Source: a virus. Taken from it: a stretch of DNA of 37,177 nt. The stretch lies in IMG/VR virus record IMGVR_UViG_3300030419_001668, positions 1-37,177 of that record, one strand, 5' to 3'. Positions 1 to 37,177 of the stretch are shown one piece after another. Under the pieces are notes generated by a model. That model saw only the letters and a program-made list of their open reading frames with translations, made no database searches and had not been told where the DNA came from. Made by a program: the position numbers and the translations under genes. Numbering within the stretch: position 1 is the first letter of the stretch; the number at the start of each line of letters is the position of its first letter.

Positions 1-98
1 AGGGCGCTTTGTCGGATTTGCTGTTAGGCACAGGGATAGACGGAAGGCGTTATATTGCCAGAGGCGCGGGCGACATATTGAGCGCTGGTAAAAGAGCC
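1..98. repeat. Left copy of 98-bp direct terminal repeat
   Basis: Bases 1-98 are identical to 37079-37176. Base 99 is g while 37177 is a, so the match ends exactly one base before the end of the window. The repeat lies inside a coding region that is open across the joint, which means the two window ends are adjacent in the real molecule. The length and position fit an assembly overlap of a circular or circularly permuted genome better than a biological long terminal repeat. Confidence 0.95.
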
Positions 99-2285
99 GG
101 AACTAGCGCATTAGATACGCTAGGAGAGCTTCAGTGGCTAGAGGGAGGCGGCAACCCATTGCGGGTGCCGTCATCGCAACGAGGCGCAATAGGGGAAGAT
201 ATAAACGCTCCGAGGTTTCAATTTGGTGAACCCGACGAAATGGGTTTTAGGTTAGTGTCCGAAGACGTAGTAAGTATGCCGTCTTTCCCCAGAAAAGGAA
301 CGGCGGAGCAAATGCGGGCGGCGCTAGGACAAGGCAGGAAAGGAGGGCTTCATCCTAAAGTCAGCGCAGAAATAGGTGGCCGAAGATTGGTGAGAGAGGA
401 GCTGGAAAATCTAGGTGTTATGAAGTTTCTGGATCAACAAGAAGCCGCAGGTCAGCCCGTTACTCAGGAAGATTTATTAGCAGTCATACAAGCAAATAAA
501 TACAAGTATGAATTAGATGAAAATGTCTTAGATGAAGATGTTTACGGAGGAGAATTTGTAGGAAGAACAGATTACGAACCTATAGACTACGATAACGCAT
601 ATAACGAAGGTTATCGTAACAACGAAGACAGAATAGATGATTTAGTCTATACGGAGATGGAAGACATAGAATCAAGTGGAAAGAAGCTTGGAGAATTAAA
701 TGACAGGATCGCTTCTTTAGAGAGACAACAAGTACCGCGAGAAGCAGGGCAGTTAGATTTACTTAGCGGATATTCCGGCCACGTTCAGAGATATGAGACT
801 CAGCAATTAAAAGAAGCAAAAGCTCAAAAAGACGCGATTCTTAGGGACTACGAAGCACGTTTCCCAGATTCCCCGATGTTATCTAAAGCAGAGATAGTGA
901 CGAGAATGGAAGATCGGGAGGACTATGATCCCAACGATGCTCTAAACATAGAGGATGAGCTACGCGACTGGGCGGAAAAGAAAGATAGAGCAGCATACAG
1001 CGAGAATCCACTGGAAAAGGCTACGCTACTTGACCGTGATGGCGAAGAAGTGGCGCACGCTGTAGGCAACGACGAAGAGGGCTATCATATATGGTCCGAT
1101 GGTGAATATCGCGATCATGTAGACACATGGGGGGATAATAATCCGTCCATTGAAAGACGGCTTATTGGCCACGCACACGAACAGGGTATTGATCAGAGGT
1201 TATACAGTCAGACTGCTGAATTTAGAGATTATTTAGCCGAAGACAATCCGATTGAAATTATAGAAATGGGCGAAATAAGCGAGCCAGAAGAATATAGAGA
1301 AATTCCTATATATCTGTCTAATACACCAAGGCAGGAAGCAGTTGGTGAGCATTTTCCTAAAAATGTAGGTGGCAGGTCGATGGGGTCGCCTTATCACATA
1401 AGGGTAACAGAAAGAACATGGGAGAAGCCGAACGGAGAAGAAGAACGCATACTTTTCGCAGACGAACTGCAAAGCGACTGGGGGCAAGCGGGGTCAGGAA
1501 GGAAGGAATTTCCAGCGGCTAAAGTTAAGCAAGATAAAGAAGAAATGCTGGAATTGATGAGGCAGATGGATGAGTATGATCGCGGCCCCTATGCGACAAA
1601 ACCGCGCTATAAACTTATGGATGCAGAATGGTCCGATCCAAAAGAAACAGACAAGCTTTTCAAACTTGGCGCGCAAAAATGGGACAAGCCAGAAGTAAAA
1701 GCGGCGTATGACAAAATATTTAGTATGTCACGGGAGTTATCACGAAGGCTAGAAGAAACGGGCCTTGTATCTCGAACGTGGGAAAAAAATATGTTTAACG
1801 AATCCGCTGTCCCAGATTCCTACATATTAGAGGCATCTGACACGCAACTCGTTGCCACAGCGCCGCTGGTAGAGGGAGAGTGGGTACAACACGCCGTTAA
1901 AAGAGCCATTTCCGAGATGATAAATAACAACAAGGATCGGCTGGTGTTCACGAGCGGAAGGAATCAGACAAAGTTGTACAACAACACAGAGAGGGCGAAA
2001 GGATTAACCCAGTTTTACGACAAGACGCTAAAAAACACCGTGAAACAAGTAATGAAGAACGTAGATAAAGATGCTGTCGAGATACTAGAAGCGGAGGCAG
2101 GAGACGAAGAATCTTTGAAGCATATCAGCATTAAAAACACTGAGAAGCTAAGAGACTTTCTGTCCGGCAAAGGCGGCAGGCCGAAAGGATGGGGAATGTA
2201 CGGCGTTGCTTTGCCAGCACCTATCGCGGCCAGCTTTATGAGCGGACAGCAAGAAACACAACAAAACAGCCCATTAAGCCCATAA
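1..2285 (+). CDS. Large polyvalent-type virion/injected protein, C-terminal part (gene begins at 36694)
   Basis: This is the 3' part of a gene whose start (GTG at 36694) lies at the other window end; joined, it encodes about 889 residues. The sequence is hydrophilic and mostly acidic. Around joined residues 600-625 it carries a block with the core ADELQSDWGQ, and around 765-800 a second block, LVFTSGRNQTKLYNN, followed by YDKTLKN. I recognise this pair as a recurrent domain of phage 'large polyvalent proteins', where the usual form is EEIQSDWHQ...TTGEQQAERY...YDK. Established knowledge of that class is that such proteins may be packaged and injected with DNA; the role here is inferred. It sits between terL/the first giant gene and the portal. 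Near its N terminus (about nt 170-215) it has QRGAIGEDINA, also present in the neighbouring giant protein, and both end in SPLSP. An internal TTG at 9 is not the start. Confidence 0.85.
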   Translation, partial: GALSDLLLGTGIDGRRYIARGAGDILSAGKRAGTSALDTLGELQWLEGGGNPLRVPSSQRGAIGEDINAPRFQFGEPDEMGFRLVSEDVVSMPSFPRKGTAEQMRAALGQGRKGGLHPKVSAEIGGRRLVREELENLGVMKFLDQQEAAGQPVTQEDLLAVIQANKYKYELDENVLDEDVYGGEFVGRTDYEPIDYDNAYNEGYRNNEDRIDDLVYTEMEDIESSGKKLGELNDRIASLERQQVPREAGQLDLLSGYSGHVQRYETQQLKEAKAQKDAILRDYEARFPDSPMLSKAEIVTRMEDREDYDPNDALNIEDELRDWAEKKDRAAYSENPLEKATLLDRDGEEVAHAVGNDEEGYHIWSDGEYRDHVDTWGDNNPSIERRLIGHAHEQGIDQRLYSQTAEFRDYLAEDNPIEIIEMGEISEPEEYREIPIYLSNTPRQEAVGEHFPKNVGGRSMGSPYHIRVTERTWEKPNGEEERILFADELQSDWGQAGSGRKEFPAAKVKQDKEEMLELMRQMDEYDRGPYATKPRYKLMDAEWSDPKETDKLFKLGAQKWDKPEVKAAYDKIFSMSRELSRRLEETGLVSRTWEKNMFNESAVPDSYILEASDTQLVATAPLVEGEWVQHAVKRAISEMINNNKDRLVFTSGRNQTKLYNNTERAKGLTQFYDKTLKNTVKQVMKNVDKDAVEILEAEAGDEESLKHISIKNTEKLRDFLSGKGGRPKGWGMYGVALPAPIAASFMSGQQETQQNSPLSP

Positions 2286-2297
2286 AGGAGTGTTATC

Positions 2298-2402
2298 ATG
2301 GCATATGGTGGATATAAAGCGACGACAAAACCCAAGGCAAAAGCCCCCAAAAAAAAGAAAAAGACGAAGAAAACGACGATGAAGGGCAAAAAAAGCAAAT
2401 AA
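2298..2402 (+). CDS. 34-residue Lys-rich basic peptide
   Basis: A short ORF too small for usual gene callers. ATG at 2298 has a good Shine-Dalgarno sequence (AAAGGAG, 2284-2290). It starts MAYGGYKATT and then becomes almost only K, T, P and A. It stops 10 bp before the portal ATG. Tiny Lys-rich genes next to portal genes occur in other marine podoviruses, to my recollection; the function is unknown, but the charge suggests nucleic-acid binding. The run contains an A_AAA_AAG heptamer in the zero frame (see findings). The strong ribosome site and tight packing support expression. Confidence 0.65.
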   Translation: MAYGGYKATTKPKAKAPKKKKKTKKTTMKGKKSK

Positions 2403-2412
2403 GGAAAGCGTA

Positions 2413-4512
2413 ATGACAACAGCGCGACAAGTACAAAGTTGGTTTGAGTCCGCGAAAGACGACACGGGCGAGTGGCGCTCGGAAGCCAAAGACCTTTATG
2501 ACCTTGTGGCTTGTCGGCAGTGGACAGCGGCAGAAGAGTCCGAGATTAAGGAAAAGCGGCGTGTTCCTATCGTAATGAACAGAATAGCGCCATTTGTTGA
2601 CTCTATCGTAGGACAGCAGATTAATAACCGCAAAGAGGTTAGGTTTCTTCCTAGAGAGACATCTGACACGCAACTTGCGGATATATATACCGAGGCTTCT
2701 CGATGGGCGGACGATTTATGTGATGGCGAGGATGAAGTAACGGACGCTTTCACTGATCTCGTGATAAGCGGCATGGGCTGGACAGAAACCCGCATGGATT
2801 ACAGCACCGACCCAGAAGGCAAGCTGATCACGGCTTCGCGCATAGACCCTATCGAGATGTACTGGCCGACTTCAGACACATCAAGAAATCTTGATAATGG
2901 CAAGTGGGTTATCAGGGCGCGGAAGTATCCGGCAGACGAGGCCGAGGACCGCTGGCCTAACATTAAGAATGTAGCGGGAGAATGGACCGCAGACGATATT
3001 GATATGCGCCAGCCGCACGACGCGACCAATGCGTGGAAGTATGAGTCCGATAAGTCTAGTTATTTTCCGCACGAGCAGATGTATCTTGTGCTACAGGTGC
3101 AGTATTACAAAGATGTTCCGATGTACCGAGTGGCTGACCCAGACAGTGGGCAGATTTTAACCGTTACTCCTGACCGTTTGAGCAAAATGCGCGACTATCT
3201 GGAAGAGATGGGCGTGAAGTTTGTGAAGATTACACAAAGAAGGTACTTTCAAGCGTTTGTGTGCGGTTCTGAGCTACTGGAAGATGAGATAGCCCCAACT
3301 CAAAAGGGTTTTACGCTGAAGTGCATGACGGGCAAAAGAGACAGGAATAAGCGCCAATGGTACGGCGTTTGCAGGGCGCTAAGAGACCCGCAAAAGTTCT
3401 CTAATAAGTTCTTTAGTGACATCATGTTTATACTGGCGACCAATAGAAAAGGTGGTGCGTTTGTAGAAGCTGATGCGCTGGCAGATCCAAGAAGGGCAGA
3501 GGAAGACTGGGCTAGTCCAGATGCATTGATAAAACTCAACGCAGGCGGTCTCAATAAGGTAAGAGAGCGCGATGCGGGCGTATTTCCGGCAGGGCTAGAG
3601 CGCTTGATGCAATACGCAATCGACGCTGTTCCGGCAACGTCCGGCGTAAATGCCGAGATGATTGGCATGGCAGACAGGAATCAGCCAGCAATTCTAGAGG
3701 AAACACGCAAAGTATCCGGCCTTACCATACTAGCACCGCTCTTTGACTCTCTAAAAAGACACCAGAGAGAGCGTGGGCGCATTGTTCTGGACTTTCTAAA
3801 CAGGTTTATAGCAGATGGGCGGGCAATCAGGATAGTAAGTCCGACAGGTGATAGAATCAGCGTACCGTTTATGCAAGACCCACAAGCCGACACTTATGAC
3901 ATTATCGTGGATGAGATGCCGAGTACGCCTAACAGCAAGGCTGAGACGTTTAACGTGCTAACTAAACTCATGCCCATTATGCAATCAATGGGGATGTCGC
4001 CTCCGTCAGATTTAATAAACTATATGCCGCTCCCCGCTACTCTAGTGGAGAAATGGCGCGGAGAACTGGCACAGCGCACAGAGCAACCTGACCCACAACA
4101 GCAGATGCTGCAGGCGGCGACTGAGTTTGAGATGATGAAGCAACAGGCGAATCAGCAAGAAGCGCAGATGAAATCCCAGCTAGAAATGCTCAAGCTTGAA
4201 TTTGAGAAAGAAAAGACGGCGATAGCTACGCAGACGAACCAGCAGGATGCCGCTCTAAAACAGGGGCAGTTGCAACTAGAGGCGCAAATAAAGAGCAAAG
4301 AGGCGGAAATCAAGGCGCAGGAAGCGCAGATCAAAGCCGCAGAGCTAGAGTTGAAACGGCAGGAGTTGGCGCTGAAGAGCCAGTCTATGCAAATTGAAGC
4401 TACCGCCGATATGATGGACGCACAGGCTAATCTGATGGAAGCCGAGGCCGATATGATAGAGGCTGGGAAGCCACCAGAATCAGAAACTAACATTACCGTA
4501 AACATGACCTGA
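2413..4512 (+). CDS. Portal protein, P22-like
   Basis: Encodes 699 residues, close to the length of the P22 portal (about 725). The N-terminal part contains the family-typical block MNRIAPFVDSIVGQQINNRK (about residues 55-74) followed by the motif EVRFLPRE. The portal dodecamer forms the DNA channel at one capsid vertex and docks the terminase and tail. The C-terminal 130 residues or so (about 555-685) are a Gln/Lys/Glu/Ala-rich repetitive helix, probably a coiled-coil barrel extension as in P22. The ATG is preceded by AAGGAA at 2402-2407. It lies upstream of scaffold and capsid genes, as expected. Confidence 0.93.
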   Translation: MTTARQVQSWFESAKDDTGEWRSEAKDLYDLVACRQWTAAEESEIKEKRRVPIVMNRIAPFVDSIVGQQINNRKEVRFLPRETSDTQLADIYTEASRWADDLCDGEDEVTDAFTDLVISGMGWTETRMDYSTDPEGKLITASRIDPIEMYWPTSDTSRNLDNGKWVIRARKYPADEAEDRWPNIKNVAGEWTADDIDMRQPHDATNAWKYESDKSSYFPHEQMYLVLQVQYYKDVPMYRVADPDSGQILTVTPDRLSKMRDYLEEMGVKFVKITQRRYFQAFVCGSELLEDEIAPTQKGFTLKCMTGKRDRNKRQWYGVCRALRDPQKFSNKFFSDIMFILATNRKGGAFVEADALADPRRAEEDWASPDALIKLNAGGLNKVRERDAGVFPAGLERLMQYAIDAVPATSGVNAEMIGMADRNQPAILEETRKVSGLTILAPLFDSLKRHQRERGRIVLDFLNRFIADGRAIRIVSPTGDRISVPFMQDPQADTYDIIVDEMPSTPNSKAETFNVLTKLMPIMQSMGMSPPSDLINYMPLPATLVEKWRGELAQRTEQPDPQQQMLQAATEFEMMKQQANQQEAQMKSQLEMLKLEFEKEKTAIATQTNQQDAALKQGQLQLEAQIKSKEAEIKAQEAQIKAAELELKRQELALKSQSMQIEATADMMDAQANLMEAEADMIEAGKPPESETNITVNMT

Positions 4513-4524
4513 CAGGAGGTTAAT

Positions 4525-5409
4525 ATGGCAGAAGAAGACAGGCTATTAGAGCCGGACCAAAGCGAAGCACCGACAATCCCCGTCCCTACGGATGAGCCGG
4601 AGGAAGCGCCGCAACCCGTGGCGGAAGCGCAAGAACCGGAGCAAAAGCAAGACAGGGACTATCGCACGGAATACGAAAACGTGCGTAAAGCGTTAAGGGA
4701 AGAGCGCCAGAGCAAAGCGGAAATACAAAAGCATATAGGCGGCATGGAAGAACGCCTGAGAGGGTATGAGACGCTAAAAAGTCAATTAGAGGAGTACCGA
4801 AACTCGACTAAAGTGAGCGAGGATAAGACAAAGTACGAAGAAGATCCCGCCGGATACCTTAAAGATAGAGTAGACGGGCTGGCAAAACAGCAGGAAGAGT
4901 TCATCAATGGGACTCATCAGGCGAATCAAGAGTTAGAGGCGCAACGACAGGAAATTGAATTTATACGGGCGCAAGCGCAGGAGTACGCCAGACAAAATCC
5001 AGACTACGAGAACGCTTTTAAATTCACGCAAGACCAAAGACGGTCAGAGCTTAACGCGATGGGCATAGGGGAAGAGCATCACGCTCAAATAATGGACGCA
5101 GAAGCGATCCAGTTAGCAAGACAGGCTATGCAAAACGGCCAGAACCCTGCGGAGTTGCTACACAATATTGCAAAGGTAAAAGGCTATAGCGGCCCAGTAG
5201 CGCCGGATGCGTCAACACCTGCGCCGACTGGCAACGAAGCCAGAGGCAATGAAGCAAGCTTGCAGCGTCTTGAGGAAGGCCAGAGAGCCGCCGCCACATT
5301 AAGCAATGGTGGACAAAGCGATGATAGTCTGCTAAAAAGTATAGAAAGAATGACGGATGATGAGTTTGATAAATTCTGGGATACAGAAGTTAAGCCAACA
5401 TACCGTTAA
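4525..5409 (+). CDS. Scaffolding protein-like
   Basis: Encodes 294 residues, highly charged and rich in Glu, Gln and Ala, with an acidic Pro-rich N terminus (about 1-35) and long predicted coiled coils (about 40-100 and 120-160). Composition, size and position between portal and major capsid protein are those of phage scaffolding proteins, which direct procapsid assembly and then leave. It ends in a short acidic/basic helix-like tail (TDDEFDKFWD...VKPTYR), where scaffolds usually contact the coat protein. ATG 4525 has a near-perfect ribosome site (AGGAGGT, 4514-4520). There is no sequence signature, so the call rests on context and composition. Confidence 0.75.
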   Translation: MAEEDRLLEPDQSEAPTIPVPTDEPEEAPQPVAEAQEPEQKQDRDYRTEYENVRKALREERQSKAEIQKHIGGMEERLRGYETLKSQLEEYRNSTKVSEDKTKYEEDPAGYLKDRVDGLAKQQEEFINGTHQANQELEAQRQEIEFIRAQAQEYARQNPDYENAFKFTQDQRRSELNAMGIGEEHHAQIMDAEAIQLARQAMQNGQNPAELLHNIAKVKGYSGPVAPDASTPAPTGNEARGNEASLQRLEEGQRAAATLSNGGQSDDSLLKSIERMTDDEFDKFWDTEVKPTYR

Positions 5410-5511
5410 TCGTGGCCTACGTTATCGGCATTATCGCAGGGGTGCGTTACACCAATTCGCTAGACAGCGTGAAGTCTAATCGTATTAACAACTCAATGAG
5501 GGTATAGCAAT

Positions 5512-6603
5512 ATGGCTACATCAAATTGGGGTGTAAACGATGCGGAAGCCGTTAAACTCTGGTCTCGCAAGACCATGCATGAGGCGCTTAAAACCACCTA
5601 TGCATCGCGTTTTATGGGGTCGGACAGCAATGCTTTGTGTCAGATAGTAGACGACACAAGCAAAAGCTCAGGAGACCGTGTACGGAATATACTTCGTATG
5701 CAGTTGACTGGTAGCGGTGTCCAAGGCGACAGCACCCTTGAAGGAAACGAAGAAGCTCTCGTGACCTACACTGACGACCTGCTGGTCGATCAACTACGTC
5801 ATGCGGTAAGGTCAGGCGGTAAAATGTCTGAACAACGTGTGCCGTTCGAAGTGCGCGAAGAAGCTAGAATGGCTCTCACCGACTGGTGGGCCGACACTTA
5901 CGACACTTGGTTCTTTAATCAACTGTCCGGCAATAGCGGAGTCAGTGATACTCGACTAACGGGTAACAACTCAGCTAGTGCGCCAGACTCAGGCCACCAG
6001 ATTTTCGCTGGTGTGGCAACAGCCGAATCAAACCTATCAGCAAACTCTACACAGACATTCTCTCTGGCTGTGATAGACAAAGCTGTACTGGCGGCTCGAA
6101 CCACTACACCTGTGATTAGACCCATTAACAATCAGCAAGAAGCTGGCAAACATCAATTCGTTATGTTCATAACGCCAGAACAACACTATGACTTGCGTCA
6201 ATCGACCAGCGATGGTCAATATGGCGACATTCAGAAGTATGCTCTGGCGGCTAATGCATCCGAGAAGAATCCTCTTCTCAGTGGTGCAATAGGCGTATAT
6301 AACGGAGTGGTCATGCATGAGACTTCCCGTATTTATACGGGGGCTGGGGCAAGCGGAACGGCTAACACCGTAGGCCGTGCTGTGCTTTGCGGAGCGCAAG
6401 CGGCGGTTATGGCGTTTGGTCGTGGCTACACCCAGAACCGTATGGAATGGGTCGAGGAAATGTTTGACTACGGCAACCAGTTAGGCGTATCGACGGGCTG
6501 TATCTGTGGACTTAAAAAGACACGATACAACTCGAAAGATTTTGCTACTATGGTTGTTTCATCTTCTCATAGTGATGCGGCTCGAAACGCATCGCAACGA
6601 TAG
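5512..6603 (+). CDS. Major capsid protein, N4-gp56 family
   Basis: Encodes 363 residues. The N-terminal third carries the hallmarks of the N4-gp56 major capsid family: EGNEEAL (about residues 77-83), DQLRHAVRSGGKMSEQRV, then a W...D...FF..LSG block (about 124-139). This HK97-fold family is found in podoviruses with P22-type portals as well as N4-like phages. It forms the icosahedral shell. The start has GAGGG at 5498-5502. A 102-bp spacer separates it from the scaffold gene; it holds no ORF I would call. The following gene begins 14 bp downstream and is probably a decoration protein. Confidence 0.95.
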   Translation: MATSNWGVNDAEAVKLWSRKTMHEALKTTYASRFMGSDSNALCQIVDDTSKSSGDRVRNILRMQLTGSGVQGDSTLEGNEEALVTYTDDLLVDQLRHAVRSGGKMSEQRVPFEVREEARMALTDWWADTYDTWFFNQLSGNSGVSDTRLTGNNSASAPDSGHQIFAGVATAESNLSANSTQTFSLAVIDKAVLAARTTTPVIRPINNQQEAGKHQFVMFITPEQHYDLRQSTSDGQYGDIQKYALAANASEKNPLLSGAIGVYNGVVMHETSRIYTGAGASGTANTVGRAVLCGAQAAVMAFGRGYTQNRMEWVEEMFDYGNQLGVSTGCICGLKKTRYNSKDFATMVVSSSHSDAARNASQR

Positions 6604-6617
6604 GGGGGTAAGCAAAA

Positions 6618-7040
6618 ATGGCACATTTAACTGCTGATGCAATGACCGCTGGCCCCGCTCCTGCCATTCACGCAGGGATAAACGCTCAGATCTGTAAATT
6701 CAGCATGGGGGCAACCTCTTCTGGATCACTGACTGTAAGCCTGACACCATTGCCCGCAGGGGCAGAAATTGTCGGGGTTAGGTCCGTGCAGTCTAATACG
6801 ATTGGTACAGGCGGAGAGCTTATATCCGTATATGCGACGATTGGCGGAACCAAGGTCCAGAACTATATAACTAGTGCGGCTTCGGGTATCGTTGTCGAGC
6901 AAAATGGTCAGGAGATTGGACAAAGGTTAACAGCTAGTGCAAACGCTGTTTTCTCTTTGACTAATCAAGTGGGTACAGGGACAGCTTCCTGCGACTTCAC
7001 GGTGATCATCGAGTATTTGACACAGAAACGAGGCGATTAA
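6618..7040 (+). CDS. Probable capsid decoration or head-associated protein
   Basis: Encodes 140 residues, rich in Ala, Thr, Ser, Gly and Val with alternating polar/hydrophobic runs, suggesting an all-beta protein. It starts with MAHLTADAMTAG, follows the major capsid gene by 14 bp and has a strong ribosome site (GGGGGG, 6603-6608). No enzyme motif is visible. Small beta-rich proteins directly after the coat gene are usually decoration, cement or head-fibre proteins. I do not recognise the family by sequence. It is followed by two hairpins (7053-7068 and 7103-7126) that may separate head expression from the sugar genes. Confidence 0.6.
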   Translation: MAHLTADAMTAGPAPAIHAGINAQICKFSMGATSSGSLTVSLTPLPAGAEIVGVRSVQSNTIGTGGELISVYATIGGTKVQNYITSAASGIVVEQNGQEIGQRLTASANAVFSLTNQVGTGTASCDFTVIIEYLTQKRGD

Positions 7041-7052
7041 GGCGTAGCTGGC

Positions 7053-7068
7053 GGTGGGTTAATCCACC
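7053..7068 (+). terminator. Small stem-loop after the decoration gene
   Basis: GGTGG (7053-7057) pairs with CCACC (7064-7068) around a 6-nt loop, 12 bp after the stop of the preceding gene, and is followed by GTCAGTTTTAG, a short T run. It is a weak intrinsic terminator or a 3'-end protective hairpin. Its function is inferred from form and place only. Confidence 0.4.
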
Positions 7069-7102
7069 TGTCAGTTTTAGCCAAACCGTCGGTTATGTCG
7101 AA

Positions 7103-7126
7103 GGGGGGTGGCGAAAGTCACTCCCC
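7103..7126 (+). terminator. Strong GNRA-capped stem-loop between head and sugar genes
   Basis: GGGGGGTGGC (7103-7112) and GTCACTCCCC (7117-7126) form an uninterrupted 10-bp stem, including two G-T pairs, closed by a GAAA tetraloop, then ACCTTTAT. It lies between the head genes and the glycosyltransferase cassette. It could attenuate transcription after the highly expressed capsid genes or stabilise their mRNA 3' end. The stem buries the in-frame GTG at 7108, one reason to place the next gene's start at 7150. Confidence 0.6.
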
Positions 7127-7149
7127 ACCTTTATAGAGGACAGGACTAT

Positions 7150-8616
7150 ATGGGTAAACTGATTGGCGAAGTTATGGAAGATCTGCAAGCGGCGCAAGTC
7201 GAGTGCAGTGAGAACAATGACTTTGAGAAACTACAGACCGTTATGGATGGCTACCAGCAATTACTGCTGGAAGCTCCACACGACCCCTACATCATATTTC
7301 AACTCGGTACAGCGCACCTACAGAAGCAAGAGTACGGCGTAGCGCTGGTCATCCTGCAACGGGTTCTTGACTACCTGCCGGATAACTCCCATGTGTGGAG
7401 TAACATCGGGTGCTGTTATCGCGCCATGCATATGCTTCCACAGGCAAGAGACTGTTTTATGAAGTCTCTGATGCTGGAGGAAAAGGCAGAAACCTACTCG
7501 AATCTTGCATCATCTTATGTCAATGAAGATGCGCCGGAGGAGGGATGGCCGTATGCCATTAAAGCGATGGAGCTAGAGCCTGACACAGCGAAGGCAAGAT
7601 GGAACGCGAGCCTGCTACAGCTAGAGATGCGGAACTGGAAGGAAGGCTTTGCGCTGTACGATGCAGGGTTTTTCTGCGGTGAGCGCGGACTGAGAAGCTA
7701 TAGCAATGATACGCCGGACAGCACGGACTGGTTTGACGGCAATCTGCAATCAGGCAAAACGCTGGCGCTCTGGGACGAGCAAGGGCTAGGGGATAGGCTA
7801 TTAGCGGCAGGGTTGCTCCCAAAGCTCGAAAAAGCGAATCTTGACATCATCTTAGAATGTCATCCGAGGCTAGAGGCTATCTACAAGCGTTCTTTCCCGT
7901 GGATCAACAAGATATATCCGACAGCCAAGAAATCGTTTATCGAGTGGCCGAATGACCATCCGGTAGATCAGAAATCTGCGGTATTTAGCCTTGCTAAGCA
8001 CTTCTGGAAAACAGAAGCGGATATGAGTACATGGTCTTATTTAAAGCCCAACCCAAAGCTACTCGAAATGTATCGCAAGCAGTTCGAGGCGCTTGGTCCG
8101 CCGCCCTACTATGGCCTTAGTTGGAAAGGTGGCGCACTGAAAACCAACACGCAATATCGGTCAATGAAGCTGGGCTGGTTCGAGAACGTGATAAAACGAG
8201 CGGGCGGAACGTGGATCTCTATGCAGTACCACGAGGATGCTAAAGAGAAAGTGGAACGGATGAGGGAGCAGACAGGGCTTCCGATATTCCATTGCGATGC
8301 GGCGCAGGAAATGGATTACGACCATACGCTGTCCGCTCTGGCGGCACTAGACCACACGATTACTTGCTGTAACACGGTAGTTCATACCTGTGGTGCGGCG
8401 GGTTTGAAATGCACGGTGCTTGTGCCAAAGAAACGGGCTTGGCGCTATCCGGCTGGCCCGTACTTTCCTTGGTATTCCGACGATATTGTCATGTTCCACC
8501 AGACCACAGATCAAGAGTGGAAAGAGGTTTTAGAGGTTTTAGGAGGGTCGCTCGAAAATGCGTACAATCATAATAGGTCACGGTCCGTCGATTCTAAGAC
8601 AGAAACTCGGCAGTGA
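7150..8616 (+). CDS. TPR-repeat glycosyltransferase-like protein (GT9-like C-terminal domain)
   Basis: Encodes 488 residues from ATG 7150, which has AGAGGA at 7135-7140; the frame is open from GTG 7108, but that codon is inside a hairpin. Residues about 45-167 are tandem TPR helices (for example WSNIGCCYRAMHMLPQARDC). The C-terminal half resembles the heptosyltransferase/GT9-type GT-B fold found fused to TPRs: WDEQGLGDRL (about 207-216), GLSWKGG, and the donor-site-like CCNTVVHTCGAAGLK (about 405-419). TPR-glycosyltransferase fusions are known in bacterial protein and cell-surface glycosylation. Substrate is unknown. It is the first of four overlapping sugar genes inside the virion operon. 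Its last 20 or so residues overlap the next gene by 59 bp and look like an unconserved tail. Confidence 0.75.
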   Translation: MGKLIGEVMEDLQAAQVECSENNDFEKLQTVMDGYQQLLLEAPHDPYIIFQLGTAHLQKQEYGVALVILQRVLDYLPDNSHVWSNIGCCYRAMHMLPQARDCFMKSLMLEEKAETYSNLASSYVNEDAPEEGWPYAIKAMELEPDTAKARWNASLLQLEMRNWKEGFALYDAGFFCGERGLRSYSNDTPDSTDWFDGNLQSGKTLALWDEQGLGDRLLAAGLLPKLEKANLDIILECHPRLEAIYKRSFPWINKIYPTAKKSFIEWPNDHPVDQKSAVFSLAKHFWKTEADMSTWSYLKPNPKLLEMYRKQFEALGPPPYYGLSWKGGALKTNTQYRSMKLGWFENVIKRAGGTWISMQYHEDAKEKVERMREQTGLPIFHCDAAQEMDYDHTLSALAALDHTITCCNTVVHTCGAAGLKCTVLVPKKRAWRYPAGPYFPWYSDDIVMFHQTTDQEWKEVLEVLGGSLENAYNHNRSRSVDSKTETRQ

Positions 8617-9208
8617 GATAGATCGCCACGATCAAATAATCAGGATGAAGCGCCATTCGGATTTGCCGAAGCTTCGCCCAGACTTGTACGGAAGCAGAAC
8701 AGACGTAGTGGTGTCATCCATGACGCTTGGACGAGTAATCATGGACGCTTGGGAAGGCGTAAAAGACTTCTGGCTGTTTGACGATACCCGTACAGAAAAT
8801 GACAGCGATAAAACATTACCGCAGGATGCTAACGTGTATTGCGATAGGGACGTATGTCGCTTCTGGCGCACTCAATATAGACGTTTGCGAAAAGACTATG
8901 TGAAGGCCGACAGTCAAAAGCTGATCGACGGCGTGTCCGACAACAAAGGACATTTGCACCCGTCTGCGGGAACCCATGCCATTTTGTATGCCATGCATAA
9001 AGCGAACCCAGAGGAGATACAACTACACGGGTTCGACAACATCCTTTCCGGCACTCACGACTGGTCGATTACACGGGGCCATGAGTATAAGGAATACCCA
9101 GACCACAACTGGCCCGCCGAGTCGCAGATGTTAGACCTACTGTGCAAGGTTTACGGATACCAGATGGAAAAAGGCGATACAGGGAGCGCTTTACTCAATG
9201 CAATTTAA
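8558..9208 (+). CDS. Sialyltransferase-like (GT29-type) protein
   Basis: Encodes 216 residues. The N terminus reads IIIGHGPSIL...IDRHDQIIRMK, matching the large sialyl-motif pattern (GnGPS...ID.hD.viR), followed by YGSRTDVVVSS. Around residues 133-161 HPSAGTHAILYAM...EIQLHGFD matches the small sialyl-motif pattern (psSG..ai..al..i.l.GFD). GT29 enzymes transfer sialic acid-type sugars from CMP donors; viral and bacterial members are divergent and the real donor may differ. It overlaps the previous gene by 59 bp (ribosome site AGGAGGG about 11 bp upstream) and the next by 11 bp, indicating coupled translation. Confidence 0.7.
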   Translation: MRTIIIGHGPSILRQKLGSEIDRHDQIIRMKRHSDLPKLRPDLYGSRTDVVVSSMTLGRVIMDAWEGVKDFWLFDDTRTENDSDKTLPQDANVYCDRDVCRFWRTQYRRLRKDYVKADSQKLIDGVSDNKGHLHPSAGTHAILYAMHKANPEEIQLHGFDNILSGTHDWSITRGHEYKEYPDHNWPAESQMLDLLCKVYGYQMEKGDTGSALLNAI

Positions 9209-10445
9209 GTTTGTAACGTCGATGAACCGCCGTATGTACGATGAATACGGCGAGATAATGATGGATACTTTTAGTCAGTTCTGGCCCGCAGGGGAGTTGC
9301 ACGTTTACACGGAGGATGAGTTCTTCCCATACAATAATTCACGCATTGTCTACCATGACTTAATGAAGGTGGATGGCATACAGAATTTCCTCGATGGCGT
9401 GTCCCACTTTCCAATATTTCACGGGCTTGTCAACGAGACGATCCAGTATAAATATAACGTCAATGCTTTTTGCCGGAAGGTATACGCACAGATCGATGCG
9501 GCGAAGGACTACAGAGGCTATCTCTTCTGGATAGACACAGACATCAAGACGTTCAGGCACATCCCAGCGGTGAAGCTCGAAAACTGGATGAGCGGCAACT
9601 TCATGGCCGTTATGAGGCGTAAAACATGGCATCTATGCAGCTCTTTTGTCGGCTGGGATTGCGCCCATGCTTTTGCAGACGGCTGGTTCAAGCATTACAA
9701 GAATATGTACGACTCCGGCGGCATATTCATGTTAAGCCAGTGGGACGACGCATTTGTCCTAGAGAAGACGCTAGAGGATTTGGTAGGCGTTAATGACATA
9801 GCGGAGAATGTGACTGGTGAGGGGCCGTATAACGTGTTTGACGGGGTGTTTGACAAGTATGCGACACACGACAAAGGGCCAACGAAACACGCAGTCAGGT
9901 ACATACATTTACTGGAAATCGTCAAACAGATGCAGCCGAAAAGAATACTGGAAGTCGGAACGTGGAACGGCGCGAGGGCAAGGCAAATGCTGGAGCTTAG
10001 TCCGAAGTCTGAGTATTTTGGGTTTGACCTGTTCGAGGAGGCGAACGACGAGACGGACAAGGCAGAGAAAAACGTGAAAAAACACTACAGTTTAGAAGAG
10101 GTGAAAGAGCGCCTAAACGATTTGAATGCAACTCTCTATCGCGGCGACAGCAAACAACAGCTAAAAAGATACCTGAAAGAGCATGGCGAAAATTCGGCAG
10201 ACTGTGTTTTTATCGACGGCGGGCATAGCGTGGAAACCATAAAAAGCGACTACAAGTACGCGAAAAAGATAGTGCAGAAAGGCGGAATTGTCATTTTCGA
10301 TGACTTCTATACGGAAATGCCGGAAGAAGAACTAAAACAGTATGGGGCGCAGGAAGTGCTGGAAGGCGAAGAATACTACCTGATGCCGACAAGGGACCAT
10401 GTAAAGGGAGGAGGCAGAGTGCAAATGGCGGTAGTCCAATGTTAA
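9198..10445 (+). CDS. Glycosyltransferase-methyltransferase fusion
   Basis: Encodes 415 residues in two domains. Residues about 1-210 look like a GT-A glycosyltransferase: FWIDTDIKTF (about 110-119) gives the metal-binding DxD, preceded by an FKFVTSMN start typical of nucleotide-sugar strands. Residues about 225-415 are a class I SAM-dependent methyltransferase: motif I is LEVGTWNGARA (251-261), the acidic residue after strand 2 is in FGFDLF, and CVFIDGGHSVETIKSDY (337-353) plus GGIVIFDDF match the Methyltransf_24 type often linked to glycans. It could add and methylate a sugar on the same chain. It overlaps both neighbours (11 and 7 bp). The fusion is visible; the substrate is unknown. Confidence 0.8.
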   Translation: MQFKFVTSMNRRMYDEYGEIMMDTFSQFWPAGELHVYTEDEFFPYNNSRIVYHDLMKVDGIQNFLDGVSHFPIFHGLVNETIQYKYNVNAFCRKVYAQIDAAKDYRGYLFWIDTDIKTFRHIPAVKLENWMSGNFMAVMRRKTWHLCSSFVGWDCAHAFADGWFKHYKNMYDSGGIFMLSQWDDAFVLEKTLEDLVGVNDIAENVTGEGPYNVFDGVFDKYATHDKGPTKHAVRYIHLLEIVKQMQPKRILEVGTWNGARARQMLELSPKSEYFGFDLFEEANDETDKAEKNVKKHYSLEEVKERLNDLNATLYRGDSKQQLKRYLKEHGENSADCVFIDGGHSVETIKSDYKYAKKIVQKGGIVIFDDFYTEMPEEELKQYGAQEVLEGEEYYLMPTRDHVKGGGRVQMAVVQC

Positions 10446-11143
10446 AACAAGCAGACGTATACATCGGGTTTGACCCGTCAGAGTCGGTAGCGGCATCGGT
10501 GTTACAGCACTCGATCAGGGCGAGGTCATCTATTCCGGTGCGGGTCACGCTATTGATGCTGGACCAACTGAGAGAAATCCATAAGAGAGAAAGGCATCAT
10601 TTGCAAAGTACGGAGTTCTCGTTTACCCGTTTTCTCACACCGTATCTGAATCGCTATTCGTCGCACTCGATATATATGGACTGCGATATGCTGATGTTAG
10701 CAGATATAGCGGACTTGTATAAAGAAGTGGAGCAAACCCATGCGCCCGTCAGCGTGGTCAAGCACGATTACAAGCCCGAAAACACGGTGAAAATGTTAGG
10801 CCAAAAACAAACGCAGTATGAGAAGAAGAACTGGTCATCGTTGATGGTATTCTGGGGTAAGCATTACGACTGCATGCACTTAACGCCAGAAGTCGTGGAC
10901 GAGGAGACAGGGTTGCATCTGCATCAATTCGCGTGGGCCTCCGATGTTGGAGAAATAGATGGCAGGTGGAATCATCTGGTGGGGTACGATGAAAGACCAC
11001 TTGAGGATATAGCTATGTTACACTGGACAGAGGGCGGTCCGTGGTGGGATCGTTACAGCAACGCTGAATATGCAGATATTTGGTTTGAAGAAAAAGAGAG
11101 GATGGAACAGAGCTACGAAAGACCCAAGGCGGTGACAGCATGA
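10439..11143 (+). CDS. GT8-like glycosyltransferase
   Basis: Encodes 234 residues. YIGFDPSESVAASVLQHSI at the N terminus and YMDCDMLMLADI (about 79-90), with a DxD metal site, match the GT8 class of retaining GT-A enzymes. Near the C terminus, LHWTEGGPWWD (about 193-203) matches the family's H-x-x-G...W motif. Such enzymes transfer galactose or glucose from UDP-sugars onto lipopolysaccharide or other glycans; the acceptor here is unknown. It is the last of the four sugar genes. The stop overlaps the ATG of the next small ORF (ATGA at 11140). Confidence 0.8.
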   Translation: MLKQADVYIGFDPSESVAASVLQHSIRARSSIPVRVTLLMLDQLREIHKRERHHLQSTEFSFTRFLTPYLNRYSSHSIYMDCDMLMLADIADLYKEVEQTHAPVSVVKHDYKPENTVKMLGQKQTQYEKKNWSSLMVFWGKHYDCMHLTPEVVDEETGLHLHQFAWASDVGEIDGRWNHLVGYDERPLEDIAMLHWTEGGPWWDRYSNAEYADIWFEEKERMEQSYERPKAVTA

Positions 11144-11307
11144 CTGAAAATCAACCAACAGGTCGAAGACGTAGTATAATGGCTCAACGTGTTGTCGAGA
11201 CAGGCGATGATAAAGTAGCTGAGACACCTAAAAAACCGAAGCGGAAGCGCCGCAGGAAACGAGGTAGCGATGGCGACACTATCAGAACTAGTCAACGAAG
11301 TCAGTGA
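11140..11307 (+). CDS. Small basic protein (55 residues)
   Basis: An ORF starting in an ATGA overlap with the preceding gene and ending 38 bp inside the adaptor gene. The product has a very basic stretch (KKPKRKRRRKR, about residues 31-41). The stop-start overlap and location between two genes, where otherwise there would be a gap of 126 bp, support it. No family is recognised. It may be a DNA-binding or head-associated peptide; alternatively the stretch only carries the ribosome site of the next gene. Confidence 0.5.
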   Translation: MTENQPTGRRRSIMAQRVVETGDDKVAETPKKPKRKRRRKRGSDGDTIRTSQRSQ

Positions 11308-11881
11308 CGATTTAGCAAGAACAGATTTAACTGCTCAATGCTCGGACGCAGTGGTGATGGCGATACGCCATTATGACCACAAGCGCTGGTGGTTTAACGA
11401 GGCTTCGGCAACATTCACAACAACCGCATCTACTACGACCTACGCATTGCCGTCAGACTTTCGCGCAGTCGATTATGTGGAGGCACGGCTGACAGGCGAT
11501 GAGTTTCAAGAGGTACAACCGCTAGACTTTCCGGCTATTAAAAAGATGCTGGAAGGCACATCGGTCACAGGATACCCAGAAGCGTATGCTATCCGCGACG
11601 AAAAGATGTGGTTAGCCTACACCCCAAACGATGCATATACGGTCAGGTTGTACTATTTGAGGTCGCTGTCTGAATTAACGGCAGGAGCTTCAAACGCTTG
11701 GACAACAGACTGTAAGGATTTAATTCGCGCTCACGCCAGCAGAACAGTTGCGACTAGGACGCTCCATGATGGCGAATTAGCGTCATTTATGTCAGCTATT
11801 GAACAGACAGAGCTAACACGTTTATTAGCCGAAAATGATAAGCGGGTGGCGACAAACTCCAAAGTAACGCCAGTTTATTGA
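11270..11881 (+). CDS. Head-tail adaptor, P22 gp4-like
   Basis: Encodes 203 residues. The N-terminal helix pattern (LSELVNEVSDDLARTDL...AIRHYDHKRWWFNEASATF) and the following beta block ending in YALPSDFRAVDYV are typical of phage adaptor/head-completion proteins that form a dodecameric ring under the portal. P22 gp4 is of similar length (166). A C-terminal helical region (about 150-195) completes the usual architecture. It lies just before the gp10-like gene, the same order as in P22-type phages. The start has GAGG about 6 bp upstream. The family is recognised by pattern, not by alignment. Confidence 0.8.
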   Translation: MATLSELVNEVSDDLARTDLTAQCSDAVVMAIRHYDHKRWWFNEASATFTTTASTTTYALPSDFRAVDYVEARLTGDEFQEVQPLDFPAIKKMLEGTSVTGYPEAYAIRDEKMWLAYTPNDAYTVRLYYLRSLSELTAGASNAWTTDCKDLIRAHASRTVATRTLHDGELASFMSAIEQTELTRLLAENDKRVATNSKVTPVY

Positions 11882-11882
11882 T

Positions 11883-13376
11883 ATGGAATGGATGCAACTA
11901 AAATTTGGGGAATGGTTGCCAGATCAACCGGACTTTGAAAATTCTGGCGCTACGGTTGCAACGAACTGTTATGCAGGGGCTACATCTTACAAGCCGATAA
12001 AGTCTATAGAGGCATACAGTGACGAGATAGGGCTGGCTGGTGGTGACTTTATTCGCGGCGCGGTGTCGTGTAAGGACGCGACAAACACCGCACGAGTGTA
12101 TGCGGGCGATGCCGGAAATATGTATCGCTTGTCGGCGCAGTCGTTCGATGCGATAGCAACAGGGTTTACTGGGACAGCAACTCAGAACGTATGGAATTTC
12201 GCGAACTACGGGCCGGAAAGACTGCTGGCTACCAATTTTATGAACGCGATCCAAAAGATTGTACATGGAACAAGCATCGGCGCATTAGGCGGAAGTCCTC
12301 CACGAGCAAAATACATACAGACGGTCAGAGACTTTGTGGTGTTAGGCTGGATCAATGACGGAACCGACAGGCCGAACCGAGTGCAGTGGTCTGGGTACAA
12401 TGATTCGGAGTTCTGGGAAGCGGGAGACATTGCCAGACAGTCAGATTATCAGGACATATATGAAGGTGGCTGGATAACAGGGCTGGCCGAAACAGGCGGT
12501 AGTTGTTTGGTGATTCAGGAGGAAGCAGTCACCCTTATGCAGTACGTCGGTCCGCCACTGATATTCTCGTTTACCAGAATAGCAAATTCTGTAGGAAGCC
12601 GAACGCCGAGAAGCATTATTACGCACTCTGATAGAGTGTGGTGGTGGGGAACCAATGAAATCTGGGAATTTAGCGGCGGTCAGATTAAGCCGATAGCAGG
12701 GGAGAAGGTCGCAGACTTTTGGGCTAATGACTACGACGCAAGCTACCCAGAGAGAGTTAGCGTAGGCATAGATAGAACGCACAAACTAGTAATCTGGAGC
12801 TATCCCAGCAATACGGCTACTGGAGGACTTCCGAACCGTTTGTTGATCTATGCATGGGATACGGGAAGGTGGACAAAGGCAGAAGTCACGGGGGATACCA
12901 TTTTTCATCATTTGAGCGCGGGCAAGACCTTAGAGGAAATGGATGAAATTAGCGACGATGTAGATACATCGACTTGGACGCTGAGTTTTGATCATTCGAT
13001 CTGGAAAGGTGGCGACATTTCGCAGGGCATTTTCAAAAACAAAAAAATGCATCTTTTCAGCGGCTCCCCGATGGCCGCGACAATCGACACGCCAGAGTTC
13101 AAAGCGCCGACAGGAAAGACCATAGAGGTTATGGGCGCGAAGCCTTTACACGAGGGCGGGGATGCACAACTATCCATAGGCACTCGGTCTGTGCAAAGCG
13201 AGAGCGCGACGTATACAACGAACACCTCCGTTAATCGTTTCGGAGAGGTCAATTTACGCAAGTCTGGAAAGTTTGTGAGAGGCCGTATGCATTTGCAAGG
13301 AAGTTGGTCGCAGGCCATTGGCTTAGAGCTACAGGTCAGGGGTGCGGCAACAAGAAAGAGAAGCGCAGATGGTTGA
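11883..13376 (+). CDS. P22 gp10-like tail accessory/DNA stabilisation protein
   Basis: Encodes 497 residues, near the 472 of P22 gp10. The sequence is rich in Trp, Gly and Asp with WD-like beta repeats: RPNRVQWSGYNDSEFWEAG (about 161-179), SHQ-less but clear GSCLVIQEEAVTLMQYVG and RVWWWGTNEIWEFSGG (about 254-269). This family forms a hexameric plug below the gp4 ring, closes the portal channel and attaches tail spikes or fibres. It begins one base after the adaptor stop and its end overlaps the next gene. The assignment comes from these motifs and gene order. Confidence 0.82.
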   Translation: MEWMQLKFGEWLPDQPDFENSGATVATNCYAGATSYKPIKSIEAYSDEIGLAGGDFIRGAVSCKDATNTARVYAGDAGNMYRLSAQSFDAIATGFTGTATQNVWNFANYGPERLLATNFMNAIQKIVHGTSIGALGGSPPRAKYIQTVRDFVVLGWINDGTDRPNRVQWSGYNDSEFWEAGDIARQSDYQDIYEGGWITGLAETGGSCLVIQEEAVTLMQYVGPPLIFSFTRIANSVGSRTPRSIITHSDRVWWWGTNEIWEFSGGQIKPIAGEKVADFWANDYDASYPERVSVGIDRTHKLVIWSYPSNTATGGLPNRLLIYAWDTGRWTKAEVTGDTIFHHLSAGKTLEEMDEISDDVDTSTWTLSFDHSIWKGGDISQGIFKNKKMHLFSGSPMAATIDTPEFKAPTGKTIEVMGAKPLHEGGDAQLSIGTRSVQSESATYTTNTSVNRFGEVNLRKSGKFVRGRMHLQGSWSQAIGLELQVRGAATRKRSADG

Positions 13377-13731
13377 TACACTCGCTCCGGCAGGGCTATT
13401 AGCCCAGATGTCGACGGCGGCAACGTCAGGGCCGACTCTGGCCTATAGCGCCGTGCATCACAGCGAAATTAAACGAATGGTGGTGGTTAATACGAATCTT
13501 AGCGCTACGGCAGGACAATGTACGATTTACCACGCAGACAATGGAGAGGGCTTTTCAGCGGGAAATGCGCTAAGATTTGGACATAGCATTGCGGCTAAAA
13601 CACACTTTGAGATTGTCGCAAACGATGATGGTAGTGGTATCAGTGTGAAAGCGGGAGGTAAAATCGGAGTGAACGCCACGACGAGCAGTATGACGTTATC
13701 CATTTACGGAACTACTAGGGCGGGTCGATAA
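13369..13731 (+). CDS. Small virion protein of unknown function
   Basis: Encodes 120 residues from ATG 13369, preceded by AAGAGAAG; an in-frame GTG at 13342 lies deeper in the previous gene and lacks a ribosome site. The product is beta-rich (VVVNTNLSATAGQCTIYHAD, FEIVANDDGSGISVKAGG) and resembles small tail or fibre-joint proteins that follow gp10-like genes in podoviruses. No catalytic motif is seen. It overlaps gp10-like by 8 bp, and its TAA overlaps the next ATG (TAATG), implying coupled translation. Confidence 0.65.
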   Translation: MVDTLAPAGLLAQMSTAATSGPTLAYSAVHHSEIKRMVVVNTNLSATAGQCTIYHADNGEGFSAGNALRFGHSIAAKTHFEIVANDDGSGISVKAGGKIGVNATTSSMTLSIYGTTRAGR

Positions 13732-15026
13732 TGGCTGTGCCACTTGCCCCCATACCAGAAAATTTATCGCCTGCCATGCAAGCCGCTGTTCTCGCGGCGC
13801 GGAAAGAAGTCGCGGAAGGCCCTAGGAATCTTGCTCGAAGAGGAGTGAGAGAAGGGCTGGAAGGAAGAACAGGTGGCTATCCCAAATTAAATCTAAGCAT
13901 GGATAGACCCACATATTATTGGGTTGAAAACCCAGCGATAATGGACCTTCGGAAAAATACCTATAATGCGAAGAATCTTCCGTATGCAACACATGGCATA
14001 GGTATCGCGAATTATGGCTGGAATAGAAACAATATCGACCGCTATGTGAAACTCGGCAGAGACAGAAAAAAGGCTGGGGACAAAAGCGGGGGCATGGCCG
14101 AGATATACGATGATATGCTGGTTTGGGCGAACAAGTACAAGCCCAAAAGCGGTCTTGCTAATTACTTGAAAACAGGCAAAGTTGGCAAGGGTTACGATGT
14201 TGACGATTTGTTAAGAGCCGCCGATTATGGGCTAAGGGAGACTGCCCGCCAACAGCAGACTAAGGGAAATTTCCTCAAGGATATGGTGCTGGGCAATATA
14301 GGTACGATTGCAGGCGCGGCGATGTTAGCGTTTCCAGCAACAGCGCCGTATGCAGTAGCCGCCGGAACGGTAGGCCAAGGAGTTCAAAGCGGGACAGGTT
14401 TTTTGAGACCCAGACAGGAAGCCGGATTGGGAGCAGGATTACGAGGCGCTTTGCAAGGCTACTCAACAACTAGCACGGTTGCGGGCTTACAGAACCAGTA
14501 TCCGCAATTTTCACCAAAGGGACAAGGAGCGCCAGCGCAACGGGTTCCATTCGGGGGAGAATTGCCATCTGCTCTTCAGCCGTATGGCACACAGACAGGG
14601 GGGAGCATGAGCACAGCTCTAAACACGCAGGGGCCGCAAAAGATAGCAACAACAGCTATGGAGTACATGAAGAAATATGGGATGCCGTTGTCTGCGGCAA
14701 TGCATTTAGCTCGATCCGTCGAAGAAGCAAAACTGGGAGCTATGCCAACATCAGAACGACTTGCGTTAGAAGGGAAAGCCCCATCGCCGCAATTTGACGG
14801 CGATAACCCAATGGCGGAATCTTTTGACATTCCCGACATCTGGAGTAATCGAGGCGCGGCAGGTGGTGCGGCGATCTCAGATGAGATTCCAGACGTGAAT
14901 AACGATTTATATTACAATCAGTTAGCACATCAACTAGCGTTTGGAGGCCGTGGCCCAAGGCGGAAAAACCCGTTCTTATCGCCAGTGGTTCACGCCCCGC
15001 CTTTGGTGTTCCCACAGCTTAGTTAG
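13731..15026 (+). CDS. Putative internal virion (ejection) protein 1
   Basis: Encodes 431 residues. The N-terminal half is basic and polar; a Gly/Ala-rich hydrophobic segment (about residues 185-225, including IAGAAMLAFPATAPYAVAAG) could insert into a membrane; the C-terminal half is Pro/Gly/Gln-rich and low in complexity. This layout, with position after the tail-completion genes and before other large low-complexity proteins, is that of podoviral internal proteins ejected ahead of DNA (compare P22 gp7/gp20/gp16). I do not recognise a named family; the role is inferred. Confidence 0.6.
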   Translation: MAVPLAPIPENLSPAMQAAVLAARKEVAEGPRNLARRGVREGLEGRTGGYPKLNLSMDRPTYYWVENPAIMDLRKNTYNAKNLPYATHGIGIANYGWNRNNIDRYVKLGRDRKKAGDKSGGMAEIYDDMLVWANKYKPKSGLANYLKTGKVGKGYDVDDLLRAADYGLRETARQQQTKGNFLKDMVLGNIGTIAGAAMLAFPATAPYAVAAGTVGQGVQSGTGFLRPRQEAGLGAGLRGALQGYSTTSTVAGLQNQYPQFSPKGQGAPAQRVPFGGELPSALQPYGTQTGGSMSTALNTQGPQKIATTAMEYMKKYGMPLSAAMHLARSVEEAKLGAMPTSERLALEGKAPSPQFDGDNPMAESFDIPDIWSNRGAAGGAAISDEIPDVNNDLYYNQLAHQLAFGGRGPRRKNPFLSPVVHAPPLVFPQLS

Positions 15027-15037
15027 AGGTCAAGTAA

Positions 15038-15847
15038 ATGGCAAACGAAACAGTTACGCAGACAGGTTATTCAGCTCCGTGGTCCGCACAACAACCGTTT
15101 TTAACGACTGGGTTTGACCAAGCTTTAAAAGCGTTAAAGGCGGGCGGCCCGAAGGTTTGGGACCAGAGAGGATATACGCCGTTCAGCGCTCAAACGAATC
15201 AAGCGTTGGGCATGATGGAAAATTTAGCGACTCAGGGATCTCCTGTAGACCTTGCGAACCAGCAGTTGGCAGAGCGAACACTGCGAGGCGATTTTCTAAC
15301 GCCGGACAGCAACCCATATTTGCAAGCATATTATGACCGTGCGGCGGAGAGCATACAGCCTAACATAGCAGCTATGTTTGGCACAGGAGGGCGGACAGGA
15401 AGCGGAGCGCAGGCGATGGCATTGGGTCGAGGTCTAGCAGATGCGGCAACGGGTATTTTCGGGGGAGCGTATGGCGACGAGAGAACCAGACAGATGCAGA
15501 TGTCGCAGTTAGCGCCAACAATATCGGCACAACGATATGCGGACGCTCAGAGATTAATGGGTGTCGGTAGCGCGATTGAGCAACAGGCAAATTTGGCTTT
15601 GCAAGATAGAATGCGCCGTTTTTACGCAAAACAAAATAGGCCGGAGGCTGCGCTAAACCAGTACCTAGCTAGAATCACAGGTAATTATGGGGGCGCTCAG
15701 GCGCAGACAACTACATCGCCACTGTACCAACCTAGCGGCGGCCAGAGATTCCTTGGCGGAGCAATGATGGGCGCTTCTATGTTTCCGAACAATCCGTGGG
15801 CTGGCGCTCTGATGGGCGGCGCTGGCGGTTACTTACTAGGAGCGTAA
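15038..15847 (+). CDS. Putative internal virion (ejection) protein 2
   Basis: Encodes 269 residues. It is Ala/Gln/Gly-rich and helical, with conserved-looking pieces such as PYLQAYYDRAAESIQPN (about 96-112), GTGGRTGSGAQAMALGRGLAD and a glycine-rich C terminus (GALMGGAGGYLLGA) that looks membrane-active. This combination is common in podovirus proteins annotated as internal or DNA-ejection proteins. It starts 11 bp after the previous stop with GAGGTCAAG upstream, and ends 1 bp before the next ATG. Function is inferred from composition and position. Confidence 0.6.
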   Translation: MANETVTQTGYSAPWSAQQPFLTTGFDQALKALKAGGPKVWDQRGYTPFSAQTNQALGMMENLATQGSPVDLANQQLAERTLRGDFLTPDSNPYLQAYYDRAAESIQPNIAAMFGTGGRTGSGAQAMALGRGLADAATGIFGGAYGDERTRQMQMSQLAPTISAQRYADAQRLMGVGSAIEQQANLALQDRMRRFYAKQNRPEAALNQYLARITGNYGGAQAQTTTSPLYQPSGGQRFLGGAMMGASMFPNNPWAGALMGGAGGYLLGA

Positions 15848-15848
15848 A

Positions 15849-17375
15849 ATGGCGAATCCATTAAATCCGTTCATGAGTGGGGTGCAGAACCTTTATACAG
15901 ACGTGACAGGCGCTCTCATGGGCGCAGATTTACAAGGCGCTAGGGCGAACCCGATGTTTTATTTGGGCGGTCAGATTTTAGGCAGAGGAAAATCACGTTC
16001 ACCACAGCCTTTGTTTAATATGCGAGACTTAGTTATGGCAGAAGCGCTTGCGGACCGCCAGAAAAAGCGACAGTTCTTTTCCGACTTAGCCCAAGAAGCA
16101 ACAGAGCATGAAGATGCAAAGACGCAGTACGGCGCGGATCTTGACGAATATAAAAAACAGGTATACGGCGCAACAGCGCCCGTTGTTGAAAGCTATCAAG
16201 ACATGGCTATGGACTTAGCACGGCAAGAATTACCAGCATACGAGTCACAACAAGCAGAAGTTCTTGACCGCCAATTAGAAGTGGGAAATATAACGCCAGA
16301 ACAGCATACACATCTACTAACAGACCTTGTGCAAGATTATGCGCCTCCAACAAATGACCTTGCCATGATAAGAGACTTAAGCCTAGCAAGAGAGGGAATG
16401 GAGCCACCAGTAGCGCCAGTAAACCCCCTTAGTAGAGAGAATTTAACGAGAAAATTGTTGACGAGCGGGGAAGGGTCGTTACAACAACTCGGTTTGGCAG
16501 AGACCTTTAAACCTCCGACCTATATGAACGTGGGATGGGGCGACACGGTTATTAACACCCGAACTGGAGAGCCTCTTGATTTGAGTGCGTTAGAAGGGGT
16601 GCAAGGCGGGCAAAAACCGACGCAGTTGTGGACAAGCGGAGAAAAACAGGCGCTGGCGGGAGGCTTTTCGTACGGAACGCCGGAATTTAACAAAGAGGCT
16701 CGTAGGATTGATTCTGGCCTTTTAACCCAAGAAGCTCTAGAGCAGAAAAAAGAAATAGCGGAAGTAAAAGCTATACGAATGTTCGAAAGCCCATTTGTAG
16801 CAGGAGGCGCAAAAAGATTTTTTGAAGTTCAAGCAGAAGCAAGTTCAGCAGTGAGCTTGGTCAATTCCCATCAAATAATGGAGGATCTTTTAGAAGACGG
16901 CATATTTACAGGGAAAGCGGCAAATTTACAACTAGGGTGGAAAGCTTATCTGCAAGACTTGGGCTTTACTGAAGCACAATTAAACGACCCTGTTGCAAAC
17001 ACCGAAGCGTTTATGGCGGCAGTAGTCGGGCCGACAGCAGAAGTAATTAAGGCGTTTGGTGCTGGCACAGGATTGTCAGATGCAGATAGAGAGTTTGCGC
17101 TAAGAGGAGTTGGCGGAACTATAAAACTAACTGAAGCAGGCATAAGAAGAATAATAAAAATAAATAAAAAAATAGCGGCGTTTAAAGTGCGTAGATTCAA
17201 GAGCATGAATAAAATGTTGCCGGAAAATGTAAAAGATAAAATGTTGCGATTTGAAGAAGCGTTTGTTATAGAAAATCCAACGGCGGCAGAAATAAAAGCG
17301 ATGCCAATAGGGATGCCATATATCAAAAACGATATGCTAGAGATAAAACGCATAGATACTACAGCTTTTCCGTAA
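15849..17375 (+). CDS. Putative internal virion (ejection) protein 3
   Basis: Encodes 508 residues, mostly helical and charged. Residues about 310-450 hold a block I associate with phage internal virion proteins: EASSAVSLVNSHQIMEDLL, then TGKAANLQLGWKAYL, then FGAGTGLSDADREFALRG. Codon use becomes more A-rich toward the 3' end (runs of AAAATAAA), unlike the start. It begins 1 bp after the preceding stop and is 19 bp from the next gene. It is likely part of the ejection complex; no enzymatic motif is visible. Confidence 0.62.
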   Translation: MANPLNPFMSGVQNLYTDVTGALMGADLQGARANPMFYLGGQILGRGKSRSPQPLFNMRDLVMAEALADRQKKRQFFSDLAQEATEHEDAKTQYGADLDEYKKQVYGATAPVVESYQDMAMDLARQELPAYESQQAEVLDRQLEVGNITPEQHTHLLTDLVQDYAPPTNDLAMIRDLSLAREGMEPPVAPVNPLSRENLTRKLLTSGEGSLQQLGLAETFKPPTYMNVGWGDTVINTRTGEPLDLSALEGVQGGQKPTQLWTSGEKQALAGGFSYGTPEFNKEARRIDSGLLTQEALEQKKEIAEVKAIRMFESPFVAGGAKRFFEVQAEASSAVSLVNSHQIMEDLLEDGIFTGKAANLQLGWKAYLQDLGFTEAQLNDPVANTEAFMAAVVGPTAEVIKAFGAGTGLSDADREFALRGVGGTIKLTEAGIRRIIKINKKIAAFKVRRFKSMNKMLPENVKDKMLRFEEAFVIENPTAAEIKAMPIGMPYIKNDMLEIKRIDTTAFP

Positions 17376-17394
17376 CAGTTTATAGAGAGAAAAA

Positions 17395-19647
17395 ATGACT
17401 ACCTTGACAACAAACCCAGACGGTTCATCAGTATTAGATATAACGTATGGGCCGCTCGCAGGACAATCAAAAACCTATTCGGCAGATGATTTACAAATGG
17501 CGACAAACTGGCTGGAGGCGTATAAAAACGATCATGGTAGGCAAGACCCAGTACAAACTGATGCATTGATCATCAAACAGCGCCAAAAAGCGCCTATATT
17601 TGATGATCAATATAAAAATATGTTGGGGGCAGGGCAAATTGCTACGATGTCGTTATCCCGCGATCCAAATGCAAAAGCATCGTATATAGCGCAGGAATTA
17701 GGATTGCCCGTAAACCGCATAGATTTTTTTGACGATTTACCTGTTTATATAGATGACGAAGGAAAGCAGTTTTCGTTAGCGCCGGAGTGGAGTTTTTCGC
17801 CAAGCGACATATTAAAAAGGTCAGCGTTTTTAGCGGGCGATATCCCTGTAATGACGGGGGCGATAGGCGGGGCGGCTGTCCCAGCCCCTGTTAACCCTCT
17901 TTTAAAAAGCGCGGCGGGAACTGCGGCAGGGGAAGCGGTTAGGCAGGGGATGGCTGGCGCTTTGGTCGGTGAAGAACTGTCATTGGAAGATAGGGCCAAA
18001 TATCAAGGAATAGAACAGGCGTTGAATCTCGGCGGAGAGGTGGTAGGAGACCTGACTTCGCGCTTATTGGGAAGACACGTTCCTGTGAATATGTTTGCCA
18101 GAGAGTTGTCTGATCGCCGTCTCGCAGAATATAACGAATTATTGGATAAAGCGCGAAGACACGGCATTGATTTTATATCCCCAGCGGAAGGCACTCGACT
18201 CAAAACATTTGCCGCGCTAGAACAAGTGTTACAGCGTCAGCCCGTTTCGGCGGAAACGATAGAGAATGTTTTGGAGATCAGAAACGATCAAATCGCCGAT
18301 GCGGTTATGAAATTCATTCGACTGCTGTCGCCAGATACGGGTAGTCTGATAGAAGCTGGGGCGAAGGCAAGAAACGCCGCAAGCCAAGCAATGGAAGCGC
18401 AACTAAAAATAATACAAGACGAAGCAAGCCCAATTTATCAAGAAGCGTTTGGCATGGGCACACAAGTAGACGTGACTAAAACACTGGCAAAAATAGCGAG
18501 TTTGCGCCGTGTTTCGCCAGAAGGGGGCAGTCTAAGGCCGCAACTGGAAGCGCTAAAAAACCAATTAGAGCGGAGACGAACCACCTTGCCGTCAGGTCAA
18601 AAAGTTAGGGCAAGGAACCTAAGAACAGTGCATCATGTAAAGCTGGAAATGGACAGAATCTTAACGGCGTTAAATGTTTCTGGAGAGAGTTTGAGCCAAG
18701 CCCAAAAGGTACACATTCAGGAAATAAAGACATCGCTTTTGAACGACATTAGAAAAAACAGCATCGGAGATAGAGGAAAAAAGGCGGGGGAATTGTATGA
18801 AGCGGCAAGGAGCATTTATGAAGAGGGGATGCCAGCAGTAACGCAACTAGAAGCCAGCCTTGTCAATGTCATTGCCGATAAGAGCGAAATCAGTTTGCAC
18901 AAAATAGCGGACACTATTTTTAATCCGTCAATGATAGATCCGAAATCAATGGAGCAAGTAAAGAAGGCGATACTAACGCACGATCCGCAAGCGTGGACTG
19001 CGCTAATTGGCACTTACTTACAACAGCAATTTGCTAGACAAACAGAAGCGGCAACAGGAAACATTTTAGAGGGCGCAAAATTTAGAAAAGCGGTATTCGG
19101 AAGCAGAGCAAAACGTGAGATGTGGAAAGAGGCTTTAGAGCCAGAACAATACAAAGTGATGTCTGAGTTAATGGATGTTCTGGCGGCGACAGGAAAAGTG
19201 TTTGCTTCTAACCCATCAATAACAGAGTTTGCGAGAGACGTAAAGGAAACGGTGCTTAAAGATGGCGGCGGACTGTCCAAAGTGTTTTTAATAGCCGCGC
19301 CTCATGTTTGGGGGACAAGAACTAAAGACTGGCTGGATCAGCTAGGTACTGAAAAAATCACAAGGCGGCTAGCGGAAATAATCACAGATCCAGATGCGAT
19401 AGAAGAATTAAAAAAATTCAAATTACTGGGCAGCAAGGACACAAGGCGAATAATAAACTTTTTAAAATTATTAGGCGTTCCCCATGTGAGAGACTATGCG
19501 AACCCATTGATTGCGCCAGAAAGAGGGGCGCATGAAAGAGACGACATACCGCCAATGATGCCGACAACAGACCAGAACCGAAGATGGCCGGAAGGCGCGA
19601 CGGATATAGAAACACCCAAATTATTGGATATGTTTGGAAGGAAATGA
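17395..19647 (+). CDS. Putative internal virion (ejection) protein 4
   Basis: Encodes 750 residues, the largest of the ejection set. It starts with a small N-terminal domain (DITYGPLAGQSKTYSADDLQ), followed by a Gly/Ala hydrophobic region (about 143-200: FLAGDIPVMTGAIGGAAVPA), and then a long helical, charged body. Large proteins with a hydrophobic segment in the first third and helices after it are typical last members of podoviral ejection sets. The ribosome site is AGAGAG at 17381-17386. No lytic transglycosylase motif is seen. The role is inferred from architecture and neighbours. Confidence 0.62.
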   Translation: MTTLTTNPDGSSVLDITYGPLAGQSKTYSADDLQMATNWLEAYKNDHGRQDPVQTDALIIKQRQKAPIFDDQYKNMLGAGQIATMSLSRDPNAKASYIAQELGLPVNRIDFFDDLPVYIDDEGKQFSLAPEWSFSPSDILKRSAFLAGDIPVMTGAIGGAAVPAPVNPLLKSAAGTAAGEAVRQGMAGALVGEELSLEDRAKYQGIEQALNLGGEVVGDLTSRLLGRHVPVNMFARELSDRRLAEYNELLDKARRHGIDFISPAEGTRLKTFAALEQVLQRQPVSAETIENVLEIRNDQIADAVMKFIRLLSPDTGSLIEAGAKARNAASQAMEAQLKIIQDEASPIYQEAFGMGTQVDVTKTLAKIASLRRVSPEGGSLRPQLEALKNQLERRRTTLPSGQKVRARNLRTVHHVKLEMDRILTALNVSGESLSQAQKVHIQEIKTSLLNDIRKNSIGDRGKKAGELYEAARSIYEEGMPAVTQLEASLVNVIADKSEISLHKIADTIFNPSMIDPKSMEQVKKAILTHDPQAWTALIGTYLQQQFARQTEAATGNILEGAKFRKAVFGSRAKREMWKEALEPEQYKVMSELMDVLAATGKVFASNPSITEFARDVKETVLKDGGGLSKVFLIAAPHVWGTRTKDWLDQLGTEKITRRLAEIITDPDAIEELKKFKLLGSKDTRRIINFLKLLGVPHVRDYANPLIAPERGAHERDDIPPMMPTTDQNRRWPEGATDIETPKLLDMFGRK

Positions 19648-19648
19648 C

Positions 19649-20956
19649 ATGAGCGAAATTAACAGATACGGAATTTCAGGTGGCGCGGCGGTACAGGTCG
19701 CATCGGGTTATTTTCCAGAGGGACAAAGCCCAAGCAGTCTAAATGACGGGGTTCGAGCGGTCATGGCAGATGTCCGTCGTTACGTTCAGCAGATCACGCC
19801 AGAGATCACGGCAACATATTCTGAGGGCGATTATGCCCTAACACTTGCAAGAGACTTGAGTGCTGGCGAACTGACGCAGGGGTTTACCACAGCTTTCATT
19901 GCAATTTCCACCAATTCTGCAAGCGCAACGCTGAACATCAATTCTTTAGGCGCGAAGCAGTTGAGAGACAGCGTGGGGAATCCACTGTCGGGCGAAGAGA
20001 TACAGCGTTACCAGCCTGTGAATGTGGTGTACGACAAAGAACGAGACAGCTTTAACGTCACTGACCAGTTAATGAAATTTAACGGAATCCCGACTTTTCC
20101 TGCGGGGACCATAGTCGCAGATGATATTACCACGGGAGATGCGGCGGTTACGATTGCGACAACTTCTGGAAACATCACCGTAGAAAATCATGCTTCAGAT
20201 GCAGATATTTTGTTTAAAGGGAACGACGACGGTTCTGTGATCACGGCTTTGCAACTCGATATGTCCGATGCAGGGAGGCTGCACACCAACGGCGGTTTGA
20301 ATGTTGCAACAAATGTGCGGCTCGGTGACGGAAACGACGGGACGACATTCAATCACTATTTCGGAAATTGCAATGTCCGGCTCGGTCAAAATTCGAGCGG
20401 AACAGACCTCGACATGAATGGTCAGGGTTTATTTATTTTTGACGATCAAGGATCGGCAGGGACAACCTTCACAGCCATAAAAGTCTACAACGCTTCCGGC
20501 GGATACCCGATTTGGCAAAACAAATTGAGCGGAACTATAAAATCCGAGATTGAATCCAATGGCGATTTTCATAGTGCCACAAACGCATTTGGAGGCACGT
20601 CTGATTTGAATTTGAAAGAAAATATCGTTGATTCGGGCAGTCAGTGGACGGATATAAAAAACATACGAGTTCGTAAGTTTTCTTTCAAAGAAGATAATTT
20701 AGATGCGCCAAATATGATAGGGGTCATTGCTCAAGAGTTGGAAGCGGCTGGTATGGGCAAGCTCGTCAAAACACACCTTGAAACCAATCCTGACGCAGAC
20801 GGAAAGGATGCTCCGGTTTTGGATAGCGACGGCAATCAGAAATCTTACAAAAGCGCGAAGTATTCTATTATTCACATGAAGGCTCTGAAGGCGTTGCAGG
20901 AAGCGATGGCAAGAATCGAAACGCTCGAAACCAAAGTTGCGGCTCTTGAAGGATGA
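19649..20956 (+). CDS. Tail fibre with S74 chaperone domain
   Basis: Encodes 435 residues from ATG 19649, which has GGAAGGAA at 19636-19643; an in-frame TTG at 19634 is less likely. The N terminus (MSEINRYG...FPEGQSPSSLNDGVRAVMAD) matches the virion-attachment module of many phage fibres. The centre is a Gly/Asn/Thr-rich beta region. The last 120 residues form an intramolecular chaperone/auto-protease of the S74 type: GTSDLNLKENIVDS carries the Ser-Asp cleavage site, followed by RVRKFSFKED, MIGVIAQELE and a C-terminal coiled coil (HMKALKALQEAMARIETLET). Mature fibres should lose this domain after trimerisation. Confidence 0.88.
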   Translation: MSEINRYGISGGAAVQVASGYFPEGQSPSSLNDGVRAVMADVRRYVQQITPEITATYSEGDYALTLARDLSAGELTQGFTTAFIAISTNSASATLNINSLGAKQLRDSVGNPLSGEEIQRYQPVNVVYDKERDSFNVTDQLMKFNGIPTFPAGTIVADDITTGDAAVTIATTSGNITVENHASDADILFKGNDDGSVITALQLDMSDAGRLHTNGGLNVATNVRLGDGNDGTTFNHYFGNCNVRLGQNSSGTDLDMNGQGLFIFDDQGSAGTTFTAIKVYNASGGYPIWQNKLSGTIKSEIESNGDFHSATNAFGGTSDLNLKENIVDSGSQWTDIKNIRVRKFSFKEDNLDAPNMIGVIAQELEAAGMGKLVKTHLETNPDADGKDAPVLDSDGNQKSYKSAKYSIIHMKALKALQEAMARIETLETKVAALEG

Positions 20957-21138
20957 CCCCAGCCGAGAAAAGTTTGTTTGAAATCGAGGCGCATCAAAAG
21001 CTGTGCGAGCAACGCTATAAAGAAATAGAGCGAAGACTGGATGAAGGCTCGGCAAAATTCAGAAGGCTTGAAATGTTAATCTGGGGTATCTACCCTTTTA
21101 TTGTGACAATTTTTTTAGGGCTTCTTTTCAACCAATAA
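20953..21138 (+). CDS. Small C-terminally anchored membrane protein
   Basis: Encodes 61 residues. Residues 1-38 form a charged amphipathic helix (EAHQKLCEQRYKEIERRLDEG) and about 42-59 a single membrane span (LIWGIYPFIVTIFLGLLF). The ATG overlaps the fibre stop by 4 bp (ATGA), so translation is coupled. Possible roles are a second holin/antiholin or a spanin-like lysis component; no lipobox is seen. I do not recognise a named family. Confidence 0.65.
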   Translation: MTPAEKSLFEIEAHQKLCEQRYKEIERRLDEGSAKFRRLEMLIWGIYPFIVTIFLGLLFNQ

Positions 21139-21159
21139 CTGACAGGATTGGAGGCATCG

Positions 21160-21618
21160 TTGTTAGAATTGGTTGCTGCTGTCAGTGCGGCTTCTACTGC
21201 CTTCAATACCATCAAAAAAATGGTAGCGACAGGTCGAGAGATTCACGATGTCGGGACACAGATCGCGGAGTGGTATGGGCATATCGCTGACGCTACCGAA
21301 GGCATAAGAGAAGCGAACGATCCTCCCCTTCACAAAAAACTGCTAGGCAATCCAGAGCAAATGGCTGTGCAAGCTCTTGTGCAGAAAAAAAAGGTAGAAG
21401 AACAACGCAAGCAACTGCGCGAATTGATCATGGTTGTGTACGGCAAGGAGGCTTGGCTTGAACTTCGGCAGATGGAAAAGGACATTCGCAAAGCGAAAGA
21501 AAAAGCGGAGTACGCATCGCGGAGAAGAGCAGAAAAATTTAAGGCCGCAATCGTCGCGGCGGTTATTTTGGCAGTGGGAATCTCTGTGATCTTTGGCACA
21601 GTGTTTTTGGTTTTTTGA
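21160..21618 (+). CDS. Helical protein with C-terminal membrane anchor
   Basis: Encodes 152 residues from TTG 21160, chosen because GGAGG (21150-21154) sits 5 bp upstream; an earlier in-frame TTG at 21148 overlaps that site. The sequence is helical: a small-residue N-terminal helix (LLELVAAVSAASTAFNTI), a long charged coiled coil (about 75-125: KKKVEEQRKQLRELI, KDIRKAKEKAEYASRRRAEK), then a hydrophobic C-terminal span (about 128-152). This is the layout of membrane-tethered rod proteins such as spanins, although topology is reversed relative to Rz. Role unknown; a lysis or adsorption function is inference. Confidence 0.65.
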   Translation: MLELVAAVSAASTAFNTIKKMVATGREIHDVGTQIAEWYGHIADATEGIREANDPPLHKKLLGNPEQMAVQALVQKKKVEEQRKQLRELIMVVYGKEAWLELRQMEKDIRKAKEKAEYASRRRAEKFKAAIVAAVILAVGISVIFGTVFLVF

Positions 21619-21822
21619 GTGAAGCTTGTATATCTCTTAGTTGTTCTCTCAAACAACGAACCCATAAGACAAGACCCTATCTACTTCGCAAGGCTCGGCA
21701 GTTGTACTGCCACTGCGCGAAGACTGAACTACCAAGGCCGAAAATATTACGACTATCGCAGGAGACCAGTGAAGGCTCACTGCGAACCAAGATGGGTGCG
21801 ACAAAACATTCCGACCTTCTAA
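21619..21822 (+). CDS. Small protein with N-terminal hydrophobic segment
   Basis: Encodes 67 residues from a GTG immediately after the preceding TGA. It starts MKLVYLLVVLSNNEPI (GTG read as Met), a short signal- or anchor-like stretch, followed by a polar basic domain with Cys, Tyr and Arg (RLGSCTATARR, YYDYRRRP). No good ribosome site is visible, so expression would rely on stop-start coupling. Amino-acid composition looks protein-like rather than random, and a second forward frame covering the same bases (from 21615) looks less so. No family is recognised. It ends just before the first early promoter. Confidence 0.5.
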   Translation: MKLVYLLVVLSNNEPIRQDPIYFARLGSCTATARRLNYQGRKYYDYRRRPVKAHCEPRWVRQNIPTF

Positions 21823-21842
21823 AAAGTTTTTTCAAAAAAGAC

Positions 21843-21871
21843 TTGTCATATCATTCCAGATGATTTACTAT
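21843..21871 (+). promoter_or_regulatory. Early promoter P1 (sigma-70 type)
   Basis: TTGTCA (21843-21848), a 17-bp spacer and TACTAT (21866-21871) form a near-consensus host-type promoter upstream of the gene at 21916. GACTTGTC (21840-21847) overlaps the -35 box, and the spacer contains a dyad, ATCAT...ATGAT (21850-21854/21860-21864). Two related promoters occur at 29300 and 29889. Boxes and spacing are seen directly; activity is inferred. Confidence 0.75.
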
Positions 21872-21915
21872 CTCATCTCGACCTAAGAAAACGACCAATT
21901 TTTAAGGAGACGACC

Positions 21916-22149
21916 ATGACGAAGCAAGTAATCATCGCTGAAAAAGAAATAAAGCACATAGACGGAGAGGGCAGACCTTACACACGCAGGATCATTGTAG
22001 TAGCTGACCCAAAACGCGCTGGGCTACTCAAAACAACAGAAGTTTCGACCGATGACTTCAACCGCGACGGTACGCCACGAAGCTGGAGTCATCTCTACGG
22101 CAAAAAGAACCAGCAGAAAATCAGAGAGATTATCGACAGCACGAAATAG
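21916..22149 (+). CDS. Hypothetical early protein (77 residues)
   Basis: First gene behind promoter P1. The leader contains CGACCAAT and then AAGGAGACGA before ATG, the signature shared by several early genes. The product is short, charged and mixed alpha/beta (QVIIAEKEIKHIDGEGRPYT, RRIIVVADPKRAG), with a C-terminal SWSHLYGKKNQQKI block. I do not recognise a family. It is followed by a stem-loop and the next early gene, so it is likely part of the host take-over or replication set. Confidence 0.7.
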   Translation: MTKQVIIAEKEIKHIDGEGRPYTRRIIVVADPKRAGLLKTTEVSTDDFNRDGTPRSWSHLYGKKNQQKIREIIDSTK

Positions 22150-22163
22150 GCCTGACCAAAACC

Positions 22164-22181
22164 GGAGGGCTTCGGCCCTCC
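22164..22181 (+). terminator. UUCG stem-loop 1
   Basis: GGAGGGC-TTCG-GCCCTCC, a perfect 7-bp stem with a very stable UUCG tetraloop, lies 14 bp after the stop of the preceding gene, followed by only TTTC. An identical hairpin is at 22653-22670. With so short a T run it may be a weak terminator or an RNA processing/stability element within the operon. Confidence 0.6.
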
Positions 22182-22208
22182 TTTCACCGACCAAAAAAGG
22201 AGACGACA

Positions 22209-22646
22209 ATGGATTATATTTATGATGATGGTGGCCGCGCCGATGCGGGATTCAAAGGCCAAGCCGGAGATTGCGTATGTCGTTCGATAGCGATTGCCGC
22301 AAAACTCCCGTATCAGCAAGTGTATGACCGACTCGCTGAGGGAAACGCAACGCAACGCAGATCGAAGCACGCTGCAAAACGATCTCGTAGTGCAAGCAAT
22401 GGAATCTTCACCACGCGAAAATGGTTCAAGGATTACATGTCCGAACTGGGTTTTGTTTGGACGGCGACCATGCAAATAGGGAGTGGTTGTCAGGTTCATC
22501 TGCGGGCCGACGAGTTACCAAGCGGACGATTGGTTTGCAATGTGTCTAAACATTCCGTAGCGGTTATAGATGGCGTGATCCACGACACGTTTGATTCAAG
22601 TCGCGACGGTACTCGTTGCGTGTACGGATACTGGAAACTTTCTTAA
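22209..22646 (+). CDS. Conserved phage protein, papain-like Cys/His pattern
   Basis: Encodes 145 residues of a family I recognise as widely conserved in phages and proteobacteria but without a settled function. It has YDDGGRADAGFKGQAGDCVCRSIA near the N terminus, with Cys in GDCVCR (about 22-24), TRKWFKDYMSELGFVW in the middle, and SKHSVAVIDGVIHDTFD (about 113-129) near the C terminus. A Cys after GD at a helix start plus a later His and Asp fits a papain-like cysteine peptidase or amidase fold; this is inference. The leader contains CGACCAAA and AAAGGAGACGACA before ATG. Possible target is a host protein. Confidence 0.72.
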   Translation: MDYIYDDGGRADAGFKGQAGDCVCRSIAIAAKLPYQQVYDRLAEGNATQRRSKHAAKRSRSASNGIFTTRKWFKDYMSELGFVWTATMQIGSGCQVHLRADELPSGRLVCNVSKHSVAVIDGVIHDTFDSSRDGTRCVYGYWKLS

Positions 22647-22652
22647 CTAGAC

Positions 22653-22670
22653 GGAGGGCTTCGGCCCTCC
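22653..22670 (+). terminator. UUCG stem-loop 2
   Basis: A second exact copy of GGAGGGC-TTCG-GCCCTCC, located 6 bp after the stop of the preceding gene and again followed directly by an ACCGACCAAA leader. No T run follows (CTTAACC), so simple intrinsic termination would be weak. Confidence 0.55.
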
Positions 22671-22699
22671 CTTAACCGACCAAATTGTAGGAGACGAAA

Positions 22700-22942
22700 A
22701 TGGAGAAAATACTACTCGACGGCGAGTCCAATCTGGACATCCGTGAGGCTACGGCAGGCTCACTTTTGAACAACAAATATCCGTACCTTTACGACATCTA
22801 TTCGGACCATCTGCATTTGTGGTTGCCGAAAAAAATATCGTTTTTAGATTTTGAGAAAGCGTTAGAAAATCAGAGAGAGGTAGAACACTTCACAACAATT
22901 TCATGGACCTATATGCCAATGGAGATCAGAGATGAAAAATAG
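22700..22942 (+). CDS. Hypothetical early protein (80 residues)
   Basis: Encodes 80 residues with no recognised family. Aromatic and acidic residues dominate (NNKYPYLYDIYSDHLHLWLP, FTTISWTYMPMEI). The leader CGACCAAATTGTAGGAGACGAAA before ATG matches the signature of other early genes, which supports the start. It overlaps the next gene by 11 bp. Size and acidity are common for early phage inhibitors, but nothing in the sequence shows a function. Confidence 0.65.
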   Translation: MEKILLDGESNLDIREATAGSLLNNKYPYLYDIYSDHLHLWLPKKISFLDFEKALENQREVEHFTTISWTYMPMEIRDEK

Positions 22943-23234
22943 AATTTATTTATTTCGAATCGTTACCGAGTGTGTGACGGTGAATTTTGATAGTGATGGT
23001 TTTGATGGAGATGAAGATGGAGCCATCAGAGATATCATGGCCAAGCTTGGAGAAGATTACGTCGCAGCGCTGCACGGGGTCGATCTCGAAATAGATGACT
23101 CAGGGTGGAGTTGGACTGGCGCAATTCATGATGAAGGCGATGATGAGTTGGAGCATCCGATTTTCATTGCAGATGAAATGGAAGATGCAGATGATTTAGA
23201 AGAAGAGGAAGAAGAGGAAGAAGAAAATGTATGA
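22932..23234 (+). CDS. Acidic hypothetical protein with poly-Glu tail
   Basis: Encodes 100 residues. The N-terminal half is mixed beta/alpha (NRIYLFRIVTECVTVNFDSDG); the C-terminal third is extremely acidic, ending in nine consecutive Glu residues plus NV. The Glu codons form a purine repeat (GAAGAAGAG repeated, 23199-23226) that also provides the ribosome site for the ERF gene that starts inside its last codons. ATG 22932 has GGAG at 22921-22924. A DNA-mimic or SSB-like acidic tail is possible; this is inference only. Confidence 0.65.
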   Translation: MKNRIYLFRIVTECVTVNFDSDGFDGDEDGAIRDIMAKLGEDYVAALHGVDLEIDDSGWSWTGAIHDEGDDELEHPIFIADEMEDADDLEEEEEEEEENV

Positions 23235-24072
23235 AGATGAACCGATGACAGGTGGATATCAGAACGGTGGCGTTCCCGCGCCATACATTCCAGAAAACAA
23301 AACAGATTTGTCGCAGGTGAACGCAGAACTTTTTGCGGCGATGGCGAAAGCTCGAAAGTCGTTTGAGAAAACAGTGCCTGATAAGGACAATCCGTTTTTT
23401 TCCAGTGCGTACGTTTCGTTAGCAGGAATCCAAGATGCGACAGTCGAAGCGCTGTCTGCAAACGGGCTAGGGATCATGCAGTTCCCTACCACATCTGAGA
23501 ACTGCATCACCGTCAAGACTATTTTGTATCACGCAAGCGGAGCTTGTATTGAGTCCGTGATCTCTATTCCAGAAAACACCATGCAGAAAAAAGGTGTACT
23601 GGGAGTGCAGGAGATAGCGGGCGGCTTTACCTATCTGAAACGCTACGCACAAGAGGCGCTGTTAAACGTATCGAAAATGGAAGACGACGACGATGGAAAT
23701 TCTTTGCAAAGGGGTGGAACAATTTATGCGAACAAAAATAATGAGAAAGTTGGCCCTGCAAAGAAAACTGCGCCGAACAAAGAGCAGAAGTCTGAGGGAG
23801 CGAAAGCGAGTAATCCGCCAACTAAAAACCCAAATTCTTTTAATCCAAAGCAAGCTAATTTTCGAAAGCTGGAAGAGATGGTTAAGAAATTGGTGGAGGT
23901 CGAAGATTCACGGAAACTCAAGGACGAGTTAGAGAAATTTAACGAGCAAGCGAAGAGTTACAAAAAACACCACGGGGGTAATGAGGTGGACGACAAGAAG
24001 ATTGATGAGTGGAGAGCGGTGTCTGCCCGCATGAAAGTGAAACTCGAAAGGATGGCTCTTGATGCTTCTTGA
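23227..24072 (+). CDS. erf: ERF-family single-strand annealing recombinase
   Basis: Encodes 281 residues. Residues about 30-155 match the ERF domain: LFAAMAKARKSFEKTV, then DNPFFSSAYVSLAGIQDATVEAL, NGLGIMQFP, and EIAGGFTYLKRYAQEALLNV near 127-146. ERF proteins form rings that anneal complementary strands, promoting genome circularisation and recombination, as in P22. The C-terminal region (about 165-281) is a Lys/Ser/Pro linker followed by charged helices. The gene overlaps the previous one by 8 bp and the exonuclease gene downstream by 11 bp, the classical annealase-exonuclease pairing. Confidence 0.88.
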   Translation: MYEDEPMTGGYQNGGVPAPYIPENKTDLSQVNAELFAAMAKARKSFEKTVPDKDNPFFSSAYVSLAGIQDATVEALSANGLGIMQFPTTSENCITVKTILYHASGACIESVISIPENTMQKKGVLGVQEIAGGFTYLKRYAQEALLNVSKMEDDDDGNSLQRGGTIYANKNNEKVGPAKKTAPNKEQKSEGAKASNPPTKNPNSFNPKQANFRKLEEMVKKLVEVEDSRKLKDELEKFNEQAKSYKKHHGGNEVDDKKIDEWRAVSARMKVKLERMALDAS

Positions 24073-24985
24073 AATCAAATGTCCGATGAAAGGAAAGGAT
24101 AGCGATCTGTGGGAGCAGGTCGCTTCGGACAACATCCCCGACCACTACATGGCGCAGGTTCAGCATCAACTGATGGTGATGAAAAGTTACTTCGATGGGG
24201 AAGGAATAATTCACAATGTTGTGCAAGGCTCAAACGAGTGGAAGGAGTTGCGACGGAATTTGAAGATGGCAAGTGAAAGCCCAGCCGTATTAAATATTTC
24301 TCCTTTTCAAACGCCAGCAGAGCTGATGAAAATAAAGCAGGGAGAAGAAGAGGTCGTTGCAAACTTTGCAATGAAGAGAGGCTCTCGACTTGAGCCGATA
24401 GCAAGGTCGTTTGTTGAAGAAAAGTACGAGCGTCTGTTTAGTCCGGCTGTGGTGGAAGGCAAAGATTTATTCGGCGCATCCCTTGACGGCTGGGATGGAG
24501 GTAACGACCTAGTGTGCAGATTTTCTGTTTACTGCGAGTCTGGTGATTCGATAGAACTGGATGTGGAGTATGACGAGTTCTGGGTTTTGCAGATCAAGCG
24601 CGAATGGCAAAGCTTCTGGAGTTCCTATCTGGAAGGCGAGGAGTTGGAGGAAGAGACGCACGAGTTGATGGTTGGCGATGACTGGTTGCAGGTGGCGGAG
24701 GTCTGGCAAACGAAAAAGGCCGAGCTTGCGGAGCAGAAAAAAATAATGGAGGGAATCGAAAAACAGCTTAAAGCGGCGGAAGAATTGATGTCCGGCATGA
24801 GTGAAAAAAACGCTAGGGGCGCTGGCGTACAGATGACGAGATTTACAAGAAAAGGAAGAGTGGACTACAACAAATTTTTTAAGGAGAAAAAAGAAGAACT
24901 AGAAAAAGCAGGGATCACGGTAGACCTAGATGAATACCGTGGGGAAACAACACAACAAGTTAAATTCACAAAGGAGAATCAATGA
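24062..24985 (+). CDS. YqaJ/lambda-type exonuclease with permuted motif order
   Basis: Encodes 307 residues from ATG 24062 (AGGA at 24049-24052; a TTG at 24059 is possible). All elements of a YqaJ/phage-type PD-(D/E)XK nuclease are present, but out of order. The N terminus is the metal/catalytic strand LLEIKCP (E4, K6) followed by IPDHYMAQVQHQLMV (25-39). The usual N-terminal part then follows: QGSNEWKELRR (55-65), MASESPAVL, RGSRLEPIAR with E111, and FGASLDGWDGG with D142 (138-147). The normal C-terminal piece closes the domain (FSVYCESGD...YDEFWV...FW), then a coiled coil and a basic tail. The family order is W-R, E, D, ExK, QxQHQ. With ERF it would resect DNA ends 5' to 3'. Whether it is active, or a rearranged relic, cannot be told; the frame is intact. 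Confidence 0.8.
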   Translation: MLLEIKCPMKGKDSDLWEQVASDNIPDHYMAQVQHQLMVMKSYFDGEGIIHNVVQGSNEWKELRRNLKMASESPAVLNISPFQTPAELMKIKQGEEEVVANFAMKRGSRLEPIARSFVEEKYERLFSPAVVEGKDLFGASLDGWDGGNDLVCRFSVYCESGDSIELDVEYDEFWVLQIKREWQSFWSSYLEGEELEEETHELMVGDDWLQVAEVWQTKKAELAEQKKIMEGIEKQLKAAEELMSGMSEKNARGAGVQMTRFTRKGRVDYNKFFKEKKEELEKAGITVDLDEYRGETTQQVKFTKENQ

Positions 24986-25209
24986 TCATCAAGGATCTAG
25001 TAGCTCGAAACGGGAGCTACACAAATAAGAATGGCGAAGAAAAAAAGCGCTATGTCAAAGTAGGCAATCTTCACGAGAACGATGACGGAGGTCAATACAT
25101 TACGCTGTTCTCTCATATCAATCTCGCTGGAATCGAGAGGCAGGAAGGCAGGGATTCCATAACCGTGTCGATGTTCGACCGAAGGGAGAGTTTAGATGGA
25201 GCTTTCTGA
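24982..25209 (+). CDS. Conserved small phage protein beside recombination genes
   Basis: Encodes 75 residues. Beta-rich pattern: KKRYVKVGNLHENDDGGQYITLFSH (about 22-46, described in two strands) and DSITVSMFD near the end. Similar short proteins accompany phage recombination genes, and the strand pattern could fit an OB-like single-strand DNA-binding fold, but that is inference. It starts in an ATGA overlap with the exonuclease and overlaps the next gene by 14 bp. Confidence 0.65.
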   Translation: MIIKDLVARNGSYTNKNGEEKKRYVKVGNLHENDDGGQYITLFSHINLAGIERQEGRDSITVSMFDRRESLDGAF

Positions 25210-25396
25210 AGAAGAGAAAAAAGCGATAGCGAGGGAAGTCGATGCGAACTACACGCGAAAGCGTAGGGCTGAGAAAAAAGAACGGGGATGGCAACCCCTC
25301 TGGCTTGAGGTCCACGACGAGGACAGGGTTGCTATAAAGCGATATGCCAAGCGATTGAAAGACAGGAGGCTCAACGATGTATCCACAGACGGCTGA
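25196..25396 (+). CDS. Small basic helical protein
   Basis: Encodes 66 residues, strongly basic and helical (SEEEKKAIAREVDANYTRKRRAEKK split across two helices, then RVAIKRYAKRLKDRRLND). The start overlaps the preceding gene by 14 bp and the end overlaps the next by 20 bp. There is no recognised family. Charge and position among recombination and DNA-binding genes suggest nucleic-acid binding. Confidence 0.6.
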   Translation: MELSEEEKKAIAREVDANYTRKRRAEKKERGWQPLWLEVHDEDRVAIKRYAKRLKDRRLNDVSTDG

Positions 25397-25589
25397 AGTG
25401 TTAGCGATGCTTAGAAAAGGCCCAGTGTCAAACAAAGACGCATACCCCAAAGGGATATACCGTCTTGGCGCTAGGGTCTATGACCTGAGAAAAATGGGTT
25501 TTGACATCAAGACGGTGAATAGAACAGGGAGGAACAAACGTAACAGAAAAGTATCGTGGGCCTCCTATGTGCTGGTCTCGTCGCCGTGA
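25377..25589 (+). CDS. Winged-helix DNA-binding protein (HTH_39-like)
   Basis: Encodes 70 residues. The pattern TAEVLAMLRKGPVSNKDAYP, then GIYRLGARVYDLRKMGFDIKT fits the small phage helix-turn-helix family with the core 'rLaarIyDLRk.Gy.I'. It probably binds DNA as a regulator or accessory factor. ATG 25377 has a strong ribosome site (CAGGAGG, 25363-25369). It is a candidate regulator for the early promoters. Its stop overlaps the GTG of the next gene (GTGA). Confidence 0.75.
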   Translation: MYPQTAEVLAMLRKGPVSNKDAYPKGIYRLGARVYDLRKMGFDIKTVNRTGRNKRNRKVSWASYVLVSSP

Positions 25590-25933
25590 ACAAGCTGAGC
25601 CGGAGAGAGGAGCGCCCGTGGGGTCATTTCAAAAATATCGCGGGCGGCTCTCGATGGAAGGTCAAGCTCATCACTGTGAAACCAAAACAGGCTTTGAGTT
25701 TACAATCGCACAAGAATCGGTCTGAGCACTGGACGATTGTATGCGGGAAAGCCACTGTAACGCTCTCTGACGAACGCCACTACTTGTCCGAAGGGCAATC
25801 TATCTTCATTGTCAAAAACGCCGTACACAGGCTTCAGAATGACACTGATGATGATTTGATGGTTGTAGAGGTACAGACAGGGAATTGCAGTGAGTCAGAC
25901 ATCACTCGTTACGATGATAAATACGGAAGATAA
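25586..25933 (+). CDS. Mannose-6-phosphate isomerase type II-like cupin
   Basis: Encodes 115 residues from GTG 25586, which overlaps the previous stop (GTGA); an upstream in-frame GTG at 25556 lies inside the previous gene. The sequence is a near-textbook C-terminal cupin of bifunctional ManC/AlgA enzymes: RPWGHFKNI, LSLQSHKNRSEHWTIV (the metal-binding H, R/E and H), SIFIVKNAVHRLQN, then VVEVQTG and DITRYDDKYGR. In cells this domain interconverts fructose-6-P and mannose-6-P for GDP-mannose synthesis. Here it stands alone without the guanylyltransferase domain, so it is an auxiliary metabolic gene possibly feeding the glycosyltransferase cassette. Confidence 0.88.
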   Translation: MNKLSRREERPWGHFKNIAGGSRWKVKLITVKPKQALSLQSHKNRSEHWTIVCGKATVTLSDERHYLSEGQSIFIVKNAVHRLQNDTDDDLMVVEVQTGNCSESDITRYDDKYGR

Positions 25934-25939
25934 AAAAAG

Positions 25940-25959
25940 GGGGGGATGTGCTTCCCCCC
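25940..25959 (-). terminator. G/C hairpin, terminator-like on the minus strand
   Basis: GGGGGGA (25940-25946) pairs with TCCCCCC (25953-25959) around TGTGCT. Seven A residues precede it on the + strand, so on the minus strand the hairpin is followed by seven T, the form of an intrinsic terminator for antisense transcripts. On the + strand no T run follows (AAGGGTCAG), although it could still act as a 3' stability hairpin for the cupin gene ending at 25933. Confidence 0.5.
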
Positions 25960-25985
25960 AAGGGTCAGTTGAGGTAAATTTAAAA

Positions 25986-26009
25986 GCGAGGGTGGAAAAC
26001 CACCCCCGC
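25986..26009 (+). other. AAAA-capped stem-loop before mini-ORF
   Basis: GCGAGGGTGG (25986-25995) and CCACCCCCGC (26000-26009) pair in 9 of 10 positions around an AAAA loop. It ends 8 bp before the GGAGACGA ribosome site of the mini-ORF at 26027. It may protect or regulate that leader; no T run follows. Confidence 0.5.
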
Positions 26010-26026
26010 ATCACTTCGGAGACGAA

Positions 26027-26125
26027 ATGATCGTCAAGGCTCGACCAAAAGCCTTGGTAAAAATAGCGGCGTTGCGAGGGCCGTCGCTACCCCTACAGTC
26101 GAGATTATACTCCTCTGTAGATTAA
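26027..26125 (+). CDS. Mini-ORF with early-gene ribosome signature
   Basis: A 32-codon ORF (starting MIVKARPKALVKIAALRG, basic) too short for routine callers. Its main support is the leader GGAGACGA (26018-26025), shared with annotated early genes at 21916, 22209, 22700, 29371, 29962 and 30701. Spacing from the end of the signature to the ATG is unusually short (1 nt), similar to the 22700 gene where GGAGACGA is followed by AA. It may be a real small peptide, or a leader or regulator of the operon downstream. Confidence 0.4.
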   Translation: MIVKARPKALVKIAALRGPSLPLQSRLYSSVD

Positions 26126-26212
26126 AAACAAAGCCGCGCCGGACTCCCCCCGCTAGCATGGGACTTGTTTGTGGTCGCTGGGAAGAAAAGCAAACACAAA
26201 AAGAGAGGAATT

Positions 26213-26302
26213 ATGGACCTACCCCTGTCCCCCTCGACGGTGAAGGCTCGAAAGAGCTTTTTCATACGGAAGAACTACCGGAGTCTTTTTGAGGCTTTTT
26301 GA
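26213..26302 (+). CDS. Candidate mini-ORF (29 residues)
   Basis: ATG 26213 follows AGAGAGGA (26202-26209) at slightly short spacing. The peptide MDLPLSPSTVKARKSFFIRK and nine more residues ends in aromatic FEAF. It is basic and fills an otherwise gene-free interval. There is no homology I can recall. It could equally be chance; support is the ribosome site and the lack of another gene here. Confidence 0.3.
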   Translation: MDLPLSPSTVKARKSFFIRKNYRSLFEAF

Positions 26303-26375
26303 AAGTAGGCTAGGAGAAATAAGCCTAATACCCTTTCACCGGAAAGTGGGGGAACTATGTCTAAAGGAGAGGTAA

Positions 26376-26696
26376 ATGGAAATTGACAAAGAATTGTTAG
26401 AGGATTTTGAGAGTCACCGGAAAGAGATAAAAAAGCCTTTGACCGAGAGGGCTAAGAAAATACTGATCAAAAAACTGAAGGCTTTGTCCTCGGAAGGCTA
26501 CGATGTGAATATTCTGTTAGAGGATGCAATCATAAACGGATGGCAGTCGGTATGGCCGAATGAGAATGCGAAAAGAAAAATACGACCTGCAAGCCATAAA
26601 GTTGGGGGTCTCAAGGTCATCGTGAATAGCGTGGACCGTGAGGGTGGTAAAAAACATTTAGGCGAATTGCTGACGAGGTTTAGAAAAAATGGCTAG
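26376..26696 (+). CDS. Replication-protein C-terminal-like small protein
   Basis: Encodes 106 residues. Residues 1-55 read LLEDFESHRKEIKKPLTERAK...LSSEGYDVNILLEDAIINGWQSVWP, the pattern found at the C-terminal end of many phage replication initiators and DnaT-like proteins (a fish-hook domain ending in 'aI.nGW.glfp'). Here it stands alone, without the N-terminal winged helix. The next gene contains a winged-helix-like domain, so the two may be a split initiator. Ribosome site AAAGGAGAGG upstream of ATG 26376. It overlaps the next gene by 8 bp. Confidence 0.6.
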   Translation: MEIDKELLEDFESHRKEIKKPLTERAKKILIKKLKALSSEGYDVNILLEDAIINGWQSVWPNENAKRKIRPASHKVGGLKVIVNSVDREGGKKHLGELLTRFRKNG

Positions 26697-26988
26697 TGCG
26701 TTGACAAGTTTGGTCGGGCATATGTTAGATGCCGACAAGATAAAAATGAAAGAGGCGAAAGCGAAGTGGATCGACTCTAAGAAAAAAGAGACTTACGCGA
26801 CAAGGTGCTACTCGTTGCTCGAAGAGAAAGGGCCGATGACCCCAGATGAATGTGTAAAATATTTTGAGAAAAATCCGTTCCGAAACAAGGATGAAAAGTT
26901 GTTGGTGCGGCAGGCGTTAGCGAAGCTCGCAACGCGAGGAGTGATCAGAAAACTAGGCCACGGGTTGTACGATGTCGAGCGCTCGTAA
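26689..26988 (+). CDS. Winged-helix-like protein
   Basis: Encodes 99 residues. After a basic N-terminal helix (about 20-35), residues about 40-96 form a winged-helix pattern: YSLLEEKGPMTPDECVKYFEK, then LVRQALAKLATRGVIRKLGHGLYDV. The 'L..rG.I.r.g.g.Y' ending is the wing of many phage DNA-binding proteins. It overlaps genes on both sides (8 and 17 bp). It is probably a regulator or replication initiator partner of the preceding gene. Confidence 0.6.
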   Translation: MASALTSLVGHMLDADKIKMKEAKAKWIDSKKKETYATRCYSLLEEKGPMTPDECVKYFEKNPFRNKDEKLLVRQALAKLATRGVIRKLGHGLYDVERS

Positions 26989-27346
26989 ATTCATATTGCG
27001 TTCAGGCGCGATCAAGGCTCGGTGTCTTGAGATAATTCAGTCGTTACCGGAGAAACCGATTTACGAAATCTCGATTAAGAAACACGTTAAAGGAGGAAGC
27101 ACGGAGAGCAAAAATTTCTACCGTCTTTGCGTCAGGATTATTGCAAACGAATTGGGATACGACCCCGAAGAGATGCATCAGGCGCTCAAGAAAATGTATT
27201 TGAGTCCGAAAATCGTGAACATCAACGGCAGGGACGTTGAGATAACGCCTAGCACGACGGAGATGAATCAAGAAGAGGTTTCAGCATACACTGATAGAGT
27301 TTTACAATTTGCGGCAGAGCAGGGGATAGAAATTGGCAGGAATTAA
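26972..27346 (+). CDS. NinB/Orf-like recombination-associated protein
   Basis: Encodes 124 residues. ESKNFYRLCVRIIANELGYDPEEMH, then ALKKMYLSPK, and ITPSTTEMNQEEVSAYTDRVLQFAAE...GIEIG match a phage family I associate with NinB/Orf recombination mediators (ends in a 'STt.l...ef..y...v...a.e.Gi.ip' pattern). NinB binds ssDNA and helps load annealases. It is followed by a NinG-like gene, the same order as in lambdoid nin regions. The family call is by pattern memory, so moderate. Confidence 0.55.
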   Translation: MSSARKFILRSGAIKARCLEIIQSLPEKPIYEISIKKHVKGGSTESKNFYRLCVRIIANELGYDPEEMHQALKKMYLSPKIVNINGRDVEITPSTTEMNQEEVSAYTDRVLQFAAEQGIEIGRN

Positions 27347-27776
27347 AATCACAGCAGCAGACAAATGGTTCAGCCTCGCGATACGCGAAGCTAATAACTG
27401 GGTCTGTGAATCGTCAGGGGTGATCGATGAGCTTGGGCGGAGCCAAGGTTCGAGCAGAGGAATGGAGTGCTGTCACATTTTCGGGAGACGCTCTCGGAAT
27501 ACAAGATGGTATCCTCTAAATGCTTTTTGTCTGACGACAGCACAACACTTTTACTTCACTGAAAGGCCGTTGGAGTTTACGGATTTTGTAAAACAAAAAC
27601 TCGGTGACGGCGCTTACGAAATATTGCTAGAGCGCTCCCGTGATGTTTATATAAAATACACAAAGGAGGAGCGCGACAAGATAATCCCTAAACACTACCG
27701 AGATGAGTATCGCCGGATGCGAGCGTTAAGGAAGGAAGGAGAGGCAGGGCCGATCAAGTTGATTAGCTATGACTGA
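27333..27776 (+). CDS. NinG/HNH-like nuclease with degenerate zinc ligands
   Basis: Encodes 147 residues from TTG 27333 (AGGGG at 27321-27325). KWFSLAIREANNWVCESSG, MECCHIFGRRSRNTRWYPLNAFCL and FTERPLEFTDFVKQKLG match phage NinG/HNH-like proteins, which usually read CxxCG...eCcHi.gRr...RW.p.N...LCxxHH..FTe.P..F. Here the second Cys of the first pair is Ser (CESS), and the later LCxxHH block is LTTAQH. So at least two expected metal ligands are changed. It may be inactive as a nuclease or use another site. Overlaps both neighbours. Confidence 0.6.
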   Translation: MAGIKITAADKWFSLAIREANNWVCESSGVIDELGRSQGSSRGMECCHIFGRRSRNTRWYPLNAFCLTTAQHFYFTERPLEFTDFVKQKLGDGAYEILLERSRDVYIKYTKEERDKIIPKHYRDEYRRMRALRKEGEAGPIKLISYD

Positions 27777-27966
27777 GAAAATCGACCAAGATCGTCTGGA
27801 CGAGTTGTATAATCTGGAGGTGAGGCGCAGGGAGAAGGAAGGCGAAACATTGTTGAAGTTTGTGTCTACGAAAGCGCTGGAAAAAGAGTTGCGGCGCAGG
27901 ACTAAAAAAGCGAGTACAATCGAAAAATGGCCGACACAGCAAAATTTTTCACTAGAGCCGAATTGA
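27769..27966 (+). CDS. Small charged hypothetical protein
   Basis: Encodes 65 residues, almost entirely charged helix (QDRLDELYNLEVRRREKEGE, then KALEKELRRRTKK). It starts inside the last codons of the NinG-like gene and its 3' end overlaps the endolysin by 40 bp. There is no family I know. The tight overlap at both ends supports translation, though the tail overlapping the peptidase gene may not be conserved. Confidence 0.5.
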   Translation: MTEKIDQDRLDELYNLEVRRREKEGETLLKFVSTKALEKELRRRTKKASTIEKWPTQQNFSLEPN

Positions 27967-28307
27967 GTTGTTCGCACTGCGGCAAGTGCGAAATGGACCA
28001 GTCATTTCTGGACTTGATAGACAGGCTTCGAACTGCTTACGACAAACCAATGTCGCTAAGCTCAGCGTACAGATGCGTAGAGCATCCCGTAGAAGTGAAG
28101 AAAAACAAAAGAGGCACACACACCTATGGCCGAGCAGTGGATGTCCGTGTCAGCACTGGTGAGGCGTTCAAGCTGTTAGAAATTATTTTAACACTGCCAT
28201 TTTCTGGTGTGGGCTTCAGCCAAAAGGGAGACCACAGCACAAGGTTCATTCACATTGATGACCTGACAGGTCCAGACTTTGTGAGGCCGACAATTTGGAG
28301 CTATTGA
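27927..28307 (+). CDS. Endolysin, M15-type peptidase
   Basis: Encodes 126 residues, the normal size for a single-domain M15_3 peptidase. FTRAELSCSHCG and SSAYRCVEHPVE lead to HTYGRAVDV, with H65 and D72 as zinc ligands, and FIHIDD with H109-x-D111 as the remaining ligand/catalytic pair. These enzymes cut peptidoglycan cross-bridges or L-Ala-D-Glu bonds. No signal peptide is visible, so export needs the holin; the membrane genes that follow immediately fit this. Neighbours: the EF-hand membrane protein starts 2 bp downstream. Confidence 0.87.
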   Translation: MADTAKFFTRAELSCSHCGKCEMDQSFLDLIDRLRTAYDKPMSLSSAYRCVEHPVEVKKNKRGTHTYGRAVDVRVSTGEAFKLLEIILTLPFSGVGFSQKGDHSTRFIHIDDLTGPDFVRPTIWSY

Positions 28308-28309
28308 AA

Positions 28310-28627
28310 ATGGACGACTTAAACCCAAAAGAGTTAATAAAAAAATTCGATCTCGACGGCTCCGGCACTGTCAGCCAAGACGAGGTGGAGCTGAGTAAGA
28401 GTTTAATTGAGTTGTCTCTGCGCGAAGAGAAAAGCCACAGCCACAGAAGGATGGCGTGGGTTGCTGTGGTTTCTATGTGTGTGTTTGCGTTGCTACCACT
28501 ACTTCCTTTCATCCCAGACAGTCGAGTGTCAACTCTTGAAGGCATATCTGACATCTTGTTTTTATCGCAAGCTTCTATTGTTGGGATGTACTTCGGGAGT
28601 TCGAGTTATATGAGCAAGAAGGGGTAG
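28310..28627 (+). CDS. EF-hand membrane protein in the lysis cassette
   Basis: Encodes 105 residues from ATG 28310 (GGAG at 28297-28300). A perfect 12-residue EF-hand loop, DLDGSGTVSQDE (D14-E25), sits at the N terminus with Ca2+ ligands at positions 1, 3, 5, 7 and 12. After a charged helix come two membrane segments, about 46-66 (MAWVAVVSMCVFALLPLLPF) and about 80-98. Similar genes occur in marine phage sequences, to my recollection, without assigned function. Placed between endolysin and holin, it may be a lysis regulator responding to Ca2+; that is inference. Confidence 0.75.
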   Translation: MDDLNPKELIKKFDLDGSGTVSQDEVELSKSLIELSLREEKSHSHRRMAWVAVVSMCVFALLPLLPFIPDSRVSTLEGISDILFLSQASIVGMYFGSSSYMSKKG

Positions 28628-28630
28628 GTC

Positions 28631-29008
28631 ATGTTTCAAATGTTGATAGGCCCGATAGCGAATCTTGCATCCACGTTTATGGAAAGCAAGGTAGAGAAAA
28701 CGAAGGCGAAAGCTAAAGCGCAGATCGCCAAAGCCGAAGCGGAAGCGGAAGTAATGAAGGTAGCCGCGACGCATGAGGCAGGCTGGGAAAAGATTATGGC
28801 GGAGGCCAGTAAGGATAGCTGGAAAGACGAAGCGTGGACCATTTTATTTATAGCCATAATCGCAGCATCGTTTTTTCCGTGGGCTAGACCTTACATCGCT
28901 GAAGGATTCGCGGCGCTGGAGACTGCGCCTGCGTGGTTCACTTACAGCGTTTATGCGAGCATCGCCGCAAGCTTTGGTTTACGAGGGATAAAAGGATTCA
29001 AGAAATGA
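28631..29008 (+). CDS. Holin, GTA 3-TM type
   Basis: Encodes 125 residues. A Lys/Ala/Glu-rich amphipathic helix (about 18-55) precedes KDSWKDEAWTILFIAIIAAS, a second hydrophobic stretch and YASIAASFGLRGIKGF near the end. This is the pattern of the 'holin of 3 TMs, for gene-transfer release' family, named from gene transfer agents of alphaproteobacteria but also common in phages. Holins make the membrane lesions that release endolysin. It lies 3 bp after the EF-hand gene and overlaps the next ORF (ATGA). Confidence 0.82.
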   Translation: MFQMLIGPIANLASTFMESKVEKTKAKAKAQIAKAEAEAEVMKVAATHEAGWEKIMAEASKDSWKDEAWTILFIAIIAASFFPWARPYIAEGFAALETAPAWFTYSVYASIAASFGLRGIKGFKK

Positions 29009-29232
29009 TAGACCTGATCCAAGTTGTAATGGTGGGGGCGATAGCTTGGGCGGCCTATGAGAATTTCACAGGGAGACGCGACCATGATAAAGACACACCT
29101 AAAAGCAAACAAAAGGCAAAGACTGCAAAGACTCAAAGTGCATCTAGCGGAACTGGTGGACGCACTGATATACCTCGTAAGCGCAACGCTCCTAGTCGGA
29201 AAGCTAAAAGCAAAACTGACGCGACAGGGTAA
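29005..29232 (+). CDS. Small N-terminally anchored membrane protein, spanin candidate
   Basis: Encodes 75 residues starting in an ATGA overlap with the holin. Residues about 3-20 are hydrophobic (LIQVVMVGAIAWAAYENF); the rest is a basic, Lys/Ser/Thr-rich tail. Location after a holin and the presence of a second membrane ORF in another frame (29084-29254) recall nested spanin genes, but there is no coiled coil. Function is therefore open. Confidence 0.55.
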   Translation: MIDLIQVVMVGAIAWAAYENFTGRRDHDKDTPKSKQKAKTAKTQSASSGTGGRTDIPRKRNAPSRKAKSKTDATG

Positions 29233-29254
29233 AACCGATTTTATAGACGACTGA
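29084..29254 (+). CDS. Overlapping small membrane ORF
   Basis: Encodes 56 residues in a different frame from the preceding gene, overlapping it for 149 bp. The start is preceded by GGGAGACGCGACC, a close match to the GGAGACGA leader of known early genes, which is the main support. A basic N-terminal helix (THLKANKRQRLQRLKVHL) leads to a membrane span (LVDALIYLVSATLLVG, about 27-42) and a charged tail. There is no lipobox, so it is not an Rz1-type lipoprotein. It may be an antiholin or regulator. Confidence 0.45.
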   Translation: MIKTHLKANKRQRLQRLKVHLAELVDALIYLVSATLLVGKLKAKLTRQGKTDFIDD

Positions 29255-29299
29255 TTGCAAAATAAATGTAAATAAATTCGCTTGGATGAAAAAAAAGAC

Positions 29300-29328
29300 T
29301 TGCAGGGACTTGTCATATAGATTATTAT
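29300..29328 (+). promoter_or_regulatory. Promoter P2 (sigma-70 type)
   Basis: TTGCAG (29300-29305), a 17-bp spacer and TATTAT (29323-29328). GACTTGTC (29307-29314) lies within the spacer, at the same distance from the -10 box as GACAAGTC in P3. It drives the pair of genes at 29371 and 29603. The leader downstream contains GACCAAATTTTAAGGAGACGA. Confidence 0.75.
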
Positions 29329-29370
29329 TCAATCTCACTTGACGGATGACCAAATTTTAAGGAGACGAAC

Positions 29371-29616
29371 ATGAGCAAAGCAAAAAGAAAAAGATTTGTG
29401 AAGGTTGCAGAATTGCGGGTCAATCGCGTTCTCGGATATTTCAGATTGATCGGGAACCTATCCAACAAAAACAACTACTCCTATACAGATGACGATGTTT
29501 TGAAGATACGCACTGCTCTGCAATTTAAGCTCGATGAAACAATGGAGAGATTGGAAGGCCGAGTGCAGAAAACTGAAACTTTTAAACTTGAAGGAGATGA
29601 TGATGAAATTGCATGA
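29371..29616 (+). CDS. Conserved hypothetical early protein (81 residues)
   Basis: Encodes 81 residues, basic at the N terminus and helical. The piece VNRVLGYFRLIGNLSNKNNY followed by YTDDDVLKIRTAL recalls a short phage family with the core 'i..lgNLSNk..Y.yt.edv.ki', whose function is unknown. It is first behind promoter P2, with the AAGGAGACGA leader. It overlaps the next gene's start by 14 bp. Confidence 0.65.
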   Translation: MSKAKRKRFVKVAELRVNRVLGYFRLIGNLSNKNNYSYTDDDVLKIRTALQFKLDETMERLEGRVQKTETFKLEGDDDEIA

Positions 29617-29830
29617 CCTTGATGACAAAACGAAAGCGATGGTGCTGAAAGACAACCCCACCGTGGCAATGGAGTTGAAAGAAGAAGAGCGCAAGAAACG
29701 CCAAGCTACTCGGTTCAACGCAGATGACGAGCGTACCTACGCGATCATGATGTTGAATGTCGTAGCGAAGCTCACCAAAAGTCAGCGGGCAAGAGTGCTA
29801 CGACGAGCTTGCAAGATGAATGAAAATTAA
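29603..29830 (+). CDS. Hypothetical protein (75 residues)
   Basis: Three ATG codons occur in tandem (29597, 29600, 29603); 29603 has the best spacing from AAGGAG (29591-29596). The product is helical and highly charged (KEEERKKRQATRFNADDE), with a C-terminal basic segment (TKSQRARVLRRAC). There is no recognised family. It is co-transcribed with the gene before it from P2 and followed by a G/C hairpin. Confidence 0.6.
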   Translation: MKLHDLDDKTKAMVLKDNPTVAMELKEEERKKRQATRFNADDERTYAIMMLNVVAKLTKSQRARVLRRACKMNEN

Positions 29831-29837
29831 CCAGAAC

Positions 29838-29856
29838 GGGGGGGCTTCGACCCCCC
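29838..29856 (+). terminator. G/C hairpin ahead of P3
   Basis: GGGGGG (29838-29843) pairs with CCCCCC (29851-29856) around a GCTTCGA loop, 8 bp after the preceding stop, followed by ATAAACC. It is placed where a terminator between the P2 and P3 units is expected, although no T run follows. Confidence 0.5.
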
Positions 29857-29888
29857 ATAAACCAAATAAAATATTTTCAATAAAACGC

Positions 29889-29917
29889 TTGCCAAGACAA
29901 GTCGGATAGATTACTAT
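29889..29917 (+). promoter_or_regulatory. Promoter P3 (sigma-70 type)
   Basis: TTGCCA (29889-29894), a 17-bp spacer and TACTAT (29912-29917). The spacer contains GACAAGTC (29896-29903), the reverse complement of the element in P1 and P2. The leader has CGACCAAACGGAGACGA before the ParB-like gene. Confidence 0.75.
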
Positions 29918-29961
29918 TAGTTTTCACTTAGACAACAACGACCAAACGGAGACGACTAACG

Positions 29962-30699
29962 ATGAATAAAGATTCCCGATTCGGCTTAACGCCCGAGGAA
30001 ACCAAAGGCTTGCTACTGTCGGTGGGGCAACGAGGTATGCGAACGCTATCACCCGTTGAAGTCGGAAGGCTTTTTGAAAAAATGAGAAAAAACGGCGCCA
30101 GTAAAAAGGATTGTGCAAGACTTGTTCACCTCGAGGGAGAGGACATGATTGACAAGTATTGCCGCTTGAAAAATCTTCCAGAAGATTTAGTTCAGGATGT
30201 GGGTTTTAGGGAACAAAATAGCAAGCTCGTCTTTTCAGTCGCAACTGAAATTGCACGCCTAGCGAACAAGAAGCGCTTCCCACAATTAGACAATGAAAGG
30301 GAGATGCAAGAGCTCGTATCGCTAGGGTTAGCTGGACATTTAACCGGACCAAAGACCCGTGAAATCTTGCAGCTAAGACAAAAAAATTTCCATCAAAGCC
30401 TTCAAGAATCGGTAGAACAAGTTTTTAAATCACGAAAGAAATCTATGGAACGCCGCATTGCTGTGGGACAAATAATGGGCCAAGCATTACGAGAATCGTT
30501 AAAGGAGCTGACACAACTAGAGCGAGACAAACGAGGTGCCATCGCACTTCGGAACTTAAACATTCTCAACTTGTCGGGGGTTTCCGTTGGCACGAAAAAG
30601 TTCACATTGATCGCCGATGGAGCTGCTATCCAGACAATTGACAGATTACCTGAGAACTTCGAGACCATTTTTTCAGAACAACTGAACGGAGACGACTAA
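29962..30699 (+). CDS. ParB-like DNA-binding protein
   Basis: Encodes 245 residues. Residues about 25-100 read LSPVEVGRLFEKMRKNGASKKDCARLVHLEG, then MIDKYCRLKNLPEDLVQDV, the helix-turn-helix layout of ParB/KorB-type proteins (sp.e.a.l...l...G.s...iA..l..s...v..yl.L..Lp..v...v). The N-terminal CTPase/ParB box is absent, so it is not a full ParB. The C-terminal half is helical and then beta-rich (GVSVGTKKFTLIADGAAIQ). It could organise DNA or regulate its own promoter P3. It is paired with the ArdC-like gene downstream (1 bp gap). Confidence 0.6.
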   Translation: MNKDSRFGLTPEETKGLLLSVGQRGMRTLSPVEVGRLFEKMRKNGASKKDCARLVHLEGEDMIDKYCRLKNLPEDLVQDVGFREQNSKLVFSVATEIARLANKKRFPQLDNEREMQELVSLGLAGHLTGPKTREILQLRQKNFHQSLQESVEQVFKSRKKSMERRIAVGQIMGQALRESLKELTQLERDKRGAIALRNLNILNLSGVSVGTKKFTLIADGAAIQTIDRLPENFETIFSEQLNGDD

Positions 30700-30700
30700 C

Positions 30701-31594
30701 ATGGCTAAATCAGCAAAAGAAACTTACGAAGAAATCACCAATACCATTCTAGCCCACATGGAAGAGGCTCAAGAAAAGGGAACGCAGTTTACGTTGCCCT
30801 TCGCGCAAGCTGGCGGGTTAGCGGTAAACGCTGAGACCAAAAAACCGTATCAGGGGATCAACCAGTTAATCTTGGGACTGCACGGCCAACGCTACTACGG
30901 AACTTACAGAACTTGGCAACGTCTTGACGCGCAAGTACGCAAGGATGAGAAAGGGATAGTCATAACGAAATTCGATATGATTAAAGAAAAGAATCCAGAA
31001 GATCCGGCGAACCCGCAGTATTTTCCTTTGCTGAAACGTCATGTGGTTTTCGGCGCGGACCAAGTGGACGGCTGGGATGCTCCGGCGGAAGAAACCGATA
31101 GCGTAGCTACCGAGCAGGAAGTCAACGAGAATGTAGAAAGCTGGGTTGCAGACACCAAGGCGGACATCTGCCATAGCCCATCTGCGAGAGCTTACTATCA
31201 GCCAAGCTTGGATGCTATCCATATGCCAAACAGAGAGTTGTTTCGCGCCACAGCTACATCGAGCGCGACAGAGACTTACTACTCGACTCTACTGCACGAG
31301 CTAACCCACTGGACTGGTTCTGCGAAGCGATTGAACAGACTCAAGGATAGTCGCTTTGGGGACAAGGATTATGCGCTGGAGGAGTTAGTAGCAGAGTTAG
31401 GCGCGGCGTATCTATGTGCAGGTCTGGGTGTTTCGGTTGCTGTTAGAGAGGACCACGCCCATTACCTCAATAGCTGGATCAAAGCCTTGAAGAATGACAA
31501 GAAGGCTATCTTCAAAGCGGCGAGCGCGGCCCAGAAAGCCGTTAACTGGCTAAACGATGCTGTGGACAACGAAAGGAAAGAGGAGGCCGCATAG
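30701..31594 (+). CDS. ardC: ArdC-like antirestriction/zincin protein
   Basis: Encodes 297 residues. Residues about 5-130 match the ArdC N-terminal ssDNA-binding domain (YEEITNTILAHMEEA, then PYQGINQLILGL and YGTYRTWQRLDAQVRK, KGIVITKFD). Residues about 150-290 are a zincin-like metallopeptidase domain with HELTHWTG (H199, E200, H203) and a downstream acidic ligand in EELVAELGAAYL. ArdC-type proteins are part of plasmid and phage polyvalent proteins; they protect incoming DNA from restriction. It shares the ribosome signature CGGAGACGACTAAC with the gene before it. Recognition is strong; the biological target is inferred. Confidence 0.85.
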   Translation: MAKSAKETYEEITNTILAHMEEAQEKGTQFTLPFAQAGGLAVNAETKKPYQGINQLILGLHGQRYYGTYRTWQRLDAQVRKDEKGIVITKFDMIKEKNPEDPANPQYFPLLKRHVVFGADQVDGWDAPAEETDSVATEQEVNENVESWVADTKADICHSPSARAYYQPSLDAIHMPNRELFRATATSSATETYYSTLLHELTHWTGSAKRLNRLKDSRFGDKDYALEELVAELGAAYLCAGLGVSVAVREDHAHYLNSWIKALKNDKKAIFKAASAAQKAVNWLNDAVDNERKEEAA

Positions 31595-31613
31595 CGGCTC
31601 CTTGGAGGCAATA

Positions 31614-32006
31614 ATGAGAGATACATTGAAAATATTATGCAAGAAGCTCGACGCAGAACGACCAGAGGATGTATTGCCGGAAGACGAGCAGGATCTTTTA
31701 GAGGCGTATCTGTACGAGAACGGGTGGCTGGCAGTCATCCCTGACGAGCGAGAGCATGAAACAGGCAAAGATTATGATGCTCGTGTAGATCAGCACAGGG
31801 AGGCCGCAGAGCGTTTGTTTTGCGAGGCTATGGCGGAAGGTACGAAAGAGTCCGCTATTCGCTATGTGGAGTTTCTCAGGGCTACTGTGATGGAGAATTA
31901 CACGCAGAAGCTAGAGTATTATCTGGACGGCGCTAACAATTATAAGTTTCTTACGGAAAGCTGGTTCGAGTCCGCGAATGTGTTATGGGAAAAGGAGCAA
32001 TTATAA
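31614..32006 (+). CDS. Hypothetical protein (130 residues)
   Basis: From ATG 31614 (GGAGG at 31603-31607) it encodes 130 residues, acidic and helical (LPEDEQDLLEAYLYENGWLA, then ESAIRYVEFLRATVMENY). No family is recognised. It is the last gene of the P3 unit, 19 bp after the ArdC-like stop, and is followed by the non-coding region ahead of terS. An in-frame upstream extension to 31557 lies within the ArdC-like gene and is unlikely. Confidence 0.65.
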   Translation: MRDTLKILCKKLDAERPEDVLPEDEQDLLEAYLYENGWLAVIPDEREHETGKDYDARVDQHREAAERLFCEAMAEGTKESAIRYVEFLRATVMENYTQKLEYYLDGANNYKFLTESWFESANVLWEKEQL

Positions 32007-32389
32007 GTGTCTGTCATGTTTGTCATAGAGTATGACATACGCAAGTGATTGTTAATAAAGGAAATAAAAAAGTTGTGACAAACGTTGTGACATAAGATCC
32101 AATATGTTATGGAACAAAAAACAATAAAGGGGAGTGGGACTCCACCGAGGGAAGCGACATTGAGATAATTGCAGTTATCTGATGCGGTGCACTTCACCTC
32201 AAAAACTGTGTACGACCACGCAGTATTTACCTGACCTCCTGTGCGTTGCGGCCCTTATAATTTCATGCGTAACGCGAAAGCAGGCAACACCTCCTCCACT
32301 CTTAAATAGTCGGGGGTGAAAGGTCAGGAGGTCGATATTTTCGACCCATTGATTTACAATGCCAGAAGCGTTCATTCCGAGAGGGCAAA
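32007..32389. other. 383-bp dyad-rich non-coding region before terS
   Basis: No ORF of interest on either strand. It contains, in order: TGTCAT (32012) and the 17-bp dyad TGTCATA-GAG-TATGACA (32021-32037); two tandem GTTGTGACA units (32072-32080, 32084-32092); GGAGT-GGG-ACTCC (32131-32143); the 18-bp near-palindrome AGATAATTGCAGTTATCT (32163-32180); and an inverted repeat GACCTCCTG (32233-32241) with CAGGAGGTC (32325-32333). A TATAAT box is inside that repeat. Such a region at the switch from early to late genes and directly before terS is a natural place for late control, packaging (pac) or replication signals. That role is inferred. Confidence 0.6.
32231..32261 (+). promoter_or_regulatory. 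Candidate late promoter ahead of terS
   Basis: TATAAT (32256-32261) is a perfect -10 box; the best -35 match is CTGACC (32231-32236) with a long 19-bp spacer. It lies in the only large gap before the packaging/structural operon, which needs a promoter. The poor -35 box could mean activator dependence. Weak evidence. Confidence 0.35.
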
Positions 32390-32824
32390 ATGGCTAAAAA
32401 ATCAAGGGTTAAGCGCATTGGCAGGCCAACAAAAGAGCTAGATCCAAATGTCGTATATCGTCTGTGCTTGCTGGGACTATCTCAACAAGAACTTGCAGAT
32501 ACGCTGGGAATCTCACTAGCTACTGTAAAGAACAAGCGTAACCCAGACCATCCATCACACGATCCAGAGTTTTTAGCCGCATGGACGCGAGGCACAACCG
32601 ACGCTGATAGCCGAGTAGCCCTGAGTATGTATGAGCAGGCGCTATCCGGCAATGTGACTGCTGGTATGTTCATTCTGAAAAACAAACGGGCCGCGAACTG
32701 GCAGGAGAAACAGCACATAGAGCATAGCTCCGAGACCCTGAGCGATTTAATCGGGAAACTAGAGGATAGTTACTACGAGCAGGAAGAAGAGTTAAATGGC
32801 AAAGAAACAAGCCATCAACACTGA
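32390..32824 (+). CDS. terS: Terminase small subunit
   Basis: Encodes 144 residues. Residues about 24-47 form a helix-turn-helix: YRLCLLGLSQQELADTLGIS, then ATVKNKRN, the DNA-binding part of many small terminases. It is followed by an oligomerisation-type helical region (SMYEQALSGNVTAGMFILKN) and an acidic C terminus. TerS recognises the packaging site and delivers DNA to TerL. ATG has GAGAGGG upstream. It overlaps terL by 29 bp, the typical arrangement. The preceding dyad-rich region is the likely recognition area. Confidence 0.85.
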   Translation: MAKKSRVKRIGRPTKELDPNVVYRLCLLGLSQQELADTLGISLATVKNKRNPDHPSHDPEFLAAWTRGTTDADSRVALSMYEQALSGNVTAGMFILKNKRAANWQEKQHIEHSSETLSDLIGKLEDSYYEQEEELNGKETSHQH

Positions 32825-34190
32825 TGCGTTAGAGCGGCTCAAGGTCTGGCGTGAACACCCAGACATATTCGTACAAGACCTGTTCAAATGTCATATCGAG
32901 GAGTGGCAACGAGAAGCGCTGAAGAACATAGCGGCTCACGATAAGGTAAGTATCCGGTCTGGTCACGGAGTCGGTAAGAGCGCCCTGTTAAGCTGGGTAA
33001 TATTATGGTTTATCTCTACCCGCTCGGATGCCAGAGTACCGTGTACCGCGCCATCGAGCCATCAGCTATCAGACGTGCTGTGGGCCGAGCTATTGAAATG
33101 GCTGAGAAAAGCGCCAGACTGGTATCAGTCACAGTTTGAAATGTCCGCAGACAGGGTGAGGATGGGTTCTAGCTATGCTGTGGCCCGTACAAGCAGGAAA
33201 GAACAACCCGAAGCATTGCAGGGGTTCCACGCAGAAAATTTACTCTTTGTCATAGACGAAGCCTCTGGAGTGCCGAACTCGATCTTCGATGTTAGTTCGT
33301 CCTCATTAAGCACAGAGGGCGCGAAGATTATTATGACGGGCAACCCTACTAGGGTGGCTGGCTACTTCTATGACTCGCACCACAAGATGCGGAACCGATG
33401 GGAAACAATGGTGGTGTCATGCAAGGATAGCACTCAGGTATCCGAGACTTACATCGAGGATATGCTGGCGCGATGCGGCAACGACACAGACGCAGACCTT
33501 TACAGGGTGCGTGTTCTGGGGGAGTTTCCTAAGAGCGAGTCTAACGGCGTTATTCCGCTCGACCTAGTGATAGCGGCTTATGATAGACCTGTTGAGCAGA
33601 TCAAGACAGTAATGCCCGTCTGGGGCTTGGACGTAGCCAGATTCGGCACTAACAAGACAGCCTTAGTAAAACGTCACGCAAATATCGTAAAGTCCGTAGA
33701 GACGATTACAAACAGGGATACGATGTATGTCGCAGGCTGGGTGATGCAACAGTATGAGGACGCGAACAGCGACGAGAGGCCAGCCGTGATTAACATTGAT
33801 AGCATCGGCGTGGGGGCTGGGGTAGTAGACAGGATGAGAGAGCTAGATGTTCCTGTGCAGGGAATCAATGTAGGCGAACAGCCGTCCGGCAAGGACCGCT
33901 ATGCAAACCTGAGAGCAGAGCTATGGTGGAGGGCTAGGGAATGGCTAGAGCAACGGGACACACGGGTAGAGAGCGAGGATCTAGGCGCTGAACTAACCGA
34001 GGTCCAGTTTAAAATTACCTCCACGGGGAAAATACAGATCGAATCAAAAGATGATATGCTAAAGCGCGGTGTTACTTCACCGGACATCGCAGACGCTTTT
34101 GTGCTGACATTTGCTGGCGCAGAGCGCAGACGGGGGCTAGGCAGGTACGCCGTTAAAGAACGCAAACAAAGAGCAGGATGGGCGGCATGA
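32796..34190 (+). CDS. terL: Terminase large subunit
   Basis: Encodes 464 residues. ATPase: Walker A-like GHGVGKSA (56-63), Walker B FVIDEAS with D154-E155, and a coupling motif around MTGNPT (about 180-185). RNase H-like nuclease: GLDVARFG with D279, INIDSIGVG with D335, and SPDIADAF with D433. All catalytic positions are present. This is the packaging motor that translocates and cuts concatemeric DNA. Together with a P22-like portal it suggests headful packaging, which would also explain a circularly permuted genome. Its end overlaps the next gene (ATGA). Confidence 0.95.
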   Translation: MAKKQAINTDALERLKVWREHPDIFVQDLFKCHIEEWQREALKNIAAHDKVSIRSGHGVGKSALLSWVILWFISTRSDARVPCTAPSSHQLSDVLWAELLKWLRKAPDWYQSQFEMSADRVRMGSSYAVARTSRKEQPEALQGFHAENLLFVIDEASGVPNSIFDVSSSSLSTEGAKIIMTGNPTRVAGYFYDSHHKMRNRWETMVVSCKDSTQVSETYIEDMLARCGNDTDADLYRVRVLGEFPKSESNGVIPLDLVIAAYDRPVEQIKTVMPVWGLDVARFGTNKTALVKRHANIVKSVETITNRDTMYVAGWVMQQYEDANSDERPAVINIDSIGVGAGVVDRMRELDVPVQGINVGEQPSGKDRYANLRAELWWRAREWLEQRDTRVESEDLGAELTEVQFKITSTGKIQIESKDDMLKRGVTSPDIADAFVLTFAGAERRRGLGRYAVKERKQRAGWAA

Positions 34191-36691
34191 GCGTATTAGA
34201 CGTACTTGGAGGGCAAATAGGGGAAGGTGTGTTAGCGCCACCGCAGAGAATAGGGGAGCCGACTCCTACAAGGAATGTGTTAGGGATTAATCACCCGCTG
34301 GCGGAGTCACATCTGTTGCCGCGCTCGATTGTAGCAATGCTTCCCCTTGGAGGCGCAACGTCCGGCTTCACGCAAGAAGCAATCGCAACATTAGGCCAAC
34401 CAGAAGAAACGGTTTTTAGTATTCCGCCTTCCCGCTACGGCACACGCGATCCTCGCTATTTTCCATTGCCAGACGGCGCAGATATAACAAGCCATGACCT
34501 AGCACGATTCGAGTTAGGCTTAGATGCGCTAGATGCCGCGCCTTTTGTTGGCGCTTTAGGGGGCTTGGCTAGTGTGGCTATTCCATTCTTAGGTAGACAG
34601 CCGTTGCTGTCTGGGAGTAGCGGCGGGATTCCTTCGCCTAGCGCTCAAAGAGGAGCAATAGGATCAGATATAAACGCTCGAAAGGTAGAACCAGCGGTTC
34701 AAGTATCGAGCGAGGCATTGCCATCTACAGGCTTGATAGAGGGCAGGATGATCAAGCGAATGCCGATTGACATACAGGACGAGTACGAGAGGCAGGTGCA
34801 GGAGATAATCGGCCCATCGCTATACGACAAGCTAGGGCTAACGGTTGTTGATGAGGCAATAGCGCCATCGAAGTACGACGGACATCAGGGAAGGTCATTA
34901 CAAACGATGTTGATGCCAGAGACAGAGGTCAACGAAGCAGGCGACCTTGTTTTAACGCCAGATTATAAGAAAAAACTATTAGAACTAACGGCGGCGCGAG
35001 GGTTTATACAAGACCAAGACGCTGTAACTATGAACTTTGCTGTTCCCTTGAGGTCTTCAGAGGACGTAGGTGTCGGCTATATATCGTATGGTCGGGTTAT
35101 TACCGACGATGAAATGCGCTTTTTCGACGAAATGTTAGATGAGTTAGGCGCAAAAGATGATACAATAGCGCGGGTCACTACACCGAAAGGCATTAAGTTT
35201 CTGAACCTTGGAATGGATAGCGAGGAGTTCCAAGACTTGATGCAATCGGTGCATACAAAATCGGGACAAAAGATAGATTTATTCAAGAATGACTTAGGCG
35301 AGGAGATGGACTATGGCTATATCGGAGGATCGGACTGGCGCGGCGGGCAAGAAGCCTACCAAAAGATCGGGGCTGAGATGGGGGACGCAGGAGATGGCAA
35401 ACGAGGCCAACCTTGGTGGAGTGCAGATGACGAGTTCATTTCGCTCAAGGAACGCATCCTCGAACACAGAAGGCAATTCATCAAGGACAACCCGCTCCCA
35501 GAAAAAACAATAAGGGAGATAGCGGACGAAAGCGATGCCTATTACCAAAGAGAAGGTCTAACTCTTGGACTAAAGGACCACTCCGACGAGGCTATGGATG
35601 TCTTGGCAAGCCGTATGTTTGACGAGGCATTAGGCGTTCTTCGCGGCGGAGACAGGACAGGCAGAGGCTGGTATACGAGCAGGTATGACCAAGCATTAGG
35701 TGAGCTTGCCGTAAAAATACCGGAGCTAGACCTAGAGACCAAGACCCAGAAAGACCTGTACACTACGCTGACAGGGATATTTTCTGACGGCACGGCCATC
35801 CAGCCCAACACAGAGCTTGCGGTTAATCAGTACAGGGATTTTCTACGCACAGGCAAAGTCAATGCGATGACTCCCACAGCGGGCGGTGAGCGAAACAAAT
35901 CATTTCGCAATAACCTCGACAAGCTACAGGACTTAATAGACGACAAAGGTCTAGAAGGGGCTATGGAGTTTCTGGACGGGTTCAGCACAACCAGAGACCT
36001 ACAGAAACTAACGAATCGCAAGATCGGTTACTTGCAAGACCAGCGGTTGCCCAACTCCGTCATCTTTGGCGACAAAGTGGGCGTATTCATGGCTAACCTA
36101 AAAGGACACCCAGACTATCTGACAATGGATAGGTGGTGGAATCGCACGGTGCATCGTTTGCGCGGGCATATGGGGGATGAGCCAAGTGAAAAAGGACTCG
36201 AACGGTTTAGGGCATTACTCGGCAGAGAAAAAGAAGCGGAGTTAATGCGAAAGGCGGGGCATGGGCCGCAGTACACCCCAGCGGCTCGAAGGAAGACATT
36301 GACCAAAGAAGCACGGCGGCTATCGAAGCAATACCAGAAAAAAGATTATAAAGACGGAACCCCTCTAGAAGTAGCGGCTAACACTATCTTTAAGGCCGAG
36401 ACGGGTTTACGAGATGTTGCGAAAAGCGGCGGAGAGAAGAAATTTCAATTAGACCTAGCGCGAAAAGTAGCAGAGCGTTTTAGACAAGACACAGAATATT
36501 CAGATATGACGGCGGCGGATTTACAGGCCATTATGTGGTTTGCAGAGAAGCGGCGCATGAAAGAGTTTGGAAGCAGGGATGTGAGAGGCTCAGAGGAGCT
36601 AGACTTTATGGATGCGGTGAAGAGATTGCCCCCAAACGTGCTAGACCCCTCTTTGAAAAATACCCCTGAACCAAGCCCATTAAGCCCATAG
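34187..36691 (+). CDS. Large polyvalent-type protein 1
   Basis: Encodes 834 residues from ATG 34187 (ATGA overlap with terL, AGGA 8 bp upstream); an ATG at 34178 lies in the same frame but has no spaced ribosome site. The N terminus is Gly/Pro-rich (MSVLDVLGGQIGEGVLAPPQ) with a hydrophobic stretch about 120-145. Near residue 155 is QRGAIGSDINAR, shared with the next giant protein. Residues about 480-640 (GRGWYTSRYDQALGELAVKI, PNTELAVNQYRDFLRTGK, GVFMANLKGHPDYLTMDRWW) recall a domain of phage large polyvalent proteins. The C terminus is basic and helical and ends SPLSP. It is probably packaged in the virion or injected; no enzyme motif is certain. Confidence 0.75.
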   Translation: MSVLDVLGGQIGEGVLAPPQRIGEPTPTRNVLGINHPLAESHLLPRSIVAMLPLGGATSGFTQEAIATLGQPEETVFSIPPSRYGTRDPRYFPLPDGADITSHDLARFELGLDALDAAPFVGALGGLASVAIPFLGRQPLLSGSSGGIPSPSAQRGAIGSDINARKVEPAVQVSSEALPSTGLIEGRMIKRMPIDIQDEYERQVQEIIGPSLYDKLGLTVVDEAIAPSKYDGHQGRSLQTMLMPETEVNEAGDLVLTPDYKKKLLELTAARGFIQDQDAVTMNFAVPLRSSEDVGVGYISYGRVITDDEMRFFDEMLDELGAKDDTIARVTTPKGIKFLNLGMDSEEFQDLMQSVHTKSGQKIDLFKNDLGEEMDYGYIGGSDWRGGQEAYQKIGAEMGDAGDGKRGQPWWSADDEFISLKERILEHRRQFIKDNPLPEKTIREIADESDAYYQREGLTLGLKDHSDEAMDVLASRMFDEALGVLRGGDRTGRGWYTSRYDQALGELAVKIPELDLETKTQKDLYTTLTGIFSDGTAIQPNTELAVNQYRDFLRTGKVNAMTPTAGGERNKSFRNNLDKLQDLIDDKGLEGAMEFLDGFSTTRDLQKLTNRKIGYLQDQRLPNSVIFGDKVGVFMANLKGHPDYLTMDRWWNRTVHRLRGHMGDEPSEKGLERFRALLGREKEAELMRKAGHGPQYTPAARRKTLTKEARRLSKQYQKKDYKDGTPLEVAANTIFKAETGLRDVAKSGGEKKFQLDLARKVAERFRQDTEYSDMTAADLQAIMWFAEKRRMKEFGSRDVRGSEELDFMDAVKRLPPNVLDPSLKNTPEPSPLSP

Positions 36692-36693
36692 CC

Positions 36694-37177
36694 GTGAATA
36701 TATTACAGCCTCCAGTAAGAGTAGAGCAGACACCGAGAACGTGGCTAGACCCAGTGAGGGAGGTCGCGACAGGTGTGCTTGACCCTGATTACTGGCGCGG
36801 CATGGTAGATAACCGTGACGTATACCTACAGGACATCAGGCGCGGGCTGCATCGCGGTATTCCATCGGCGCTGGCCGGAACTGCGGGAGACATTCAGCAA
36901 GCGGCGCAACAATCTAATTTAGGGCTGGGAGCACAAGCCCTGTTGTCTTTGACAGGAAACACGCCACTGTTTGGTGTAGTAGGCCCGCCGTTAATGACGA
37001 GAGATGAGGCGGCGGATCGGTTTGTAGACATGGGATGGATTCCGCAAGCGACAGGTAGAACCGGAGAGAGGATAGCAGAGGGCGCTTTGTCGGATTTGCT
37101 GTTAGGCACAGGGATAGACGGAAGGCGTTATATTGCCAGAGGCGCGGGCGACATATTGAGCGCTGGTAAAAGAGCCA
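36694..37177 (+). CDS. Large polyvalent-type protein 2, N-terminal part (continues at base 1)
   Basis: A GTG at 36694, 2 bp after the preceding stop, opens a frame that runs to the window end and continues in frame into base 1 because the ends overlap; the complete product is about 889 residues. There is no clear ribosome site, so coupling to the previous gene is likely. The first 130 residues include LDPVREVATGVLDPDYWRGM, VYLQDIRRGLHRGIPSALAG and a Gly/Leu-rich stretch (LGLGAQALLSLTGNTPLFGV), a possible membrane-active segment as in internal virion proteins. The C-terminal part is described at 1-2285. Confidence 0.8.
   Translation, partial: MNILQPPVRVEQTPRTWLDPVREVATGVLDPDYWRGMVDNRDVYLQDIRRGLHRGIPSALAGTAGDIQQAAQQSNLGLGAQALLSLTGNTPLFGVVGPPLMTRDEAADRFVDMGWIPQATGRTGERIAEGALSDLLLGTGIDGRRYIARGAGDILSAGKRA
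37079..37177. repeat. Right copy of direct terminal repeat
   Basis: Bases 37079-37176 repeat 1-98 exactly; the final base (a) differs from base 99 (g). Removing one copy gives a circle of about 37,078 bp on which the giant gene starting at 36694 is intact. The single terminal mismatch may be an assembly-end error or strain variation. Confidence 0.95.

Follow-up and report, generated by a model that had tools for sequence, protein, structure and literature searches.

The exonuclease gene and its surroundings

The window (the whole stretch of viral DNA analyzed, 37,177 bases) comes from a P22-like phage that encodes a terminase and a portal of the P22 type and has a match to a capsid protein. 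It carries a gene for an exonuclease of the YqaJ/lambda-exonuclease type, the start of which is overlapped by 11 nt by a gene for an Erf-type single-strand annealing protein (Table 1). The exonuclease gene thus lies next to an annealing-protein gene, as in two-component phage recombinases, and the natural reading of this neighborhood is an exonuclease/annealing pair of the standard type. Genes resembling NinB and NinG follow downstream.

Other parts of the window hold further genes of note. An ORF at 8558-9208 has a match to the Pfam GT29 sialyltransferase family (29.4 bits, cut-off 23) and is followed at 9198-10445 by a Methyltransf_24 protein; both are in the phage structural region and may be a glycan-modifying pair. 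An ArdC-type anti-restriction protein (ArdcN plus a zincin-like metallopeptidase; phrog_7245) is encoded at 30701-31594, and a Peptidase M15-type protein, likely an endolysin, at 27927-28307, where it adjoins small downstream ORFs.

Table 1. Features of the recombination region, in window coordinates
Feature	Position	Strand	Details
Erf-type single-strand annealing protein gene	23227..24072	+	PF04404, phrog_2324
Segment-swapped YqaJ/lambda-exonuclease-type gene	24062..24985	+	307 aa, order B-A-C
Block B: ExK strand (E4, K6) and QxQHQ helix	24062..24178	+	canonical family positions 103-141
Joint 2 (B to A), peptide MKSYFDGEG	24179..24205	+	modeled helix 27-47 running into strand 49-51
Block A: W60, R64, E111 (motif I), D142 (motif II)	24206..24496	+	canonical residues 1-97
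Joint 3 (A to C): SLDG-WDGGNDL-VCRFSVY	24488..24514	+	BLAST blocks, structure model
Block C: last two core strands, helix, C-terminal region	24506..24982	+	alignment with canonical relatives
NinB (Orf)-like gene	26972..27346	+	weak: 20.6 bits, below Pfam cut-off 23.8
NinG/Rap-like junction endonuclease gene	27333..27776	+	phrog_5034, E 2.5e-11

Order of the segments in the exonuclease

The protein as a whole matches PF09588 (E 5.3e-16, 59.7 bits, cut-off 22), which places it in the YqaJ family, and this family was found only once in the whole record. When the profile was run against the 37,177 bases, the match came in two pieces: positions 24065-24178 correspond to model positions 108-146 (29.3 bits) and positions 24236-24490 to model positions 1-96 (32 bits). 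The B-A-C order is real because these pieces match in swapped order, each separately exceeding the threshold of 22 bits; it is a true feature of the sequence, neither a chance pattern nor an impression drawn from weak motifs. A block-wise BLAST comparison with canonical YqaJ proteins gave the same picture, with residues 1-47 aligning to canonical positions ~110-147, residues 50-143 to 1-101, and the C-terminal part, residues 149-307, to ~154-305. The order B-A-C, as against the A-B-C of the family, had been proposed in the initial annotation, and both the block BLAST and the swapped PF09588 pieces bear it out.

The catalytic set is present: E111 of motif I, D142 of motif II, E4 and K6 of motif III, and the QxQHQ helix (Q32-Q36). 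These four residues, together with W60 and R64, lie at the positions first given for them. Along the chain, the motifs run III-IV-I-II instead of the I-II-III-IV of the family. Joint 3 lacks the ExK strand and the QxQHQ helix, and block C ends in DLDEYRG...VKFT, like the canonical relatives. As had been claimed, the frame is kept at the joints: the ORF is open across both, with 307 codons on the plus strand and no internal stop. On the evidence of these alignments, membership in the YqaJ family holds by descent, and the colinear architecture does not.

The name "circularly permuted", under which the protein was first described, does not fit the whole of it. A cyclic rotation of A-B-C would give BCA or CAB, and BAC is not a circular permutation because block C stays at the C-terminus. 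The change is a non-cyclic swap of two neighboring segments; a cyclic permutation describes its A-B half alone.

Predicted fold

For AlphaFold2, the alignment was built from unchanged, unpaired fragments of relatives, in sets chosen so that MAFFT put each on its own block. With a well-registered alignment, the mean pLDDT was 86.4 and the pTM 0.62, with the five models between 84 and 86; a poorly registered alignment gave a pLDDT of 52, so the outcome depends on the alignment register. The models from the first, badly registered alignments are meaningless and were discarded. Low confidence is confined to residues 194-211, and both joints are confident, with pLDDT blocks of 92-97 over residues 31-60, which span joint 2.

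The modeled N-terminal elements are the ExK strand (2-6), a helix (27-47) that continues through the joint peptide, and a strand at 49-51. They are followed by a helix at 102-122, which carries E111, and by strands at 127-132, 137-144 (with D142), 151-157, and 163-169. Since block B contains only one strand, the strand that DSSP assigns at 2-6 must be paired with A or C; in the model, the ExK strand is thus hydrogen-bonded in the sheet with strands of other blocks. The core elements are all present in the model at high confidence.

Foldseek placed 3sz4, 3syy, 6m9k, and 3sm4 at the top of its matches to the predicted structure, with E-values down to 1.7e-5; the best solved match was LHK-Exo (3sz4, E 1.7e-5, TM 0.58 by target length), followed by lambda exonuclease. 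Foldseek depends on chain order, and its matches therefore mainly score A and C. When the sequence of the window protein itself was searched against solved structures, there was no match; a profile of the canonical family does reach LHK-Exo and lambda exonuclease. The model and the Foldseek matches support the earlier suggestion of a plausibly functional PD-(D/E)XK fold.

Comparison with canonical relatives

The nearest canonical family of all three blocks is a set of YqaJ-like exonucleases of ~284 aa (PF09588; loci L180-L188) from Accumulibacter, Burkholderiales, Dechloromonas, and a marine gammaproteobacterium. All of their blocks align over the full length with the window protein, including the C-terminal ...DYK..DL..YRGK motif, but in every one the order is A-B-C. 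LHK-Exo (3syy, 3sz4) and lambda exonuclease (1avq, 3sm4, 6m9k) share the fold and the active-site residues, as found by profile and structure search; they differ in their canonical order and in their length of ~200-230 aa, without the long C-terminal extension. An order-dependent match to these two covers the other blocks and is unable to place B.

With profiles of the A and B blocks run in every frame, the order A-B was found in 267 fetched loci (fewer unique contigs, some having been fetched more than once), which came from three IMG/VR scans, one GTDB scan, and phage and plasmid records. The order B-A was found in seven, all from the virus analyzed here: these fetches amount to the window and a second contig from IMG/VR, IMGVR_UViG_3300029319_000709, which is identical over the gene and is the only homolog found to share the B-A order. 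Three surveys of genomes, which together comprised 1,167 partly overlapping genome searches, showed the canonical order wherever an order could be discerned, and no diverged homolog with the B-A-C order was found among the loci and surveys examined. Two scans with junction-type patterns (QHQLMV followed by E-W at the swapped distance, with both His codons) gave 29 unrelated matches, the sole match to a pattern of the joint-2 peptide was the twin contig, and relatives sought via Erf again gave that contig alone. No permuted YqaJ exonuclease was found in the papers searched, and a published precedent may exist elsewhere.

This confinement of the B-A-C order to one near-clonal virus population, with no sister sequence among the loci examined, raises the alternative of a rearrangement that is genuine but of recent date, with an inactive product. 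The gene would then be decaying in a phage able to do without this exonuclease, for example by means of host or other nucleases. The open frame is in itself compatible with such decay, in that two in-frame joints are expected in about 1 in 9 random rearrangements, without selection. However, the 307 codons are free of stops, all the catalytic residues are retained, the start of the gene still overlaps the stop of Erf, and the Erf and NinG genes are intact; moreover, the fold is predicted with confidence and is continuous through the joints. We consider decay unlikely, and the segment-swapped exonuclease is probably functional, as judged from the model.

Ancestry of the blocks

Identity to the nearest canonical family reaches 46% for A, 32% for C, and 66% for B, although, B being only 38 residues long, its value is not significantly high. 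The residues invariant in the family are kept at 13 of 16 positions in B, 32 of 58 in A, and 23 of 50 in C. The peptide at joint 2, MKSYFDGEGIIH, resembles the canonical start of C, VFDGTEGLLLEV, a likeness matched by 1-3 of the ~1,900 segments of equal length in the window. Within positions 24179-24211, SYFDGEGII is similar to the hairpin that opens canonical C, though block C also lies downstream. To judge from the sequence, the joint-2 peptide could have been left by a duplication with subsequent deletions, or could be due to chance.

Another possibility is a chimera, in which B, along with a piece from the beginning of C, would derive from a second copy of the exonuclease obtained by tandem duplication or acquisition; the first copy would then have lost A and the second B, and the product might still work. 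The relative closeness of B to the canonical family, somewhat greater than the canonical outgroups would lead one to expect, would fit such an origin, as would the C-like SYFDGEGII, which gives the impression of a partial duplication of C. Nevertheless, the three blocks have one nearest family in common, no trace of a duplication was found at the DNA level, and identity in B also exceeds that in A by up to ~15 points in other, canonical outgroups. A chimera is, on balance, improbable.

As for the rearrangement itself, copies of GATGG near the joints had been taken as a weak hint of a short-homology event. The copies are there, but as a signal they are weak: the window has 73 of them, nine within the 1.76 kb of 23227-24985, and ~4% of random triples of zones have some 5-mer in common. 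With a crossover at this motif, moreover, the ancestral A|B junction would have been shifted out of frame and would contain a stop, and GATGG was rejected as the recombination joint.

Reality of the joints

The twin contig differs from the window by three mismatches over 10,462 aligned bases. These lie outside the gene, at 25412, 25421, and 25430. All three are within the final 26 bases of the twin contig, which ends (25412-25437) with mismatches nine bases apart, as if its assembly had broken at strain variation. The two contigs may come from related samples and are therefore not fully independent. Direct repeats in 23900-24700 were sought as a source of misassembly; none was longer than 8 nt if exact or, in the joint regions, than 11 nt with one mismatch (91%), and misassembly via repeats was rejected, those found being too short to mislead an assembler. 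That the true genome is A-B-C, with reads wrongly joined in the contig, is very improbable: although the joints are seen in assembled contigs rather than in raw reads, and the near-identical second contig may stem from a related sample or pipeline, the same joints occur in both contigs, no repeat of assembler size lies at them, the frame is kept across both, and both are modeled with confidence. The rearrangement is almost certainly real.

A possible mechanism

In the PD-(D/E)XK fold, the end of strand 2, the start of strand 3, the end of the motif-IV helix, and the start of strand 4 share one edge of the sheet. If the hairpin between strands 2 and 3 and the loop between the helix and strand 4 are cut, a new connection from strand 2 to strand 4 therefore has only the width of a single strand to cross. 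The rearrangement would have taken block B, that is, core strand 3 with ExK and the motif-IV helix, out of the interior of the chain, where it separates A from C, and placed it at the N-terminus, with the polypeptide re-wiring the sheet and leaving its shape unchanged. All three joints appear to be at one end of the sheet, in loops where re-wiring is plausible. Strand 2 (D142) would pass directly to strand 4, over the width of one strand, via the linker WDGGNDL; strand 3 (E4/K6) would be supplied by the N-terminus, and its helix, continued, would reach the N-terminus of A.

Lambda exonuclease binds its metal ion through Asp119 and Glu129 and recognizes the DNA end through a conserved arginine (PMC3118119). 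The counterparts of these residues by alignment are D142, E4, and R64, and K6 corresponds to lambda K131, a mutant of which has been crystallized (3sm4). By homology, R64 would be the 5'-phosphate site. The rebuilt site, E111-D142-E4-K6, would bind Mg2+ and degrade the 5' ends of linear phage DNA, and the resulting 3' tails would be annealed by the adjacent Erf protein. We consider it likely that the protein is a working 5'-3' dsDNA exonuclease of the YqaJ/lambda-exonuclease family, with block B moved to the N-terminus. With a little less assurance, it may be taken as a PD-(D/E)XK exonuclease that underwent a non-cyclic permutation in nature, kept its catalytic activity, and became fixed in a phage recombination module.

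Significance for the exonuclease family

To our knowledge, natural non-cyclic permutations in which the parent family is plain from sequence are hardly known. In the literature, such permutations have only been called possible in nature, and whether nature makes them was posed as a question; the cases described were the artificial Arc repressor and AML1/CBF compared with riboflavin synthase (PMC2096629). These cases and the window protein have in common that segments are reordered beyond circular permutation with the shape retained, but the former are an engineered protein and a structural similarity over 42 residues, whereas the blocks of the window protein show plain sequence homology. In certain PD-(D/E)XK families, active-site residues have migrated (PMC1913061), so that there, too, the active site is built from unusual positions in the chain; the difference is that single residues migrate between motifs in those families, whereas here a whole strand-helix unit has moved.

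The result is computational and from a single lineage, and what it describes is a rearranged form of a known enzyme family. Proteins of this kind are broken into two partial matches by order-dependent searches. Because the permuted protein can be aligned with its parent family one block at a time, within a nuclease fold that has been studied in depth, the pair is a direct test system for how far the chain order of an enzyme can be re-wired with its active site surviving. It also bears on how phage recombination modules produce such rearrangements.
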